From contig NZ_CP108414.1 of NCBI RefSeq assembly GCF_035978755.1, positions 3,534,001 to 3,598,000 on the forward strand: a stretch of DNA of 64,000 bases, in the 5' to 3' direction. Below the pieces are notes generated by a model that saw only the letters and a list, made by a program, of their open reading frames with translations, was not told where the DNA came from and did no database searches. Positions 1 to 64,000 of the stretch are shown piece by piece; within the stretch, counting starts at the first letter, position 1, and each line of letters starts with the position of its first letter. The translations under genes and the position numbers were made by a program. This DNA comes from Streptomyces sp. NBC_01298 (GTDB lineage: Bacteria > Actinomycetota > Actinomycetes > Streptomycetales > Streptomycetaceae).

Positions 1-904
1 CCTCGGGTCCCAGCGGACGATCCTGCGCCGGGCCTTCGACCTCGGCGTCACCCACTTCGACCTGGCCAACAACTACGGCCCGCCCCCCGGCTCGGCCGAG
101 CTGAACTTCGGCAAGATCTTCGCGCAGGACTTCGCGTCCCACCGCGAGGAGCTGGTCCTGTCCACCAAGGCCGGCTACCTCATGCACGAGGGGCCGTACG
201 GCGAGTGGGGCAGCCGCAAGTACCTGCTCGGGTCCCTGGACTCCTCGCTGAAGCGGATGGGCGTCGACTACGTCGACATCTTCTACTCGCACCGCTTCGA
301 CCCGGAGACCCCGCTGGAGGAGACCATGGGCGCGCTGGCGTCCGCGGTCCAGCAGGGCAAGGCGCTCTACGTGGGCGTGTCCTCGTACACCGCCGAGCAG
401 ACGGCCGAGGCGGCCCGGCTGCTGAAGGAGATGGGGATCCGTCCCCTCATCCACCAGCCCTCGTACTCCATGATCAACCGCTGGACGGAGGACGACGGCC
501 TGCTGGACACCCTGGAGGAGGCCGGCATGGGCTGCATCTCCTTCGTGCCGCTCGCGCAGGGCCTGCTGACCGGCAAGTACCTCAAGGGCATCCCGGAGGG
601 CTCGCGGGCCACGCAGGGCAAGTCCCTCAACCCGGACCTGCTGTCGGACGAGGTCGTGCGCCGGCTCAACGGGCTGAACGAGATCGCGGCGCGGCGCGGA
701 CAGACGCTGGCCCAGCTCGCGCTCAACTGGGTGCTGCGGGACGAGCGGATGACCTCGGCTCTGATCGGCGCGTCGAGCGTGAAGCAGCTCGAGGAGAACG
801 TGGCTTCCCTGGCCGGCGCACCGCTGTCGGACGCGGAGCTGAAGGAGATCGACTCCTTCGCGGTATCCACCCCCGGCGCCAACATCTGGGCCCAGCGGGG
901 CTGA
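1..904 (+). CDS. Aldo/keto reductase, YghZ/L-glyceraldehyde-3-phosphate reductase type (5' partial)
   Basis: An open frame runs in from the left edge (codons start at base 2) and stops at 902-904, so the start is outside the window. It is an NADPH-dependent cytosolic aldehyde reductase of the AKR superfamily. Visible catalytic elements are HFDLANNYG (Asp and Tyr), LSTKAGY (Lys) and YSHRFD (His), and the C-terminal ALIGASSVKQLEEN forms the NADPH phosphate-binding loop. The insert YGEWGSRKYL is typical of the YghZ branch. Perhaps 30-40 N-terminal residues are missing. The next gene is downstream beyond a strong hairpin, so this appears to end its transcription unit. The physiological substrate cannot be told from sequence. 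Confidence 0.93.
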   Translation, partial: LGSQRTILRRAFDLGVTHFDLANNYGPPPGSAELNFGKIFAQDFASHREELVLSTKAGYLMHEGPYGEWGSRKYLLGSLDSSLKRMGVDYVDIFYSHRFDPETPLEETMGALASAVQQGKALYVGVSSYTAEQTAEAARLLKEMGIRPLIHQPSYSMINRWTEDDGLLDTLEEAGMGCISFVPLAQGLLTGKYLKGIPEGSRATQGKSLNPDLLSDEVVRRLNGLNEIAARRGQTLAQLALNWVLRDERMTSALIGASSVKQLEENVASLAGAPLSDAELKEIDSFAVSTPGANIWAQRG

Positions 905-953
905 CCTGCGCGTTCGCCCGGCCCTGTCCCGAGACTGCGCGGGAACGAAAAAC

Positions 954-986
954 GGGCCGGTCCGTGGGGGGGATACGGACCGGCCC
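954..986 (+). terminator. Hairpin terminator after the aldo/keto reductase
   Basis: Perfect 12-bp arms GGGCCGGTCCGT and ACGGACCGGCCC flank a 9-base loop, about 50 bases after the stop codon. There is no U-tract, as is usual in Streptomyces. The rest of 987-1232 holds no gene that I can support, only further GC-rich dyads. Confidence 0.75.
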
Positions 987-1232
987 GAGGGGGGGGTTCC
1001 ACCATAACCCTTCGTAAAGCCTGCTGCGCGCATCACCGCGACACGATTACGCTCCGCAGCCACCCGGGAGCACTCCGCAGAGCCGGGAGGGCCCCACAGG
1101 CCTTGCGGGGGCCCGGCACACGCCCGTACGGACCAACCTGCGGCCGTCCCTCCCCCGGGGGACCCGGTCGGGTGCACCGGCTTGACGCCGAAGGCCGGAT
1201 CCGGGGGCGGGGCGCACCCTAGGGTGGCCCGC

Positions 1233-1676
1233 ATGGGGAACAGGGAGCGGTGGCACGACGGCCCGGGGACGCTCTACGTCGACCGGGGGCGGGCGGGGCG
1301 CCCGGAGGCGCCGGGGCTGCCCGCGGAGGTGCCGGAGGCGCCCGTGGAGGTGCCGGAGGCGCCCGTGGAGGTGCCGGTGGAGGTGGCCGCCTCCTACCGG
1401 GCCCGCACGCGCGGTCTGCTCGGACGGGACGGGATCGAAGGGGCCATGCTCCTCACCCCGGCGTCGAGCGTGCACACCTTCCGGATGCGCTTCGCCATCG
1501 ACGTGGCCCACCTCGACCGCCGGCTCACCGTCATCGCGCTGACCACCATGCCCCCCGGCCGGCTCGGTCTCCCCCGGCTGCGCGCCCGCCACGTCCTGGA
1601 GGCCGAGGCCGGAGCCATGGCCGGCTGGGGGCTGCGCGTCGGGTCCACCCTGCGGGTCCGTCTCACCGCCCGCTAG
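1233..1676 (+). CDS. DUF192 family protein with an N-terminal PEAPVEV repeat
   Basis: A 147-residue protein. The ATG at 1233 is preferred over an in-frame TTG at 1182 because the upstream codons lack family similarity. DUF192 proteins are small beta-rich domains of unknown function. The core here starts near residue 50 (SYRARTRGLLGRDG) and continues with the hallmark MLLTPASSVHTFRMRFAIDV and a C-terminal VLEAEAGAMAGWGLRVG. No signal peptide is evident. Residues about 32-47 carry two tandem copies of a seven-residue EVPEAPV unit, encoded by a 21-bp direct repeat at 1326-1367. It sits alone between two terminator-like hairpins. Function is unknown. Confidence 0.85.
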   Translation: MGNRERWHDGPGTLYVDRGRAGRPEAPGLPAEVPEAPVEVPEAPVEVPVEVAASYRARTRGLLGRDGIEGAMLLTPASSVHTFRMRFAIDVAHLDRRLTVIALTTMPPGRLGLPRLRARHVLEAEAGAMAGWGLRVGSTLRVRLTAR

Positions 1677-1735
1677 GCGCCACCCCGCGCCGGCGGTAGG
1701 TTGGGGCGGTTGAGCTGGGGTGGCAGGGGAGCGGC

Positions 1736-2353
1736 ATGACCGAGAACGCGCGCGTCAAAGCGCTGGAGCAGATCATGCCGGCGACCCACGGGGCCGACGA
1801 GGACATCGACTGGCAGGCGGCCGAGGCCGTCTGGGGCAGCCGGTTCCCCTCCGATTACGTGGCCTTCATGGGCCGCTTCGGCGCGGGCTCGATCAACGGC
1901 GAGGCCAGCGTGCTGCTTCCGCTGCCCAAGCCCGGACTCCAGTGGGATCCGGCACAGATGACGGAGGAGACGGGCAACGCCCGCCAGGTCTGGGAGGCGG
2001 AGGGCGGCCGGGCCGCCTTCGACGTGGACCCGGAGTCGATCCTCGCCTGGGGCGTCACCGGCGGCTCCGACATCCTGTGCTGGCTGACGACCGACCCCGA
2101 CCCCGACCGCTGGCCCGTTCTGGTGGTCGGCCGGCACACCGCCGACTCCTTCGCGGTGTACCCGTACGGCATGGCCGAGTTCCTCTACCTGCTGTGCAAC
2201 GACGAGTTCGACGTGAGCCCGGTCAGCATCACCTTCTGGGACGGCGGCCACCTCAGCTTCGTGCACTGGCAGAAGGCCCAGCGCCGCTGGCAGGAGGGGC
2301 GCAACCCCGAAACGGGCGAGCCCGATCCGTACGCGGGCGACTTCGCGGACTGA
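1736..2353 (+). CDS. SMI1/KNR4 (SUKH) family protein
   Basis: A 205-residue cytosolic protein starting at ATG 1736, with AGGGGAG about 5 bases upstream. The SUKH fold is suggested by WQAAEAVWGSRFPSDYVAFMGRFG near residues 22-42, by LAWGVTGGSDILCW in the middle, and by the aromatic/acidic C-terminal half. SUKH proteins are widespread in Streptomyces, and many are immunity proteins to polymorphic nuclease toxins. No toxin gene adjoins this one, so an orphan immunity or housekeeping role is only inferred. The gene is monocistronic, with a hairpin following it. Confidence 0.8.
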   Translation: MTENARVKALEQIMPATHGADEDIDWQAAEAVWGSRFPSDYVAFMGRFGAGSINGEASVLLPLPKPGLQWDPAQMTEETGNARQVWEAEGGRAAFDVDPESILAWGVTGGSDILCWLTTDPDPDRWPVLVVGRHTADSFAVYPYGMAEFLYLLCNDEFDVSPVSITFWDGGHLSFVHWQKAQRRWQEGRNPETGEPDPYAGDFAD

Positions 2354-2402
2354 GTCCCGCCCGCCCGCACCTCCCCCGCCCGCACCTCCGCTCGCCCCTC
2401 CA

Positions 2403-2442
2403 CGCCCGTTCCGCCGCGCTCCCTGGCCGGGAACGGGCGTTT
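2403..2442 (+). terminator. Hairpin terminator after the SUKH gene
   Basis: Ten-bp perfect arms CGCCCGTTCC and GGAACGGGCG, followed by TTTCG, lie 50 bases after the SUKH stop. The remaining bases up to 2657 are unusually AT-rich for this genome and probably hold the promoter and leader of the solute-binding protein gene. I see no confident -35/-10 pair. Confidence 0.75.
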
Positions 2443-2657
2443 CGGCATGTCTACGCGCGTCCGAATTGTTGATCACATATCGGAAAACACCATTCTGAAA
2501 TGCCGCAGTTGGAGCATTGACCACAAGTGCCGACCCAATGGAACCAACCGCCCTTCCGCAGGAGAGAATTCCGGCCAACGGGCCATGGAGGGACACCGAG
2601 CCCGGAGTAACTCATAAGTAATAACGCGACTCAAAAGAAAATCAGGGGAACCCCACC

Positions 2658-3971
2658 GTGCGACGAAGAATCTTCAGCGCGGCCGCCACCACGGTCGTGC
2701 TCGGTCTGCTGATACCGCTGGCCGGCTGCGGCGGCCCCGGCGGAAGCGCTGATGACGACGGCACCCTCCGCCTCGTCGCCGCCGAATACGGCGACACCTC
2801 GACCAACAGTTCCAAGGATTTCTGGGACAAGGTGACGGACGATTTCACCGCCTCGAACCCCGGCATCAAGGTCCAGGTCGAGCTCCTGCCGTGGGCCGAC
2901 ATCGACCGTGAAGTCTCGCGCATGGTCAAGGCCGGCAACGCCCCGGACATGGCCCTCATGGGCGGCTACTCGGACTTCGCGGCGCAGGGGAAGCTCTATT
3001 CCGCGCCCGAGCTCCTCTCGGTCAGCGCCGAGGCGAACTTCCTCCAGCCCCTCGCCGACGCCGGCTCCGTCCGCAACACCCTCTACGGCCTGCCCTTCGT
3101 GGCGAGCAGCCGTCTCCTCTTCTACAACGAGAAGCTGTTCACCGACGCCGGGATCATCCCGAAGGACTCCAAGAACGGCTGGCAGCCCAAGACCTGGCTG
3201 GACCTGAAGGCCGCGGCCGTGGCGCTCAAGGCCGAGGGCGTGAAGACGCCGTTCGCCCTGCCCCTGGGCCCGGAAGAGGCGCACGCCGAGGCGATGATCT
3301 GGGAGCTCAGCAACGGCGGCGGCTACGCCGACAACAGCGGCAACTACAGCCTGGCCTCCGAGCAGAACATCATGACCTTCAAGTGGATCAAGCAGCACCT
3401 GGTCGCCCCCGGGCTGCTCGGTCCCACTCCCCCGTCCCAGCTCAACCGCGCCGACGCCTTCGCCGCCTTCGTGAACGGCGAGGTCGGCATGCTCAACGGC
3501 TACCCCCAGCTCGCCCACGAGGCGCGCAACAAGGGGATCAAGGTCGGCGCCGTCGCCATGCCCGTCTCGGACACGCTGAACACCGGACAGGTCCCGCCGA
3601 ACGTGGGCGTGGCCGACTGGATGATGGCCTTCAAGCAGAACGGCCACCGCGCCGAGATCGGCAAGTTCCTGGACTTCGTCTACCGGGACAAGAACCTGTC
3701 GGACTTCGCCGGCCGCTACCACCTGCTGCCGTCCACCGTCTCGGCCTCCCGCACCATGGCCGGCTCCTCGGGCATGGACGAGAACGACCAGCAGTTCCTG
3801 AACGCCCTGCGCGGTGCGCAGCTCTACCCGGTCAACGACCCGTCCTGGGTGATCATCAGCGACACCATCAAGCGCAACATCGGCCGCGCCGTGGACCCCT
3901 CCGGCGACCCGAAGGCCGTCCTGGAGGAGATCGCCGCCAAGGCGAACGAGGCCAAGAAGGCGGCGCGCTGA
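2658..3971 (+). CDS. Sugar ABC transporter substrate-binding lipoprotein (orphan)
   Basis: A 437-residue extracellular solute-binding protein of family 1, starting at GTG 2658 with AGGGGAA about 9 bases upstream. The N-terminus is a lipoprotein signal: MRRRIF, a hydrophobic stretch, then the lipobox LAGC with Cys24. The mature part has the family pattern FWDKVTDDFTASNPGIKVQVE, then AGNAPDMALMGGYSD, then YGLPFVASSRLLFYNEKLF. It should capture a sugar or oligosaccharide outside the membrane for an ABC importer. No permease or ATPase gene lies on either side, so it must work with components encoded elsewhere. The ligand is unknown. Confidence 0.9.
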   Translation: MRRRIFSAAATTVVLGLLIPLAGCGGPGGSADDDGTLRLVAAEYGDTSTNSSKDFWDKVTDDFTASNPGIKVQVELLPWADIDREVSRMVKAGNAPDMALMGGYSDFAAQGKLYSAPELLSVSAEANFLQPLADAGSVRNTLYGLPFVASSRLLFYNEKLFTDAGIIPKDSKNGWQPKTWLDLKAAAVALKAEGVKTPFALPLGPEEAHAEAMIWELSNGGGYADNSGNYSLASEQNIMTFKWIKQHLVAPGLLGPTPPSQLNRADAFAAFVNGEVGMLNGYPQLAHEARNKGIKVGAVAMPVSDTLNTGQVPPNVGVADWMMAFKQNGHRAEIGKFLDFVYRDKNLSDFAGRYHLLPSTVSASRTMAGSSGMDENDQQFLNALRGAQLYPVNDPSWVIISDTIKRNIGRAVDPSGDPKAVLEEIAAKANEAKKAAR

Positions 3972-4042
3972 CCCGGCGCCGCCGACGCCACCTGGCGCCC
4001 CGCCGACGCGACCCGGCTCCCCCGCCGGCGCGGAAGTACCCC

Positions 4043-4070
4043 CGAAGGCCCCTGCCGAAAGGGACCTTCG
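4043..4070 (+). terminator. Hairpin after the solute-binding protein gene
   Basis: Arms CGAAGGCCCCT and AGGGACCTTCG, with one mismatch, lie about 70 bases after the stop, between two convergent genes. It could serve both strands. Confidence 0.6.
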
Positions 4071-4222
4071 CCCCCTGCCGCACCCCACCCCGGGCGGCAT
4101 CATGGCTGGTACGGCTTTGATCCAAGGCCGAGGCCCAGTCGCCCGCAAGCGCCCACAAGGCGCGCGGGGCGGCCGGCCCACCTCCTCCGCGCGCCGCTTC
4201 CGGCGAACGCGATGCGACTCGA

Positions 4223-4846
4223 TCAGCTCGCGCCCTGATTCTTCGGCGTGAACGCCACGCGGTACTGCTCGCAGCTGGAGTCCCACGGCAGGGACCCGGT
4301 GAGAGTGCCGTAGCCGGTGCGGGTGACCGACCACTCCACCGTGTAAGTCCCGGTGTCGCACTTGATGCGCTTGCCGCCCGGGACCTTCGTACGGCCCGTC
4401 GCGGGCCGGTTCTTGAGCTCCTGGTGCACCTGGGCCACCTCGGCGCGCCGGGCGTCGCGCAGGACCGCGTGCAGGACGAGCACCTGCTTGCCGTCCTTCG
4501 TCGTCAGCACCTTCTTGACCCCCTGCGAATCCGCCACCGACCACGCGAACTCGTAGCCGGGCTCCCAGGCCAGGGTCTTGGGATCGCCGATCTTGCGCTC
4601 GTACTCCTCGGCGCCCTTGGGGCCGGGGCGGGTGATCGTCTTGTACTGGACCGACGGGTGGAAGCGGAACTGCGCCTCCACCTTGTGCATGTCGTCCTTG
4701 GTCCACATCGACTTCATCGACTTCTCCCCGCCGCTCGGATCCTGGAGGTACGTGCCCTCCGCGGCGGTGGCCGCGCCCGAGAGGGCCGGGGCGAGGGCCG
4801 CCGCGGCGGCGGCGAGGACGAGGGCGGCGGTGCGGGTGCGGTTCAT
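4223..4846 (-). CDS. Secreted protein of unknown function
   Basis: A 207-residue protein with a clear Sec signal peptide: MNRTRTA, a poly-Ala hydrophobic core, and a cleavage region near ATAAEG around residue 29. The mature part is charged and basic-rich, with KSMKSMWTKDDMHKVEAQ, and two cysteines late in the chain (KCDTGTY and DSSCEQY) that could form a disulfide. I do not recognise the family. It is convergent with the solute-binding protein gene and lies 92 bases upstream of the deacetylase stop on the same strand. Co-transcription is possible but not shown. Confidence 0.75.
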   Translation of the reverse strand: MNRTRTAALVLAAAAAALAPALSGAATAAEGTYLQDPSGGEKSMKSMWTKDDMHKVEAQFRFHPSVQYKTITRPGPKGAEEYERKIGDPKTLAWEPGYEFAWSVADSQGVKKVLTTKDGKQVLVLHAVLRDARRAEVAQVHQELKNRPATGRTKVPGGKRIKCDTGTYTVEWSVTRTGYGTLTGSLPWDSSCEQYRVAFTPKNQGAS

Positions 4847-4938
4847 GCCCGGACCAACGGGACCCTCCGGCGGGCCGGAACGACGCCGGGCGCCCTTTCA
4901 CCCGTACGGGATCCGGCCGGACGGTGGTGGACCGCGCG

Positions 4939-5778
4939 TCAGGCGCTGGGGCCGGTGACCACCGGGAAGCCGGTGGGCCGGCCCTGCTCCTTCAGCCAGG
5001 CGAGGACCTGGTCGAGGGCCGCGACGCTCTGGGTGCGGTCGCCGCCGCCGTCGTGGAAGAGGATGGTCGGGCCGTTGCCGATCTCGGCCTTGACGGTGCC
5101 CACGATCGCGGCGACGCCGGGCTTGCTGAAGTCCTTGGTGTCGATGTTCCAGCCGAGCGGGCGCATGCCGTTGGCTGCCGCCAGGGCCCGGCTCTCGGGG
5201 GTGAACGCGCCGCCGGGGGCCCGGTAGTACTCCACCTTGGCCCCGCCCGCGGCTTCCTCGATCTGCTTCTTCGCGACGAGGATCTGCTGCCGCTGATAGG
5301 CGAGGGGCTTCCTGTCCATCCCCGTGTCGTGGTCCGTGGTGTGGTCGCAGAGCCGGTGCCCGTCGGCGACGACCTTCTTGACCAGGTCGGGGTGGTCCTT
5401 GGCCTGCGGTCCGATCATGCAGAAGACCGCCTTCACGTCGTACTTCTTCAGCACATCCAGCACCTTCGGGGTCCACTTGGGGTCGGGCCCGTCGTCGATG
5501 GTGATGTTGACCGCGTCGCCGCCGCTCTCCGACGCGTGCGCTATGCCGTCCGGGACCCGCCCGCCCGGCTCCCCGGGGGCCTGGGGCTCGCCGTCGCCGC
5601 CCTTGGCGGGGTCGTCGGTCTGCCGGGAAACGTGTCGGTGGTTGATCTCGTGCCCCGGGTCGACGACCGCCGTCACTCCCCAGGCGGTCGCGGCCACCGC
5701 CGCCACCGCCGCGGCGACGGCGATCCGTGCCTTCGTCCCCTGCATCCGCCGCATCCGCGTGCGCGCCATGAACCCCAT
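4939..5778 (-). CDS. Polysaccharide deacetylase (NodB/CE4 family), membrane-anchored or secreted
   Basis: A 279-residue protein starting at ATG 5778. A longer frame exists, but its extra N-terminus has no secretion signal and looks non-coding. After MGFMARTRMRRMQ comes a single hydrophobic segment (residues about 17-37) acting as signal or anchor. All five CE4 motifs are readable: TIDDGPDP, the metal-binding DHTTDHDTG, RAPGG, WNIDTKDF and ILFHDGGGDR. The enzyme should remove N-acetyl groups from a wall or matrix glycan such as peptidoglycan or chitin oligomers, using a divalent metal. A DevR/DosR-like box lies about 110 bases upstream. Confidence 0.93.
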   Translation of the reverse strand: MGFMARTRMRRMQGTKARIAVAAAVAAVAATAWGVTAVVDPGHEINHRHVSRQTDDPAKGGDGEPQAPGEPGGRVPDGIAHASESGGDAVNITIDDGPDPKWTPKVLDVLKKYDVKAVFCMIGPQAKDHPDLVKKVVADGHRLCDHTTDHDTGMDRKPLAYQRQQILVAKKQIEEAAGGAKVEYYRAPGGAFTPESRALAAANGMRPLGWNIDTKDFSKPGVAAIVGTVKAEIGNGPTILFHDGGGDRTQSVAALDQVLAWLKEQGRPTGFPVVTGPSA

Positions 5779-5886
5779 GTGCTGTCTCAACTCCCCGAAT
5801 CGACGTCCCCGTGTGAGCTCGCACTGGTCAGGACGTCGGCCGTGGATGCGGGGTTCCAGCCGAATGGCCCATAAATTCCGGGTTGT

Positions 5887-5900
5887 AGGACTTTGGTCCT
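5887..5900. promoter_or_regulatory. DevR/DosR-like palindrome upstream of the deacetylase
   Basis: AGGACTTTGGTCCT, with 5-bp arms around TTTG, closely matches the core of the mycobacterial DosR box, GGACTWWAGTCC (11 of 12 positions). It is 109 bases upstream of the deacetylase start. The rest of 5779-6208 contains no supportable gene. Confidence 0.4.
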
Positions 5901-6208
5901 CCCTCGTCCCGAATTCCGTCCCGGCTGAAACCGAGGAGGCGCGGACCGGCCTCATACCGGACATCCCGGTCCCAAGACCCGGGCTCTAGGCGGAGGTTCA
6001 CCTACCCCTGCGCAAGGCAGCGACAACCCACCCGTACGCACTGCCGGCCCCGCACTAGCCCGTACGAGCCCCTCCGGCGTCTGAGGAGCGGGGGTCCGGG
6101 CGGAGCCCGGTTTCGGGAAGGGGCGGGGTGGGGGAAGGCCCCGCGCAGCGGCCCCGCCCCCCGGCCGCAGCCGAACACCCCGCGACACGACACCCGGCGC
6201 ACGCGGAC

Positions 6209-6250
6209 GGGCCCGGCCCGGAGGATCCGCAGATCCACCGGGCCGGGCCC
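6209..6250 (-). terminator. Hairpin terminator after the MFS gene
   Basis: Perfect 13-bp arms GGGCCCGGCCCGG and CCGGGCCGGGCCC flank a 16-base loop, about 25 bases beyond the stop of the leftward MFS gene. Confidence 0.8.
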
Positions 6251-6274
6251 GCCACAACCAGCCGCGCGAGCGGC

Positions 6275-7885
<1,611 letters not shown>

Positions 7886-7903
7886 CTATGCACCGGCCCT
7901 GGG

Positions 7904-7975
7904 ACTTACTTGCCGACCGGCTAGTTCACTACACTGTGGAAGGTAGACCCGTAACTAGCCGGGCGTCAAGTAAGT
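7904..7975. promoter_or_regulatory. Twin TetR operator between MFS and tetR genes
   Basis: Arms at 7904-7926 and 7953-7975 are inverted copies with 21 of 23 identical bases (ACTTACTTG...CGGCTAGTT). Each arm is itself an imperfect 18-bp palindrome of the form ACTnGCCG..CGGCnAGT. This gives one operator near each of the two divergent genes. Confidence 0.75.
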
Positions 7976-7991
7976 AACTCAGGGGAGAGTC

Positions 7992-8576
7992 ATGTCCAGC
8001 AGCAGTCCGCACCAGCGCCGCGGGGACACCCGGCAGCGCATCCAGGACGTCGCACTGGAACTCTTCGCCGAGCAGGGGTACGAGAAGACGTCGCTGCGGG
8101 AGATCGCGGAGCGGCTGGGGGTCACGAAGGCGGCGCTGTACTACCACTTCAAGACCAAGGAAGACATCATCATCAGCCTGTTCGAGGACCTGACCCGGCC
8201 CATCGACGAGCTGATCCGGTGGGCCGAGGAGCAGCCGCGCACGCTGGAGATGAAGCGCGAGGTCCTGCGCCGCTACAGCGAGGCCATGGCGGGCGGCGCC
8301 TCGCTGTACCGCTTCATGCAGGAGAACCAGGCCTCGCTGCGGGAGCTGACCATCGGCGAGACGGTGAAGAAGCGCCTCCTCACCCTGGTGGAGCTGCTCC
8401 GGTCCGGCCAGGAGGACGCCCCGCTGGCCGATCAGGTGCGGTGCGTGAGCGCCCTGTTCACGCTGCACGCGGGAATGATGTTCCTCCAGCACGTGGACGG
8501 GGACCCGGAGGAGACCCGCCAGGCCGCCCTGGAGGTCGCGACGGACCTGATCACCCAGGCCCACGGACAGGGGTAG
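7992..8576 (+). CDS. TetR family repressor of the adjacent MFS pump
   Basis: A 194-residue regulator starting at ATG 7992 behind AGGGGAGAG. The N-terminal helix-turn-helix spans residues about 11-57 (IQDVALELFAEQGYEKTSLR, then VTKAALYYHFKTKEDII). The C-terminal half is an all-helical ligand and dimer domain. By position it should bind the twin operator in 7904-7975, repressing itself and the divergent efflux gene until a pump substrate binds. The inducer is unknown. Confidence 0.93.
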   Translation: MSSSSPHQRRGDTRQRIQDVALELFAEQGYEKTSLREIAERLGVTKAALYYHFKTKEDIIISLFEDLTRPIDELIRWAEEQPRTLEMKREVLRRYSEAMAGGASLYRFMQENQASLRELTIGETVKKRLLTLVELLRSGQEDAPLADQVRCVSALFTLHAGMMFLQHVDGDPEETRQAALEVATDLITQAHGQG

Positions 8577-8647
8577 ACGCCCGGCCCGGCATCGCCCCGT
8601 TCACTCGATCGAACGAACAAAACCCCGGACGGTTACTCTCCGTAGTC

Positions 8648-8722
8648 ATGTCGGCTACTTTTGGTGATGCGCGCAGCGGAAGGGCCGCGGCGCCGTCCGA
8701 GCCAAAGGCACCGCCGTCATGA
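8648..8722 (+). CDS. Possible 24-residue leader peptide overlapping the SGNH gene start
   Basis: ATG 8648 opens a short frame (MSATFGDARSGRAAAPSEPK, then four more residues) that ends in TGA at 8720-8722. The TGA overlaps the ATG of the SGNH hydrolase in an ATGA junction, which suggests coupled translation. TACTCT at 8634-8639 sits about 8 bases before this ATG, as in leaderless transcripts. There is no homology evidence and no Shine-Dalgarno sequence, so it may be chance. Confidence 0.3.
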   Translation: MSATFGDARSGRAAAPSEPKAPPS

Positions 8723-9729
8723 TGCGTCTCTCCCTCACCCTCACCACCCTCACCGCTGCGGCCGCCCTCGCCACCGCTTTCGCGCCGCAGGCGCCGGCCG
8801 CGGCCGGCCCTCTCGCCTACGTGGCCCTCGGGGACTCCTACAGCGCCGCCTCCTTCGTGCGCCCGTGGAACACCGACGGATGCGGCCGCTCCGAGCAGGA
8901 CTATCCCCACCAGGCCGCGCGGCGGCTGAAGTTGAGGCTCACCGACGTCACCTGCTCCGCCGCGGACATCAGAGCGGGGCTGTTGGGTCCGCAGTCCGGG
9001 CTGAAGGGGCCGCCGTCCGTGCCCCCACCGGGCGGATGGGCCGCCAAACCGGCGCAGATCAAGGCCGTTACGGCCACCGCCGATCTCGTCACGGTCGGCG
9101 CCGGCGGCAACTCCGTGGGCTTCTCCGAGATCGTGGAGACCTGCGTGAAGCGCGGTCTGGCCTCCTTCGGTACGGGGACACCGTGCACCGATCACTACGC
9201 GCGGGGCGGCGGCGCGGCCGGGCTCGACGCCCGGTTCACCGCGCTGGAGGCCGACTTCGCGGCCCTGCTGAAGGAGATCCGTACGCGTGCCCCGCGCGCC
9301 GGGGTGGCGGTCGTCGGGTATCCGGCCGTCGTGGACCAGTCCGCGGGCTGCGGCTGGGGGTCCTGGCACCAGCTCGGTACCGTCGCCAAGGGCGACATGC
9401 CGTGGCTCGACGGCATGGAGCGCCGGCTCAACACCCTCTTGCGGGAGCAGGCCCGCCGCGCCGGCGCGGTGTACGTGGACACGTACGCCTCCAGCACCGG
9501 GCACGGGGTGTGCGCGAGCGCCGAGCAGCGCTGGATGTACGGGATCAAGGACAGCCTGACCGGGCCGGGCGAGCAGAGCGACCCGCCCTCCGAGCTCTGC
9601 CGCTCCATCCCGGCCCGGGGCGAGGCCTGCACCGTCCTCCACCCGAACCTCCGCGGCGCCACCCATCAGGCGGACCGCGTCACCGAGGCCCTGGCGGCGC
9701 TGACTCCACTGAAGGCGGGCAGGCCTTGA
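8719..9729 (+). CDS. Secreted SGNH/GDSL hydrolase
   Basis: A 336-residue enzyme with a Sec signal peptide (MMRLSLTLTTLTAAAALATA, cleavage near APAAAG). Block I is ALGDSYSA (nucleophile Ser), block III is VGAGGNSVGF (oxyanion Asn), and block V is VLHPNLRGATHQ (catalytic His, with Asp replaced by Asn at the HPN position). Paired cysteines suggest disulfides in the mature protein. It resembles the secreted lipases and esterases common in Streptomyces and should hydrolyse acyl esters outside the cell. Its last 50 bases overlap the 3' end of a convergent regulator gene. Confidence 0.92.
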   Translation: MMRLSLTLTTLTAAAALATAFAPQAPAAAGPLAYVALGDSYSAASFVRPWNTDGCGRSEQDYPHQAARRLKLRLTDVTCSAADIRAGLLGPQSGLKGPPSVPPPGGWAAKPAQIKAVTATADLVTVGAGGNSVGFSEIVETCVKRGLASFGTGTPCTDHYARGGGAAGLDARFTALEADFAALLKEIRTRAPRAGVAVVGYPAVVDQSAGCGWGSWHQLGTVAKGDMPWLDGMERRLNTLLREQARRAGAVYVDTYASSTGHGVCASAEQRWMYGIKDSLTGPGEQSDPPSELCRSIPARGEACTVLHPNLRGATHQADRVTEALAALTPLKAGRP

Positions 9730-10612
9730 CGTTCACGCGGTCGGCGGCCGGCAGGGGGGGAGCGGCCTCGGTGGTGGCCCAGGCCTGCAGCATCCGCAGG
9801 GCGTCGTGCGAGGGGCTGCCCGGCTCGGCGGCGTAGGTGATCAGGGCCTGATCCGGGTCGTCGGTCGAGCGCAGGGTCTCGTAGGCGAGTTCCAGATCGC
9901 CGACCACCGGATGATGGAATCGCTTGGTGCCCGAGGTCTTGTCCTGCACCGGATGCTCGGCCCACCAGCGGCGGAAGTCCGCGCTCTTCATCGACAGTTC
10001 GCCGATCAGGCTCGCCAGCTGTGGGTCCTCGGGGTGTCGTCCCGCGTCCAGGTGGAGGTAGGCCACGTTCTCGCGGGCGCAGGAGGTCCAGTCCGCGTAC
10101 AGCTCCCGGGACGTCTCGTCGAGGAAGGTGATCCGCGCGATGTTGCGGTCGGCTCCGTCCAGAGCCGAGTAGTCGCCGAAGAGGGCGGCGGCGGCCGTGT
10201 TCCAGGCCAGGAGGTCCATGCGCCGGCCCATCACCATCGCCGGCACGTCCACCAGCTCGTCCAGCAACCGCTGGAGCATGGGGCGCACGCGTTGCGGCGG
10301 GGCCTGGCGCCGGGGAACCTGCCGGGCGGCGGGCTTCGGCCGGGCGAGGCGGTGCAGGTGCCGGGTGGCGTCCTCGTCCAGCCGCAGGGCGCGGGCGAGG
10401 GCGTCGAGCACCGCGCCTGAGGGGTTGGGCACGCGGCCCTGTTCCATCCGGGTGTAGTAGTCGACGCTCACTCCGGCGAGCTGTGCGATCTCCTCGCGGC
10501 GCAGGCCCGCGACCCGGCGCCGGCCTCCGAAGTCCGGCAGTGCGACGTCTTCGAGGTGCAGGAGGGAACGGCGGGTGCGCAGGAACTCGCCCAGGTTGCT
10601 GGCTGTGCTCAT
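9680..10612 (-). CDS. XRE regulator with MmyB-like ligand-binding domain
   Basis: A 310-residue protein from ATG 10612; the open frame upstream is non-coding. An N-terminal helix-turn-helix is seen at about residues 10-75 (FLRTRRS, GLRREEIAQLAGVS, YYTRMEQGR). An MmyB-type PAS-like domain follows (residues about 100-290), with MVMGRRMDLLAWNTAAAALF and ARENVAYLHLDAGRHPED. Family members bind fatty-acid-like ligands and usually control a neighbouring oxidoreductase. Here the neighbour upstream is a decayed SDR gene, so its former target may be lost. The 3' end overlaps the convergent SGNH gene by 50 bases. Confidence 0.9.
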   Translation of the reverse strand: MSTASNLGEFLRTRRSLLHLEDVALPDFGGRRRVAGLRREEIAQLAGVSVDYYTRMEQGRVPNPSGAVLDALARALRLDEDATRHLHRLARPKPAARQVPRRQAPPQRVRPMLQRLLDELVDVPAMVMGRRMDLLAWNTAAAALFGDYSALDGADRNIARITFLDETSRELYADWTSCARENVAYLHLDAGRHPEDPQLASLIGELSMKSADFRRWWAEHPVQDKTSGTKRFHHPVVGDLELAYETLRSTDDPDQALITYAAEPGSPSHDALRMLQAWATTEAAPPLPAADRVNVKACPPSVESAPPGPR

Positions 10613-10637
10613 ACGGCGATTGTCACCGGTCGTGGTG

Positions 10638-10674
10638 GCCGGCTGCCTGGCCCTGTCAGGGCCAGGCAGCCGGC
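10638..10674. terminator. 37-bp perfect palindrome between SDR remnant and XRE gene
   Basis: Eighteen-bp arms are exact inverses around a single central T (left arm begins GCCGGCTGCCTGG). It lies 16 bases past the SDR remnant's stop and 26 bases before the XRE start. As RNA it forms a very stable hairpin and would terminate leftward transcription, but it leaves little room for an XRE promoter. Confidence 0.65.
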
Positions 10675-10689
10675 AGACGCCACCCGCTG

Positions 10690-11075
10690 TCAGGCGGCGG
10701 GGACGGCGGTCGCCAGGCCCCCGTAGACGACGATGTCCTGCGCGGTGATGTAGGACGGCCGCGGGGAGAGAGGAAGGCCACGGTTTCGGCGAGGTCCTGG
10801 GCCTGTCCGAGCCGCCCCAGCGGCACCTGGGCGCGGATGGCATCGTGCGAAGCGGGGTCCGGGTTGGCGGCGTCGAACATCTCGGTGACGATGTAGCCCG
10901 GGCTGATCGAGTTGACCCGGATGCCGCGCCCGGCGAGATCACTGCCCGGCGTGCGGGCCAGAGTGTGGACGGCGGCCTTCGTGGCCGCGTGGACCGGTGC
11001 GACGGCCAGGCCCCGGTGCAGGGTCCACGAAGCCCGTTCCGCGAGCACGACGGGTGCGCCGAGCACGACGGGCAC
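10690..11075 (-). pseudogene. Decayed short-chain dehydrogenase/reductase (5'-truncated, frameshifted)
   Basis: The leftward frame encodes only the C-terminal half of a classical SDR: HAATKAAVHTLART, then GRGIRVNSISPGYIVTEMFD. No Rossmann TGxxxGxG segment exists upstream. The catalytic Tyr of YxxxK is His. After AETVAFLSP the frame shifts near 10765; the true end (SYITAQDIVVYGGLATAVPAA) is readable in another frame, stopping at 10690. Three independent lesions make this a pseudogene. It was probably the oxidoreductase partner of the MmyB-type regulator. Confidence 0.8.
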
Positions 11076-11106
11076 GACGGCCGCGACGGCCGCGACGCCC
11101 CGAGGG

Positions 11107-11904
11107 TCAGCTCGCGGTGGGGATGTGGCGCGCCGCCGCGACGTGGGCCATCGTCCGGAGCTTCCTGAAGTAGGCGGCGCAGTACTCCGAGTTGATCAGG
11201 GGCTCGATCCTGTCGAGCTTGGCGATGCAGACCCAGAGGCCGCCGATACCGTGGTCGTCGAGCCCGCCGTTCAACTCGGTGTGCACGTGGCCGGCGGCAT
11301 CGGCGTCCAGGAGGATCAGGTCCACGCCGTCGATGTCCACGCCGCGAAAGCTGTCGGGGTACGGCGCGCGCAGGTGTTCCTCCCAAAGCCGGGCCAGTCC
11401 GTCTTCGGGCGGTGCCGCGCCCGTGTCGGCCGATGTCGCTGCCGCCGGGGGCAGCGGGCGGACGAGCAGGGACACGGCGTCGAAGACGGCACGCACCATC
11501 TCGATGGCCCCGGCCGGGCGGACCTCGGCACTGGTGACGGCGCCCCGTATGAGCTCGTCGCGCAGTCGTCGGCTGCGGTCGAGCCGGGCGGCGAGGTCCG
11601 CCGGGAGGAGCCCCGTGCCGGCGGCCTGCTCGATCAGGTCCTGGAGCGGCCCGGTGACGGCAAGGCGCTCGGCGAGGAGGTGTTCCAGCGCGAAGAGGGA
11701 GTGTGTGACGGCCGCGGTGGCGAACTCGTACCGGTAGGAGGAGTGCCGGATGAGCTCGCGGGAGGTTTCCAACGCGCTCATGACGTACATCGACGCGCCG
11801 CCGGGCAGCACCAGGTCCGCGACCAGGGCGTGCATGCCCTCGTAGTCGGGGACGAGGTGGTGGGCACGCGGGTCCGGGACGGGCGACAGGGTGTTCACCC
11901 GCAC
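11107..11904 (-). CDS. Hypothetical protein with a HEPN-like helical region
   Basis: About 265 residues if GTG 11904 is used. The frame is open to ATG 12012, and the start is uncertain. Not a family I can name. The helical stretch ALETSRELIRHSSYRYEFAT, followed by LFALEHLLAERL and later SRRLRDELIRGAVTS, resembles the HEPN/DUF4145 pattern, in which a late R-x4-6-H motif is usual; the His is absent here. The C-terminal part has GVDIDGVDLILLDADAAG and a conserved-looking FRKLRTMAHVA. It diverges from the HAD phosphatase gene and abuts the SDR remnant. Function is unknown. Confidence 0.6.
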   Translation of the reverse strand: MRVNTLSPVPDPRAHHLVPDYEGMHALVADLVLPGGASMYVMSALETSRELIRHSSYRYEFATAAVTHSLFALEHLLAERLAVTGPLQDLIEQAAGTGLLPADLAARLDRSRRLRDELIRGAVTSAEVRPAGAIEMVRAVFDAVSLLVRPLPPAAATSADTGAAPPEDGLARLWEEHLRAPYPDSFRGVDIDGVDLILLDADAAGHVHTELNGGLDDHGIGGLWVCIAKLDRIEPLINSEYCAAYFRKLRTMAHVAAARHIPTAS

Positions 11905-12034
11905 AGTCTCGCCACCCGAAGGCCGTCCGTGCCATCGGATGTGCCCGGCGCGGGTGTTCCCCTCCGGTGCGGTCAGAAGTGCCCGGACGCACGCGGTGAT
12001 CCGATGCGGCACAGGGTGGTGACATCCTTGGCCG

Positions 12035-12697
12035 GTGCTCTCATCTGATCACGCAGGTGCCGTGTTCTTCGATGTCGATGGCACTCTCGTCCCGCGGACC
12101 AGTTCGTCGGTCTTCCTGGCCGGCTTCCTAGGCCATCGCGACGAGTTGGCGGAGGCGGAGGCCGGTTACGCCTCGGGCGTCCTGGACAATCGTCGCGTCT
12201 CAGAGCTGGACGCGGCGGGCTGGGCAGGCGCGGCCGCACACCAGGTCCACGGCTGGCTCGACGGACTCCCCCTGGTCTCGGGCATCTCGGAGACCGTGGC
12301 CTGGTGCTGGAGCAACGGGCTGGTGCCCGTCCTGGCGACCCTGGCTTGGTCACCGGTCGGCGGCTATCTGACCGACCGCTTCGGCTTCCACGCGTTCAGC
12401 GGACCTCGGTTGGAGACCGCCGGAGGCCGGTTCACGGGGCACGTGGCCCGCCACTTCGACGAGTACGACAAGCGGGACTTCGCCCTGGCGCAGGCGCGGG
12501 AGCTGGGGCTGGCCCCCCTCTCGTGCGGGGCCGTGGGAGACAGCCGCTCCGATCTGCCGCTGTTCGCCTCGGTAGGGGTGGCCGTGGCGTTCAATGCCTC
12601 GGAGCACGCGCGGACGGCTGCGACGGCGGTGGTCGACGACGACGACCTTCGGGGTGTGCTCCCGCACTTGAGCCGGCTGGTCACGGCCACTCGCTGA
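12035..12697 (+). CDS. HAD superfamily phosphatase (SerB-like, HAD-IB)
   Basis: A 220-residue cytosolic hydrolase from GTG 12035. Motif I is FFDVDGTL near residues 11-18, with the Asp nucleophile and DxD acid/base. Motif II is expected at LVPVLATLAWSP, although the typical S/T is ambiguous. The C-terminal motif IV is GAVGDSRSDLPLF, followed by VAFNAS. The helical cap lies between residues 20 and 90. It should dephosphorylate a small metabolite; the substrate is unknown. The start lies only 22 bases from the earliest possible start of the divergent gene. Confidence 0.85.
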   Translation: MLSSDHAGAVFFDVDGTLVPRTSSSVFLAGFLGHRDELAEAEAGYASGVLDNRRVSELDAAGWAGAAAHQVHGWLDGLPLVSGISETVAWCWSNGLVPVLATLAWSPVGGYLTDRFGFHAFSGPRLETAGGRFTGHVARHFDEYDKRDFALAQARELGLAPLSCGAVGDSRSDLPLFASVGVAVAFNASEHARTAATAVVDDDDLRGVLPHLSRLVTATR

Positions 12698-12738
12698 CGG
12701 CCGCGACCAGCACGGTCGCCTCGTAGCGGAAGCACGCC

Positions 12739-13143
12739 CTACCGGGCCTCGCGGGACTCCCGCCAGCGGGTGACTTCGGCCTCTACGTCGAACTCCTTGA
12801 CGTTCAGCGGGGGGCCGGGCGGGGGCCTGCGCAGGGCCGTGCGGATCTTGTCGTTGATCTCCGTCAGGAGGGCGCGGACCTGGCGTTCGGTGCGGGCCGC
12901 CTCGACCGCCTCGCGGGCGTCCTCCGCCTCCTTGCGCAGCGCGAGCGCCGGCGGGAGGACCGCGAAGCCCTCACGGTGCAGTTTGCCCTTGATCCACCAC
13001 AGCTCGTCGTACGGGGCGTCGAGCGAGGCCAGCGGCTTGCCGAAGCCGGGCAGTTCCGCGAAGTCCCCGCGCTCCCCCGCCTGTCTGATCTGGCGGTCCA
13101 CAAAGGATTCGAAGCTGACACCAGGCGGTTTGCGCTCGGTCAC
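12739..13143 (-). CDS. DUF1992 (DnaJ C28-domain) protein
   Basis: A 134-residue soluble protein. DUF1992 is recognisable from FVDRQIRQAGERGDFAELPG, then FGKPL, then ELWWIKGKLHREGF and a central charged helix. The family is found alone in bacteria and in eukaryotic DNAJC28; its role is not established. It is monocistronic and leftward, 85 bases from the next gene. Confidence 0.88.
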   Translation of the reverse strand: MTERKPPGVSFESFVDRQIRQAGERGDFAELPGFGKPLASLDAPYDELWWIKGKLHREGFAVLPPALALRKEAEDAREAVEAARTERQVRALLTEINDKIRTALRRPPPGPPLNVKEFDVEAEVTRWRESREAR

Positions 13144-13228
13144 GTTGCCTCCCCAGGGGTTCCCGCCAGCATAACTCCGCGGGCTGGGGAGGCATTACGC
13201 ACCGTAGTCGCCGGTAGGAGTCCCGGAC

Positions 13229-13672
13229 TCAGAGGCGGCGGTCCGACTCCTCGATCGGGATGTCGTTGATGCTCGCCTCCCGGCGGCGCATCAGGCCCGC
13301 GGCGTCGAACTCCCACTGCTCGTTGCCGTGGCTGCGCCACCACTGGCCGTTCGCGTCGTGCCACTCGTACTCGAAGCGCACCGAGATCCGGTTGTCGGTG
13401 TACGCCCACAGCTCCTTGCGCAGCCGGTACTGCTGCTCGCGCTCCCACTTGTCGGCGAGGAAGGCGCGGATCTCGGCGCGCCCGGTCAGGAAGCGGTCCC
13501 GGTTCCGCCAGGCGGAGTCCTCGGTATAGGCGAGGGCGACGCGCTCGGGGTCACGGCTGTTCCAGGCGTCCTCGGCGGCCTGCACCTTGGCGCGGGCGGA
13601 CTCCTCGGTGAAGGGCGGCACGGGCGGTCGCACGGAGGAGGACGCCGAGGAAGAGAAAGGGGTGGCAGTCAC
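13229..13672 (-). CDS. Nuclear transport factor 2-like (DUF1348) protein
   Basis: A 147-residue SnoaL/NTF2-fold protein. The DUF1348 pattern is plain: [20 protein letters not shown], then [16 protein letters not shown], then [20 protein letters not shown]. The first 20 residues are a Ser/Pro-rich tail with no signal peptide. It diverges from a TetR gene, and the 125-bp gap carries two copies of a 16-bp near-palindrome. It is therefore the probable regulatory target. The enzymatic role, if any, is unknown. Confidence 0.88.
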
Positions 13673-13716
13673 GGTGGGGTACCTCTCGACATCGGCCGGG
13701 CGGGGGGCGGGAGGGG

Positions 13717-13766
13717 GAGAACGCTCGTTCTCCCCGTAGCCCCAAGCCTAGAGAACGAGCGTTCTC
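13717..13766. promoter_or_regulatory. Paired TetR operators between NTF2 and tetR genes
   Basis: GAGAACGCTCGTTCTC at 13717-13732 and its exact reverse complement GAGAACGAGCGTTCTC at 13751-13766, with centres 34 bp apart. Each has perfect 7-bp arms. Confidence 0.75.
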
Positions 13767-13797
13767 GGCGCAAGCGATTCTGGTCTACGCTGCCTTC

Positions 13798-14358
13798 ATG
13801 CCCGCCAACCCCGCCCCGATGACCGACGAAGAGGCCCGCGCGCGCCTGCTGGACGCCGCGGAGGCACTGTTCTACGCCGAGGGGATCCAGGCCGTGGGCA
13901 TGGACCGCATCCGCGCGGAGTCGGGCATCCCCCTCAAGCGGCTCTACCGCCTCTACCCGGCCAAGGAATCCCTGGTCACCGCCTACCTGGAGCGCCGGGA
14001 CCGCCGTTGGATGGCGAGCCTGAGCGCAGCGGTCGCGGGGCGGGCCGACCCCGTCGGGGCCGTCTTCGAGTGGCTCGCGGGGTGGTTCTCGGAGCCGGAC
14101 TTCCGGGGGTGCGCGTTCCTGAACGCCTACGGGGAGCTGGGCGCGGGCCCCGCCGGGGTGCTGGACGTCGTACGCCGGCACAAGGCGGAGCTACGGGCGC
14201 TGCTGGCCGGCATCGCCGGTCCCGGCCGGGAAGGCCTGGCGGAGCACCTGCTGCTACTGGTCGAGGGGGCGACGGTGGTGGCGGCACTGGAACCGGGCCC
14301 GGGGGCGGCGGTGCGGGCGCGCGAGGCGGCGTACGTCCTGGTCCGCGACGGCGGCTGA
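13798..14358 (+). CDS. TetR family regulator of the divergent NTF2-like gene
   Basis: A 186-residue protein from ATG 13798. The helix-turn-helix covers residues about 13-57 ([20 protein letters not shown], then [15 protein letters not shown]). The C-terminal domain contains [19 protein letters not shown], typical of TetR proteins controlling stress or redox genes. It should bind the two GAGAACG palindromes just upstream, repressing itself and the NTF2-like gene. Confidence 0.92.
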
Positions 14359-14531
14359 GGCGACAGCCGGGGAAACGTGATTCACGCGGCTGCCGAGTGA
14401 TCGGTTACGCGTCGTACACAACTGAGTCGCATTGTCAGCTTTTAACTGGTGTTGGAACTTTTGTCCACCGGAAGACCGCATTCGGCGGTCGCCCTCCGGT
14501 TCCGTCGCCTTTCCTCGCGGAGGAAACACCC

Positions 14532-16091
14532 TTGTCTGCTTCCCGCTGCACGTCGGCCGCCCTGGTCGTCGCGGCCGTCACCGCGAGCTGCCTGCTGCCG
14601 GCCGTGCCGGCTTTCGCCGCCGGCTCGCCGCACATCCGGTTCTCCCAGCCGTACGTCCCCTCGATCGCCGCCGGCAAGACCGGCCGCGTGGTGATCGTGG
14701 CGGAGACCGACGGCGAATCGGCACTCAGCAGCAGATTCCGGATCACCGCGCCGGAGCGGACGACCTTCCCCGAGGCCCGCTTCTACTGGAACGGCGACCG
14801 TGCGGGCGCACCCTGCACCCTCTCGGGCAACGCCCGCCAGCTGACCTGCGACGCGGGCACCCGCGCGGGCTTCGCCTTCCCGGCGGAGAGCGACACCCGG
14901 CTGGGCGTACTCGTACGGGTGGACGCGGACGCTCCCGAGGGCACGACGCTCGACGGCGGCGAGTGGGCGGCCGGAGCGGGCTCCTCGCCCGCCCTGTACG
15001 CGGTGTCCACCCCGGTGACGGGCCCCAAGGGCGACGACGGGCACGACGGACACGACGGGCACGAGGGGAAGCCGGGCCACGACGGAAAGCCCGGTGACCA
15101 CGGCAAGCCGGGCCGCCCCGGCCCCAAGGGCGACAAGGGTGACCAGGGCGAGCGGGGCGAGAAGGGCGACCGCGGGGACCGCGGCGATCGCGGGGAGAAG
15201 GGGGACCGCGGAGAGAAGGGCGACCGCGGGCCGAAGGGTCCCCAGGGCCCCAAGGGCCACCAGGGTCCCAAGGGCGACACCGGCCCCGCGGGTCCGAAGG
15301 GCGACCAGGGACCGGCCGGAGGCCCCCAGGGACCGAAGGGCGACACCGGGGCAGCCGGCCCGAAGGGCGACACGGGCCCGGCGGGCGGACCGAAGGGCGA
15401 CACCGGCCCGGCCGGCCCGAAGGGCGACGCGGGCACCACGGGCCAGACCGGTCCGACGGGACCGGCCGGCGTACCCGGACCGGGCGGACTCCAGGGCCCC
15501 AAGGGCGACACCGGCCCGGCCGGCGGACCCAAGGGCGACAAGGGTGACAAGGGCGACCGCGGCGACCGCGGCCCGGCCGGACCGACGGGAACGCGCGGAC
15601 CGGGCGGACCGAAGGGCGAGCAGGGCCCGACCGGCCCGAAGGGCGACCGCGGGCGCGACGGAGCCAAGGGCGAGCAGGGCCGCAAGGGAGACCGCGGACC
15701 GATCGGACCCAAGGGCGAGCAGGGCCGCAAGGGAGACCAGGGTCCGCAGGGCCCCAAGGGCCCGAAGGGCGACCAGGGCAAGCCCGGCGCGTGCAAGTGC
15801 GGCAAGGACCACGGCGGTAAGGACCACGGTGGCAAGGACCACGGCGGCAAGGGCGACAAGCCCGGCAAGCCGAAGGCCCGCATCGTCAGCGACAAGCTGC
15901 ACGTCCGCACCGGCCCCGGCACCCAGTACAAGAAGACCGGCGTGATCAAGTACGGCACCGAGGTCCAGGTGCTGTGCAAGACCAACGGCACCGAGGTCGA
16001 CGGCAACACCATTTGGTACAAGCTCGCCGACGGCCGCGGCTGGATCGCCGCCCGCTACGCCGCGAACCTGAACCGCATCCCCACCTGCTGA
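14532..16091 (+). CDS. Secreted collagen-like protein with C-terminal SH3b domain
   Basis: TTG 14532 is chosen because CGGAGGAAA precedes it and the signal peptide begins there; the upstream frame is unrelated. It encodes 519 residues: signal peptide (to about AFAAG), a beta-rich head (30-160, two Cys), a collagen region (164-420, roughly 85 G-X-Y triplets rich in GPKGD, GDRG and GEKG, with a few register breaks such as GPAGGP), a GKDHG linker repeated three times after CKC, and a bacterial SH3 domain (about 449-515; [21 protein letters not shown]). It should form an extracellular triple helix bound to the wall or matrix through SH3b. Proline hydroxylation is not expected. Substrate or partner is unknown. 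Confidence 0.9.
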
Positions 16092-16149
16092 CCCCGACCT
16101 GCTGACCCCAACCGACTGAGTCGGCATCCGACCGAGTCGGCCTGATCCC

Positions 16150-16193
16150 CTTCGGTGCGCGCCGAGGCCCCCGAGCCCCGGCGCGCACCGAAG
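16150..16193 (+). terminator. Terminator of the collagen-like gene
   Basis: Perfect 14-bp arms CTTCGGTGCGCGCC and GGCGCGCACCGAAG around a 16-base loop, 58 bases past the stop and before the next gene. Confidence 0.85.
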
Positions 16194-16333
16194 GCGTTTG
16201 CGCGCCCGGACTGTCAAGCCCCGAACTCCAGGGGCATGACGCCGTGCACCGGCCCGGGGCTAATGGAGGAGTGGGTTCACGTAGAGCAGGTGACCCCTCG
16301 TTCTCCGTCTCTGCTCGCCGGAGGTGACTTCTC

Positions 16334-16684
16334 ATGACCCCCCTGCCCCGCACCCGCCGCCGTCTCGCCGTCCTCACGGCCTCGGCCGCCCTGGCCACAG
16401 CAGGCGCACTGCTGTCCTCCGGCGCGTCCGCCGCGCCGGCCACCCCTCGTGACGCCACCGCGGTGGCACCCGCCCACAGCGGTGACAGCGGTGACGGCGA
16501 TCACGATCACCACGATCACGGCATCAGCTACTGCCACTGGCACGGGCTGGCCCAGAACAAGCGCCACCATCACGGCTGGAGCTGGGGCTGGTGGCACTGC
16601 CACGGCAAGGGCCACGAGAAGGGGACCTGGAAGGACCGCGACGCCGACGGGTGGCTGAAGAGCGACCGCGTCTACCGCACCTGA
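16334..16684 (+). CDS. Small secreted histidine- and tryptophan-rich protein
   Basis: A 116-residue protein from ATG 16334 with GGAGGTGA upstream. A Sec signal peptide ends near SGASAAP (residue about 35). The mature chain has HSGDSGDGDHDHHDHG, then YCHWHG, RHHHGWSWGWWHCHGKGHEK and a charged tail. With about 13 His, 2 Cys and 5-6 Trp, it could bind Zn, Cu or Ni outside the cell, or could mediate matrix contacts. No known family is recognised. It follows the collagen-like gene but is separated from it by a terminator, so it is an independent unit. Confidence 0.75.
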   Translation: MTPLPRTRRRLAVLTASAALATAGALLSSGASAAPATPRDATAVAPAHSGDSGDGDHDHHDHGISYCHWHGLAQNKRHHHGWSWGWWHCHGKGHEKGTWKDRDADGWLKSDRVYRT

Positions 16685-16734
16685 GGCGGCCGGCTCACGC
16701 TCCTCGAATCCCGTGGAAAAAACTTCGGCGGTGA

Positions 16735-16761
16735 TGTCGAGAACCCGTGCCCGGCTCCGTC
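16735..16761 (+). promoter_or_regulatory. Candidate ECF42-type promoter for the yciI-sigma operon
   Basis: TGTCGA at 16735-16740 and CGTC at 16758-16761, separated by 17 bases, match the reported ECF42 promoter pattern (TGTCGA at -35, CGA/TC at -10). The site is about 50 bases before the YciI start, consistent with autoregulation by the downstream sigma factor. Confidence 0.65.
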
Positions 16762-16810
16762 TCCTCTGTGGAAGCGGCCACAATGGCCGCACGGCACGGA
16801 GGAGACCATC

Positions 16811-17224
16811 ATGGCCAAGTACCTGCTTCTCAAGCACTACCGCGGCGCCCCGGCTTGCGCCAACGACGTCCCCATGAGCGAGTGGACGCCGGAGGAGATC
16901 ACGGCCCACATCCAGTACATGCGCGACTTCGCGGACCGGCTGGAGGGCACCGGCGAGTTCGTCGACGGTCAGGCGCTCGCCCCCGAGGGGACCTGGGTCC
17001 GCTACGACGGCGAGGGCCGCCCGCCGGTCACCGACGGCCCGTTCGCCGAGACCAAGGACCTGATCGCCGGCTGGATGGTGATCGACGTGGACAGCTACGA
17101 GCGCGCCGTCGAGCTGGCCGGAGAACTGTCGGCCGCCCCCGGGGCCGGCGGCAAGCCCATCCACGAGTGGCTGGAGCTGCGTCCGTTCCTGTCCGCCCCG
17201 CCCACCGTCCCCGAATGCCACTGA
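16811..17224 (+). CDS. YciI-like DGPF-domain protein
   Basis: A 137-residue protein from ATG 16811 with GGAGG upstream. The dimeric alpha-beta YciI/DGPF fold is shown by MAKYLLLKHY at the start, MRDFADRLEGTGEFVDGQAL, the eponymous VTDGPFAETKDLIAGWMVID, and a C-terminal PIHEWLELRPF. Such proteins are the constant genomic partners of ECF42 sigma factors; their biochemical role is not settled. The stop at 17222-17224 is one base before the sigma gene GTG, so the two are translationally coupled. Confidence 0.93.
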   Translation: MAKYLLLKHYRGAPACANDVPMSEWTPEEITAHIQYMRDFADRLEGTGEFVDGQALAPEGTWVRYDGEGRPPVTDGPFAETKDLIAGWMVIDVDSYERAVELAGELSAAPGAGGKPIHEWLELRPFLSAPPTVPECH

Positions 17225-17225
17225 C

Positions 17226-18371
<1,146 letters not shown>

Positions 18372-18400
18372 CCGGCGGGGAGCCGGGACCGCTCTCCGCG

Positions 18401-18805
18401 TCAGCCGGCGGCGTTAGTGGCGGCGTCGGCGGCGTAGCCCGACCCCTGGTCGAAGCCGCCGCGATGGGTGACGGGCACCGTGGGGGTCACGGTCCTGGTC
18501 ACCATCCCGTCGCGCTCCAGTGCGCGCAGCGTCTGCGTCAGCATCTTCTGACTCACCCCCGAGATCCGGCGTTGCAGCTCGGAGAAGCGCATGGGCCGCG
18601 GCTCGTCGCCGGGGGTGGTCCCCGGGCCGTCGCCGCCCAGGGCGGCGAGCACGAGGGCGACCCACTTGTCGGAGATGCGCTCAAGGAGTTGGCGGCTGGG
18701 ACACGCCGCGAAGAACGCGTCGTACTCGGCCTTGGCCGCGGCCTTCCCACTGGCCCGGCCGGGGCCGGGGCAGATCCGGGTCAAGGTCGTCGCCGCGGCG
18801 GTCAA
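18401..18805 (-). pseudogene. HxlR-type regulator remnant, damaged at both ends
   Basis: The core is an HxlR winged helix (EYDAFFAACPSRQLLERISD, KWVALVLAAL, RFSELQRRISGVSQKMLTQT, LRALERDGMVTRTVTPTVP). After PTVPV the normal DYxLTxLG tail is replaced by an unrelated sequence ending at 18401. Upstream of GKAAAKAEYD there is no ATG or GTG: the frame continues into DNA that encodes the oppositely oriented oxidoreductase, with only a TTG at 18805. Both ends are therefore non-native. It may still be translated, but I treat it as a remnant. Confidence 0.6.
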
Positions 18806-19583
18806 CCCGGTGGACCTGGGGGTGGCCGGGGGCGTCTTCCACCGGCTGGGCCTGGTCGACCAGCCTCAGCACACCGGGCTCGGCTGGGACTTCGCCGGCA
18901 CGGTCGATGCCGCCGGACCGGGCGTCGAGCTGCCGGCCGGCACGCGGGTCGCCGGGTTCCTCGACGGATTCGACCGCGACCACGGATCCCACGCCGAACA
19001 CCTCCTGGTCTCCGCCGCGAAGATCGCCGTCGTACCGGACGCCCTCGACCTGATCGAGGCGGCCGTGGTGCCGCTCAACGCCACCGCCGCGGCCCAGCTC
19101 GTCGCCCTCCTCGGCGAGGCGCCCGCGGGAGCCCGGCGCCTGCTGGTGACGGGCGCGGCCGGCGCGGTGGGCGCGTACGTCGCCGTACTGGCCCAGGACC
19201 GCGGCTGGCAGGTGACCGGGGCGGCCCGAGCGGCCGACGAGCCGTTCGTACGGGGCCTCGGCGCCGACTTCGCCACCGGGGTCGGGCGGGGCTGGGACGC
19301 CGTCGCCGGAGCCCTCCAGGAGGACGCCCTGCGGGCGGTGCGCGACGGCGGCCGCTTCGTCGGCGTGCAGCCCGCGGCTCGACTCCCTGAGGAGCGCGGC
19401 GTCACCGTCGAGGTCCTCTTCGCCCGACCCGACGGTCCGATCCTGGCCCGACTGCTCGAACGCGCGGCGACGGGTGAACTGCCCGCCCGCGTCCACGCCG
19501 TCACCCCGCTCGCGGAAGCGGCCGACGCCTACGAGGCGATGGCCAAGGGCGGCGTCCGCGGTCGCATCGTGCTCGTCCCCTGA
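18732..19583 (+). pseudogene. NADP-dependent quinone/zinc-type oxidoreductase lacking its native N-terminus
   Basis: From PGQIRVKVVAAAVNPVDLGV onward this is a typical medium-chain dehydrogenase (quinone oxidoreductase type) with a GroES-like domain, an NADP-binding LVTGAAGAVGAYVAVLAQ and a C-terminal RGRIVLVP. The usual first 25-30 residues are absent: the frame upstream is antisense to the HxlR core. The only near start is a TTG at 18732 inside that antisense region. A deletion joining two divergent genes would explain this and the truncated HxlR together. A short protein might be made, but the N-terminal barrel strand would be missing. Confidence 0.6.
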
Positions 19584-19644
19584 CCAGCGCCGCCACAGCC
19601 CCGTCGCCACCAACGATCACCTCGACGGACAGACAGGACAGCCG

Positions 19645-20019
19645 ATGCTCACCACCCTCGCCACCGTTCTCGCCGGCCTGCTCGGCGCGGCCCTCGTCGC
19701 CATGGGCGCGATGGTCTTCGCGAAGCCGCAGAACGCCGCCGGCTTCGGCATTCCCGACACACCGGTCGACGACCCCGCCTTGCGGTCCTGGCTACACGTG
19801 AAGGGCGCGCGCGAGATCGTGTGCGGGGTCTTCGTCTTCGTGCTGATGCTCGTCGCGCCGACCTCGGTGCTGGGTTGGTTCATGCTGACGTTCGCGGCGA
19901 TGCCGGTCGCGGACATGCTGATCGTGCTGCGCAGCGGAGGACCGAAGGCCACCGCCTTCGGAGTCCACGCCGCGACGGCCGCGGTCATGGCGGCGACCGC
20001 CCTCGGCCTCCTGCTCTGA
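19645..20019 (+). CDS. DUF4267 small membrane protein
   Basis: A 124-residue protein from ATG 19645. There are four hydrophobic segments: residues about 3-25, 55-75 (REIVCGVFVFVLMLVAP), 78-95 and 103-123. The pattern FAKPQNAAGFGIP, then LHVKGAREIVCG, is characteristic of DUF4267 integral membrane proteins, whose function is unknown. It follows the broken oxidoreductase by about 60 bases and was probably co-transcribed with it. Confidence 0.85.
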   Translation: MLTTLATVLAGLLGAALVAMGAMVFAKPQNAAGFGIPDTPVDDPALRSWLHVKGAREIVCGVFVFVLMLVAPTSVLGWFMLTFAAMPVADMLIVLRSGGPKATAFGVHAATAAVMAATALGLLL

Positions 20020-20048
20020 CCCCGCCCCCGCGTCCTCCCAGCCCGCCG

Positions 20049-20882
20049 TCAGGCCGCGGGAGCACCCTGCTTCGGCTTCGGCTTCGACTTCGACTTCGGC
20101 TTCCGCTTCACATCGGCCACGTTCACGCCCTCCCGCTCGGAGGCCCCGAAGGCTTCGGCGATCACACCGCCGCTCCTGCTTCCCGTGACCTCCAGGGCCA
20201 ACCGGCCCCCGAACAGGCGCAGGTCGAGCCTCGCCCGGGGCACTCCCTCGTGGTCCGGCATCCGGTGGATGTACGGCGCCGGGTAGCCGAGCTCGGTCAG
20301 CCTCTTCCGCATCACCTCATAGTCGCCCGTCGTGGTGTTCTTGAAGGCCTCGCTGATGCGCCGCACGTGGTCGCCGCCGAAGCACTCCTCGGCAGGATTG
20401 AGCGTCACCTCCTCGTACGGGTCGGCCGGAGTGACGTCGGGGTCCGGCTCCGGCGGCGGGGGAACGTCCGAGGGCAGGGGTACCGGGCCGCCGTCCATGC
20501 CACCGTCGGCGTCCGGAACGGCCGGCGACATCCCGTCGGCGAAGGAATGCGGCCCCGGAGTGTCCTCCCGGCCCAGGAGTTCCTCGGGCGGGATCCTCCT
20601 GGCGTTCAGTTCCTCCAGTTCCTCGACCGAGACACCCTTCTCGTCCGCGACTTCCTGAAGGCAGCTCGACGGCATGTCGTTCATCAGCTCCAGGAACCGC
20701 AGGAACTCCTCATCGCTCGGCGCGGCCTCCGGCGCACTCGCACTCGCGCTCGCACTCGCCGCCGGTACGACGCCGCCCGCGAGGGCCTGGTCGGTGGCGG
20801 CGTTCCGCGTACCGCAGCCGGCGAGGACGACGCAGCCCAGTACGGCCAGGAGCAGTGACTTCGGGAGGGAGTTGGATCTCAT
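20049..20882 (-). CDS. Lipoprotein of unknown function with Ala/Ser repeat and basic tail
   Basis: A 277-residue protein from ATG 20882 (an in-frame GTG 36 bases upstream is less likely). The lipobox is VLAGC with Cys near residue 23. Next come an ASASASASAP linker, an acidic helix (SDEEFLRFLELMNDMP), a Pro/Asp-rich segment and a folded C-terminal part with LTELGYPAPYIHRMPDHEG and RLDLRLFGGRLALEV. It ends in KRKPKSKSKPKPK, a low-complexity basic tail that could touch teichoic acid or peptidoglycan. No family is recognised. It is convergent with DUF4267 and tandem to the TetR gene. Confidence 0.75.
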   Translation of the reverse strand: MRSNSLPKSLLLAVLGCVVLAGCGTRNAATDQALAGGVVPAASASASASAPEAAPSDEEFLRFLELMNDMPSSCLQEVADEKGVSVEELEELNARRIPPEELLGREDTPGPHSFADGMSPAVPDADGGMDGGPVPLPSDVPPPPEPDPDVTPADPYEEVTLNPAEECFGGDHVRRISEAFKNTTTGDYEVMRKRLTELGYPAPYIHRMPDHEGVPRARLDLRLFGGRLALEVTGSRSGGVIAEAFGASEREGVNVADVKRKPKSKSKPKPKQGAPAA

Positions 20883-20995
20883 GTCCGCAGCATGCGGCTG
20901 CCGCATCACCGGCCACATGAGTACGCCTACTCAGCTCGCCCTGTGCCATCGGGCCGCAGTACGGCAGACGTGAACGTCCAGTTGCCGGCCGAACG

Positions 20996-21553
20996 TCAGG
21001 GAGTGACCAGTGCCGCGACCGCCGAGGTCACCAGGGCGCGCCGTTCCGGTTCGGGGACCAGCCCTGCCACGTCTTCCCCGGGCATGTGCCACATGTTCGC
21101 CAAGGTCAGCACCAGGGCGAGGATCTGGGCCGCGGACCGGGCCGTCGTCACCGTGCCGCGCTGCTGCGCCTCGGTGATCGCCGCGACCTTCTCGGACATG
21201 GAGGCGGCCACGACGGCGCGTTGCGAGGACTCGCCGAGTTCGAGGTAGTACCACCTGATGAACCGCATGACGTCGGGGTGCGCCCGCCCTGCGTCGTGGA
21301 GGTCGCCCGCGTACTCGGGCAGGCGGTCCGCGTCGATCGGTACGGACGCGAGGATCATGTCGACGATCTGGTCGAAGACCGCGTCGAACAGCTCGGCCTT
21401 GCCCTCGTAGAACGAGTACACCAGGCCCGGGCTGATGCCGGCGCGTTTGGCCATCCGGTCGATCCGCGCTCCCGCGCGGCCGAACTCGGCGAACTCCGCC
21501 AGTGCGGCCTCGAAGAGCAGCTGCTTCTTGGCTTCGGGATCCCGGGTGCGCAT
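20996..21553 (-). CDS. TetR family regulator of the SDR-hydrolase-SnoaL operon
   Basis: A 185-residue protein from ATG 21553. The helix-turn-helix is at residues about 10-55 (LLFEAALAEFAEFGRAGARI, ISPGLVYSFYEGKAELFD). The C-terminal domain is helical (FIRWYYLELGESSQRAVVAA). It diverges from the SDR gene across 96 bp containing AATGAACGTTCATT and a second, degenerate copy. It most likely represses itself and the three-gene operon at 21650-24075. Confidence 0.92.
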   Translation of the reverse strand: MRTRDPEAKKQLLFEAALAEFAEFGRAGARIDRMAKRAGISPGLVYSFYEGKAELFDAVFDQIVDMILASVPIDADRLPEYAGDLHDAGRAHPDVMRFIRWYYLELGESSQRAVVAASMSEKVAAITEAQQRGTVTTARSAAQILALVLTLANMWHMPGEDVAGLVPEPERRALVTSAVAALVTP

Positions 21554-21568
21554 CCATCCAATGTACTT

Positions 21569-21628
21569 AATGAACGTTCATTTGACAAAGCCCCACCGCG
21601 CCCCCACCATCGCTATTGAAGGTTCATT
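21569..21628. promoter_or_regulatory. Paired TetR operator sites
   Basis: Perfect 14-bp palindrome AATGAACGTTCATT at 21569-21582 and a 12-of-14 copy ATTGAAGGTTCATT at 21615-21628. The centres are 46 bp apart, one near each divergent start. Confidence 0.7.
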
Positions 21629-21649
21629 CAGTAAGGGAGTGTGGTTACG

Positions 21650-22558
21650 ATGAGTCACTGGACCCTGGATTCGATCCCTGACCAGGCAGGACGTACGGCG
21701 CTGATCACGGGCGGCAACAGCGGCATCGGTCTTGGGACCGCACGCACCCTCGCGGCACGCGGCGCGCGGATCGTCCTCGCCGGCCGCAGCCGGACCAACC
21801 TCGACGAAGCGGTGCGCCAGGTGCTCGCCGTAGCGCCGAAGGCCGAGACCGACACGCTGGTGGTCGACCTGTCGGACCTCGCCTCGATCCGGGACGCGGC
21901 CTCCCGCATCGCCGAGACCGAGACGATCGACCTGCTGTTCAACAACGCCGGGGTGATGAACCTCCCCACCCGTCAGAGCACGCGCGACGGGTTCGAGATG
22001 ACCTTCGGCACCAATCACCTCGGCCACTTCGCCTTCGACGCACAGCTGTGGCCGGCCCTTCTCCGTTCCCCGGCCCCTCGCGTGGTCACGGTCAGCGCGA
22101 TCGCCGCGCGCTGGCCGATGGGCCGGCTCGACGACCTGATGAGCGAGAAGCGCTACCGGGGCATGGGCGCCTACGCCAAGTCCAAGCGCGCCAACATCGT
22201 CTACACCCTCGAGCTCGCCCGGCGCACCGCCGGTACTCCCCTCAAGGCCCTGGTGGTCCACCCGGGGGCCGCGATGACCAACCTCCAGCAGCACGGCGCC
22301 GGGCCCCTGGCCAGGGTGTTCACCCCGATCGCCGAGCGCCTGCTGATGGGCTCCGCCGAGGGCGCCGCGTGGCCCTCGCTGTACGCGGCCACCGCCTCCG
22401 ACGTCGCGAGCGGGCAGTTCATAGGCCCGTCGGGACGCGACCAGACCTCCGGCACGCCGAAGCCCGCCAAACTTCCCCGCGGCGCTGACGCCCCGGAGCA
22501 GGGTGCACGCCTGTGGGCGGACAGCGAACGACTGACCGGAGTCACCTTCCAGCCCTGA
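21650..22558 (+). CDS. Short-chain dehydrogenase/reductase (retinol-dehydrogenase-like)
   Basis: A 302-residue NAD(P)-dependent oxidoreductase. ATG 21650 is preferred to GTG 21641. The Rossmann motif is ALITGGNSGIGLGTARTLA (residues about 19-37). Asp of VVDLSDLAS, NNAGVMN, and the catalytic YAKSKRANI (YxxxK) follow, with HPGAAMTN after strand 6. This subgroup typically reduces or oxidises lipophilic aldehydes, ketones or alcohols. It leads an operon with an alpha/beta hydrolase and a SnoaL protein under the divergent TetR. Confidence 0.93.
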   Translation: MSHWTLDSIPDQAGRTALITGGNSGIGLGTARTLAARGARIVLAGRSRTNLDEAVRQVLAVAPKAETDTLVVDLSDLASIRDAASRIAETETIDLLFNNAGVMNLPTRQSTRDGFEMTFGTNHLGHFAFDAQLWPALLRSPAPRVVTVSAIAARWPMGRLDDLMSEKRYRGMGAYAKSKRANIVYTLELARRTAGTPLKALVVHPGAAMTNLQQHGAGPLARVFTPIAERLLMGSAEGAAWPSLYAATASDVASGQFIGPSGRDQTSGTPKPAKLPRGADAPEQGARLWADSERLTGVTFQP

Positions 22559-22562
22559 CGTA

Positions 22563-22622
22563 CCCCGGACCCGGACCCGTACCCGAACCCGGAGCCGGAG
22601 CCGGACCCCGACCCGGACCCGG
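22563..22622. repeat. Hexanucleotide CCGGAC-type tandem repeat between SDR and hydrolase
   Basis: About ten consecutive variants of a 6-bp unit (CCCGGA, CCCGTA, CCCGAA, GCCGGA, CCCCGA) fill the gap between two operon genes, ending about 32 bases before the next start. It contains no gene. Confidence 0.7.
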
Positions 22623-22654
22623 CCGCCTCGCGTTCCACAGGAGGAGACAGCGCC

Positions 22655-23608
22655 ATGACCACCAGCTCCGACGGATTCGTTCCGAACCCGGACGCGGCCG
22701 AACTCGCCGCCGTCAACCGGCAGATCGCCGCGTCCATGCGGTACCCCGACGTCACCAGCGCCGAAGGCCTGGGAGCGGTCCGCGGCATGGCCTACTCGCT
22801 CGCCCGCGACCCGAAGCACTCGGTGAGCGAGCGGACCATCCCCGGACCGGGCGGGGACCTCACCCTGCGGATCATCCGGCCCGAGGGCCCGGTGCAGGCC
22901 GTGATGATCGACGTCCACGGCGGCGGCTGGTGCATCGGCACGCCACGGGAAGACGACTGGATCAACGACCACTACGCCGAGCACGCGCGGATCGCGACCG
23001 TCGGCATCGACTACCGGCTCGCGCCCGAGCATCCCGTACCCGCCCCGGTCGACGACTGCGTGGCAGGTGCCCTGTGGGTCGCCCGGAACTCCGCCGCCGA
23101 GTTCGGCACCGACCGGCTCCTGCTGCACGGCGCCTCGGCCGGCGGACACCTGGCGGCCGTGACCCTGCTCCGGCTGCGCGACGAGCACCCGGAGGTGGCC
23201 GGGCGCATCGCCGCGGTCAGCCTCCTCTACGGCGCCTACGACATCAGCGGCACGCCCAGCCAACGTCTCGCCGACGACACCACCCTCGTCCTGCCCGACC
23301 ACTGGCTGCGCGGCTTCGTCGCCAACGCCTTCCCCGGCCTCGACGGCGAACAGCGACGCGACCCGTCCCTCTCCCCGCTCTTCGCCAAGCTGGACGGCCT
23401 GCCGCCCGCCCTCTTCACCGTGGGCTCGCTCGATCCGCTCCTGGACGACAGCCTGTTCATGGCCGCCCGCTGGCAGGCCGCCGGCAACCACGCCGACCTC
23501 GACGTCTGGCCCGACGGCGCCCACGGCTTCAACACCATGGCGCCCAAGACCGGCCAGGCCGTCGCCGAGCGCATCGCGTCCTGGTTCACCACCCGCCTCT
23601 CCGCCTGA
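22655..23608 (+). CDS. Alpha/beta hydrolase, hormone-sensitive-lipase family
   Basis: A 317-residue cytosolic esterase from ATG 22655 with AGGAGGAGA upstream. The HSL-family oxyanion motif is IDVHGGGWCIG (about 85-95) and the nucleophile elbow is LHGASAGGHLAAVTL. Asp in GSLDPLLDD and His in DGAHGFN complete the triad. Such enzymes cleave short acyl esters or lactones. Its place between an SDR and a SnoaL-fold protein suggests a small catabolic or detoxification pathway for a hydrophobic ester, repressed by the TetR at 20996. Confidence 0.94.
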   Translation: MTTSSDGFVPNPDAAELAAVNRQIAASMRYPDVTSAEGLGAVRGMAYSLARDPKHSVSERTIPGPGGDLTLRIIRPEGPVQAVMIDVHGGGWCIGTPREDDWINDHYAEHARIATVGIDYRLAPEHPVPAPVDDCVAGALWVARNSAAEFGTDRLLLHGASAGGHLAAVTLLRLRDEHPEVAGRIAAVSLLYGAYDISGTPSQRLADDTTLVLPDHWLRGFVANAFPGLDGEQRRDPSLSPLFAKLDGLPPALFTVGSLDPLLDDSLFMAARWQAAGNHADLDVWPDGAHGFNTMAPKTGQAVAERIASWFTTRLSA

Positions 23609-23637
23609 CCTCCGCACCCACCGCAAGGAGCACCACC

Positions 23638-24075
23638 ATGAGCACGAGCAAGCAGGACAGCATCGGCCTCGTCCAGGGCTTCTTCGACGAGGTCGTCAAC
23701 GGAGGCGACCTGTCCGCCCTGGAGCGGTACTGGACCGAGGACATGGTTTGGCGCGGCGGCAGCCTCGGCGAATACCACGGCCTGGCCGACTACAAGAAGT
23801 TCGCCGAGGCCAACGCCGGCGGAGCGTTCACCGGCATGCACCTGGAGCCCCAGCGGTTCCTGGTGGACGGGGACACCGTCGTCGCGCTGTTCACCAACAG
23901 CGGCACCCACACGGGCCCGTTCATGGGCATGCCCGCCACGGACAAGGCAGCGAAGTGGAACGGAGTGGGGATCTACCGCATCCACGAAGGCAAGATCGCG
24001 GAGGGAACCTTCGTCGAGGACATCCTCGCCATGCTCCTCCAACTCGGCATCACCAGCCTCCCCACCTCTTCCTGA
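23638..24075 (+). CDS. SnoaL-like ester cyclase/polyketide-cyclase family protein
   Basis: A 145-residue NTF2-fold protein from ATG 23638 (AAGGAG at about -9), 29 bases after the hydrolase. The family pattern VQGFFDEVVNGGDLSALERY, then YHGLADYKKFAEANAGGAF, then AKWNGVGIYRIHEGKIAEG is clear. SnoaL proteins cyclise, isomerise or hydrolyse small ketone or ester substrates using acidic residues in the cone. It is the last gene of the TetR-controlled operon. The substrate is unknown. Confidence 0.9.
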   Translation: MSTSKQDSIGLVQGFFDEVVNGGDLSALERYWTEDMVWRGGSLGEYHGLADYKKFAEANAGGAFTGMHLEPQRFLVDGDTVVALFTNSGTHTGPFMGMPATDKAAKWNGVGIYRIHEGKIAEGTFVEDILAMLLQLGITSLPTSS

Positions 24076-24203
24076 CGGCCGGAACAGGACCGCTCCCCGG
24101 ACCAGTCCGTCTACGTACAGAACTGAACGGCAGCCGAACCGCGGGGCGACGGGTGCGGGAAAACCGCTTGGGGGTGCCGGGCGGGGGCAGGCAGGCTTGC
24201 GCG

Positions 24204-25583
24204 GTGATCCTCGAACTGGCTCCCCGCTCCCTGACCTGGGAAGACGTGGACCCCGCCCGTCACACCTTCGACGGCGCGACCGTTGCGCGTACGGTGCGCT
24301 CGCTCGGCCCGGCCCACTGTGTGCCCGTCCGCCCGGACGTCCCTTACGGAAGCCCTGCGATGAACAGCTGGAGTGACGGCCAGGCCGAGCCCTGGGCAGC
24401 CGCCATGTCGTACGCCCTCGTCCAGCAGTACGGACGCTGGAGCGTCGGCTGGCGCTGGGCGCACGACGAGGGGGATTTCGACGGCGGACCGGTAGGAAGC
24501 TGGTGCTGCCCGCACCACTCGGTCACGACGCAGGAAGCGACCTTGGCCCGCGTCGAAGCGGCCCTGTGTGAGTGGCGCGACTGGCTGGAGTATCTCGCCG
24601 GCTGGTTCGAGGCGTACCCCCTGGACCTGACCGGCATCGACGATCAGCGGATCTTGTGGGAGCGCGCGGCGAGGAACGTGATCCTGCAGGTCGTCGACCG
24701 TACCGGGTGCGGCAGCGGATGGTACGGCCACTGCCGCCAAGTGCTCACCTGGTTCCTCCATCGCTGGGGCGTCGCGCCGGGCAAGGCCCAGATCCTGGTC
24801 GACGAGGCGATCGGTGGACGGTTCCGCAGCTGGACCGGCCCCGACACGGTGGTGGTCGACGACATAGCGGAGCAGCTCGCGCTGTCAGTGCGGCCGGCCG
24901 AGAGCCCTACCCGCACGGACGCGCCGCCTCAAGACCACTTGCAGCGCTGGCTCGCGGCACGCGAATCGGTGCCGTGGCACGAGGTCCAGGACGGCGGTAA
25001 GGACGGACCGGTGGTGCCCCTTCGCGATGGCGTGGCAAAGGACATCCAGGCCTTCGACGCCGCCATCGACCCTGCCCGGGCCCAAGGCCTGCTCAGCGCC
25101 CTGGAAGTTGTCCGGGCCGACGCGGCACGCGGAGCCCGACTCGACTTCGCACTGCTCAGCAGCTGGCAGCAGCACGTCCTGGGCACCCCGCAGCCACCGC
25201 TGTTCCGCACCTCGCCCGCCTTCGCCAAGGGAGGCCGGGAGCGCTACGGCATCGGCCCGGACACACCTGCCCGCTTCGCCACGTGCCTGGCCGAGAGCGT
25301 GTCCGACGTGGGCCGACCGCTCGGGCTGACCGCCCGCGCCGCCCGCGCCTACCTCGACATCTGCTTCTTCCACCCCTTCGACGACGGCAACGCCCGCTCC
25401 GCGCTCCTCGCCCTCGTCTTCGTCCTCGCCCGCGAGGGCATCGCACTCGACGGAGTCAGCCTCCTGCGCCGCATCACCTTCGAGGCCGACAGCCCCCGGG
25501 ACCCACTGACCCTCGTCCGTTACATCAACTTCCATGTCGCGGACACCCGGCGCTCCGCGGCCGAATCGACCGCCTCGGCGTAG
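24204..25583 (+). CDS. Fic family protein with a large unassigned N-terminal region
   Basis: A 459-residue protein from GTG 24204, with a long shadow frame upstream that overlaps the SnoaL gene. The C-terminal third (about residues 365-450) is a Fic domain with active-site HPFDDGNARSALLALVF; the usual second Gly of GNGR is Ala. Fic enzymes transfer AMP or another phosphate-linked group to Ser, Thr or Tyr of a target, or act as TA toxins (Doc). The N-terminal half (GRWSVGWRWAHDEGDFDGGP, WYGHCRQVLTWFLHRWGV) has no family I can name. No inhibitory antitoxin gene is next to it. It appears monocistronic. Confidence 0.82.
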   Translation: MILELAPRSLTWEDVDPARHTFDGATVARTVRSLGPAHCVPVRPDVPYGSPAMNSWSDGQAEPWAAAMSYALVQQYGRWSVGWRWAHDEGDFDGGPVGSWCCPHHSVTTQEATLARVEAALCEWRDWLEYLAGWFEAYPLDLTGIDDQRILWERAARNVILQVVDRTGCGSGWYGHCRQVLTWFLHRWGVAPGKAQILVDEAIGGRFRSWTGPDTVVVDDIAEQLALSVRPAESPTRTDAPPQDHLQRWLAARESVPWHEVQDGGKDGPVVPLRDGVAKDIQAFDAAIDPARAQGLLSALEVVRADAARGARLDFALLSSWQQHVLGTPQPPLFRTSPAFAKGGRERYGIGPDTPARFATCLAESVSDVGRPLGLTARAARAYLDICFFHPFDDGNARSALLALVFVLAREGIALDGVSLLRRITFEADSPRDPLTLVRYINFHVADTRRSAAESTASA

Positions 25584-25840
25584 CGGTGACTGTTTCGGCG
25601 GCCGTTGGCTCGGGAGCACTCCCGGTGTCGCCACGACCCCTCTCAGGAATCCAGATATCCGGTGGCGGCGCCCTGGCTGTGACCCGATGGTGAGGAACCA
25701 ACCCGGACCGCATTGAATCAATTGTTCCGATTGTGGAGAGGCTGCGACCATTCCACCACGACCGTGCTGGAAATCCTCCAACCTGAAAAGATTCACGGCG
25801 CCAACATACTCGAATCGTGTCCTATTTCATGGGGGGTGTG

Positions 25841-26461
25841 ATGCGGAAGCATATGGTCCGCACGCTTGGGGTTGCGGGAGCTTTATGCCTGACTTTGACC
25901 TCGGCACAGGTGGGCTCGGCCAGCACCGTTGACGGGTTGCAGCGCGAAATGGACAAGGTCCTGGCGAGCACCGCGGGCGGAGTACAGATCAGCCGGAACG
26001 AGATCGCCTGGGGTGAGGGGGAGGCAATCCTATCCTTCCCGCTACCCGGGGAGCGCAAGGCTCCCCCGAGTAGCCCGGCGGCGCAGAGACTTCAAGCCAA
26101 GGTGGCCGACCTTCCGGCGGGCACGAAAGAGAACGCTTCAGCGCTGGCCGAGGACGATAGTAGTTGCCCCACGGAAGTATTCGGTAACGACTGGTACTGC
26201 TTCTACCAGTACAAGGATTACGGTGGTCGACGTCTACAGTGGAACGGCCCCCACACCAAGACCGTCTACTTTTCCGCCTACACATTCAACGATATGGCGT
26301 CATCCTGGTCCAATAAAGGCGGGTTTACCATTCGCGTGAATGGGCGGACTCGAGCAGGCGATGACTCATCATGCAGTAGCCTTCAGTGGACCGAACTCGC
26401 TCACAGCCGCAGCCCTTCTGTCACTCTCGACAACATGGCTGACTGCTTCACAGCGACCTAG
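25841..26461 (+). CDS. Secreted peptidase-inhibitor I36-like (beta/gamma-crystallin) protein
   Basis: A 206-residue protein; ATG 25841 follows GGGGGGTG. The signal peptide is GALCLTLTSAQVGSA (cleavage about residue 30). After a charged linker, the C-terminal 100 residues match the SMPI/I36 fold: CPTEVFGNDWYCFYQYKDYG, then GGRRLQW, NDMASSWSNKG and four Cys in all. Members inhibit extracellular metalloproteases or are structural crystallin-like proteins. Codon usage and base composition are less GC-rich than in the flanks. The gene is convergent with the ECF operon, and the two share a terminator. Confidence 0.82.
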   Translation: MRKHMVRTLGVAGALCLTLTSAQVGSASTVDGLQREMDKVLASTAGGVQISRNEIAWGEGEAILSFPLPGERKAPPSSPAAQRLQAKVADLPAGTKENASALAEDDSSCPTEVFGNDWYCFYQYKDYGGRRLQWNGPHTKTVYFSAYTFNDMASSWSNKGGFTIRVNGRTRAGDDSSCSSLQWTELAHSRSPSVTLDNMADCFTAT

Positions 26462-26468
26462 TGCATGA

Positions 26469-26505
26469 GTGTGCAGGGGGATGAATCGATCCGCCCCCTG
26501 CACAC
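26469..26505. terminator. Bidirectional terminator
   Basis: Perfect 12-bp arms GTGTGCAGGGGG and CCCCCTGCACAC around a 13-base loop fill the 44-bp gap between two convergent stops. Confidence 0.85.
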
Positions 26506-27531
26506 CTATTGCGGTCGGGCTTCCAGGTAATTCACGTAGAGGATGACCGAAGGGACGCTGACGTTCAGACTGCCTGCTGATGTTGTCAGCTCTTCCTCGT
26601 AGGCCAGCAACTTTCCGTTGCGAGCGTCGAAGATGAGCGTGTGCTTCACGGGGAGCCCGCCGTAGTCCGAATCCACGGAGAAGGATACGCCCGGGCGCCC
26701 CGCTCGGTCCGTCGCTTCCCCGCGGTAGGCAATACCTTCCGTATCGGCCAAGACGCGCAGCACGGCCGCACGTTGCTGCGGGGAGAACAGGCTACTGAGG
26801 TTCCGCTCCGAGATGGAGTCGAAGAGCTGGCCGGGTCCGAAGGACTCGTAGTTCACGGAAAGCCACCGGGTCATGCCTGCCGGATCGATTGGTGCCGGTT
26901 TGTTCCTGAGCTGAGACATGTCGGCGGGGTCTGATGTGCCAGACCAGGTCTCGGGAGTCTTTCCCGCCGATCCTGAGCCCTCCCAGACCCTTCGCTGCGC
27001 ATCATTTTCAAAGACCGGCGCCTTCGTTTTCGCTTTCCATTTCGCCGACCCGTCGGGCTTCCGCCACGTCTCACGCACTTCGGGAATGATTGCGGAAGTG
27101 ACTTGAACCCCGTCGATCCGCGTGGACAGGGCCCACATTTCGTGCTTGAAATACAAATCCTGTCCGTCTACCGATTCACGACTCCCGGCTTCCGCGGACC
27201 GAGCGACTTCCTCAAGGACAGTTTTGGCGGACTTCCCTGAGGTACTGTAGTGCAATGCTGCGGGCGTTACGGCAAGGGCGGGTTGCGGCGCGTTGGACCC
27301 CAAAACATTGACCGCTGCGAATGCGCAGACCGTCATGGCCGCTACCGCCGAAAGTCCCAGACCCCAACGCCGACGAGGGGCAGTCACCGTCACCGTTGCC
27401 TCGCTGGGCACGTTGCTGTGAGGTGACATCATGGTCGTGACCAAGGTGAACTCCCTCTCCGCCTCCGTGGCCTGCCAGCCGCCATTTTTCGACGGATCCA
27501 TGGAGCGGAAGAGCTCATCCAATTTACTCAC
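26506..27531 (-). CDS. CU044_5270-family membrane protein, putative partner of the ECF sigma
   Basis: A 341-residue protein. The cytosolic N-terminus (LDELFRSMDPSKNGGWQATE) precedes one transmembrane helix at about residues 57-80 (GLGLSAVAAMTVCAFAAVNV). A long extracytoplasmic domain follows, with LSPQQRAAVLRVLADTEGIA-like and LIFDARNGKLLAYEEEL segments. This architecture recurs next to ECF sigma genes in actinomycetes and is thought to regulate them. The start overlaps the sigma stop by 8 bases, so translation is coupled. Anti-sigma function is inferred from context only. Confidence 0.82.
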   Translation of the reverse strand: MSKLDELFRSMDPSKNGGWQATEAEREFTLVTTMMSPHSNVPSEATVTVTAPRRRWGLGLSAVAAMTVCAFAAVNVLGSNAPQPALAVTPAALHYSTSGKSAKTVLEEVARSAEAGSRESVDGQDLYFKHEMWALSTRIDGVQVTSAIIPEVRETWRKPDGSAKWKAKTKAPVFENDAQRRVWEGSGSAGKTPETWSGTSDPADMSQLRNKPAPIDPAGMTRWLSVNYESFGPGQLFDSISERNLSSLFSPQQRAAVLRVLADTEGIAYRGEATDRAGRPGVSFSVDSDYGGLPVKHTLIFDARNGKLLAYEEELTTSAGSLNVSVPSVILYVNYLEARPQ

Positions 27532-28090
27532 TGATCCTGATCCCCTCAGTCCTCGCCGGAACGTATCCCGTAGCGCCTGACGAAACGCCTGTCCGCTGCT
27601 CTACTGCCGTTCCCTTTTGGAGCCGCTTGCGCGCCCGGTGCAACCTGACGTGATAGGCGGCCGTACTGCATCCCATGATCTTGGCGGCATCGCGGGCGGA
27701 GAGATCTTCCCAGAGGGAAAGCCGCAAGACTTCCTGATCGTCCGGGGACAGGCGGTCGAAGGCCGCCGCCATCAGCAGTCGGTTCTGGACAGTTTCAGCA
27801 TGGTCCGATACGCCCTCCTCGCGCTGCCCGGCCAGCTCGGCCAAGAGGCGCGTTTGGCGCTCCTGTGCGCGGTAGGAGTTAGCCAGGATGTTCCTGGCGA
27901 CGCCGTACAGCCAGGGCAGGGTCGATGTCGGGGGGATATCGCCTAATCTCCGCCAAGCCGCCATGAATACCTCGGCCACCAGGTCGGAGACCTGGGCCGG
28001 TTCGCACCGACGCCGGATGTAGCTCTCGATGTTCGCGTAGTGGCGCTGGTAGATCGCGGTGAAGTGCTCTTCGTCAGTCGTCGTGCTCAC
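27524..28090 (-). CDS. ECF RNA polymerase sigma factor
   Basis: A 188-residue sigma-70-like protein from GTG 28090 behind GGAGGGG. Region 2 is at about residues 10-75 (FTAIYQRHYANIESYIRRRC, DLVAEVFMAAWRRL, TLPWLYGVARNILAN). Region 4 is at about 110-165 (RLSPDDQEVLRLSLWEDLSA, then RDAAKIMGCSTAAYHVRLHR, then ARKRL). It forms an operon with the CU044_5270-type membrane protein. Its target promoter is not evident in the window. Confidence 0.93.
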   Translation of the reverse strand: MSTTTDEEHFTAIYQRHYANIESYIRRRCEPAQVSDLVAEVFMAAWRRLGDIPPTSTLPWLYGVARNILANSYRAQERQTRLLAELAGQREEGVSDHAETVQNRLLMAAAFDRLSPDDQEVLRLSLWEDLSARDAAKIMGCSTAAYHVRLHRARKRLQKGTAVEQRTGVSSGATGYVPARTEGIRISE

Positions 28091-28309
28091 ATCCCCTCCG
28101 AGGTGTCTATGTCCGGCCGCTCGGATCTCTTACAGCTCAGGGCGAAGTTTCTCGGTCCGGCTCTCTCAAGTCGGCCTGAAAACGGGATGTTCAGGGGTGT
28201 TCTGGACCTCCAGTGGCCCTGCTGTCTCGTGATTCCAGCACTACATGCGCTCTCGCGACAGGCTGTCTTGGCGGAGCTGTGCCGGATCGGCAGCGCTCGC
28301 GGAGTTCTA

Positions 28310-28390
28310 CGCCACGCTCCCCGCCACACCGCAGCGGCCATCACCCGTAGGACGGACCGCACGGCGCTGCGCGCGATCTGAGCGCTGAGC
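28310..28390 (-). pseudogene. Remnant of an ATP-binding regulator paralogous to the gene at 29624
   Basis: Bases 28349-28387 match 29970-30008 at 36 of 39 positions, encoding SAQIARSAVRSVL. The bases next to them (28329-28350) match 29737-29760, the C-terminal part RVMAAVV. The stretch of about 200 bases between these segments in the intact gene is missing here. It is therefore a deleted fragment of a duplicated ATP-binding protein gene. The rest of 28091-28440 holds nothing else that I can identify. Confidence 0.65.
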
Positions 28391-28443
28391 CTTTTCCAAC
28401 CTGACTGCGGCGATCAGGTGTTGGACATTGCCAGCTGCACGAA

Positions 28444-28606
28444 GCGATGAAGCTCCTGAACGTCCAGGTCCTCGCCGACCCGTTCGGCCGACTGCTGTGG
28501 GCCTCACCGGCATTACCGGATCGCCCCACGACCTGACCGCCGCGCGGCGACACGGCATCATCGACGCACTCACTGAGGCCGACGCACGCCTCAACCTGAG
28601 GTTAGA
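28444..28606 (+). pseudogene. IS5-type (DDE_Tnp_4) transposase fragment, frameshifted
   Basis: The frame gives NVQVLADPFGRLLWASPAL, then after a +1 shift near 28510 GSPHDLTAARRHGIIDALTE. Together they form the central block of DDE_Tnp_4 transposases of Streptomyces insertion sequences. Both ends of the gene are gone and no terminal repeats are visible. It ends about 10 bases before the next gene's start. Confidence 0.75.
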
Positions 28607-28615
28607 AAGGACTCC

Positions 28616-29008
28616 ATGAGTTTTGACATCTTCGTGTGCCGGTTCGAGAACGGTGAGCCGGCGACGCTGGACATGCGGGCTGCGCACGAGGTCCTCGACC
28701 CGTATGCGGTGGGGCGGGATCCCGAGACGGGCTTCCTGCAGGTGAGTACGGCGGAGGGGGAGGAGGCGGGTGTGTACTTCGACAACCCGACCGGCATCAC
28801 CTTCAACCGTTTCGGAGGGGACGGGATCATGGACCTCCTGGCCGTCCTGCTGCAACGGCTGGATGCCGTGCTCCTCGTCCCGGGCGGGCCGACCATGATC
28901 CAGCGGGACAAGGACCGCGAGCTCCTACCCGCCTCCCTCAGGGACGGGTGGTCCGTCGTCGTGGCCCGTACCGGCGCGGAGATCGACCGGGCGATCCGGG
29001 CTTCCTGA
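28616..29008 (+). CDS. Hypothetical protein, 130 residues
   Basis: Starts at ATG 28616 with AGAAAGGA upstream. It is soluble and acidic, beginning MSFDIFVCRFENGEPATLDM, with GVYFDNPTGITFNRFGGDGI in the middle and a C-terminal VVVARTGAEIDRAIRAS. There is no signal, membrane or catalytic motif. Size and style resemble small orphan proteins found beside mobile elements and toxin-immunity loci, but I cannot assign a family. It lies directly behind a transposase fragment. Confidence 0.65.
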   Translation: MSFDIFVCRFENGEPATLDMRAAHEVLDPYAVGRDPETGFLQVSTAEGEEAGVYFDNPTGITFNRFGGDGIMDLLAVLLQRLDAVLLVPGGPTMIQRDKDRELLPASLRDGWSVVVARTGAEIDRAIRAS

Positions 29009-29166
29009 AAGAACGGGCGAGGGGCCCCTTCATCCCCGGCGCGTGTCGCTGGGAACGGCCCCGTCGCCTGCTCACGGGCGCGGCCGCCGGCCGGTACGCC
29101 ACCGCCACAGCAGCCACTCCAAGATCTGATGCATCGGGAGGCAGGGCGGACTCAGTCGCCCGGTCG

Positions 29167-29553
29167 TCAGCAGCGCACGCGGGCCTCGCCGTCGCGGATC
29201 CATACGAAGGCACGCCTGAAGACCGGCATGCGCGTTCCGTCCGGAGTCTCGAGTTCCAGGCCTAGTTGTGCGATCGGGCCCGCGAGTTCGCCGAATCGGA
29301 CGTCGGCGTCCGGGTGACCCTGATCCTCCCACTGGGCGAAGGCCTCATACAGCTCTCGGACTGCCGGCCAGTCGGGTCCGGGCGTGAACCGGCAGAAGCG
29401 CCAGAACATATCGGTCTCGCGCCAGTACAGGTCACCTACAAGGTGTGGGCCGCGCATCAAACGCCAAGTCGGTTCCGTCGGTTGCGTCGGTTCCAAAGAG
29501 ACCTCCAGGCCGGTTACGGCAAAGGATGAGGTGTTCCGGCTCTCCGGACCCAC
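29167..29553 (-). CDS. Hypothetical protein, about 128 residues
   Basis: The frame is coding-like, but the start is uncertain: GTG 29553 is used here, the frame is open to a TTG at 29604, and ATG 29457 is also possible. The conserved-looking core is WRLMRGPHLVGDLYWRETDM, then FWRFCRFTPGPDW, then RELYEAFAQWEDQ, with Trp- and Phe-rich strands. There is no signal or membrane segment. I do not recognise the family. It is convergent with the 130-residue gene across 158 bp that holds no feature I can support. Confidence 0.55.
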   Translation of the reverse strand: MGPESRNTSSFAVTGLEVSLEPTQPTEPTWRLMRGPHLVGDLYWRETDMFWRFCRFTPGPDWPAVRELYEAFAQWEDQGHPDADVRFGELAGPIAQLGLELETPDGTRMPVFRRAFVWIRDGEARVRC

Positions 29554-29623
29554 CGGATTCCAGTGTCTGGAGCCGGTCAAGAGGGCGGGCCCGGGACGGG
29601 GCAAACGAGGGGCGGCGCCACCC

Positions 29624-30124
29624 TCAGGAGGCGAGGTACCCCGCGGCGCCGGCGACCGGGAGGCTTGCCCAGGTCCGGGTCCCGCCGCCGGGTTCCCTGG
29701 ACTCGCCGAAGCCCCAGGCTCCGCCGCAGTCCCGGACCACGGCTGCCATGACCCGTAGGGCGGCCCTGCGGCGGGCCTCGCAGTGGGCGGCGAGGCGGGG
29801 GTGGGTGTGGGGAGCGTGCCCGTCGTAGACCGTGAGGCGGAGGGCGCCTTCGCGGTGGCGGAGGGCGAGGTACAGGCTGCGGCCAGGGTCCAAGTACCAG
29901 GCCGCGGCGATGAGTTCCCCGACCACCTGTACGGCTGCGGGCACGACCCGGTCGAGGTGGTGGGCGTGCAGGACGGACCGTACGGTGCTGCGCGCGATCT
30001 GGGCGCTGTACGGCTCCCCGGGCACGGTCAGGCTGCACGACAGCCCGTCGGGCGAAGGCGGCTCGTCCGACGGCGGGCAGGCGTCGAAGCAGCCGGGGCT
30101 GGGGGACATGAAGGGGCTGAGCAT
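29624..30124 (-). CDS. ATP-binding (HATPase-like) regulatory protein of a WhiJ/AbaA-type cluster
   Basis: A 166-residue protein from ATG 30124 with AGGGAG at about -7; the long upstream frame is non-coding. Alignable blocks are GEPYSAQIARSTVRSVLHAH, then VVPAAVQVVGELIAAAWYL (the N-box helix of GHKL ATPases), LRLTVYDGHAP (degenerate G1) and GAWGFGESREPGGGTRTWA near the end. Such proteins accompany DUF5753 regulators and DUF397 proteins in Streptomyces and are thought to modulate development or antibiotic production. It diverges from the DUF5753 gene. A truncated paralogue lies at 28310. Confidence 0.85.
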   Translation of the reverse strand: MLSPFMSPSPGCFDACPPSDEPPSPDGLSCSLTVPGEPYSAQIARSTVRSVLHAHHLDRVVPAAVQVVGELIAAAWYLDPGRSLYLALRHREGALRLTVYDGHAPHTHPRLAAHCEARRRAALRVMAAVVRDCGGAWGFGESREPGGGTRTWASLPVAGAAGYLAS

Positions 30125-30263
30125 GACGGGCTCCCTGTCGTGGCCGGGTTGCTCTCGCGTTTGGTGGGGGCAGTGGCTCGTCGCCGAGGCGGATGCCGAG
30201 GCATGCTGCGGCGATGCACTTCCAACTCCCTTGCGTGAGCGATGCATTACCGAATGTAGCGCG

Positions 30264-30285
30264 GGCGGGCCTTTTTTGGCCCGCC
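30264..30285. terminator. Hairpin in the divergent region between ATP-binding and XRE genes
   Basis: GGCGGGCC, six T, GGCCCGCC: an 8-bp stem with a T-rich loop, 61 bases before the XRE start. It may be an attenuator or an operator. An 8-bp direct repeat GCGATGCA (30211, 30239) lies beside it. Confidence 0.4.
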
Positions 30286-30345
30286 ACTCGGCAGGAGTCA
30301 GCCGTTCGTGGCACGAGGGGTTGGCGACGCGTAAGACTGCACCCC

Positions 30346-31197
30346 ATGACCGCGAGGACAGCTCCCACCGAGCGCCAGAAGCGACTGGGTTACGAACTGC
30401 GCCGAATGCGCACGTCAGCAGGGATGTCAGCCGAGTTCGCGGCGAGCCTCTTGGCCGTGGACCGAGGTGCGATCTCCGCGATGGAGTCGGGCACACGCGC
30501 CATTTCGACCGAACGACTCCGCACCCTGGCGGCCAACTGCCAAGTGAATGACGAGCGGTACATCGCCGGGCTGACGGACATGGCCCTGCCCGCCGGCCCG
30601 CGCTGGTGGGACCGCTACAGGGGACAGGTACCGCAAGGCTTTCTGGACATCGCCGAGTTGGAGGCACGCAGCATCCGCATGCGGGTTGCGTATCCGCTCC
30701 ACATGCCTGGGCTCCTCCAGACCTCGGACCACGCCCTAGCCGTGTTCCGCATGGTCATCCCCGCGCTACCCGAGCACGAGGTCGCATTGCGACTGGCACT
30801 GCGCGTGGAGCGCCAGAACGTCCTGGACGGCGAGAACGCCCCCGCGTTCGTGGCCGTGGTGCACGAGGCCGCCCTGCGGATGCGGTTCGGCAGCGCGGAT
30901 GTCCTGCGGGCACAGCTGAACCACTTGATCCATCGGTCCGAACAGGACAATGTGACGTTGCTCGTCCTCCCGTTCGAGGCGGGCGGCTTTCCTGGAGCGG
31001 GACAAACGGTGCTCTACGCGGAGGGGCCGACGGCGCAACTCGACACCGTGCAGATCGACAACTCGCACGGGCCCGATTTCCTCCACGCCGAGACCCAACT
31101 CACGAAGTACCGAAGCCATTTCGAGCTGATGGAACGGCTGGCACTGTCTCCGGGAGCCTCCCGGGACTTCATCCGCGCCATCGCGAGCGAACTCTGA
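30346..31197 (+). CDS. XRE regulator with DUF5753 domain (WhiJ-like)
   Basis: A 283-residue protein from ATG 30346. The helix-turn-helix is at residues about 12-70 (LGYELRRMRTSAGMSAEFAA, then DRGAISAMESGTRAIS). DUF5753 covers the rest, with its markers FLDIAELEARSIRMRVAYPL, PGLLQTSDHA, RLALRVERQNVLDGE and FVAVVHEAALRM. WhiJ-like proteins repress development until a small partner (DUF397) relieves them. The downstream gene at 31209, 11 bases away, is that kind of partner, and the divergent ATP-binding gene completes the triad. Confidence 0.92.
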   Translation: MTARTAPTERQKRLGYELRRMRTSAGMSAEFAASLLAVDRGAISAMESGTRAISTERLRTLAANCQVNDERYIAGLTDMALPAGPRWWDRYRGQVPQGFLDIAELEARSIRMRVAYPLHMPGLLQTSDHALAVFRMVIPALPEHEVALRLALRVERQNVLDGENAPAFVAVVHEAALRMRFGSADVLRAQLNHLIHRSEQDNVTLLVLPFEAGGFPGAGQTVLYAEGPTAQLDTVQIDNSHGPDFLHAETQLTKYRSHFELMERLALSPGASRDFIRAIASEL

Positions 31198-31208
31198 GAG
31201 GGGACAGC

Positions 31209-31406
31209 GTGAGCGACGTGACCTGGGAGGACCCCTACTGCGGCGAGGGGAACTCCTGCTACCGGATCGGGGTGGACGGGGACGGCAACAGCTACATAGC
31301 CCTGTCCGGCCAGGAGGGCACCTACCTCACGGACACCCGCGAGGCACTGCAACAGCTGATCCGGGACATCAAGGCCGGCAAGGCCGACCACCTGCTCGCG
31401 GAGTAG
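31209..31406 (+). CDS. Small DUF397-like partner of the WhiJ-type regulator
   Basis: A 65-residue protein from GTG 31209, behind GAGAGGGGA. It has VTWEDPYCGEGNSCYRIGVD, then YIALSGQEGTYLTDTREAL, then IRDIKAGKADHLLAE. The W..P/S.C..GN.C pattern and the C-terminal IKxGKxDHL recall DUF397 partner proteins, although it is a divergent member. It presumably binds the upstream DUF5753 regulator and changes its DNA binding. It is co-transcribed with that gene. Confidence 0.75.
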   Translation: MSDVTWEDPYCGEGNSCYRIGVDGDGNSYIALSGQEGTYLTDTREALQQLIRDIKAGKADHLLAE

Positions 31407-31506
31407 TCCCCTTCGTGCCTGTCCGATCGAAAAGGGAATGCCCCCGCGGATTCGGTTTCGTAGGCTCGCCGGAGACACGAGGGACGAGGGACAGGAGGTG
31501 GGACCA

Positions 31507-31977
31507 GTGAAGCTTGCCGAGGCACTTGCGGAACGCAAGGACACCACACGACGTGTGGAACAGCTGCGCGCACGCGTGGTCAGCAATGCCCGGTACCAGG
31601 AGGGCGAGCCTCCCGCCGAGGACGCAGCGCAGCTCTTGGCGGACGCCGCCGAGGCGCTGGACACCTTGGAGCTCCTGATCCGGCGGATCAACCGCACCAA
31701 CGCCGCCATCGACATGGGTACGGACGGCACGCTCACCGACGCCCTCGCCCGGCGGGACGTCCTGCGACTGCGTCACTCCGTGGTCACGGCCGCGGCGGAC
31801 GCGGCAGCGGGCACGGGCAACCGGGGTCACGGCAGGCAGCTGCGTTCCGAGCTGGTGACACTCTCGGCGCTACCGGTCGCGGAGCTGCGCGGCCAGGCCG
31901 ACGTACTGGCGCGGGAAGTCCGCGAACTCGACGTGCGCATCCAGCGCACGAACTGGGAGGCCGACCTGCTGGACTGA
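31507..31977 (+). CDS. DIP1984 (septicolysin-like) family protein
   Basis: A 156-residue protein from GTG 31507 with AGGAGGTG upstream; the longer frame to 31438 is not needed. The family pattern is KLAEALAERKDTTRRVEQLR, then NARYQEGEPPAED, then LLIRRINRTNAAI, then REVRELDVRIQRTNWEADLL. It is predicted as a long helical, coiled-coil protein and is cytosolic. The biochemical role is unknown; the name septicolysin comes from annotation rather than proven lysin activity. It follows the WhiJ-type pair by 100 bases. Confidence 0.87.
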   Translation: MKLAEALAERKDTTRRVEQLRARVVSNARYQEGEPPAEDAAQLLADAAEALDTLELLIRRINRTNAAIDMGTDGTLTDALARRDVLRLRHSVVTAAADAAAGTGNRGHGRQLRSELVTLSALPVAELRGQADVLAREVRELDVRIQRTNWEADLLD

Positions 31978-32258
31978 GAGGTCCCGGCAGGGCGGGGTCA
32001 TGTGGAGCAGGTAGTCGCTTCGGAAGCGAGCACAACCGAGGGCCGGCGGATTCCGGTCCACCCTCCTGGTGCGTGAAGAGCAACGCAGGGGTTCGATTCC
32101 CCCATAACAGTGCAGCTCATTACGGCACACAAGTAACAGTGCACAACACACGGCACATCACCACGTGCAGGTCCGAAGCGGTGAGGGCGGGTTCGGGGCA
32201 ATCCACAGGCCTCTGCCGGTGGGTGCCGTCGGCATGGTCGACGGCGCCCACCGGTCCT
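31978..32258. other. Gene-free interval with a tRNA T-arm-like sequence
   Basis: About 280 bp without a supportable gene. At 32087-32103, AGGGGTTCGATTCCCCC reads like a T-stem and loop. GCGT...ACGC just before it could be a variable arm, but no matching acceptor, D or anticodon arms can be drawn. It may be the leftover 3' end of a tRNA from an integration event, or chance. Confidence 0.3.
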
Positions 32259-32897
32259 TCATTGCTTGATGCTGCGCGGAAAGGTGATCTCCACGCGGCG
32301 GTTCTTCTTGCGGCCTTCTTCTGTGCCGTTGTCGGCGATCGGGTAGTCCTCGCTGTAGCCGCGTACGTCGAAGGTGACGCTTGGGTTCGTCACCGTCTTC
32401 GCCAGCTCGGCCTGGACCGCGTCGGCGCGCTTCTTCGAGAGTTCCTTGCCGTGCTCGTAGCTGCCCTGGTCATCGGTGAAACCGAAGATCCGGACGGTGG
32501 TGGCCTTCTGGGTGTTGATCTCTTGCCCGATGGCCTGGATACGGGCGGCGGCCTGAGCGTTGAAGATGGCACTGTCCTCGGGGAACATCACCTCGGACTG
32601 CAGAGCCATCATGACGGTCTGGTTCGTCTCCTGGCGCCGTTCCTCGCCGCCGATGTCCTCGACTACCTCGACCATGTCGAGCACCTTGGGCGGCGCGAGG
32701 ATGCCGCCCTGCGGGAGCTTGAGACCTGGGGAGTCGGACCTGATGGGCGTGGGCGCCGAGGCCGACGGTTCCGTACCCGGGGGTACAGACGGCGTGACAT
32801 CGTCCGCATAGGCACTGGTCGCGCCGATGAAGTGGGCCCCGGCGATGACGAGGCCGGCGACGGCTGTGGCAGCTGTGATGCGATGGCGTTTGGTCAT
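32259..32897 (-). CDS. Secreted OmpA-like domain protein at the end of the tad locus
   Basis: A 212-residue protein from ATG 32897. A Sec signal peptide is followed by a Ser/Pro linker, then an OmpA C-terminal-like peptidoglycan-binding domain at about residues 95-205: EVMFPEDSAIFNAQAAARIQ, VRIFGFTDDQGSYEHGKELS, SKKRADAV, VRGYSEDYPIADN and KKNRRVEITF. It should bind peptidoglycan and could anchor or guide the pilus through the wall. It lies 3 bases after the lipoprotein gene, so the two form one operon. Confidence 0.9.
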   Translation of the reverse strand: MTKRHRITAATAVAGLVIAGAHFIGATSAYADDVTPSVPPGTEPSASAPTPIRSDSPGLKLPQGGILAPPKVLDMVEVVEDIGGEERRQETNQTVMMALQSEVMFPEDSAIFNAQAAARIQAIGQEINTQKATTVRIFGFTDDQGSYEHGKELSKKRADAVQAELAKTVTNPSVTFDVRGYSEDYPIADNGTEEGRKKNRRVEITFPRSIKQ

Positions 32898-32900
32898 GGG

Positions 32901-33488
32901 TCACCCGGATATTTTGATGGTGGCCGCGGCAAAGGTCGGCAGACCGAACACGACCTCGGTGGTAGTGGCCGGTGGCGAGGGGAACTGCGCGAAGAAGGCT
33001 ATGCTCTCCCCGCCCTTGATGAACTGGAGACCGGTAGTGCATGCACACCGTCCCTCTGTGTCACGCAGTACGAGGTAGCGCTTCTTGCCCGCGGCGTCGA
33101 CCAGGCTTGCTCCGGCAACCGACCCGGGGCTCGCGGTCTTCTCCTCGCCGCGCAAGGTCCCGAGGTTGGAGACTGCCGCAGAACCTGTGTTCTTGATCTG
33201 TCCGCTGACGGTGACGTACCCATCTTGATCTCGTACAGCCGAATTTAGCTCTAGGACGAGCCCGGACGGACCTTGCGCCGAAGCGATCACTTCGAGAGGC
33301 CCCGAGCCCTTGCTCGCAGTGGGCTCGGGCTGCTGAGCGCTACTTCCCTGACTCTGGGGAGTCTCTGACTTCGGCGGCTCCTTCGCCTTCTCGCCACCTC
33401 CGCCGCATCCGGCCACCCCGAGGGCCAAGACCGCCGCAACCGCAACGGCCGCTCCCCCGCGGACCTTCGCCTTCTGCCGCATGCTCAT
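32901..33488 (-). CDS. Lipoprotein of unknown function in the tad operon
   Basis: A 195-residue protein (ATG 33488 or 33482). The signal ends in the lipobox GVAGC, with Cys near residue 28 and a GGGG tract after it, then a Lys/Glu/Pro/Ser linker. The folded part has LEVIASAQGPSGLVLELNSA, VTVSGQIKNTGSAAVSNLGT and CACTTGLQFIKGGE, suggesting an Ig-like beta-sandwich. Function is unknown. Gene order puts it between the TadG-like gene and the OmpA-like gene. Confidence 0.78.
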   Translation of the reverse strand: MSMRQKAKVRGGAAVAVAAVLALGVAGCGGGGEKAKEPPKSETPQSQGSSAQQPEPTASKGSGPLEVIASAQGPSGLVLELNSAVRDQDGYVTVSGQIKNTGSAAVSNLGTLRGEEKTASPGSVAGASLVDAAGKKRYLVLRDTEGRCACTTGLQFIKGGESIAFFAQFPSPPATTTEVVFGLPTFAAATIKISG

Positions 33489-33518
33489 GTACGCCGTTTC
33501 CTTGTCTCTCGTTCAATG

Positions 33519-34121
33519 TCAGTCGGTCAGTCGCACAACGAAGAGTTTCCTCGCCAGGTTGTTCAAGGAACCGGGATCCGACGGATTCACGATGATCACC
33601 GACCCGTCCCGGCACTGAATGTCGACCACCCCGCCACCCTCGGGCGGTGGCGGGGTGGTCGCTGGTTTCAGGGAGCACCGGGGTTCGATCACGGCCGTTG
33701 CCGTGGCGCGGGCATGCACGTTCTCGGTTCCCGGGATGACCGAATCACCGACCGTGCCGTTCGTTGTCACCGAGACGGTGAACTCCGGAACATCGAAATC
33801 GCATTCCGCAGTGGCGCCGTTCGTGTCGGCGAAGTCCCTCGCCGCGCCACAGGCTCCCTCGGTATCGAAGCGACGCCCCCTGATGATCTCCTCCCACTCT
33901 TCTGGTGTGAGGTTGAGGAGATTCCAGCCCGTGAGCGCGTTGTCCCGGACGTCCTGAGCAGCCGCGAGTGCCGCCGCATCGGCCGCACCCTGCGCATCGC
34001 TGCGCGTGGCCCCCGCCATCCCGACGACGACGAAGGCCAACGCAGCGAAGAGCAGGCAGGCCATCATTGCTACGTAGAAAGGCAGAACCTGTCCCCGATC
34101 ACGAGAGCCCGCCGCGATCAT
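33519..34121 (-). CDS. TadG-like pilus assembly protein (atypical pseudopilin)
   Basis: A 200-residue protein from ATG 34121, which overlaps the Flp stop (TGATG). The N-terminal segment RDRGQVLPFYVAMMACLLFA leads into a hydrophobic helix (about 10-37), then DAQGAADAAALAAAQDVRDN, the TadG/Rv3654c-like helix. The extracytoplasmic part contains Cys pairs and a Pro-run. The position equivalent to pilin Glu5 is Phe, so processing by the usual prepilin peptidase is doubtful. A 13-bp hairpin is encoded at its Pro/Gly-rich segment near 33625-33660. Confidence 0.8.
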   Translation of the reverse strand: MIAAGSRDRGQVLPFYVAMMACLLFAALAFVVVGMAGATRSDAQGAADAAALAAAQDVRDNALTGWNLLNLTPEEWEEIIRGRRFDTEGACGAARDFADTNGATAECDFDVPEFTVSVTTNGTVGDSVIPGTENVHARATATAVIEPRCSLKPATTPPPPEGGGVVDIQCRDGSVIIVNPSDPGSLNNLARKLFVVRLTD

Positions 34122-34321
34122 CAGGTCGTAATGTCGCTCAAGACCTTTGAAATGGCACCCGAGATGTTGCCCGCGAGGCCAGATGCGATGATCGCCGCGA
34201 TGATCAGCGCGATGATCACGATGATCCCCAGATATTCGAAGACCGTCTGCCCCTCGTCCGCACCACGCCGCAGCCGGTTCTTCCGTTCGACGATCGCCTT
34301 GAGCAGCTTGAGGTTCTGCAT
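34121..34321 (-). CDS. flp: Flp-type major pilin
   Basis: A 66-residue prepilin from ATG 34321. The basic leader (NLKLLKAIVERKNRLRRGAD) precedes the class-III cleavage region EG|QTVFEYLG, with Glu at +5 and Tyr at +6. A hydrophobic helix IIVIIALIIAAIIASGLAG and a short C-terminus follow. After processing it should polymerise into a thin Flp/Tad pilus. It lies downstream of the response regulator with a 110-bp gap, so it may have its own promoter. It overlaps the TadG-like gene by one base. Confidence 0.88.
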   Translation of the reverse strand: MQNLKLLKAIVERKNRLRRGADEGQTVFEYLGIIVIIALIIAAIIASGLAGNISGAISKVLSDITT

Positions 34322-34392
34322 GGGAGTCCTCTCCAGACCTGGCGCCGTTGTCGGTTCGCGGACGGTACGTCGGCGCACCAGCAGTTGCAAAG

Positions 34393-34406
34393 GGTCCCGG
34401 GACCCA
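34393..34406. promoter_or_regulatory. Perfect 14-bp palindrome upstream of flp
   Basis: GGGTCCCGGGACCC lies between the response-regulator stop and the pilin start, 72 bases upstream of the latter. It could be an operator for the adjacent NarL-type regulator or a small hairpin. Confidence 0.4.
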
Positions 34407-34431
34407 ATTACGGACCCACTGCGCACTCCGT

Positions 34432-35115
34432 CTACCCATGGCCAGCCACCCCCGGACGGGCGGTTCCCAGCCAACGGGCTATCGCCTCGCTCCTCGTGGC
34501 GGTCTGGAGCTTCGCGAAGATCCGGTTGATGTGGTTCTTGACCGTCTTCTCGCTGATAAAGCAACTGGCCGCGATCTGTTGGTTACTCATGCCGGAAGCG
34601 ATGAGACCCATGATCTCCTCCTCACGCGAACTCAGCCCGAACACGGCATGGTTGGGAAGACGCTCCGAAGACTGTCCCACAGTTCGTTGCGGATGCGAAG
34701 AGGCCCGGAGTTCCGTGAGCACCGCGCTCGCCGCCGTCGGGCTGAAGTGGGCCCGCCCTGCACCGACATCCCGGACGGCCGCCACGAGGTGATCCGGCGT
34801 GAATTCGCCGTGCACCAAGTAGCCGCCCGCACCCAGCAGCAGCGCCTCGCGGACGATCTCCGACTCCTGGCTGTACGTCAGCATCAGCACCGGGGCGAGC
34901 TGCACGAGGTGCGGTAGCGCCGAGATGCCGTCCACCCCCGGCATCCGGACGTCCAGCAGGGTGACGTCAGGGGTGTGGCGCCGCGTCAGGTGCAGCGCCT
35001 CGCGGCCGTCCGACGCCTCGGCCACCACTTCGATGTCCGCGGTGGCCAGCAGGGCCGCCAGGCCGGCCCGTACGACCGGGTTGTCGTCGGCGATCAGGAC
35101 GCGCAGCGGTGCCAT
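34432..35115 (-). CDS. NarL/LuxR-type response regulator in the tad locus
   Basis: A 227-residue regulator (ATG 35115; a GTG lies one codon upstream). The receiver domain carries IADDNPVVRAG (acidic pair), LLDVRMPGVDG (phospho-Asp) and MLTYSQ plus GGYLVHG (Thr and the Lys-position region, where Lys appears replaced). The LuxR helix-turn-helix is FGLSSREEEIMGLIASGMSN, QQIAAS, EKTVKNHINRIFAKL. The start overlaps the kinase stop in TGATG, so they are coupled. It probably controls pilus gene expression. Confidence 0.93.
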   Translation of the reverse strand: MAPLRVLIADDNPVVRAGLAALLATADIEVVAEASDGREALHLTRRHTPDVTLLDVRMPGVDGISALPHLVQLAPVLMLTYSQESEIVREALLLGAGGYLVHGEFTPDHLVAAVRDVGAGRAHFSPTAASAVLTELRASSHPQRTVGQSSERLPNHAVFGLSSREEEIMGLIASGMSNQQIAASCFISEKTVKNHINRIFAKLQTATRSEAIARWLGTARPGVAGHG

Positions 35116-36356
35116 CACGCGTCCCTCCCCGCCGTGAGGGCAGACAGGGGCAGGGTCAGCCTGATCTGGGTCCCCGGACGCCCGCCGGGGCGGGCTCCGA
35201 TGTGGAGCCGGGCTCCGATCGCCGCCGCTCGCTCCGCCATGCCCAGCAGGCCGAAGCGGCCCGCGCCGGGCAGTGCTGCGAGGTCGACGCCGTCGGGGAG
35301 GCCCCGGCCGTCGTCCTCGATCACCAGCACCAGGCCCGCGGCGGCGTCCACGGCGGCCTCCACCGTGATCCGGGTCGCCCCCGCGTGCCGTCGGGCGTTC
35401 TCCACCGCCTCCCCCGCCACCGCCAGCAGGTGGCGGGCCACCGGGGCGGGCACCACCGGGAGGGTGCCGGTCACGCGCAGCTCAGCCGTGTCAGGGCCGA
35501 TCCGGGCCCGGAGTTCCGAGGCCAGGGACACCCCCGGCGCGTCCGGGTCCCGCCGCAGGTCGGTCAGTACGTCCCGGGACTCCGCCACCGCGCGGCGGGC
35601 CGCGCCCGACACCAGGGCGGCCTGGCGGCGCAGGGCCGTCGGATCCGTCGTGCGGGTCAGGGAGTCGGCGGCCAGGGCCAGGCCGTGCAGGGTCTTCGCG
35701 ACGGAGTCGTGGAGCTCGCGGGCCAGGTGGTCCCGTTCGGCTTGGACCGCCTCCGCCACCGCCAGGCGGGCTCGGGTCTCCAGCAGGGCCTGGCCGGCCG
35801 TTCCGAAGCGGAGGAGCAGGCCGCGCAGGGCGGCACCGGCCGCGCCCGCCAGGACGCAGAGCACCGCCAGCGTCAGGGCCTCGGCGACCACCGCCACCAC
35901 GGCCGCCTGGACCACCGCGTAGACCGCCGCGCCGGGCCGGCCGTAGACGATCCCGGCGAGCAGCGGAGTGCACACCGAGGCGAGGAGGAGCGGGGAGCCG
36001 GGGGTGGCCGTCAGGAACAGGAGTCCGCCGAAGAACGCCCAGTCGACCGCGAGCGGCCAGCGGTGACGCAGGAGCAGCGGTCCGAAGCGCTCCCAGTCGC
36101 GGAGCAGGACGTAGGAGAGGAGGAAGGTGAGCAGGACGGCGCCGCCCGCCAGGTGCGTCGGTGCGCCGGGTGGGGTGCGGCTGAGCACCACCGGCGTGGC
36201 GAGGGCGATCATCACCAGGCGGAAGGCGAAGACCTGGCGGCACAGCGCCCGCAGGGCGTTGACCTGGAGGGAGATCGGCAGCTTCACCGCGGGGCGCGGG
36301 GACGGCTGGTCCCGTGCGGCGGCGAAAGCCGTGACGTCGTCCAGCGAGACGGTCAT
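35115..36356 (-). CDS. Sensor histidine kinase (HisKA_3/NarX type) of the tad locus
   Basis: A 413-residue membrane kinase. Six or so hydrophobic segments lie between residues 40 and 185 (FRLVMIALATPVVL, LLTFLLSYVLL, LLLASVCTPLLAGIVYG, AVYAVVQAAVVAVVAEALTL). The HisKA_3 domain is HLARELHDSVAKTLHGLALA (His near 216). The HATPase_c domain has GEAVENARRHAG (N box), IEDDGRGLPDG (G1) and RFGLLGMAERAAAIGARL. Lacking a large external loop, it may sense membrane or intramembrane cues such as pilin accumulation. Coupled to the response regulator. Confidence 0.93.
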   Translation of the reverse strand: MTVSLDDVTAFAAARDQPSPRPAVKLPISLQVNALRALCRQVFAFRLVMIALATPVVLSRTPPGAPTHLAGGAVLLTFLLSYVLLRDWERFGPLLLRHRWPLAVDWAFFGGLLFLTATPGSPLLLASVCTPLLAGIVYGRPGAAVYAVVQAAVVAVVAEALTLAVLCVLAGAAGAALRGLLLRFGTAGQALLETRARLAVAEAVQAERDHLARELHDSVAKTLHGLALAADSLTRTTDPTALRRQAALVSGAARRAVAESRDVLTDLRRDPDAPGVSLASELRARIGPDTAELRVTGTLPVVPAPVARHLLAVAGEAVENARRHAGATRITVEAAVDAAAGLVLVIEDDGRGLPDGVDLAALPGAGRFGLLGMAERAAAIGARLHIGARPGGRPGTQIRLTLPLSALTAGRDA

Positions 36357-36359
36357 GGC

Positions 36360-37253
36360 TCAGCCGCCCCCGAACAGGGCGCCGAAGTCGACGTCGGCTC
36401 CGTAGATGAACCCGCCGATCAGCAGGATCATCGTGCCGGGCAGCATGAAGGTGGTGACCGCGAAGGTCGCCCGCGGGATGGCCTTGGCGGCCCGGCGGCG
36501 GGCGTTCTGGGCGTCCGTGCGGCGCATGTCCTCGGCGATGGCGATCAGGGTGTCGACGATCGGGGAGCCCAGTTCCTCGCCCTGCTGGAGGGCGGTGACG
36601 AACTGCGCCACCTGCTCGGAGTCGTTGCGCCTGCGCAGCTCGTCGAAGGCCTGGCGGCGGCTGACGCCCATGGTCATCTGTTGCAGGGTGATCCGGATCT
36701 CGTCGGACCAGGGGCCCTCGTACTTGTCCGCGACCCGTTCCAGCGCCGGCCGGAAGCCGATCCCGGCGCTGACGACCACCGCCAGGACGTCCAGGAAGTC
36801 GGGCAGGGTCCGCTCGATGTGGTCGCGGCGGATCCGGATCGCCGACCAGAGGCCCGCCTCGATCCAGAACAGGCCGAAGGCGACCATGAGGAGGGCGAGG
36901 ATCAGCTGCCCGTTGATCAGCATGGCGAAGGCGCCGACGCCGCCGAGGAAGGCGTAGACCGCGCGGCGTGCGGCGTAGCGGTCGATGGTGAGGCCGGAGG
37001 GGTTGCCCGCCGTGTCGATCTGGCGGCGCTTGCGGTCCACCCGGTCCGGGCCCATCAGGCGCAGTATCAGCGGCGCGTACCGGATTCCGGCGCGGTCGAT
37101 GAGCGAGCCGACGGCCGTCGTACGGGTGGCGCCGACCTCCAGGGCCAGCATCAGGTCGCTGGGAAGCTTGGTTTCGGAGCGGTAGAGCCGGATGCCGTGG
37201 AAGATGCCGAAGACCGACAGGGCGAAGGCCAGGGCCAGGAGCAGCGCGATCAT
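36360..37253 (-). CDS. tadC: TadC-type inner-membrane platform protein (T2SSF)
   Basis: A 297-residue polytopic protein from ATG 37253. The T2SSF core has FLDVLAVVVSAGIGFRPALE, then QQMTMGVSRRQAFDELRRRN, then VAQFVTALQQGEELGSPIVD. TM helices lie near the N-terminus, around residues 100-135 and at the C-terminus. With TadB it forms the platform on which the TadA ATPase drives pilus polymerisation. It lies 10 bases after the TadB stop. Confidence 0.92.
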   Translation of the reverse strand: MIALLLALAFALSVFGIFHGIRLYRSETKLPSDLMLALEVGATRTTAVGSLIDRAGIRYAPLILRLMGPDRVDRKRRQIDTAGNPSGLTIDRYAARRAVYAFLGGVGAFAMLINGQLILALLMVAFGLFWIEAGLWSAIRIRRDHIERTLPDFLDVLAVVVSAGIGFRPALERVADKYEGPWSDEIRITLQQMTMGVSRRQAFDELRRRNDSEQVAQFVTALQQGEELGSPIVDTLIAIAEDMRRTDAQNARRRAAKAIPRATFAVTTFMLPGTMILLIGGFIYGADVDFGALFGGG

Positions 37254-37263
37254 TCCGGCCTCC

Positions 37264-38202
37264 TCAGACGGCGATCTTGGTCAGGCGGCGGATGAAGAGG
37301 AAGCCGAGCGCGAAGAGCCCCAGGGCGACCAGGACTGCGGTCTGGCCGATGACGGACCCCGTCATGCGGTCCAGGGCGCCCGGCATCATCGCGTCCACCA
37401 GGAGCAGCGAGCCGACGCCCATGACCGGTACCAGGTAGGCCGTGGCCGTCACCTGGGAGAGTTGGGTACGGACTTCACGGCGGGTTTCCTTGCGCTGTTC
37501 CAGCGTCACCGTGAGGTTGCGCAGGCTGCCCACGATCGCGCCGCCCGCGCGGGCGGACAGGACGAGGGTGGCGACGAGGACGACCAGTTCCCGGGAGGGC
37601 AGCCGCTGCTCGATCTCGCTCAGGGCCTCCTCCATGGAGTGGCCCACGGCGAGCCGGTCGGCCACCCGGGCCAGCTCCTCGCCGGCCGGTGCCTCCAGTT
37701 CCTCGGCGGCCATGCCGATGGCGGTGCGCAGGGCCAGGCCGGCCTGGGTGGCGTTGGCGAGGATCCGGGCCAGGTCGGGGAGCTGGTTGATGAACCGCTC
37801 GGTGCGGCGCGTCCGCTGCCAGTTGAGGAAGGCGTTGGCCCCCCACAGGGCGATCAGGCCGGCCACCGGCCCGAAGAACGGTGCCAGGAAGGAACCCGCC
37901 ACCAGCCAGATCCCGGCGACCGTGGCCAGCATGTAGACGAAGTACTCGCCGACGCTGAGGTCCAGGCCGGTCACCGCGAGCTTGCTCTCGATGCCGAGGC
38001 CCAGCCTGGTCCTGCGCAGGCGCCGGTCCAGGCCGCGGAAGCGGCGCCTGCGGCCGAGGGGTTCGGGCAGGCCGCTCGCCGAGAGCCGCTCGATGAGCGC
38101 GGCGCGCTGGGCGCGGCCGGTGGCGTAGGCGTGGATGCCGAGGACCGCCAGCACGCAGGTCAGCAGCGTGGCGCCGAGGGTGAGGGAGATCAGTGGGTTC
38201 AC
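37264..38202 (-). CDS. tadB: TadB-type inner-membrane platform protein (T2SSF)
   Basis: A 312-residue protein from GTG 38202, overlapping the TadA stop by 4 bases. An N-terminal TM helix is followed by a basic cytosolic segment (RRRRFRGLDRRLRRTRLG), a TM pair and the T2SSF domain (INQLPDLARILANATQAGLA, LRTAIGMAAEELEAPAGEEL, LVATLVLSARAGGAIVGSL). Two C-terminal TM helices follow. It partners TadC in the pilus motor platform. Confidence 0.92.
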   Translation of the reverse strand: MNPLISLTLGATLLTCVLAVLGIHAYATGRAQRAALIERLSASGLPEPLGRRRRFRGLDRRLRRTRLGLGIESKLAVTGLDLSVGEYFVYMLATVAGIWLVAGSFLAPFFGPVAGLIALWGANAFLNWQRTRRTERFINQLPDLARILANATQAGLALRTAIGMAAEELEAPAGEELARVADRLAVGHSMEEALSEIEQRLPSRELVVLVATLVLSARAGGAIVGSLRNLTVTLEQRKETRREVRTQLSQVTATAYLVPVMGVGSLLLVDAMMPGALDRMTGSVIGQTAVLVALGLFALGFLFIRRLTKIAV

Positions 38203-39587
38203 AGGGCATTCCGGGTGATGCGGCCGGTGCGGGGGTCGGGGAGGGGGAGGGGGCCAGTGAGCGGGTCGGTGAAGGGGGCGTCCGCCGGTGCGACCCCGAA
38301 GGCCTGCGGGATCGGCTGGTTGTTCATGTAGAGGCGGTCCGCGAGCCAGCGCGGCAGCGGGTAGTACTCGAAGCGGCCGTGGACGCGGCCGTCCGGTCCC
38401 ATGGGCTGGGCGGCGAAGCGGCAGACCGTCGTGATGCGGAAGGGCTCGCGGCCGTGCGAGTCGAGGAGGGAGATCTCGGTGATGCGGCGGGCGCCGTCGC
38501 CGAAGCGGGTGAGCTGGACGATGATGTTCACGGCGCTGTTGATCTGGTCCTGGAGCGCCTCGAAGGGGACCTCCACCTCCGACATCGAGGCGAGGGTCTG
38601 CAGGCGCATCAGGGCGTCGATGGCGCTGTTCGCGTGGACCGTGGCGAGCGACCCGTCGTGGCCGGTGGACATCGCCTGGAGCATGTCGAGCGTCTCGCCG
38701 CCGCGGACCTCGCCGACGATGATGCGGTCGGGGCGCATGCGCAGGGAGTTGCGGACCAGGTCGCGGATGGTGATCTGGCCCTTGCCCTCCACGTTGGCGG
38801 GGCGGGATTCGAGCCGGATGACGTGCGCCTGCTGGAGCTGGAGCTCGGCGGAGTCCTCAATGGTGATGATGCGCTCGCCCTCGGGGATGAGTCCGGAGAG
38901 GGCGTTGAGGAGGGTGGTCTTCCCGGTGCCGGTGGCGCCGGAGACGATCACGTTCAGTTTGGCCGTCACCAGGCCCGACAGGAGCAGGAGCATCTGCTCG
39001 TCGAGGGAGCCCAGGCCGATCATCTCGTGCAGGGTGAAGGCGCGGGGGAAGCGGCGGATCGTGAGGGTGGCGCCGGTCAGGGAGAGCGGCGGGATGATCA
39101 CGTTGACGCGCTCGCCGCTGGGCAGGCGGGCGTCGACCATCGGATTGGCCTCGTCCACACGGCGGTTGACCGTGGAGACGATGCGCTCGATGGTCTGCAT
39201 CAGCTGCTCGTGCGAGGCGAAGCGGAGCGGGAGCTGCTCCACGCGGCCGGAGCGCTCCACGAAGATCTGGTCGGGGCCGTTGACCATGATCTCGGAGATG
39301 GTGGGGTCTTCGAGGAGCGGTTCGAGCACGCCGAGGCCGAGGGCCTCGTCCACGACGCGGCGGATGAGCTGGGCACGCTCGACGGTGGAGAGGACCGGCC
39401 CCTCGCGGCTGATGATGTGGCCGAGTACGCGCTCCAGGCGCGCGCGGCGCTCGGCGGGCGCGAGCGCGGACATCTCGGCGAGGTCGATCTCCTCGAGCAG
39501 CTTGGCGCGGTACGAGGAGACCAGGCGGCCGTCCTCGCGCGGATTGTGCCGCTCGTCGGGGGTGTTGACCCTGGAACGCAGGCTCAT
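38199..39587 (-). CDS. tadA: TadA/CpaF-type pilus assembly ATPase
   Basis: A 462-residue cytosolic ATPase. The N-terminal part (ERAQLIRRVVDEALGLGVLE, ISEIMVNGPDQIFVERSG) precedes a Walker A motif VSGATGTGKTTLLNALSG (about residue 215). ITIEDSAELQLQ supplies the Asp box, MRPDRIIVGEVRGGETLDML the Walker B, and GSLATVHANSAIDAL the His box. It powers assembly of the Flp pilus through TadB and TadC. It overlaps neighbours on both sides by 4 bases, placing it mid-operon. Confidence 0.96.
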   Translation of the reverse strand: MSLRSRVNTPDERHNPREDGRLVSSYRAKLLEEIDLAEMSALAPAERRARLERVLGHIISREGPVLSTVERAQLIRRVVDEALGLGVLEPLLEDPTISEIMVNGPDQIFVERSGRVEQLPLRFASHEQLMQTIERIVSTVNRRVDEANPMVDARLPSGERVNVIIPPLSLTGATLTIRRFPRAFTLHEMIGLGSLDEQMLLLLSGLVTAKLNVIVSGATGTGKTTLLNALSGLIPEGERIITIEDSAELQLQQAHVIRLESRPANVEGKGQITIRDLVRNSLRMRPDRIIVGEVRGGETLDMLQAMSTGHDGSLATVHANSAIDALMRLQTLASMSEVEVPFEALQDQINSAVNIIVQLTRFGDGARRITEISLLDSHGREPFRITTVCRFAAQPMGPDGRVHGRFEYYPLPRWLADRLYMNNQPIPQAFGVAPADAPFTDPLTGPLPLPDPRTGRITRNAL

Positions 39588-40009
39588 GGTCCGTTCACCT
39601 CGGGGTCGTCGTTGGGCATGACGGCACTCCGGATGACCGGACGGTCGGCAACTCCGGGCACGATGGATTCGATCTGGAGGGTCACCGTCACCCGGACCGC
39701 GTCCCGGGTGCTGGCCACACTGATCTCCGCACCTCCCGCGAGACTCGGCCTGATCGCCTGCCTGCCGGCGTCGGCCCCCGCACCCGGATCGCGCGCCTCC
39801 ACGCGCGCCGCCGTACGAGCGGCGGTCTGGGCCTGCTGGGTCACGTAGGCGGCCCAGCCGAGCTGCATGCCGGCGAGACCCACCAGCAGCAGGATGGGGA
39901 GGAACCCGAGGTACTCCAGGGCGATTTCGCCCCTGTCGCGGTGGGCCGCGTCGCGCTGGCCGCGGCGGATGCCGCGGATGGCACGGATCCCGCTCCTGAT
40001 CCGGTTCAT
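39584..40009 (-). CDS. TadE-like minor pseudopilin
   Basis: A 141-residue protein from ATG 40009. The prepilin-like N-terminus HRDRGEIALEYLGFLPILLL (cleavage after Gly, Glu at +5, Tyr at +6) leads to one hydrophobic helix, then QQAQTAARTAARVEARDPGA and a beta-rich C-terminal part. TadE proteins are processed like Flp and support pilus assembly. The start codon follows the preceding gene's stop by one base. Confidence 0.88.
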   Translation of the reverse strand: MNRIRSGIRAIRGIRRGQRDAAHRDRGEIALEYLGFLPILLLVGLAGMQLGWAAYVTQQAQTAARTAARVEARDPGAGADAGRQAIRPSLAGGAEISVASTRDAVRVTVTLQIESIVPGVADRPVIRSAVMPNDDPEVNGP

Positions 40010-40010
40010 C

Positions 40011-40406
40011 TCACTCCTCCTCCTCGGCCGGGGAGCCGCCCGTGCCGGTGATGGGGACGCCGATGTTGAACCCGGGGAACAGGATCGGGAGGTTGAGACG
40101 GACCTCGGCCTTGTAGACGTTCCCCGATTTCCCGCAGGTCGCGCTCATGTTCCAGGCGCTGCCGATGTGCTCGCCCGCGGCCTCCTGGCACGCACCCGCT
40201 CCGTGCACCGCACCGGCCCGCGCCGCCTCGTCGGCGGCGTTTCCGGCCAGGGAGAAGGCGTAGCCGATCAGCACGCACTCCCACACCGCCACCACGGCCA
40301 GCAGGATGTAGGGCATCATGCCGACGAACTCGATCACGAGCTGCCCGTCGTCCCCCCGCTCCCGCCACCGGAACCGTCTGCGACCCGCCGCCCCTCGACC
40401 CGCCAC
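40011..40406 (-). CDS. Second TadE-like minor pseudopilin
   Basis: A 131-residue protein. GDDGQLVIEFVGMMPYILLA shows the Gly cleavage site with Glu at +5, followed by one TM helix and NAADEAARAGAVHGAGACQE. Two Cys in the external part (ACQEAAG, ATCGKSG) could pair. It ends in a run of Glu. It is the second pseudopilin of the operon, 3 bases after the CpaE-like gene. Confidence 0.86.
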   Translation of the reverse strand: MAGRGAAGRRRFRWRERGDDGQLVIEFVGMMPYILLAVVAVWECVLIGYAFSLAGNAADEAARAGAVHGAGACQEAAGEHIGSAWNMSATCGKSGNVYKAEVRLNLPILFPGFNIGVPITGTGGSPAEEEE

Positions 40407-40409
40407 CCC

Positions 40410-41738
40410 TCAGCCCTCCCGCCCGCGCCGCGACCACGGTCCGATGGCGCCCCGGTCGCCCCGGCCGCGCAGCCGGGCCACCGGCCCGGAGCCGCGTACG
40501 GCCAGGGCCGCGCCGGGCTCTGCGGCTGCCGGGGCGGCCTTGGTGGTCGGGGCTTCCTGGGTCTCCGGGGCGGTCAGCAGGCCCAGTTCGCCCGCCACCG
40601 TCCACAGGGCCTGCTTGACCGTCGAGCGGTTGTCGAGGTCCTGGACGCGGCCCGCGTCGACGACGGCCTGGAGTTCCTTGAAGGCCGCCGGTACGGGGGT
40701 GCGTACCGACCGGGTCTTGGTGATCTTCTCGATCAGCGCGGGCTGGATCTCGGTCTGCTTGGACCAGCGGTTGACGACCATCGTGGTCTCCTCGGCCTTC
40801 CTCACCTGGAGCCGTTCCCACATGCGGACCATGCGCTTGGCCGCCCGTACCGCGACCACGTCCGGGGTCGTGACCAGGACGGCCACGTCCGCGAGTTCCA
40901 CCGCGGCCGCGTTGGCGCCGGTCATCTGGGTGCCGCAGTCGATGACGACGAGCTCGTAGCGGGTGCGCAGGGCGGCGATCACGTGCCGGGCGGCCCGGTC
41001 GTCGACCTCCTCGCCGCGTTCCCCGTCGGCCGGGGCCAGGAGGAGCGCGAGGCCGGTGCGGTCGTCGTAGACGGCGTCCGACAGGACCCGCGGGGAGATG
41101 TCCTGGATGCCGGCGAGGTCGGCGATGGAGCGGCGGAACTGCACGTCGAGGTAGGAGCCGACGTCGCCGGCCTGGAGGTCCAGGTCGACCAGGGCCGTGC
41201 GCCGGCCCGCGGCCACCGCGGCGAGCGCGAACTGCACGGCCGCGAAGGTGGCTCCGACCCCGCCCTTGGCCCCGGTGACCGTGACCACCCTGCCGCCCGG
41301 GCCGCTGGGCAGTTCCGGGCCCCGGCCCAGGTGGCGGCGTACGCCCACGGACCACTGGGCGGCGGCCTGGACGCGGGCGGCGAGCTCCTCGTAGGCGAGG
41401 GGCAGGCCGATCAGGCCGCGGGCGCCGGAGTCCATGGCGGCGGAGAAGAGCGCGGGGCTCGCGTCGGAGGTGACGAGGACGACGCCGACGGCGGGGAAGC
41501 GCAGGGCGACCTCGCGGACGAGGTCCAGGACGGGGAGCGGACCGATCCGCTCGTGTACGAGGACCACCTCGGGCAGTTCGTCGATCGACTCGGCGGCGAG
41601 CCGGGCGAGCGTGTCGAGGAGGAAGGTGGAGTCGGGGACGGGGGCGGCCGGCTCGGCGCCCGGGAGCTGGCTGAGGAGGGTGGCGATGACGCGGGCGGAC
41701 TCCGGGTCGCCGACCGCGGGGAGGATGCGAGTGGTCAT
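40410..41738 (-). CDS. cpaE: CpaE/TadZ-like P-loop ATPase
   Basis: A 442-residue protein from ATG 41738. An N-terminal receiver-like domain (VVLVHERIGPLPVLDLVREV, VVLVTSDASPALFSAAMDSG) precedes a MinD/ParA-type ATPase with deviant Walker A VTVTGAKGGVGATFAAVQ, DLDLQAGDVGSYLDV and VVIDCGTQMTGAN. CpaE/TadZ proteins localise the pilus machine at the cell pole or membrane. The C-terminal 60 residues are an Ala/Pro/Arg-rich tail. It is in operon between CpaB and the pseudopilins. Confidence 0.92.
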   Translation of the reverse strand: MTTRILPAVGDPESARVIATLLSQLPGAEPAAPVPDSTFLLDTLARLAAESIDELPEVVLVHERIGPLPVLDLVREVALRFPAVGVVLVTSDASPALFSAAMDSGARGLIGLPLAYEELAARVQAAAQWSVGVRRHLGRGPELPSGPGGRVVTVTGAKGGVGATFAAVQFALAAVAAGRRTALVDLDLQAGDVGSYLDVQFRRSIADLAGIQDISPRVLSDAVYDDRTGLALLLAPADGERGEEVDDRAARHVIAALRTRYELVVIDCGTQMTGANAAAVELADVAVLVTTPDVVAVRAAKRMVRMWERLQVRKAEETTMVVNRWSKQTEIQPALIEKITKTRSVRTPVPAAFKELQAVVDAGRVQDLDNRSTVKQALWTVAGELGLLTAPETQEAPTTKAAPAAAEPGAALAVRGSGPVARLRGRGDRGAIGPWSRRGREG

Positions 41739-41745
41739 CGGCGCC

Positions 41746-42450
41746 TCACTTGTCCCCTTCGAGGGTGTAGAAGTGGTCGCCCGGGTTGGGCGCCGAGTTG
41801 GTGCCGGGGGCCACCAGGGCCAGGCGTACGTGCACCGCGAAGGACTCCGCGTAGGCGACGCGCTGGGTGTCCTTGGTGGACAGGGCGAAGGTGATCGGGA
41901 CGGCGTCGGTGGGGCTCTTCTTGTCCGCGTCCTTGGTGTCGAGCGGGGTGAGCTTGCCGACGTTGATGACGCGGGCGTTGGCCACCATGAGGACGGACAG
42001 GTCCGGGTCGGTGGGCTTCTTGGCCTTGTAGGTGCCGATGATGTTGACCTTGGCGCCGGGGGTGATCTTGCCCGCGACCCCCGTGGAGGCGTCGATCATG
42101 ATGGCGATCTCCTGCTCCCCGGCCTGGAGCTTCGGCTTGTCGACGAACATGTCGCTCTGGAGGAGCGAGCCCTTCTTCAGGGACGTGAGCGCCAGCTTGT
42201 CCCTGAGGACGGCCAGGTCGGTGACGGCGGTCCCGGACAGCCACCGCTTCGGGACCGTGACCTCCTCGAACTGGCCTGCCGCCAGCGGGGTGTACGGGGC
42301 TATGTCGCCCTTCACCCGGTAGGCGGTGACCTCGTTGCCGACCTTGGAGTTGACGTCGCCCATCACCACGAGAACTCCGCCGAAGGCGGCGAGGGCGCAC
42401 AGGACCGACAGGATCAGCAGGATGACGCCGCGGCGCTGGCGTGAGTTCAT
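41746..42450 (-). CDS. cpaB: CpaB/RcpC-like Flp pilus assembly protein (SAF domain)
   Basis: A 234-residue protein from ATG 42450. One N-terminal TM helix (ILLILSVLCALAAFGGVLVV) is followed by a SAF domain: APYTPLAAGQFEEVTVPKRW, then KLALTSLKKGSLLQSDMFVD. The conserved MIDASTGVAGKITPGAKVN comes next, then LVMVANARVINVG. It sits on the outer face of the membrane and may gate or align the pilus. In Gram-negatives it works with the RcpA secretin, which is absent here as expected. Confidence 0.9.
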   Translation of the reverse strand: MNSRQRRGVILLILSVLCALAAFGGVLVVMGDVNSKVGNEVTAYRVKGDIAPYTPLAAGQFEEVTVPKRWLSGTAVTDLAVLRDKLALTSLKKGSLLQSDMFVDKPKLQAGEQEIAIMIDASTGVAGKITPGAKVNIIGTYKAKKPTDPDLSVLMVANARVINVGKLTPLDTKDADKKSPTDAVPITFALSTKDTQRVAYAESFAVHVRLALVAPGTNSAPNPGDHFYTLEGDK

Positions 42451-42489
42451 GGCCGTCTTACCTCGCCGTTCTTCATTCGTTCGGGCCGG

Positions 42490-43431
42490 TCAGTGTCTGG
42501 ATCTGGATCTGGGACGGAGCCGCGCCGATGCGGCGGGCGCCGATGGGGCGGGCGCCGACGCCGTCGGCGGCGGGGCCGCCGGTGCGAGGAGCGGGGCGGC
42601 GCAGAAGCCGCAGCGGTCGCCGATGAGTTCGAAGCCGCACCAGCGGCATTCCTCGCGGCGGACCGAGGCGACGAGCTGGTAGAGCACCGAGGGGTCCGGG
42701 ATGGCGGCCGCGAACTCCACCAGCTTCGGCGTGGCCCACCAGGCGGCCGAGTCGGCGGGCAGCGGGTTCTCCATGACGCCCTGGACCCGCCAGGCGGGGG
42801 CCAGGTCGGAGGCCACCCAGTCGGAGGTGAGCTGGCCGCGGGCGAAGGTGAGGTGGGTGGCGAAGTCGGGGCCCGGGGGGAGCGTGGCGCCGCCGCCGTG
42901 GGTTCCGCCGGAGCCCGAGCCCAGTTTGACCAGGTGCGGGGCCGGGTGGGCCAGTACGGCGAACTGGGCGTTCGGGGACCAGGACCTGGCGTGCGCCTTC
43001 AGCCCGACCGGCACCCGGTCCAGCTTGGCGACCGAGCCGAGCAGGGCGCCCGCGTAGATGTAGTGCGCGAGCAGGCGGGCGGCGGAGGCGAGCACTCCGG
43101 GGCTGAAGTCGCAGACGCTGAGCTGGCGCAGCTGACGCACCAGCAGGGCGAATCCCAGCGGCGGGAGATCGACGTCGACGAGCGCGATCCGGTCGGTTTC
43201 CAGGATGGCCCGGACGGTGTGCAGGCGGCGGACGGCGGAGACGCGGAGCCAGGTCGGTACGAGGACCACCAGGTGGCCGTGGCGCTCCAGCAGGCCGGCC
43301 GTCTGGGCGAGCGCGCCCTCGAGGTCGAGCTCCTCGGGCGGCGGGAGTACGGCGGCGGCCGGGGTGTGCCGGTCCGGGGCCGGCAGCACCAGATCGGCGC
43401 TGGTGACAGCAATGGCGATCGGCACGCGCAT
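42490..43431 (-). CDS. Unrecognised protein with C-terminal zinc-ribbon motif, head of the tad operon
   Basis: About 313 residues from ATG 43431; ATG 43488 is an alternative, but the spacing and GGGTGA favour 43431. The body (RVPIAIAVTSADLVLPAPDR, GHLVVLVPTWLRVSAVRRLH, ALVDVDLPPLGFALLVRQLR) resembles an alpha/beta nucleotide-binding or ParA-like fold without a P-loop. A CxxC-x8-CxxC ribbon, CRWCGFELIGDRCGFCAAP, lies near residue 285, followed by an Ala/Pro/Ser/Arg tail. It is 39 bases upstream of cpaB in the same direction and is likely a tad-locus component. I cannot name its function. Confidence 0.65.
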   Translation of the reverse strand: MRVPIAIAVTSADLVLPAPDRHTPAAAVLPPPEELDLEGALAQTAGLLERHGHLVVLVPTWLRVSAVRRLHTVRAILETDRIALVDVDLPPLGFALLVRQLRQLSVCDFSPGVLASAARLLAHYIYAGALLGSVAKLDRVPVGLKAHARSWSPNAQFAVLAHPAPHLVKLGSGSGGTHGGGATLPPGPDFATHLTFARGQLTSDWVASDLAPAWRVQGVMENPLPADSAAWWATPKLVEFAAAIPDPSVLYQLVASVRREECRWCGFELIGDRCGFCAAPLLAPAAPPPTASAPAPSAPAASARLRPRSRSRH

Positions 43432-43689
43432 CCCCCCGTTCACCCGGACGTCCACGGGCGTTCCCCTGACCGCGGCGGGTGCGCGCATGCTGCGCGACCG
43501 CAAACGATCAACACCCTTCCCCCTTGCCCCAGCACCATATCCACGTCCTTCCTGACAGGGCAGGGCCTTGCGCATTCCCGTGCCACGGGCACGTGTCACG
43601 GAGGGCGGGAAAATCCGGACAAGAAGGATCGCAAGTCGACGGTCAGGTCGATCAGTTCAAGCCATATCGCAAACACTCTTGACATGGAC

Positions 43690-43705
43690 ATTGGACTAGA
43701 CCAAC
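43690..43705. promoter_or_regulatory. DasR-responsive-element-like site before the chitinase
   Basis: ATTGGACTAGACCAAC matches the dre consensus ACTGGTCTAGACCAGT at 12 of 16 positions, keeping the core TGG.CTAGACCA. It is 90 bases upstream of the chitinase start, between that gene and the divergent tad operon. Confidence 0.6.
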
Positions 43706-43794
43706 TTGGCTGCGGGGCACCCCACTTGCCCCGGACTTGCCGCGCAACCCGTTCTGACGCGTTCTCACTTCCCCACTCCCCCCACGGAGCCCAC

Positions 43795-45492
43795 GTGAAC
43801 CGCATACGCTCCCTCGCCGTCCCGCTCGCCGTGACCCTCGCCGCCGGCGGGCTCACAGCCCTGGCCGCCGGCACCGCCCAGGCCGCCGACGTCAACGTCG
43901 TCCGCAACGGCGGCTTCGAGTCCGGCCTCGCCAACTGGACCTGTACCTCCGGCAGCGGCGCCGTCGTCTCCTCCCCCGTCTTCGCGGGGGCCGGCGCCCT
44001 CAAGGCCACCCCCTCGGGCCAGGACAACGCCCGGTGCAGCCAGGTCGTCACCGTCAAGCCGAGCTCGACCTACACGCTCAGCGAGCAGGTCAACGGCTCG
44101 TACGTGTACCTCGGCGCGACCGGGACCGGCACCCAGGACGTCTCCACCTGGACCCCCGGCACCGGCGGCGGCTTCCAGAAGCTGTCCACCACCTTCACCA
44201 CCGGCCCGAGCACCACCCAGGTCACCGTCTACACCCACGGCTGGTACGGCCAGCCGGGCTTCGTGGTCGACGAGTTCAGCGTCTTCGGCCCCGACGGCGG
44301 AGGCGGCACCGACCCCTCGCCGACCATTCCCGGCGCACCGTCCGGCAGCGCCGTTTCCGGCCAGAGCTCCAGCGGGCTCACCCTTTCGTGGAACACCGTC
44401 AGCGGGGCCGCCGGGTATTACGTGTATCAGGACGGCGTCCGCGTCCAGACCGTGACCTCGGGCACCTCCGCGCAGATCACCGGGCTCGCCGCGTCGACCA
44501 CGTACTCCTTCCAGGTGAGCGCGTACAACGCGGCCGGCGAGGGCGTGAAGGGCGCGGCCGTCCCCGGCACCACCACGAGCGGCGGGGGCGGCAACCCGAA
44601 CCCCTCGGTGCCCAAGCACGCGGTGACGGGCTACTGGCAGAACTTCAACAACGGCGCGACCGTCCAGAAGATCTCCGACGTCTCCGCGCAGTACGACATC
44701 ATCGCCGTCTCCTTCGCCGACGCCACGAGCACGCCCGGCGGCATCACCTTCAACCTCGACTCGGCCGGCCTGGGCGGCTACACGGTCCCCCAGTTCAAGG
44801 CGGACATCGCCGCGAAGAAGGCGGCCGGCAAGTCCGTCATCCTCTCCATCGGCGGCGAGAAGGGCACGATCTCGGTCAACGACGGGACGTCCGCGACCAA
44901 CCTCGCGAACTCCGCGTACGCCCTGATGCAGGAGTACGGCTTCACCGGGATCGACATCGACCTGGAGAACGGCCTGAACCCGACCTACATGACCCAGGCG
45001 CTGCGCGCCCTGGCCGCGAAGGCCGGCCCCTCGCTCGTCCTCACCATGGCCCCGCAGACCATCGACATGCAGTCGACGCAGGGCGGCTACTTCAAGACGG
45101 CTCTCGCGGTGAAGGACATCCTGACCGTCGTCAACATGCAGTACTACAACAGCGGCGCGATGCTCGGCTGCGACGGCAAGGTCTACTCCCAGGGCTCGGT
45201 GGACTTCCTCACCGCGCTGGCCTGCATCCAGCTGGAGGGCGGGCTCGACGCCTCGCAGGTCGGCATCGGGGTCCCGGCCTCCCCCAGCGGCGCGGGCAGC
45301 GGCTACGTCTCGCCGACCATCGTGAACAACGCGCTGGACTGCCTCGCCCGGGGCACGAGCTGCGGCACCTTCAAGCCCTCGAAGACCTACCCGGGTCTGC
45401 GCGGCGCGATGACCTGGTCGACCAACTGGGACGCCAAAGCGGGTAGCGCTTGGTCCAACGCGGTGGGTCCCAAGGTCCACGGCCTGCCGTAG
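43795..45492 (+). CDS. Secreted chitinase, CBM-FnIII-GH18
   Basis: A 565-residue protein from GTG 43795. Domains in order: Sec signal peptide (to TAQAAD, about 29); a beta-sandwich carbohydrate-binding module (VVRNGGFESGLANWTC, residues about 30-170); a fibronectin type III domain (PGAPSGSAVSGQSSSGLTLS, about 180-265); and a GH18 barrel with the catalytic FTGIDIDLENG (DxDxE), SIGGEKG, and MQYYNSG. It hydrolyses chitin to N-acetylglucosamine oligomers outside the cell. The DasR-like site upstream suggests derepression by glucosamine-6-phosphate, the usual Streptomyces control. Confidence 0.96.
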   Translation: MNRIRSLAVPLAVTLAAGGLTALAAGTAQAADVNVVRNGGFESGLANWTCTSGSGAVVSSPVFAGAGALKATPSGQDNARCSQVVTVKPSSTYTLSEQVNGSYVYLGATGTGTQDVSTWTPGTGGGFQKLSTTFTTGPSTTQVTVYTHGWYGQPGFVVDEFSVFGPDGGGGTDPSPTIPGAPSGSAVSGQSSSGLTLSWNTVSGAAGYYVYQDGVRVQTVTSGTSAQITGLAASTTYSFQVSAYNAAGEGVKGAAVPGTTTSGGGGNPNPSVPKHAVTGYWQNFNNGATVQKISDVSAQYDIIAVSFADATSTPGGITFNLDSAGLGGYTVPQFKADIAAKKAAGKSVILSIGGEKGTISVNDGTSATNLANSAYALMQEYGFTGIDIDLENGLNPTYMTQALRALAAKAGPSLVLTMAPQTIDMQSTQGGYFKTALAVKDILTVVNMQYYNSGAMLGCDGKVYSQGSVDFLTALACIQLEGGLDASQVGIGVPASPSGAGSGYVSPTIVNNALDCLARGTSCGTFKPSKTYPGLRGAMTWSTNWDAKAGSAWSNAVGPKVHGLP

Positions 45493-45603
45493 CAGGTAGG
45501 TGTGTGGGGATGGCTGGTTTGAGGTTCTTGACCCGGACATGCCACGAGAGCACGCTGTGCGCGTCCGCACGGCTACCCCCACACTCCCACCCAGGAGAAA
45601 CGC

Positions 45604-46941
45604 ATGCGGCTCCACCACCGCCGAAGGGCCGCCGTCACGGCGGCCCTTCTCGCGCTCGCGCTCGGCGCACCCGCCTACGGCCTGAGCGCGACGGCCGCCC
45701 CGCCGCCCACCCCCTCGACCGCCACCCAGGACGAGGCGATCGTCCAGTACGAGATCCAGGGCCCGGCCACCGCGGTCGAGCGCACCGCCCTGCTCCGTAC
45801 CGGCGCCTCCATCGACGAGGTGGACACGCGCTCGGTCGTCGTCAGCGCCGACACCATGCAGGCCACCAAGCTGCGCGCCCTCGGCTACAAGCTGACCGCG
45901 CTGCCCGGGCCGCCGGACCGCCGGGACGAGCGCGACATCGCCGCCGGGATCAACGATTTCCCGTCGAAGGACGCGCTCTACCACAACTACGCCGAGGCGA
46001 GCGCGGAGATCGACCAGCGCATCGCCCAGTACCCCGCGCTCATGAGCAAGCGGGTCATCGGCAAGTCCTACCAGGGCCGGGACCTCGTCGCGATCAAGAT
46101 CAGCGACAACGTCGCGACCGACGAGGCCGAGCCCGAGGTGCTCTTCACCGCGCACCAGCACGCCCGTGAGCACCTGACCGTCGAGATGGCCCTGTACCTG
46201 CTCAAGGAGTTCGGCTCCAAGTACGGGACGGACTCGCGCGTCACCAACATGGTCAACGGCCGCGAGATCTGGATCATCCCGGACCTCAACCCGGACGGCG
46301 GCGAGTACGACATCGCCTCCGGCTCCTACCGCTCCTGGCGCAAGAACCGGCAGCCCAACGCCGGCTCCTCCTACGTCGGCACGGACGAGAACCGCAACTG
46401 GAACTACAAGTGGGGCTGCTGCGGCGGCTCCAGCAGCAGCAAGAGCTCCGAGACCTACCGGGGCGCGGCCGCCGAGTCGGCGCCCGAGGTGAAGGTGGTC
46501 TCGGACTTCGTGCGCAGCCGGGTGGTCGGCGGCAAGCAGCAGATCACGGCCGCCATCGACTTCCACACGTACAGCGAGCTCGTGCTGTGGCCGTTCGGGT
46601 GGACGTACAACGACACCGCGCCCGGACTGACCGCGGACGACCTGGCCGTGTACAAGAAGATCGGCACCAGCATGGCGGCCAGCAACGGCTACACGCCGGA
46701 GCAGTCGAGCGACCTGTACATCACGGACGGGACCATCGACGACTGGCTGTGGGGCAACCAGAAGATCTTCGCCTACACCTTCGAGATGTACCCGACGGAC
46801 TCGGGCAGCAGCGGCTTCTACCCGCCCGACGAGGTCATCGACCGCGAGACCGCGCGCAACAAGGACGCGGTGCTGCAGCTCCTGGAGAACGCGGACTGCA
46901 TGTACCGGTCGATCGGCAAGCAGGCGCAGTACTGCCCGTAG
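45604..46941 (+). CDS. Secreted M14 zinc carboxypeptidase
   Basis: A 445-residue protein from ATG 45604. The signal peptide ([20 protein letters not shown]) is followed by a pro-region to about residue 118. The M14 catalytic domain has zinc ligands in [20 protein letters not shown] (HxxE) and His of [15 protein letters not shown]. Substrate-binding [10 protein letters not shown] and catalytic Glu of YTFEMYP are present. It removes C-terminal amino acids from extracellular peptides. The insert [16 protein letters not shown] is typical of Streptomyces members. It follows the chitinase by 111 bases, but co-regulation is unproven. Confidence 0.95.
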
Positions 46942-46971
46942 TGCTCGCGGCGCCGGTCGTCGTGTGAACCG

Positions 46972-47000
46972 GGGGCGCCCCACCGCCAGGGGGGCGCCCC
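46972..47000. terminator. Terminator between convergent carboxypeptidase and DoxX genes
   Basis: Two copies of GGGGCGCCCC (46972-46981, 46991-47000), each self-palindromic, form a 10-bp stem with a 9-base loop followed by TTCG. Confidence 0.75.
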
Positions 47001-47034
47001 TTCGCCGTCCGCGCCCGAACGTCCGCGCCCGCCG

Positions 47035-47397
47035 TCAGAGGCGGGCCGCCGCCAGCCAGGTGGTCACGGCGGCGGCGAGCAGGAGCGTGATGTTCAGGGC
47101 GATCCGGCGGTCCCCGCGGGCCAGGTGGACCACGGTCGCACCGATCTGAAGGAGGACGAATCCCCCGGCCGCGGCCGGGGCGAGCCAGGGCGCGATGCCC
47201 GTCAGCGGCGGGAGGACCAGGCCGGCGGCGCCGAGCACCTCGACCGCCCCGATGGCCCGGACGGCCGGCATGGGCGTGTCGTCCACCCAGGCCATCATCG
47301 GGCGGAGCTCCTCGCGGCCGCGGACCAGCTTCACCCCGCCCGCGTAGAGGTAGAAGAGGGCCAGCAGGCCCGCGGTGATCCAGAAGGCGACGTTCAT
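47035..47397 (-). CDS. DoxX-like small membrane protein
   Basis: A 120-residue protein from ATG 47397. Four TM helices are seen: FWITAGLLALFYLYAGGVKL, then residues about 48-66 (AIGAVEVLGAAGLVLP), 70-92 and 100-118. The DoxX-like signature LYAGGVKLVRGREELRPMMA, then IGAVEVLGAAGLVLPPLTGI, is clear. Members are linked to redox or quinone homeostasis at the membrane, without a proven reaction. It diverges from a LysR gene across an 81-bp region holding a GATACC inverted repeat, and is its likely target. Confidence 0.9.
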   Translation of the reverse strand: MNVAFWITAGLLALFYLYAGGVKLVRGREELRPMMAWVDDTPMPAVRAIGAVEVLGAAGLVLPPLTGIAPWLAPAAAGGFVLLQIGATVVHLARGDRRIALNITLLLAAAVTTWLAAARL

Positions 47398-47453
47398 GGG
47401 TCCCATTGCACGGCCAGGGCGCCGCGCCCGTCCAAGACCTGTTCCGCGGCCTC

Positions 47454-47470
47454 GATACCGTACGGGTATC
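47454..47470. promoter_or_regulatory. LysR-type operator between doxX and lysR
   Basis: GATACC-N5-GGTATC, a perfect 6-bp inverted repeat that includes the T-N11-A LysR box, located 8 bases before the LysR start and 57 before DoxX. Confidence 0.65.
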
Positions 47471-47478
47471 GTCGCCGC

Positions 47479-48342
47479 ATGGAGCTCCGTACCCTGCGCT
47501 ACTTCGTGGCCGTCGCCGAGGAACTCCACTTCGGACGGGCCGCCGCCCGGCTGCACATGAGCCAGCCGCCGCTGAGCCGGGCGATCAAGCAGCTGGAGAC
47601 CGAGGCCGGGGCCGCGCTCCTCCTCCGCTCCTCCGCCGGGGTCTCCCTCACCGAGGTCGGGGCCGTGCTGCTCGACGAGGCGCGCGCCCTCCTGGACCAC
47701 GCCGAGCGGGTGCGCTCGCGCGTGGCCGCGGCGGCCGGCCCCGCGAGCATCACCGTCGGGATCCTCGGGGACAGCGCCTCTCCCGACGTGATCCGGCTGG
47801 CGGACGCCTACCGCCGGCGGCATCCGGGCGCCGAGGTGCGGATCCGCGAGGCCGATCTGACCGACCCCACCTGCGGGCTCGGCACCGGACTGGTCGACGT
47901 CGCCCTGACCCGCGCGCCGTTCGACGCGGCCGGCCTGACCGTACGCGTCCTGCGCGCCGACCCGGTCGGGGCGCTGCTGCGCGCCGACGATCCGCTGGCC
48001 GGGCGGGACCGCCTGGAGCTGGCGGACCTGGCCGACCGGCGCTGGTTCCGGTTCCCGGAGGGCACCGACGCCGCCTGGCAGTCGTACTGGAGCGGCGGCG
48101 CAGTCCGGGAGGGACCGCAGGTGCGCGCCGTGCAGGAATGCCGGCAGGCCGTCCTGTGGAACGGCACGGTCGGCATGACCCTCCTGGACCACGATCCCGG
48201 GGCGGGCCTGACCGTGGTGCCGCTGTCGGACATGGAGCCGAGCCGCGCGGTGGTGGCGTGGCGGGCGGGCGACCCGAGCCCGCTGGTCCGCTCGTTCGTC
48301 GCTCTCGCGACCGACGGCCGGTCCTCCGGGGGGACGACCTAG
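47479..48342 (+). CDS. LysR family regulator
   Basis: A 287-residue regulator from ATG 47479. The N-terminal winged helix is LRYFVAVAEELHFGRAAARL, then MSQPPLSRAIKQLE, then TEAGAALLLRSSAGVSLTEV. The effector domain (about 90-287) is a periplasmic-binding-like fold, with ITVGILGDSA and LLRADDPLAGRDRLELADLA. It presumably controls the divergent DoxX gene and itself through the GATACC repeat. Its 3' end overlaps the convergent kinase gene by 4 bases. Confidence 0.93.
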   Translation: MELRTLRYFVAVAEELHFGRAAARLHMSQPPLSRAIKQLETEAGAALLLRSSAGVSLTEVGAVLLDEARALLDHAERVRSRVAAAAGPASITVGILGDSASPDVIRLADAYRRRHPGAEVRIREADLTDPTCGLGTGLVDVALTRAPFDAAGLTVRVLRADPVGALLRADDPLAGRDRLELADLADRRWFRFPEGTDAAWQSYWSGGAVREGPQVRAVQECRQAVLWNGTVGMTLLDHDPGAGLTVVPLSDMEPSRAVVAWRAGDPSPLVRSFVALATDGRSSGGTT

Positions 48343-50204
48343 TCGTCCTTCTTCGCTTCCTCCGCGTTGCGCCAGATCGTGAGGTCGAGGGTGATGTACT
48401 GGCTGGACTCCTTGGCCCCCGCCTTGCCGCGGTAGGTCGCCACCGCGATGTGCCCGGCGTCGCTCAGGACGCAGACCTCGGACCCGACCGTGAGCTGGTC
48501 GAGGGTGATCTTCTCGGTGAAGCGGGTCACCGCGCGGCAGGTCGCCAGCGAGCCCTTCTCCGAGTTGTTCAGCAGGACCAGCTTTCCGTTGTCGGTGCCG
48601 AACTCGTCCTTGCCGAAGGTCGTGTCCCGGTAGTAGAAGAGGTCGCCCTTCCCGTAGTGCACGCCCGAGCCCTCCGGGTCCTCCGCCGGACGCGGCGGAT
48701 TGTCCGCGAGCATCAGCTGGTGGGACCCGGGCATGTCGATGCCCTTGTACGAGACCGGCTGCGGGTCGACGGGCTTCTGGGCCTTGCCCGGGGAGGCGCT
48801 GGTACCCCCCGTGCCGCCGGGTGAGCCGGCCGCGCCGTTCCCCTTGTCGCCGTCCGGCAGCAGGGAGCCGAGGACGGCGAGCCCGATGACGGCGCCCACG
48901 ACGGACAGGGTGACGATCAGCCCGGTCCGCTTGGGCTTGGTCGGGGCGGGCCGGTACCCGGGCTGCCCCCAGCCGGGCTGCGCGTAGGTGGGCTGGCTGA
49001 ACGTGGGCTGGCTGTACGTCGGCTGCGGGCGCGGCGGCTGCGGGTACGTGGGCTGCGCGTACGAAGGCTGCGCGTACGCGGGCTGCTGCCGCGGGGGCTG
49101 CGCGTACGGCTGCGGCGTCCCGTAGCCGGTCGGCACGGTCCCCTGTCCGGGCCGTGCCGGGGCGGCCTGCGTCGGCGCGGCGTGCGCGGGCGCCGCGGTG
49201 GGCGCCGGAGGCGCGCTCGGCGTCGGCGGCTGCGCGGAGAGCTCCGTCGGGACGGGCGTGGCCGGCTTCGGCGGCGGGGTGGGGGCCGGGGCGGGCAGCA
49301 GGTGCACCCGCTCGGTGATGGAACCGGCGACGGCGCGCGGCAGCCAGTCCTCGCCCTGGCGCAGCGGCTCGGTGCCCGCGGCTTCGTTGCACAGCGCGAT
49401 GACCTCGGTCAGCGCGGGGCGGTGGGCCGGGTCGCGGCTGAGGCAACGGGTCACCAGCGGCCGCAGCTCCTCGGGCAGTCCGCTGAGATCGGGGTCCTCG
49501 TGCACGATCCGGTAGAGCACCGCGTGCGAGGGCCCGTCGCCGTAGACGGAGGACCCGATGGCCGCGAAGGCGGCGATCTGGCCGAGGGCGAAGACGTCGG
49601 TGGCCGGGGTGATCGTGCCCGTCGACGCCTGTTCGGGCGCCATGAACGCCGGGGTGCCGATGCTGACGCCCGTATTGGTCAGGGCGGTGCTGTCGGCCGC
49701 GCGGGCGATGCCGAAGTCGATGACGCGCGGGCCGTCGGAGGCGAGGAGGACGTTGGCGGGCTTCAGGTCCCGGTGGACGATGCCCGCGCCGTGGATGACG
49801 GTCAGGGCCTCGGCGACCCCGACGGCCAGCAGCAGGACGCTGCGCGGCGGCAGCGCGCCGTGGTGGGCCACCGCGTGCGCGAGGGAGGGGCCGGGCACGT
49901 AGGCCGTGGCCAGCCAGGGCTGGGAGCCCTCGGTGTCCGAGTCGATGACCGGGGCGGTGTAGAGCCCCTGGACCCGCTCCGCGGACCGCACCTCCTGCTG
50001 GAACCGCCGCCGGAACTCGGGGTCTTCGCTGAACTCGGACCGGATGACCTTGATGGCGATCGGCCGGCCGCCCGGCGTGTACGAGAGGTACACCTTGCCC
50101 ATGCCGCCGGCGCCGAGCACCGCCGCGAGCCGGTAGCCGCCCACGATCTCCGGGTCGTCCGCCTTGAGCGGTTGGAAGATGCCTGCCGAAGGTGCGCTGC
50201 TCAT
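48339..50204 (-). CDS. Transmembrane Ser/Thr protein kinase (PknB-like, no PASTA)
   Basis: A 621-residue protein from ATG 50204. Kinase domain (about 20-280): LGAGGMGKVYLSYT (glycine loop), AIKVIRSEF (Lys), IVHRDLKPANVLL (catalytic loop), VIDFGIARAADS (DFG), GTPAFMAPEQAS. A Pro/Ala/Gln juxtamembrane region carries repeated QPxY units (QPSYAQPTYPQ...). One TM helix follows (GLIVTLSVVGAVIGLAVLGS, about residue 430). The external C-terminal 170 residues contain no PASTA repeats and no family I can name. It phosphorylates intracellular targets in response to an unknown external signal. Confidence 0.94.
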   Translation of the reverse strand: MSSAPSAGIFQPLKADDPEIVGGYRLAAVLGAGGMGKVYLSYTPGGRPIAIKVIRSEFSEDPEFRRRFQQEVRSAERVQGLYTAPVIDSDTEGSQPWLATAYVPGPSLAHAVAHHGALPPRSVLLLAVGVAEALTVIHGAGIVHRDLKPANVLLASDGPRVIDFGIARAADSTALTNTGVSIGTPAFMAPEQASTGTITPATDVFALGQIAAFAAIGSSVYGDGPSHAVLYRIVHEDPDLSGLPEELRPLVTRCLSRDPAHRPALTEVIALCNEAAGTEPLRQGEDWLPRAVAGSITERVHLLPAPAPTPPPKPATPVPTELSAQPPTPSAPPAPTAAPAHAAPTQAAPARPGQGTVPTGYGTPQPYAQPPRQQPAYAQPSYAQPTYPQPPRPQPTYSQPTFSQPTYAQPGWGQPGYRPAPTKPKRTGLIVTLSVVGAVIGLAVLGSLLPDGDKGNGAAGSPGGTGGTSASPGKAQKPVDPQPVSYKGIDMPGSHQLMLADNPPRPAEDPEGSGVHYGKGDLFYYRDTTFGKDEFGTDNGKLVLLNNSEKGSLATCRAVTRFTEKITLDQLTVGSEVCVLSDAGHIAVATYRGKAGAKESSQYITLDLTIWRNAEEAKKDD

Positions 50205-50310
50205 GAGGACCCATCCCTGCCTAACGGCGTTCCGGCCCCCGCCGGCGCCCCGAAGTCACCCGTGAGGGTACCCAATGCCCGGGTCGCCGAGGGGAGTCGG
50301 TCCGGGCCCG

Positions 50311-50805
50311 TCAGCCGTGGAAGGTGACGTACCCGTTGCCGTCGCGGTCGGAACCGCTCTTGGTGTAGGCGTGGGAGTCCGCGGTCGCCCCGGACGGGGT
50401 CTTCAGGTAGACCGTGTCCCGGTCGTTGTTCCAGATGAAGTTGCAGCTGCCGCGGTAGGCCACGTTGTACGCGTCCGACTCGGTGCCGTAACCCCCGCGC
50501 AGCTTCACGAAGTCACCGGGCTGCAGGTAGTGGTTGGTGGTGAAGGTGAAGCTGTTGCCGGTGGCGTCCTTGACGACGTAGCCCTTGAGGTTGACCGTCG
50601 CCGTGGTGGAGTAGTTCTTGATCGTCAGGTACTCGTCACGGGTGTTGCCCGTGGAGCAGCTGTTGGAGTCCGAGCCGGGGGCGTCGTACTGGACTCCGCG
50701 GATCTTCAGGGCCGAGCCGGATTCGGTCGCCTGGGCCGGGGTGACGGCGAGGACGGCCAGGGCGCCGGTGGCGACGGCCGCGGCTATGACGGAGCGCTTG
50801 CGCAA
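50311..50805 (-). CDS. Secreted lamin-tail-domain protein
   Basis: A 164-residue protein. TTG 50805 is chosen because GGGGGGAA precedes it and the signal (RKRSVIAAAVATGALAVLAV, cleavage near AQATE) begins there; GTG 50820 is an alternative. The lamin-tail/LTD fold is shown by LKIRGVQYDAPGSDSNSCST, NTRDEYLTIKNYSTTATVNL, KGYVVKDATGNSFTFT, LQPGDFVKLRGGYG and DTVYLKTPSG. LTDs are Ig-like adhesion or binding modules. Here the whole mature protein is one domain. A 12-bp inverted repeat lies upstream. Confidence 0.88.
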   Translation of the reverse strand: MRKRSVIAAAVATGALAVLAVTPAQATESGSALKIRGVQYDAPGSDSNSCSTGNTRDEYLTIKNYSTTATVNLKGYVVKDATGNSFTFTTNHYLQPGDFVKLRGGYGTESDAYNVAYRGSCNFIWNNDRDTVYLKTPSGATADSHAYTKSGSDRDGNGYVTFHG

Positions 50806-50821
50806 GAGAGTTCCCCCCACA

Positions 50822-50885
50822 TTGTGTGTATAAAGCGCGCTCAAGATACACAGAACGTGGAAGGTTCTCGCCGTTATGCACACAA
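50822..50885. promoter_or_regulatory. Spaced inverted repeat upstream of the lamin-tail gene
   Basis: TTGTGTGTATAA (50822-50833) and TTATGCACACAA (50874-50885) are inverse copies at 11 of 12 bases with 40 bases between them. This is a relatively AT-rich island and a candidate operator pair or promoter control region. Confidence 0.45.
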
Positions 50886-50937
50886 CGTGAGACGTACGCC
50901 CCGGTACGCCAACTCCCTTGCGCGGTAAGGCCGGGGC

Positions 50938-51351
50938 TCAGGCGTCGAGCACCGCGAGGGCGTCGATCTCGATCAGCAGGTCGCCGGGGAGGCCCACGTA
51001 CACCGTGGTGCGGGCGGAGGGGACCGCCTTCAGGTTCTGCTCCTCGAAGTAGGCGTTGTAGATCTCGTTCATCTCTCCGAAGTGCGTGGTGTCCGTGAGG
51101 TAGACGCGCAGCATCATCACGTCGTCCCACGTGGCGCCGCCCGCCTCCAGTACGGAGCGGACGTTCTCCAGCGTCTGGAAGGTCTGCTCGCGCAGGGTGG
51201 GGCCGGCCGGCGTGGGCTCCTGGCCGTCCACGTGCGGGAGGAAGCCGACCTGGCCGGCGACCTGGAGGATGTTGCCCTTGCGGACGCCGTGCGAGAACTT
51301 CGCGGGCGGGTCGGTGTGGGTGGCGGGGACGATCGCGATCTTGTCGGTCAT
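50938..51351 (-). CDS. ridA: RidA family 2-iminobutanoate/2-iminopropanoate deaminase
   Basis: A 137-residue protein from ATG 51351. The family pattern is FSHGVRKGNILQVAGQVGF, then REQTFQTLENVRSVLEAGGA, then WDDVMMLRVYLTD, and PSARTTVYVGLPGDLLIEID with the conserved Arg that binds imine or carboxylate. RidA hydrolyses reactive enamines and imines made by PLP enzymes. The start overlaps the IclR stop by 4 bases. The divergent operon encodes a PLP deaminase whose product would be exactly such an intermediate. Confidence 0.93.
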   Translation of the reverse strand: MTDKIAIVPATHTDPPAKFSHGVRKGNILQVAGQVGFLPHVDGQEPTPAGPTLREQTFQTLENVRSVLEAGGATWDDVMMLRVYLTDTTHFGEMNEIYNAYFEEQNLKAVPSARTTVYVGLPGDLLIEIDALAVLDA

Positions 51352-52121
51352 GGCCTGTCTTCTTCCTGTTCCTGTACGGGGCCCGAGCCTGAGTACTCGC
51401 GGCCGATGGCGTCGGCGGTCTGCCGTACGAGCGGGAGGAGTTCGAGCAGCCCCACGACGGAGAGGACCACGCCGGGGGCGGAGACGGACATCGCGGCGAC
51501 CACGCGGCCGTCGGGTCCGCGGACGGGGGCGGCGAGGCAGTTCAGGGACTCCTCGTGGCCCCCGATGTCGGTGGCCCACCCCTGGGCGCGCACGAGGTCG
51601 AGCTCGCGCAGGTACGCGTCGGCGTCGGGGGTGGAGCGGGGGGTGTAGGCCGGGTACTCGATGCGCGCGGCCAGGGCCCGGCGCTCCACCTCCGGCAGGT
51701 CGGCGATCAGCAGCTTCGCGACGGCGGCGACGGTGAGGGGGACGGGGCGGCCGATGCGCGAGTACATCCGGACCGCGTAGCGGCTGTCGACCTTGTCCAC
51801 GTAGACGACCTCGTCGTCCTGGTGGAGGGCGAGGTGCACGGTGTGCCCGGTGGTCCGGTTCAGTTCCAGCAGGTGGGGGTGGGCGATCTCGCGCACGTCG
51901 AGGTTCTCGATGGACTCGGAGGCCAGCGCGAAGAGGGAGGCCCCGAGCCGGTAGCGCCCGTCGCCCTGCCGGTAGACGAAGCCGTGTTCCTGAAGGGTCC
52001 GCAGCAGCCGCAGGGCCGTGCTCTTGTGCACGTCGAGCACCTCGGCGACCTCGCCGAGCCCGGCCGGGCCCTTGGCCAGGGCAGGCAGGATCCGGAGCGC
52101 CCGCTCCACCGACTGGCTCAC
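51348..52121 (-). CDS. IclR family regulator of the D-amino-acid module
   Basis: A 257-residue regulator from GTG 52121 (GTG 52130 also possible). The winged helix is at residues about 3-62 (SVERALRILPALAKGPAGLG, VHKSTALRLLRTLQEHGFVY, RQGDGRYRLG). The C-terminal GAF-like effector domain contains LNRTTGHTVHLALHQDDEVV and GGHEESLNCLAAPVRGPDG. It is co-transcribed with ridA and diverges from the deaminase/deacylase operon. The GCAAC repeats between them are its probable operator. Confidence 0.93.
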   Translation of the reverse strand: MSQSVERALRILPALAKGPAGLGEVAEVLDVHKSTALRLLRTLQEHGFVYRQGDGRYRLGASLFALASESIENLDVREIAHPHLLELNRTTGHTVHLALHQDDEVVYVDKVDSRYAVRMYSRIGRPVPLTVAAVAKLLIADLPEVERRALAARIEYPAYTPRSTPDADAYLRELDLVRAQGWATDIGGHEESLNCLAAPVRGPDGRVVAAMSVSAPGVVLSVVGLLELLPLVRQTADAIGREYSGSGPVQEQEEDRP

Positions 52122-52154
52122 GCCGTGCACCTCCGTACGGAACCGGGACCGGGG

Positions 52155-52210
52155 CCTCGACCGGGACTCGGACCGGGGCCGGGATCGGGACCTCGACCGG
52201 GACTCGGACC
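52155..52210. repeat. Tandem 36-bp repeat in the IclR leader
   Basis: Two exact copies of CCTCGACCGGGACTCGGACC at 52155-52174 and 52191-52210, embedded in GGGACC-type hexamer repeats that start at about 52143. They lie between the IclR start and the operator. Confidence 0.75.
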
Positions 52211-52258
52211 CGTTGACCCGTCGTCACCCGGGATGTTAGACAGCATGCAGCGATACAC

Positions 52259-52285
52259 GCAACGACTGTTGCACTGTACGCAACA
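52259..52285. promoter_or_regulatory. Candidate IclR operator
   Basis: Overlapping dyads GCAAC-N4-GTTGC (52259-52272) and TGTTGC-N7-GCAACA (52267-52285), both with perfect arms, about 30 bases before the deaminase start. Confidence 0.65.
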
Positions 52286-52312
52286 ACCGCCATGCCCGGG
52301 AGGCCCACACAC

Positions 52313-53590
52313 ATGCCCAGCGACCCCGTCCAGGCCCTCGCCCAGGAGCCGGTGGACCACCGGTTCAAGGGACTCCCCCCGGACGCCGGGCAGGCCGGCC
52401 TCACCGTCGGCGAGCTGACCGCCGAGCGGCGCAGCCTCTACACCGGCGGGTTCACGACGCCCGTGCTCACCCTCGACGCGGACGCGCTGAGCCACAACCT
52501 CGCCGCCCTCGGCACGTACGCCGAGCGCCACGGCCTGGCCTTCGCCCCGCACGGAAAGACCTGCATGGCCCCGCAGCTGTTCCACCGTCAGCTGGAGCAC
52601 GGCGCCTGGGGCATCACCGCCGCCGTCCCCCACCAGGCGCGCGTCTACCGGGCGTTCGGGATCCAGCGGATCTTCCTCGCCAACGAACTCGTCGACGCCG
52701 CCGCCCTGCGCTGGGTGGCCGCCGAGCTCGCCGCGGACCCCGGTTTCCGCTTCGTCTGCTACGTGGACTCCGTGCGCGGGGTCCAGCTCATGGACCGGGC
52801 CCTGGCCGGCCGGTCGCAGCGGGTCGACGTGGTCGTCGAGCTCGGCGCCGGAGAAGGCGCCCGCACGGGGGCCCGCAGCGACGAGGACTGCCGGGCCGTC
52901 GCCGACGCGGTGGCGGGCACGGACACCCTGCGCCTGGTCGGCATCGCCGGGTACGAGGCGGAGGTGCCCGGGGCCGACCCGGACTCCGTGCACGCCTACC
53001 TGCGCCGGCTCACCGGTCTGGCGGCCGAGTTCGACAAGGCGGGACGGTTCGAGGGGGTGGAGGAGATCGTCGTCAGCGCGGGCGGCTCCGCCTGGTTCGA
53101 CGCCGTCGCCGACGTGTTCGCCGAGATCCCGGAGCTCTCGCGGCCGGTCCTGAAGCTGCTGCGCTCGGGCGCGTACGTCTCCCACGACCACGGCTGGTAC
53201 ACCCGCCTGACCCCCTTCAACCGGGTCCCCGAGGAGGGCGGCCTGCGCCCCGCCTTCCGGCTCTGGACGCAGGTGGTCTCCCGCCCCTCCCCCACCCAGG
53301 CCTTCGTCAACGCCGGCAAGCGGGACATCGCCTACGACCTGGGGCTGCCCGAGGTGGAACTCGTGCGCGACCCCCTCACCGGCGCCGAGCGCCCGGCGAC
53401 CGGGATCCGCGTGCTCAAGCTCTCCGACCAGCACGCCTGGCTGGAAACCGACTCCGCCGAGGACGTGGAGGTCGGCGACTGGGTGGCGCTGGGCATGTCC
53501 CACCCGTGCACGATCTTCGAGAAGTGGCCGCTGATCCCGGTGGTGGAGGCCGACGGCACGGTCGCGGAGTACGTCCGGACGTTCTTCTAA
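52313..53590 (+). CDS. PLP-dependent D-amino-acid deaminase/D-threonine-aldolase-like (fold III)
   Basis: A 425-residue enzyme. ATG 52313 has GGGAGG 9 bases upstream; ATG 52292 is less likely. The alanine-racemase-type barrel starts TPVLTLDADALSHNLAALGT, with the PLP Lys in FAPHGKTCMAPQLF. The C-terminal beta domain has the zinc-binding pattern LGMSHPCTIFEKWPLIPVV (His and Cys), as in D-serine dehydratase and D-threonine aldolase. It probably converts a D-amino acid such as D-serine to a keto acid via an enamine. The downstream deacylase starts 4 bases after its stop. Confidence 0.9.
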   Translation: MPSDPVQALAQEPVDHRFKGLPPDAGQAGLTVGELTAERRSLYTGGFTTPVLTLDADALSHNLAALGTYAERHGLAFAPHGKTCMAPQLFHRQLEHGAWGITAAVPHQARVYRAFGIQRIFLANELVDAAALRWVAAELAADPGFRFVCYVDSVRGVQLMDRALAGRSQRVDVVVELGAGEGARTGARSDEDCRAVADAVAGTDTLRLVGIAGYEAEVPGADPDSVHAYLRRLTGLAAEFDKAGRFEGVEEIVVSAGGSAWFDAVADVFAEIPELSRPVLKLLRSGAYVSHDHGWYTRLTPFNRVPEEGGLRPAFRLWTQVVSRPSPTQAFVNAGKRDIAYDLGLPEVELVRDPLTGAERPATGIRVLKLSDQHAWLETDSAEDVEVGDWVALGMSHPCTIFEKWPLIPVVEADGTVAEYVRTFF

Positions 53591-53594
53591 GCCC

Positions 53595-55181
53595 ATGGAC
53601 CTGGTCATCCGCGGGGCCCGCGTCGTCGACGGCACGGGCGGGCCCTCCCACATCGCCGACGTCGCCGTCCACGAGGGCCGGATCGCCGAAGTGGGCGGCC
53701 GGATCGCGGGCGGCGGGCGGCGCACGCTCGACGCCCGCGGTCTCGTCCTGGCCCCCGGCTTCATCGACATGCACGCCCACAGCGACCTCGCCCTGCTGCG
53801 CGATCCGGACCACGGCGCGAAGGCCGCGCAGGGCGTGACCCTCGAAGTCCTCGGCCAGGACGGCCTGTCCTACGCCCCCGTCGACGACCGCACGCTGGGC
53901 GAGGTGCGGGCCGCCATCGCCGGCTGGAACGGCACGGGCGAGGACATCGACTTCGACTGGCGCACGGTCGGCGGGTACCTGGACCGGCTCGACCGGGCCC
54001 ACGGCGGGCAGGGCATCGCCGTCAACGCCGCCTACCTGGTCCCGCAGGGCACCGTCCGCGCGCACGTCGTCGGCTGGGGCGACCGCCCCGCCACCCCCGC
54101 GGAGCTCGACCGGATGCGGGCCGTGGTCGCCGAGGGGCTCGCGCAGGGCGCCGTGGGAATGTCCTCCGGGCTCACCTACACCCCGGGGATGTACGCGACC
54201 GGCGCCGAACTGACGGAGCTGTGCCGGGTGGTGGCCCGGTACGGCGGCTACTACTGCCCGCACCACCGCTCGTACGGCCGCGGCGCCCTGGCCGCCTACG
54301 CCGAGATGGTCGAGCTGACCCGCGAGGCCGGCTGCGCCCTGCACCTGGCGCACGCCACGATGAACTTCGGGGAGAACGAGGGCCGGGCCGGCGAGCTGCT
54401 CGCCCTGCTCGACGGGGCGCTGGCCGACGGCGCCGACATCACGCTCGACAGTTACCCGTACACCCCCGGCTGCACCACCCTGGTCGCCCTGCTGCCCAGT
54501 TGGGCGAACGAGGGCGGACCCGAGGCGGTCCTCGCCCGGCTGCGCGACGACGCCGAGGCCGAGCGGATCCGGTACGCGCTGGAGGTGGAGGGCGCCGACG
54601 GCTGTCACGGGGTCCCGGTCGACTGGTCGACGATCGAGATCGCCGGAACCACGGACCCGGCCTACGGGGCCTTCGTCGGCACGCGCGTCCCCGACTGGGA
54701 GACGGCCCGGACGCTGCTGCTGGGCGACCGGCTCGGGCCGAGCATCCTCCAGCACGTCGGGCACGAGGAGAACGTACGGGCGATCATGCGCCACCCGGTC
54801 CACACGGGCGGCTCGGACGGCATCCTCCAGGGCGCGAAACCGCATCCGCGGGCCTACGGCACCTTCCCGCACTACCTCGGGCACTACGTGCGCGAGCTGG
54901 GCGTCCTCTCCCTGGAGGAGTGCGTCGCCCACCTCTCCGGCCGCCCCGCCGCCCGGCTGCGGCTGCCGGACCGGGGGCTGGTGCGCGTCGGACACCGGGC
55001 CGACCTCGTCCTCTTCGATCCGCTGACGGTCGCGGCCGGATCGACGTACGACCGCCCGCGCGCGCTGCCGGCCGGGATCCCGCACGTCCTGATCGACGGG
55101 CGTTTCGTCGTACGGGACGGGCGCAGGACCGACGTCCTCGCCGGGCGGGCCGTCCGCCGGACCCCGCACGGCGGCCGCTGA
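53595..55181 (+). CDS. N-acyl-D-amino-acid deacylase (amidohydrolase)
   Basis: A 528-residue metal hydrolase from ATG 53595. The metal-site motif GFIDMHAHSDLAL is near residue 55. YYCPHHRSYGRG and LHLAHATMNF supply later His ligands, and HTGGSDGILQGAKPHPRAYG is diagnostic for the D-aminoacylase group. PHYLGHYVRELG follows. It frees D-amino acids from N-acyl derivatives, feeding the PLP enzyme encoded just upstream. RidA then disposes of the enamine. The gene order itself supports this pathway. Confidence 0.93.
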   Translation: MDLVIRGARVVDGTGGPSHIADVAVHEGRIAEVGGRIAGGGRRTLDARGLVLAPGFIDMHAHSDLALLRDPDHGAKAAQGVTLEVLGQDGLSYAPVDDRTLGEVRAAIAGWNGTGEDIDFDWRTVGGYLDRLDRAHGGQGIAVNAAYLVPQGTVRAHVVGWGDRPATPAELDRMRAVVAEGLAQGAVGMSSGLTYTPGMYATGAELTELCRVVARYGGYYCPHHRSYGRGALAAYAEMVELTREAGCALHLAHATMNFGENEGRAGELLALLDGALADGADITLDSYPYTPGCTTLVALLPSWANEGGPEAVLARLRDDAEAERIRYALEVEGADGCHGVPVDWSTIEIAGTTDPAYGAFVGTRVPDWETARTLLLGDRLGPSILQHVGHEENVRAIMRHPVHTGGSDGILQGAKPHPRAYGTFPHYLGHYVRELGVLSLEECVAHLSGRPAARLRLPDRGLVRVGHRADLVLFDPLTVAAGSTYDRPRALPAGIPHVLIDGRFVVRDGRRTDVLAGRAVRRTPHGGR

Positions 55182-55203
55182 CCGGCCGTATTTCGCACTT
55201 ACG

Positions 55204-56226
55204 ATGAGCCGCATGTACGCCTTTGTGCCCGCTGCTCTCTTCCTCGCCCTCTTCGGCGTGAGCGTCCGGGAGGACCGCCGGCGCTTCCGCAACGCGGTCT
55301 ACCTGGGCCTCACCTTGATCTTCGCCTCGGTCGGGCTGCTGTTCCAGGTCGGGCACCTGCCGCCCGGGCTCGCGGAGGCCGTGATCCTGGCGGTCTTCGT
55401 GGTCCCCACGGTCGGCACGCTCGCGCTCGGCGTCTTCCTGATCACCAACGGCCTGACGATGGTCCGCAAGGAGGGCCGGAGCCCGGGCAACCTGCTGTCC
55501 TTCGCGGCGGGCGTTCTGATCTTCCTGCTCATCGCCTTCGTCTTCGTGGCGGCCGACACCGGACCGCCCGCCCTGGACGCGGTGGTGGCCGGGGTGGTCC
55601 TCCTCGTCGCCTACGTCTCCTTCCTCTTCCTCTGTTTCCTCGCCTACGCCTACCTCTACGGGCGGATCAAGGTGCGCGGGGACGTGGACTACGTGGTGAT
55701 GCTCGGCTCCGGCCTGATCGGCGGCGACCGGGTCCCGCCCCTGCTGGCCTCGCGGCTGCGCAAGGGGCAGGCGATCCACGACGCCCAGATCGCGCGGGGC
55801 GGACGGGCGCCGCTGATGCTGACCTCGGGCGGCAAGGGGACGGACGAGAAGGTCGCGGAGGCGCGGGCGATGGCCGACTGGCTGATGGCCGAGGGCGGCG
55901 TACCGCGGGAGCACCTGCGGCTGGAGGACCGTTCCCGCACGACGGAGGAGAACCTGCTCTTCAGCCGGACCATCATGGAGGCGGCGGACCCCTCCTACCG
56001 CTGCGTGGTGGTCACCAACAACTTCCACGCCTTCCGCGCCGCGATGATGGCCCGCAAGGCCGGGGTCAACGGCCAGGTGCTGGGCTCGCCGACGGCGAGG
56101 TACTTCTGGCCGAGCGCGACGATCCGCGAGTTCGTGGCGGTGTTCTGGGAGCACAAGATCGCCAACCTCAGCATCTGCGGCGCCATCGTCGCCCTGACGG
56201 CGGCGCTGGCCCTCAACGTCGCCTGA
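55204..56226 (+). CDS. YdcF-like DUF218 membrane protein
   Basis: A 340-residue protein from ATG 55204 (ATG 55213 also possible). The N-terminal half has five or six TM segments (YAFVPAALFLALFGVSV, VYLGLTLIFASVGLLF, AVILAVFVVPTVGTLALGVF, LSFAAGVLIFLLIAFVFV). The DUF218 domain at about 160-310 has YVVMLGSGLIGGDRVPPLLA, RAPLMLTSGGKGTDEKVAEA and RSRTTEENLLFS, then VVVTNNFHAFRA. Related SanA/ElyC proteins influence envelope synthesis. It follows the deacylase by 22 bases, but a common role is unlikely. Confidence 0.88.
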   Translation: MSRMYAFVPAALFLALFGVSVREDRRRFRNAVYLGLTLIFASVGLLFQVGHLPPGLAEAVILAVFVVPTVGTLALGVFLITNGLTMVRKEGRSPGNLLSFAAGVLIFLLIAFVFVAADTGPPALDAVVAGVVLLVAYVSFLFLCFLAYAYLYGRIKVRGDVDYVVMLGSGLIGGDRVPPLLASRLRKGQAIHDAQIARGGRAPLMLTSGGKGTDEKVAEARAMADWLMAEGGVPREHLRLEDRSRTTEENLLFSRTIMEAADPSYRCVVVTNNFHAFRAAMMARKAGVNGQVLGSPTARYFWPSATIREFVAVFWEHKIANLSICGAIVALTAALALNVA

Positions 56227-56294
56227 GGCGCCGAGGTGCGTTCATGGGGGCCGGGCCGGAGGATGGGGCCAGGGGGACACAGCAGGAGGTAGCC

Positions 56295-56480
56295 ATGGAC
56301 AGTGAATCGGACCAGCAGCCCCAGCGCCCCGCCCACCTCTACACCGGGTCGGAGCACCCGTTCGACCCTGAGGACCTCGTCATGGCACGCGGCCAGGACC
56401 CGACCCCGGAGCGGGTCGAGAAGGCACGCAAGCTGATCGAGAAGGAGGGCGCGAGGGCGCTCGAACGCTACCTCCCGTAG
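56295..56480 (+). CDS. Small acidic/basic protein, 61 residues
   Basis: ATG 56295 has a perfect AGGAGGT at -8. The sequence is hydrophilic, with SEHPFDPEDLVMARGQDPTP, then VEKARKLIEKEGARALERYL, a predicted C-terminal amphipathic helix. No Cys, no signal and no membrane segment. Small conserved proteins of this kind are common in Streptomyces. Function is unknown. Confidence 0.72.
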   Translation: MDSESDQQPQRPAHLYTGSEHPFDPEDLVMARGQDPTPERVEKARKLIEKEGARALERYLP

Positions 56481-56604
56481 GTGGGCGCGGAGCGGGGCGG
56501 ACCGGGGTTCCGGTCCGCCCCGAGGTGCGAACGGGCCGGTGCGCATCCAGAATCGATGGATGCTCGTTAGGCGCCCCGGGGGCCGATTCCTAAGGACGAC
56601 GACG

Positions 56605-57141
56605 ATGCCGATGCCCACGACGCAGACGACCGGCACGACCTCCCGCGCACGCGAGCACGCACCCGCACACCCCGACGCCGGTGCCGGTGCGGGCACCCCG
56701 GTGTCCCCCGACTGGGACCGCCCGGCCGACCCGCCGGCCGGTCAGGCCTCCACGCACGTGCGCGCGTACGTGGACAGCGCCGGCGCCGACGGACACCTGT
56801 GGCACGGGGTCCCGACGCTCCTGCTGACCACCCTCGACCGGCTCTCCGGGCGGCCCGTCCGCACCCCGCTGATCTACGCGCGGGACGAAGGCCGCCACAT
56901 CGTGCTGGCCACCGCGGCCGACGGCACGCCCGGCGTCCCCTCCTGGTACCGCAACCTCGCCGCCCACCCCGAGGTCCGCCTCCAGGTGGGCGCCCTGACC
57001 GCGCGGGCCCGCGCGCGCACGGCGACCCCGGCGGAGCGGGAGACGTACTGGGAGGCGCTGACCGCCCTGTGGCCCGCCTACGAGGACCACCAGGCGGCGG
57101 CCGCACCCCGCGAGATCCCCCTGGTCATCATCGAGCGCTGA
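56605..57141 (+). CDS. Deazaflavin (F420)-dependent nitroreductase/quinone-reductase family protein
   Basis: A 178-residue protein from ATG 56605. After a Thr/Ala/Pro-rich N-terminus of about 70 residues comes the Ddn split-barrel: GVPTLLLTTLDRLSGRPVRT, PLIYARDEGRHIVLATAADG, then the F420-binding WYRNLAAHPEVRLQVG and a C-terminal IPLVIIER. The family uses reduced F420 to reduce quinones, nitro groups or enones. The last 14 bases overlap the convergent TetR gene. Confidence 0.88.
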   Translation: MPMPTTQTTGTTSRAREHAPAHPDAGAGAGTPVSPDWDRPADPPAGQASTHVRAYVDSAGADGHLWHGVPTLLLTTLDRLSGRPVRTPLIYARDEGRHIVLATAADGTPGVPSWYRNLAAHPEVRLQVGALTARARARTATPAERETYWEALTALWPAYEDHQAAAAPREIPLVIIER

Positions 57142-57823
57142 CCCGCGGGCTGCTCCAGCCCCGGCGGCGGAGGTTCTCGAAGCCGTCCAGGAGCAGGTCC
57201 AGGGCGAACTCGAACTCGAACTGGTCGTCGCAGCCGCCGCCGACGGTGGAGCCGTCGTCGTGGGCGGCGGTCGCGGCCAGTTCCGCGATGTGCGGGAAGC
57301 GCGCCGCCAGCGCCGGGTCCGGTGGGCCGGAGGGCCCCGAGGTGTCGAACAGCTCCTGGCTGAATCCGAGCAGGCGGCTGCCCATCGCGTGCATGACGTG
57401 GTGCGTGAGGTCGGCGGAGAGCCCGCCGGCCCGGAAGAGCCCGGCCATGGAGTCCAGGTACGCCAGCACCGCCGGGGTGGGGCCGGTCCGCGATTCGATG
57501 ACCCGGGCCGCCCAGGGGTGGCGGAGCAGGACCCGGCGGGCCGAGAGGATCCGCCCGCGGACCACGGGCCGCCAGTCGGGGCCCGCGGCCGGCGGGTCGA
57601 TCTCGCCGACGACGGCGTCGGCCATGCCGTCGAGCAGCTCCTCCTTGTTGGCCACGTGCTTGTAGAGGGCCATCGGTACGACGTCCAGCTCCTGGGCGAG
57701 CCTGCGCATGCTGAGCGCGTCGATGCCGGTGGCGTCGGCGAGCGCGACGGCCGCACGCAGGACCCGGTCCCTGTTCAGGGGGATCCGCCCCGTGTCCTTG
57801 CCCTTGGCTTCCTGCCGGGTCAT
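57128..57823 (-). CDS. TetR regulator (TetR_C type) of the divergent DUF4386 gene
   Basis: A 231-residue protein from ATG 57823. The helix-turn-helix is at about residues 18-65 (RVLRAAVALADATGIDALSM, RRLAQELDVVPMALYKHVAN). The C-terminal domain belongs to the TetR_C group (FRAGGLSADLTHHVMHAMGS) and ends with an acidic/Phe-rich helix DDQFEFEFALDLLLDGFENL. Two GTGTAC palindromes lie between it and the divergent DUF4386 gene, its probable target. Confidence 0.92.
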   Translation of the reverse strand: MTRQEAKGKDTGRIPLNRDRVLRAAVALADATGIDALSMRRLAQELDVVPMALYKHVANKEELLDGMADAVVGEIDPPAAGPDWRPVVRGRILSARRVLLRHPWAARVIESRTGPTPAVLAYLDSMAGLFRAGGLSADLTHHVMHAMGSRLLGFSQELFDTSGPSGPPDPALAARFPHIAELAATAAHDDGSTVGGGCDDQFEFEFALDLLLDGFENLRRRGWSSPRVSAR

Positions 57824-57880
57824 CGCGGTGGGCCCCTTCCCTGGCTTCGACCGTCCTCGACGGCACCCTCACCTTGACGA

Positions 57881-57927
57881 GTGTACGACGTACACCTATG
57901 GTCGCAGCAAGGTGTACGGCGTACACC
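57881..57927. promoter_or_regulatory. Paired TetR operators
   Basis: GTGTACGACGTACAC at 57881-57895 and GGTGTACGGCGTACACC at 57911-57927. Both have perfect arms (6 and 7 bp), with centres about 31 bp apart, between divergent starts. Confidence 0.78.
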
Positions 57928-57953
57928 TCCATCGAACGAGGGGTGCCGAGAAG

Positions 57954-58649
57954 ATGAGTCCCGACCGGAGAACCGCGGTGGCCGCCGGGTCGCTGTTCCT
58001 GCTGACCGAGGTGGCCGCGATAGCCGGGGCGGCGCTGTACCGGCCCCTGCTGGGCGCGGCGGACGGCAGCCTCGCGCCGGGCGCCGATACGCGGGCCCTG
58101 CTCGGGGCGCTCTGCGAGGTGGTGCTGGTGGTGGCGGTGGCCGGCACCGGGGCGGCGCTGTTCCCCGTCCTGCGGCGCCGCGGCGAGGGGCTCGCGCTCG
58201 GGTACGCCTTCGGGCGGCTCCTGGAGGCTGCCGTCATCGTCGGCGGGATCGTCGCCGTCCTGGCACTGGTCACCCTGCGGCGGGAAGCGGGGGCGGCGGA
58301 CGGCGCCGATGCCGCGCTGGTGGCCTTGCACGCGTGGACGTTCCTGCTCGGCCCCAACATCGCCCTCGGCCTGAACACCGTCCTGCTCGCGTACGTGGCC
58401 TACCGCGCCCGGCTCGTGCCCCGCTTCATCGCCGTGCTCGGCCTGATCGGCGGCCCGCTGATCTGCGCCTCGGCCGTGGCCGTGATGTTCGGCGCCTACG
58501 ACCAGCTCTCCCCGGCGGGAGCGGCGGCCGCCCTCCCGGTCTTCGCCTGGGAACTGTCACTGGCCGGCTGGCTGATCGCCAGGGGCTTCGGCCCCGGAAC
58601 CGGCGCGGGCGCGGGCGCGCCGGATCCGCTCGACCGCCCGGGGGCCTAG
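57954..58649 (+). CDS. DUF4386 membrane protein
   Basis: A 231-residue protein from ATG 57954. Six TM segments are visible (RRTAVAAGSLFLLTEVAAIA, LLGALCEVVLVVAVAGTGAA, LEAAVIVGGIVAVLALV, AWTFLLGPNIALGLNTVLLA, FIAVLGLIGGPLICASAVAV, AAALPVFAWELSLAGWLIA). The DUF4386 family pattern (YALGRLLE-like YAFGRLLEAAVIV, then GPNIALGLNTVLLAYVAYRA) fits. Function is unknown. It is under the divergent TetR and overlaps the convergent FAD enzyme by 4 bases. Confidence 0.88.
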   Translation: MSPDRRTAVAAGSLFLLTEVAAIAGAALYRPLLGAADGSLAPGADTRALLGALCEVVLVVAVAGTGAALFPVLRRRGEGLALGYAFGRLLEAAVIVGGIVAVLALVTLRREAGAADGADAALVALHAWTFLLGPNIALGLNTVLLAYVAYRARLVPRFIAVLGLIGGPLICASAVAVMFGAYDQLSPAGAAAALPVFAWELSLAGWLIARGFGPGTGAGAGAPDPLDRPGA

Positions 58650-59893
58650 ACCTTCCCCACATCCGCCTGCACCTCGCGCGCCGTGCGCGTCCCGGACGCC
58701 ATGGCGCCCTGTACGGAGCCGGTGGCGCGGTGGTCCCCGCAGACGTACACGCCCGAGGCGGTCCGGCCGGTGCGGCTGAGCGGCCACGGGGGAACCATCG
58801 CGGGCAGCGCGTCGGTGACGGTGGTCGTCGCCACCGTTTCCCAGGCCTCGGTGCCGACGGCGTAGACCTCCGCGAGGACCTCGCGCAGCCCGGCTTCGCG
58901 ACCCGGCGCGTCGGCGCCGAGCACGGAGGTGGACACGAGGGCCCGCCCGCCGCCTCCGTAGGTGGGGGCGACGTCCGTCAGCACGCACGTGTTGAGGAAG
59001 CGCCGTCGCTGGTCCAGCAGCAGCGTGGGCTCGCCGAGGGGCGAGCGGGGGGCCGCGTGGTGGTACGTGGTGACGGTTCGGGTCGCCACCGCGGGGAGCC
59101 CGGGGATCAGCGCGCTCGCCGCCGACGGGGCCGTGGCGACGACCACGGCTGCCGCGTCGAGCACGGATCCGTCGGCGAGGACGACGCCCGACGCGGTGAC
59201 GGAGGACACCGGCGCGCCCAGTGCCACGCACCCCGGCGGGAGGCCCTCGGCCAGGTGCCGGGGCACGGCGCCGATGCCGTCGGCCGGCAGGGTGAGGGTG
59301 CCCCTGAGCATGCTGCGCCAGGTCAGGTGGAACATGCGGCTGGAGGTTTCCAGCCCGTCCTCCAGGAAGACGCCGGCCAGGAACGGCCGCAGCAGGCCCT
59401 CGACCAGGGAGTCGGGAACGTGCCTGCGGGCCAGCTCCGCACGCGTCGTGCGCTCGGGCAGGCGCTTGAGGACCGCGGCGGGCGCCACCGCGTCGAACGC
59501 GCTCAAGGCACCCAGGGCGGCCAGTGCGCGGACGCCCGGGCCGTGCCCACCGGTCAGGAGGCCGGCGGCGCCGGCGGGCCGCCGGGTGGGATCGGCCAGC
59601 CGGATCCGACCGCTGCGGGTGTGGATCAGGAAGCCCGGCGTGAAGGGGCGCAGCCGCAGGGAACGCACCGCGATGCGCCGCCTGACCTGCGGATACGAGG
59701 TGTTGAAGACCTGGAATCCGCGGTCCAGGAGGAATCCGTCGCGGTGATCGGTGCGCATCCTGCCGCCCACCGCGTCGCCCGCCTCCAGGACCCTGACGCG
59801 CCGCCCCGACCGGACCAGGTCGAGCGCGCAGGTCAGACCGGCGAGCCCGGCTCCGACCACGATCACGGGCTTGTCCTCGTCCGAGCCGCTCAT
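58646..59893 (-). CDS. FAD-dependent amine-oxidase/phytoene-desaturase-like oxidoreductase
   Basis: A 415-residue flavoprotein from ATG 59893. The N-terminal dinucleotide motif VIVVGAGLAGLTCALDLVRS is near residue 12, followed by EAGDAVGGRMRT (the GGR-R flavin motif). C-terminal GVYVCGDHRATGSVQGAMAS closes the FAD site. The central part (LPADGIGAVPRHLAEGLPPG) is typical of this superfamily in Streptomyces. It oxidises an unidentified amine, porphyrin- or carotenoid-like substrate. It is separated by about 95 bases from the upstream membrane-protein gene. Confidence 0.9.
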   Translation of the reverse strand: MSGSDEDKPVIVVGAGLAGLTCALDLVRSGRRVRVLEAGDAVGGRMRTDHRDGFLLDRGFQVFNTSYPQVRRRIAVRSLRLRPFTPGFLIHTRSGRIRLADPTRRPAGAAGLLTGGHGPGVRALAALGALSAFDAVAPAAVLKRLPERTTRAELARRHVPDSLVEGLLRPFLAGVFLEDGLETSSRMFHLTWRSMLRGTLTLPADGIGAVPRHLAEGLPPGCVALGAPVSSVTASGVVLADGSVLDAAAVVVATAPSAASALIPGLPAVATRTVTTYHHAAPRSPLGEPTLLLDQRRRFLNTCVLTDVAPTYGGGGRALVSTSVLGADAPGREAGLREVLAEVYAVGTEAWETVATTTVTDALPAMVPPWPLSRTGRTASGVYVCGDHRATGSVQGAMASGTRTAREVQADVGKV

Positions 59894-59988
59894 GAAGGCC
59901 TCCGCATCGGTGTGGGGTGTCCTCCCCACCCCCACTTCCGGCGTCACGGCCCCCGAGGATGCACGGCGCGCCCCGGCCCCCTCCCCCC

Positions 59989-60474
59989 CTACCGCTCCTC
60001 GGCGGCCCGGCCCTCTCCGGCCATGAACCGCCAGACCAGGGTGTGGCCCAGCGCGATCAGGCCGATCAGCATCAGCGCCTCGGCCTGGATGGGGCGCAGC
60101 CCCGCCGGGTCGGCGAGTTCGGGGAAGGCGCCGACCACGGCGATCAGGGCGTAGAGCAGGGTGGCGGCGGCCTGCTGCCAGGTCAGGAAGCGGTCGCCGC
60201 GCGCTCGGGCCAGCAGCCGCAGGGTGCACGCGCAGCCGATCACCGCGAGGACGACGAAGGCCGCGCGCCAGACCTGCGGCTGCTCCGTGCCGCCGACCTG
60301 GGCGAACAGGCCCATCAGGGCGGGGAGCAGGAAGGACAGGTAGATCCCGCCGACGACGCGCCGCTGAGCCGGGTCGCGCATCCAGTCGTGGTGGCTCTGG
60401 ACGACGTTCCACCACAGGCCCACCAGGGTGAAGCAGGTGGCGGAGAAGAGGGCGTAGAAGGTGCTCACATCCAT
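59989..60474 (-). CDS. Membrane protein of unknown function, 161 residues
   Basis: Starts at ATG 60474. There are five hydrophobic segments: FYALFSATCFTLVGLWWNVV, GGIYLSFLLPALMGLFAQV, VWRAAFVVLAVIGCACTL, LLYALIAVVGAF and EALMLIGLIALGHTLVW. Between TM1 and TM2 is the polar loop QSHHDWMRDPAQRR. No family is recognised with confidence. Its promoter must lie between the start and the MITE-like element 83 bases upstream. Confidence 0.78.
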   Translation of the reverse strand: MDVSTFYALFSATCFTLVGLWWNVVQSHHDWMRDPAQRRVVGGIYLSFLLPALMGLFAQVGGTEQPQVWRAAFVVLAVIGCACTLRLLARARGDRFLTWQQAAATLLYALIAVVGAFPELADPAGLRPIQAEALMLIGLIALGHTLVWRFMAGEGRAAEER

Positions 60475-60557
60475 GGACGACGAGCGTGGCACCCTTCGCG
60501 CCCCGCACCGCCGCCCCACGCCCACGACCCGTCCCACCCTCCCGGTATGGACCACGC

Positions 60558-60654
60558 CTAGGTCGTCTCTTTCGGATCTTGCCGGGCCCGCGACGTCTGG
60601 CACCGCACCAGACGCCGCGGACTCGGCCGACAAGATCCGAAAGAGACGACCTAG
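60558..60654. mobile_element. 97-bp MITE-like element with 24-bp terminal inverted repeats
   Basis: Perfect 24-bp inverted repeats at 60558-60581 and 60631-60654, beginning CTAGGTCGTCTCTTTCGG. Inside, CGTCTGG and CCAGACG plus GC-rich partial pairs let the whole element fold into one hairpin. It has no coding capacity. The CTAG at each end could be a duplicated target (IS5-like) with TIRs starting at GGTCG. The right end provides the TAG stop of the macro-domain gene. Confidence 0.8.
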
Positions 60655-61127
60655 CCGAAGTCGTAGACCGTGACCGGTATCCCCTTCGCGGACAGTCCGT
60701 CGCGGATCAGGGGCTCCACGCGTGACCACTTGCCGCCCGCGAGGCCGCAGCCGATGCGGGGCATGTGGACGGAGGCGCCCAGTTCGGCGGCGTGGGCCGC
60801 CAGGTGTGCGAGGCATTGCTCGACCGCCTCGTAGCGGATCGGCGGGCCGCCGCTGCCGGTGCGCATGCCGCGCTGGCCGATCATGTTCGCGACCCAGGTG
60901 TCCGGGCGGACCTGGACCAACTGCACCGCGCCGAGCGCGAAGTCGTTCCCGCCGCGGCCCCGGTGCCAGGCCCGGTACGCCGCCTCCGGCTCGCTCCAGC
61001 GCTTCGAGAGCGCGAGGACGAAGCCCTTCCCCCAGCCCCCGAGGTCGTTGCAGACGTGGGCGATGATCTTCGGCCCCCGGGCCTGCGGACTGCTCGCGTC
61101 CCCCCGGACGATCGTCGGCTCGTGCAT
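60651..61127 (-). CDS. Macro domain protein
   Basis: A 158-residue protein from ATG 61127 with AAGGGGGGC upstream. The fold markers are IVRGDASSPQARGPKIIAHV, CNDLGGWGKGFVLALSKRW, LGAVQLVQVRPDTWVANMIG, VHMPRIGCGLAGGKWSRVEP and LIRDGL. Macro domains bind or hydrolyse ADP-ribose derivatives such as Appr-1''-p or O-acetyl-ADP-ribose. The stop codon TAG falls in the end of the MITE-like element, so the native C-terminus after TVYDFG may have been slightly altered by insertion, although the domain looks complete. Confidence 0.92.
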   Translation of the reverse strand: MHEPTIVRGDASSPQARGPKIIAHVCNDLGGWGKGFVLALSKRWSEPEAAYRAWHRGRGGNDFALGAVQLVQVRPDTWVANMIGQRGMRTGSGGPPIRYEAVEQCLAHLAAHAAELGASVHMPRIGCGLAGGKWSRVEPLIRDGLSAKGIPVTVYDFG

Positions 61128-61261
61128 GCCGCCCCCCTTCCTCTCCCCTGCCCGCAAGGTACCCGGACCCTCTGACATCGCCGGAAGGCACCAGCCTCGG
61201 GGGGCTTCCGGCCCCAGCCTCCGGGTCGTAGGTCCACAGTCCTCCCCACCACGGGTTTATG

Positions 61262-61289
61262 CGGTTTTAACCGTGTTACAACTGGAACA
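61262..61289. promoter_or_regulatory. Dyads upstream of the PTS gene
   Basis: CGGTTTTAACCG (61262-61273) followed by TGTT-N8-AACA (61274-61289), about 100 bases before the EIIC start in an AT-rich stretch. Candidate promoter or operator region. No DasR-like site is seen here. Confidence 0.4.
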
Positions 61290-61386
61290 TCGCGCTGCAA
61301 ATGGCGCATTTTCCTTAGCTGTTGCCCAGCCCACACAAGCGCTGCCCGCCTTGGCAACACACCCCGTTTCCGCTGGAGGAAGCACC

Positions 61387-62649
<1,263 letters not shown>

Positions 62650-62651
62650 CC

Positions 62652-62903
62652 GTGCCCTCGGCGCAGCGCACCCCCGGACGGGGACTGCCTTGCGAGGAGC
62701 GGCGCGAGCTGATCGCGGGAGCGGTACGGGCCAGGGGCCGCGTACGGGTCGGTGAACTCGTACGGGAACTGGGCGTCAGCCGGATGACCATCCACCGGGA
62801 CCTCCAGTACCTGGACGCCCAGGGCCGGGTCCGGCGGATCCGCTCCGGAGCCATCGCTACGGCCGACCCGCAAGCCGCGGCGGACCTGACCGGCACCGCC
62901 TGA
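62652..62903 (+). CDS. DeoR-type DNA-binding domain only (83 residues)
   Basis: GTG 62652. Residues about 16-70 form a DeoR winged helix: CEERRELIAGAVRARGRVRV, GELVRELGVSRMTIHRDLQY, LDAQGRVRRIRSGAI. Full DeoR regulators have a further sugar-phosphate-sensing domain of about 180 residues; here the gene simply ends at 62903 before a terminator. It is co-transcribed with the EIIC and could be a constitutive binder, an antagonist, or a truncated regulator. No frameshift leading into a longer reading frame is evident downstream. Confidence 0.8.
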   Translation: MPSAQRTPGRGLPCEERRELIAGAVRARGRVRVGELVRELGVSRMTIHRDLQYLDAQGRVRRIRSGAIATADPQAAADLTGTA

Positions 62904-62920
62904 GTTCCACTCCGAAAGCA

Positions 62921-62964
62921 GGGGCGGGGCACCACTGACCGACCAGTGGCGCCCCGCCCCTTTT
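62921..62964 (+). terminator. Terminator of the PTS operon
   Basis: GGGGCGGGGCACCACTG pairs with CAGTGGCGCCCCGCCCC (one mismatch), followed by TTTT; it is the most classical intrinsic terminator in the window. Confidence 0.9.
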
Positions 62965-63008
62965 CGCGTTCGGCCGTCCCCACTCCCGCTTCGACCGCGC
63001 CCGCGCCC

Positions 63009-63068
63009 CCCTCAGGCCCACGTCCCTCAGGCCCGCCCCCCTCAGGCCCGCGTCCCTCAGGCCCGCGC
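63009..63068. repeat. Four tandem 15-bp repeats at the 3' end of the YrdB-like gene
   Basis: Units of CCCTCAGGCCCRCGY at 63009, 63024, 63039 and 63054. The stop codon of the leftward membrane-protein gene lies inside the fourth unit. Confidence 0.85.
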
Positions 63069-63425
63069 CGCCGCCAGCAGCCCGCGCCAGCGGGGGCGTT
63101 CCGTGATCAGGCAGGCCAACGCCAGGGCGGTCACCGGGGCGGCCGCCCACGCTGGCCAGGCCGACCAGGACGCCGCCACGGCCACCACGAGCTGGAGCAG
63201 CACCAGCGCGATCGTCACCCCGCCCGGTACCGCGACGATCACCTGGGCCTTGTCCCCCGGGGTCGAGAACACCGTGGGCAGCCCGATCAGCAGCACCACG
63301 CTCGCCACCGCCGCCGTCACCGACCAGCCGGCCAGGGCCCACGGAGCCGCCACCCAGGCGCACAGCTCCGTCGCGAAGCGCAGCACCGAGGCGAGGTCCG
63401 CCCTCGCATCGCCCATCTCCCGCAT
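63057..63425 (-). CDS. Small membrane protein, YrdB/DUF2568-like
   Basis: A 122-residue protein from ATG 63425 with AAAGGGAG upstream; the frame extending further right is non-coding. Four TM helices lie at about 10-25 (LRFATELCAWVAAPWALAGW), 30-47, 55-80 (VIVAVPGGVTIALVLLQLVV) and 85-105. The order and length fit the YrdB/DUF2568 family, of unknown function. It ends in ERPRWRGLLAAARA. Confidence 0.8.
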   Translation of the reverse strand: MREMGDARADLASVLRFATELCAWVAAPWALAGWSVTAAVASVVLLIGLPTVFSTPGDKAQVIVAVPGGVTIALVLLQLVVAVAASWSAWPAWAAAPVTALALACLITERPRWRGLLAAARA

Positions 63426-63684
63426 GTCCCGCTCCCTTTGATCACCGCCGCGCGCCGCCGACACCTTCAGGCCGGCAGGGTGACGAGCGCAACACCATTC
63501 CGGCCCCCTCCGCCGGGCCCACCCATTCCGCAGGCCGGAGCGGGGCGGCGGCCCCGATTTCCAAGGGCTCGTGGCGCCCGTACCGAAGCTTTGCGCGAAA
63601 GGGGACATATCGGTCCGCGATGCACCCCTCCGCTCCGGGTCTAATAGCGGAGCGCGCCCGCACCCGGACCCGTAAGCTCCCGTC

Positions 63685-64000
63685 ATGCAGGTGATCCAGT
63701 CAACGAAACTCGCCAATGTCTGCTACGAGATCCGCGGCCCCGTGCTCGAAGAGGCGATGCGGCTCGAAGCAGCAGGTCATCGCATCCTCAAGCTCAACAC
63801 CGGCAACCCCGCGGCCTTCGGCTTCGAGTGCCCGCCGGAGATCCTTGAGGACATGCTCCGCAACCTGGGCAACGCCCACGGCTACGGGGACGCGAAGGGC
63901 CTGCTCTCGGCGCGCCGTGCGGTCATGCAGCACTACCAGACCAAGGGCATCGAGCTGGACGTCGAGGACGTCTACATCGGCAACGGGGTCTCCGAGCTGA
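63685..64000 (+). CDS. PLP-dependent aminotransferase, AlaA-like (3' partial)
   Basis: ATG 63685; the gene runs off the right edge after 105 residues. The fold-I class I/II aminotransferase N-terminus is recognisable: MQVIQSTKLANVCYEIRGPV, RILKLNTGNPAAFGFECPPE, then GYGDAKGLLSARRAVMQHYQ and DVYIGNGVSEL (cofactor phosphate-loop approach). It resembles the alanine/valine transaminases AlaA. The PLP lysine is beyond the window. Confidence 0.9.
   Translation, partial: MQVIQSTKLANVCYEIRGPVLEEAMRLEAAGHRILKLNTGNPAAFGFECPPEILEDMLRNLGNAHGYGDAKGLLSARRAVMQHYQTKGIELDVEDVYIGNGVSEL

Follow-up and report, generated by a model that had tools for sequence, protein, structure and literature searches.

How a bacterium might build a collagen from one gene, keep its chains in register and hold them at the cell wall is the question raised by a gene in a 64,000-nt stretch of the genome of Streptomyces sp. 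NBC_01298 (NZ_CP108414.1, positions 3,534,001-3,598,000), which is the window analyzed here. The gene lies on the forward strand at 14532..16091, starts with TTG and encodes 519 residues, and both the open reading frame list and the translation bear out the coordinates, start, length and domain order given in the initial annotation. A ribosome-binding site, GGAGGAA, is read just upstream (14519..14525, forward strand), and the TTG start is supported because GGAGGA occurs no more than 20 nt from the start codon in 19/19 sequences, those of the window gene and all 18 related loci. The start codons of these 18 loci (L070-L087) are TTG in 14 and GTG in four with no ATG, as if weak initiation had been kept behind a strong ribosome site. 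The GC content at codon positions one, two and three of the gene frame is 0.73, 0.62 and 0.91, respectively, and by this measure 14532..16091 is coding. Two other long frames, one of 694 residues at 14007..16091 and an antisense frame of 591 residues, were taken as by-products of the GC-rich sequence.

The encoded protein comprises, in order, a signal peptide, a beta-rich head, a Gly-X-Y domain, a Cys-Lys-Cys sequence, three GKDHG units and an SH3_3 domain, all of which are given here in forward-strand coordinates. Residues 1-29 (14532..14618) resemble a signal peptide, with cleavage, as judged by eye, probably after AFA, and the head follows in residues 30-163 (14619..15020). The collagen domain, residues 164-421 (15021..15794), was delimited by Pfam and by a count of the register; it contains 84 Gly-X-Y triplets and a terminal Gly-Ala-Cys, close to the "about 85" triplets first estimated, and the run boundaries place three one-residue breaks within it, at extra residues 266 (15327..15329), 288 (15393..15395) and 334 (15531..15533). 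Family comparison defines a junction pair, Cys421-Lys-Cys423 (15792..15800), which closes the collagen on its C-terminal side, and the translation then gives a His/Lys-rich linker that carries the three GKDHG units (residues 424-454, 15801..15893), followed by the SH3_3 domain and a C-terminal tail (residues 455-519, 15894..16088; Pfam match 456-509). Both Collagen (PF01391, 118.3 bits, cut-off 27.2) and SH3_3 (PF08239, 48.6 bits, cut-off 27) are over their curated cut-offs, while nothing else in Pfam matches the protein at E values up to 1, and no catalytic domain from Pfam or NCBIfam is above cut-off. The signal peptide-like N-terminus and the Collagen score support the original reading of a secreted bacterial collagen. 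The threefold GKDHG repeat that had also been pointed out is real in the window protein, but the linker between junction pair and SH3 domain varies in both length and make-up among its relatives.

The order of head, collagen, linker and SH3 domain had been described in the initial annotation as unfamiliar, and this holds in the sense that the libraries and papers searched contained no characterized family with the same architecture, but the protein is no one-off. Its family comprises 62 rows, each a protein cluster at 90% identity, of which 47 came from the head search, seven more from a free head and seven from the tail, with the window's own as the remaining one; the tail search also brought two unrelated SH3 proteins that were left outside the family. 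Completeness was set by a motif that does not include cysteine, and 54/62 rows are complete. None of the eight incomplete rows (P0027 and P0049-P0055) has the SH3 domain; the source flags several of them as partial, and P0054 retains the Cys pair after a collagen remnant of six triplets. Low complexity alone is an insufficient explanation because head, collagen, Cys pair and SH3 domain co-occur in 54/54 complete rows. The family rows are mostly annotated as SH3 domain-containing or hypothetical, and the organism is Streptomyces in every row where one is stated. The same is true of 18 loci from named genomes, which overlap partly with the 54 complete rows (one locus runs off its contig) and whose hosts include S. 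lavendulae, S. xanthophaeus, S. katrae, S. bambusae, S. amritsarensis and S. yangpuensis. The gene is present in 10/295 genomes of the genus, its own included, and hence it is no core component of the wall. Our search of the literature on Streptomyces and actinomycete collagens and on cystine knots, with subscription journals largely outside its scope, found no published description of a head-collagen-SH3 family.

Remote relatives of the head occur beyond the genus. The head profile matched 5/121 genomes at the family level, own included, with two of these in other genera, and 10/293 at the order level, own included, with one in another family. The match from another genus, G354, has head and collagen before the frame is lost, with neither Cys pair nor SH3 domain in the stretch read, and the match from another family, G297, is broken inside the head, although its downstream frame reads collagen and then SH3 without the Cys pair. 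A protein from another genus (G408; L099, 991-2184, minus strand) fuses a distant head with a ricin-type lectin domain, hinting that the head may be a reusable secreted module.

The cysteine pattern is highly regular across the family. After residue 35 there are exactly six Cys in 54/54 complete rows, two in the head, two at the junction and two in the SH3 domain. The two head Cys are spaced by 11 in 61/61 rows that have both and the two SH3 Cys by 37 in 52/52 rows; in the window protein Cys95 is probably paired with Cys106 and Cys482 with Cys519. All 54 complete rows have the junction pair where the collagen ends C-terminally, 33 of them as CxC and 21 as CxxC, and in 51/54 the first Cys of the pair takes the Y position of the final in-register triplet, so that two cysteines per chain stand at the helix end, as in cystine-knotted collagens. 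Unlike this constant pair, the collagen ranges from 12 to 84 triplets across the 54 complete rows, and the residues that separate the junction from the first Cys of the SH3 domain number 43 to 78 among the relatives. The CKC motif had been listed at the outset and little used, yet with the pair fixed in this way it is the most telling part of the protein. The named loci that are complete with collagen have the pair in 15/16 cases. The exception, L079, keeps 65+5 triplets after losing it, and the junction pair is thus not indispensable. Conversely, L087 (apparently the same gene as L097) has head and SH3 domain with almost no collagen, is otherwise complete, and lacks the junction pair and nothing else. 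These two relatives, one without the cysteines and one without the collagen, provide natural controls for the role of the junction pair.

What such a pair could do is constrained by the geometry of the triple helix. According to a recent review (PMC13138384), Cys inside the helix usually cannot bond to each other, the exception being a Y-site and an X-site Cys on staggered chains, for which a helix border is helpful; two Y-site Cys are too far apart within the helix, and Cys in a helix mostly form bonds with other molecules or undergo oxidation. The two Cys of the GxC-K-C arrangement fall on Y and on the would-be next X, at the helix border. This Y/X argument applies to the 33 rows with CxC alone, as the second Cys of the 21 CxxC rows is on a Y-like place, and for these the case for a disulfide rests on flexibility of the chain beyond the border.

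Border cysteines are also seen in other Streptomyces collagens. Among the six collagens of the NBC_01298 genome that have a run of at least 25 triplets and were inspected, four carry border Cys, namely the window protein, L023 and one of the two L025 proteins, both of which end in GPC, and the second L025 protein, whose Cys lies immediately beyond the helix. Of the remaining two, L024 has no Cys and L022 has only those of its SH3-type domain. Both collagen borders carry Cys in four secreted-looking proteins, L023 (600-2333, minus strand), L058 (499-2217, minus strand) and the two L025 proteins (1519-3021 and 4369-5349, plus strand), and the collagen ends in GPC in three of these four. Other collagens seen alongside have different partners. 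The protein of L057 (622-2679, minus strand) combines an ice-binding-like domain (PF11999) with 84 collagen triplets, a stretch rich in His and Asp and a hydrophobic segment at the C-terminus. Several Streptomyces proteins (L045-L047, L051, L052, L054, L062-L065, L068 and L069) have runs of GNP or similar triplets and an L-A-x-T-G-like C-terminus; they pass the Collagen model and presumably resemble long chaplins.

The composition of the collagen domain would suit a helix stabilized by charge. The initial annotation had stressed its charged triplets, and their placement does yield Lys(Y)-Gly-Asp/Glu(X) steps in excess, with 598 observed against 236.6 expected from triplet shuffling over 54 rows (about 2.5-fold), and 49/54 rows exceed all 300 of their own shuffles. 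The window protein has 21 such steps against 8.4 expected, and Pro at Y is rare (9/84). In bacterial collagens, according to PMC13138384, it is ionic and polar contacts that become the main stabilizing factor. Register breaks occur in 52/54 complete rows, and 79/84 of them add one residue modulo three, a count that includes the out-of-register ends of three proteins. The single added residue is often Gly, in GPxG-GPKGD.

The SH3 domain matches the PDB entries 8b2h, 8b2g, 8b2f and 8b2s over the whole domain with E values of 2.6e-10 to 3.3e-6, the best of which is to 8b2h (2.6e-10). These are SH3-like wall-binding domains of fungal muramidases, for which a complex with triglycine suggests rather than proves binding to the peptide bridge, in an account that is partly hypothesis (PMC10394673). 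The call of an SH3-type domain is upheld by these homologs, in that its nearest solved relatives are wall-binding modules. None of the family rows examined has L[AP]xTG near the C-terminus, and neither a covalent anchor nor a membrane segment is seen in the collagen-SH3 protein. An SH3-type domain also precedes the collagen in a protein of the same genome (L022, 1458-4352, plus strand), where it is followed by 37+110+57 triplets and another C-terminal domain, and in one from another Streptomyces (L056, 1180-2130, minus strand); SH3_3 is below the Pfam cut-off in both. With this N-terminal SH3-type domain in L022 and L056, rod and SH3 domain occur together in both orders.

The head is predicted to be an Ig-like beta sandwich. 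The model, built from an alignment of 41 rows, is all beta (mean pLDDT 80.4, pTM 0.76), and in Foldseek and VIA-align comparisons Ig-like sandwiches come out as its matches, many of them tied. No curated family in the profile libraries searched, Pfam included, reaches its cut-off on the head. The integrin alpha Ig-like domain 2 (PF20805) gives 12.4 bits for the window head against a cut-off of 24, and weak matches to it occur in 7/19 members (best E value 0.0014). The head, which had been called novel-looking, keeps that description after these structure and profile searches.

The gene looks independently regulated. A comparison and alignment of 19 upstream regions revealed two conserved blocks, GAGTGA...CGCGT and TAACTGG (14395..14449, forward strand), that form a probable promoter or operator. 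CG[AG]GTGA is present in 19/19 regions and TAACTG in 17/19, the spacing between them is 47 or 48 nt in 17/17 regions with both, and the spaced pattern occurs only once in the whole genome. The blocks travel with the gene although its neighbors change: the upstream TetR and DUF1348 genes are common to 7/9 loci of one set of relatives and present in 5/18 loci of the named genomes, and those S. lavendulae-type and S. bambusae-type loci that were read have the gene in other genomic surroundings. Downstream in the window, 16334-16684 (plus strand) encodes a small His- and Trp-rich, secreted-looking protein that has no match in Pfam or NCBIfam and partial counterparts in 2/9 relative loci.

We propose that the protein is a secreted, homotrimeric, wall-anchored collagen stalk with chains tied by disulfides at its base and Ig-like heads on display, a reading that we consider to have an even chance of being correct. 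Each chain would be exported by means of its signal peptide, and three chains would wind into a triple helix of some 84 triplets, which at a helix rise of 0.286 nm per residue would span about 72 nm. Lys-Gly-Asp/Glu steps would help the helix in place of hydroxyproline, and interchain disulfides formed by the CxC/CxxC pair where the chains leave the helix would hold the three in register. The three SH3 domains could then bind peptidoglycan jointly as a multivalent, non-covalent anchor that replaces a sortase signal, and the rod would carry three Ig-like heads beyond the wall, where their partner would most likely be a surface or matrix ligand. The wider idea, for which we put the chances slightly short of even, is that bacteria have here a natural collagen whose triple helix is closed at its foot by a dedicated interchain cystine knot, one that arose independently of the animal knots and that gives a registered, wall-anchored trimer from one gene with no known globular trimerization domain and no hydroxyproline. 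If so, it would represent an additional means of fixing collagen to a bacterial wall, and a collagen that sets its own register without hydroxyproline would be of use for materials.

The cysteines are also open to a metal-based reading. On this view zinc, copper or nickel would be bound by the Cys pair together with the stretches rich in His at either end of the collagen, and the stalk would store or sense the metal or be cross-linked by it. A CxxC followed by His resembles metal knuckles, a His lies within 12 residues after the pair in 52/54 complete rows, at least one His is found in the first 12 triplets in 59/59 rows examined (two or more in 54), and the secreted-looking protein encoded at 16334-16684 is His-rich. 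Against this, the pair keeps its place where the helix ends whereas both the number and the position of the His change, CxC in some rows is replaced by CxxC in others, two of the 54 rows have no His within those 12 residues, and the location would be oxidizing, with the other four Cys having the look of ordinary disulfides. We regard the metal reading as fairly unlikely, although a metal site and a disulfide tie could both hold at once. That the Gly-X-Y region is an extended, soluble, single-chain spacer with no triple helix is quite improbable: the paucity of Pro at Y, the breaks in nearly all rows, the large variation in length and the collagen-less relative L087 would all suit it, but Gly at every third residue over 12 to 84 triplets, breaks that so regularly add one residue modulo three and charge steps at 2.5 times expectation would be needless in a plain spacer and disfavor it, as does the major stabilizing role ascribed to ionic and polar contacts in bacterial collagens by PMC13138384.

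The remaining alternatives concern where the protein is held. The SH3 domain might not anchor it to the wall of its own cell, the protein being shed, binding other bacteria or building a matrix between hyphae. According to PMC10394673, the best-studied wall modules of the SH3 type, those of the fungal muramidases and of staphylococcal endopeptidases, do target the wall of another organism, and the collagen-SH3 protein shows neither covalent anchor nor membrane segment. The lack of any catalytic domain above cut-off argues the other way, and a rod fused to a wall module would seem better suited to display than to attack, such that we think retention on the producing cell the better account and its alternative unlikely. 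A lipoprotein attached through a Cys in the signal peptide, with the head at the membrane and the rod crossing the wall, is highly improbable. Such a Cys is present in 53/62 rows, but all 53 read TAxC and nine rows are without it, a cleavage site of the PA[FLAV]A[AD] type follows in 51/62, and the canonical lipobox, [LVI][ASTVI][GAS]C, is found in 0/62.

The disulfide-tied, wall-anchored stalk has partial parallels in several known systems. The knot motif of type III collagen is GPCCGG. In animal collagens III (for which PMC13138384 cites work on a knot peptide) and IV (PMC10404678), as in the window protein, each chain has two Cys where the helix ends or is interrupted, and the knot of type IV collagen is described in PMC10404678 as three interchain bonds within such an interruption. 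We claim no homology to the animal collagens beyond Gly-X-Y, the Cys spacing differs, and the disulfides of the window protein are putative. The fungal GH24 and GH184 muramidases have their SH3 module on enzymes, whereas that of the window protein is on a collagen rod and Cys519 lies beyond the match. GsmA, a wall hydrolase of sporangiospore maturation, is matched in the SH3 region only (35 bits, cut-off 240), and the window protein is without a hydrolase domain. The L022 and L056 proteins are alike in having both an SH3-type domain and collagen, but the order is reversed, the terminal domain is another one and there is no CxC/CxxC at the collagen border. The collagen repeat of the Legionella adhesin Lcl is also similar (NCBIfam, 157 bits, where the cut-off is 500), and the ends of that protein are different. 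Similar in overall plan are the streptococcal Scl proteins, in which an N-terminal head and a charged, hydroxyproline-free collagen rod lead to a C-terminal wall attachment. The NCBIfam models for Scl1 and Scl2 (SclA and SclB) match the window protein through its collagen part at 115.9 and 115.8 bits, well below the cut-offs of 325 and 400 that define those families, and compared with them it is without a sortase signal and has a predicted beta head, an SH3 anchor and a conserved junction Cys pair. The stalk falls outside the Scl family by these criteria, but in action it would resemble an Scl adhesin that is anchored non-covalently.
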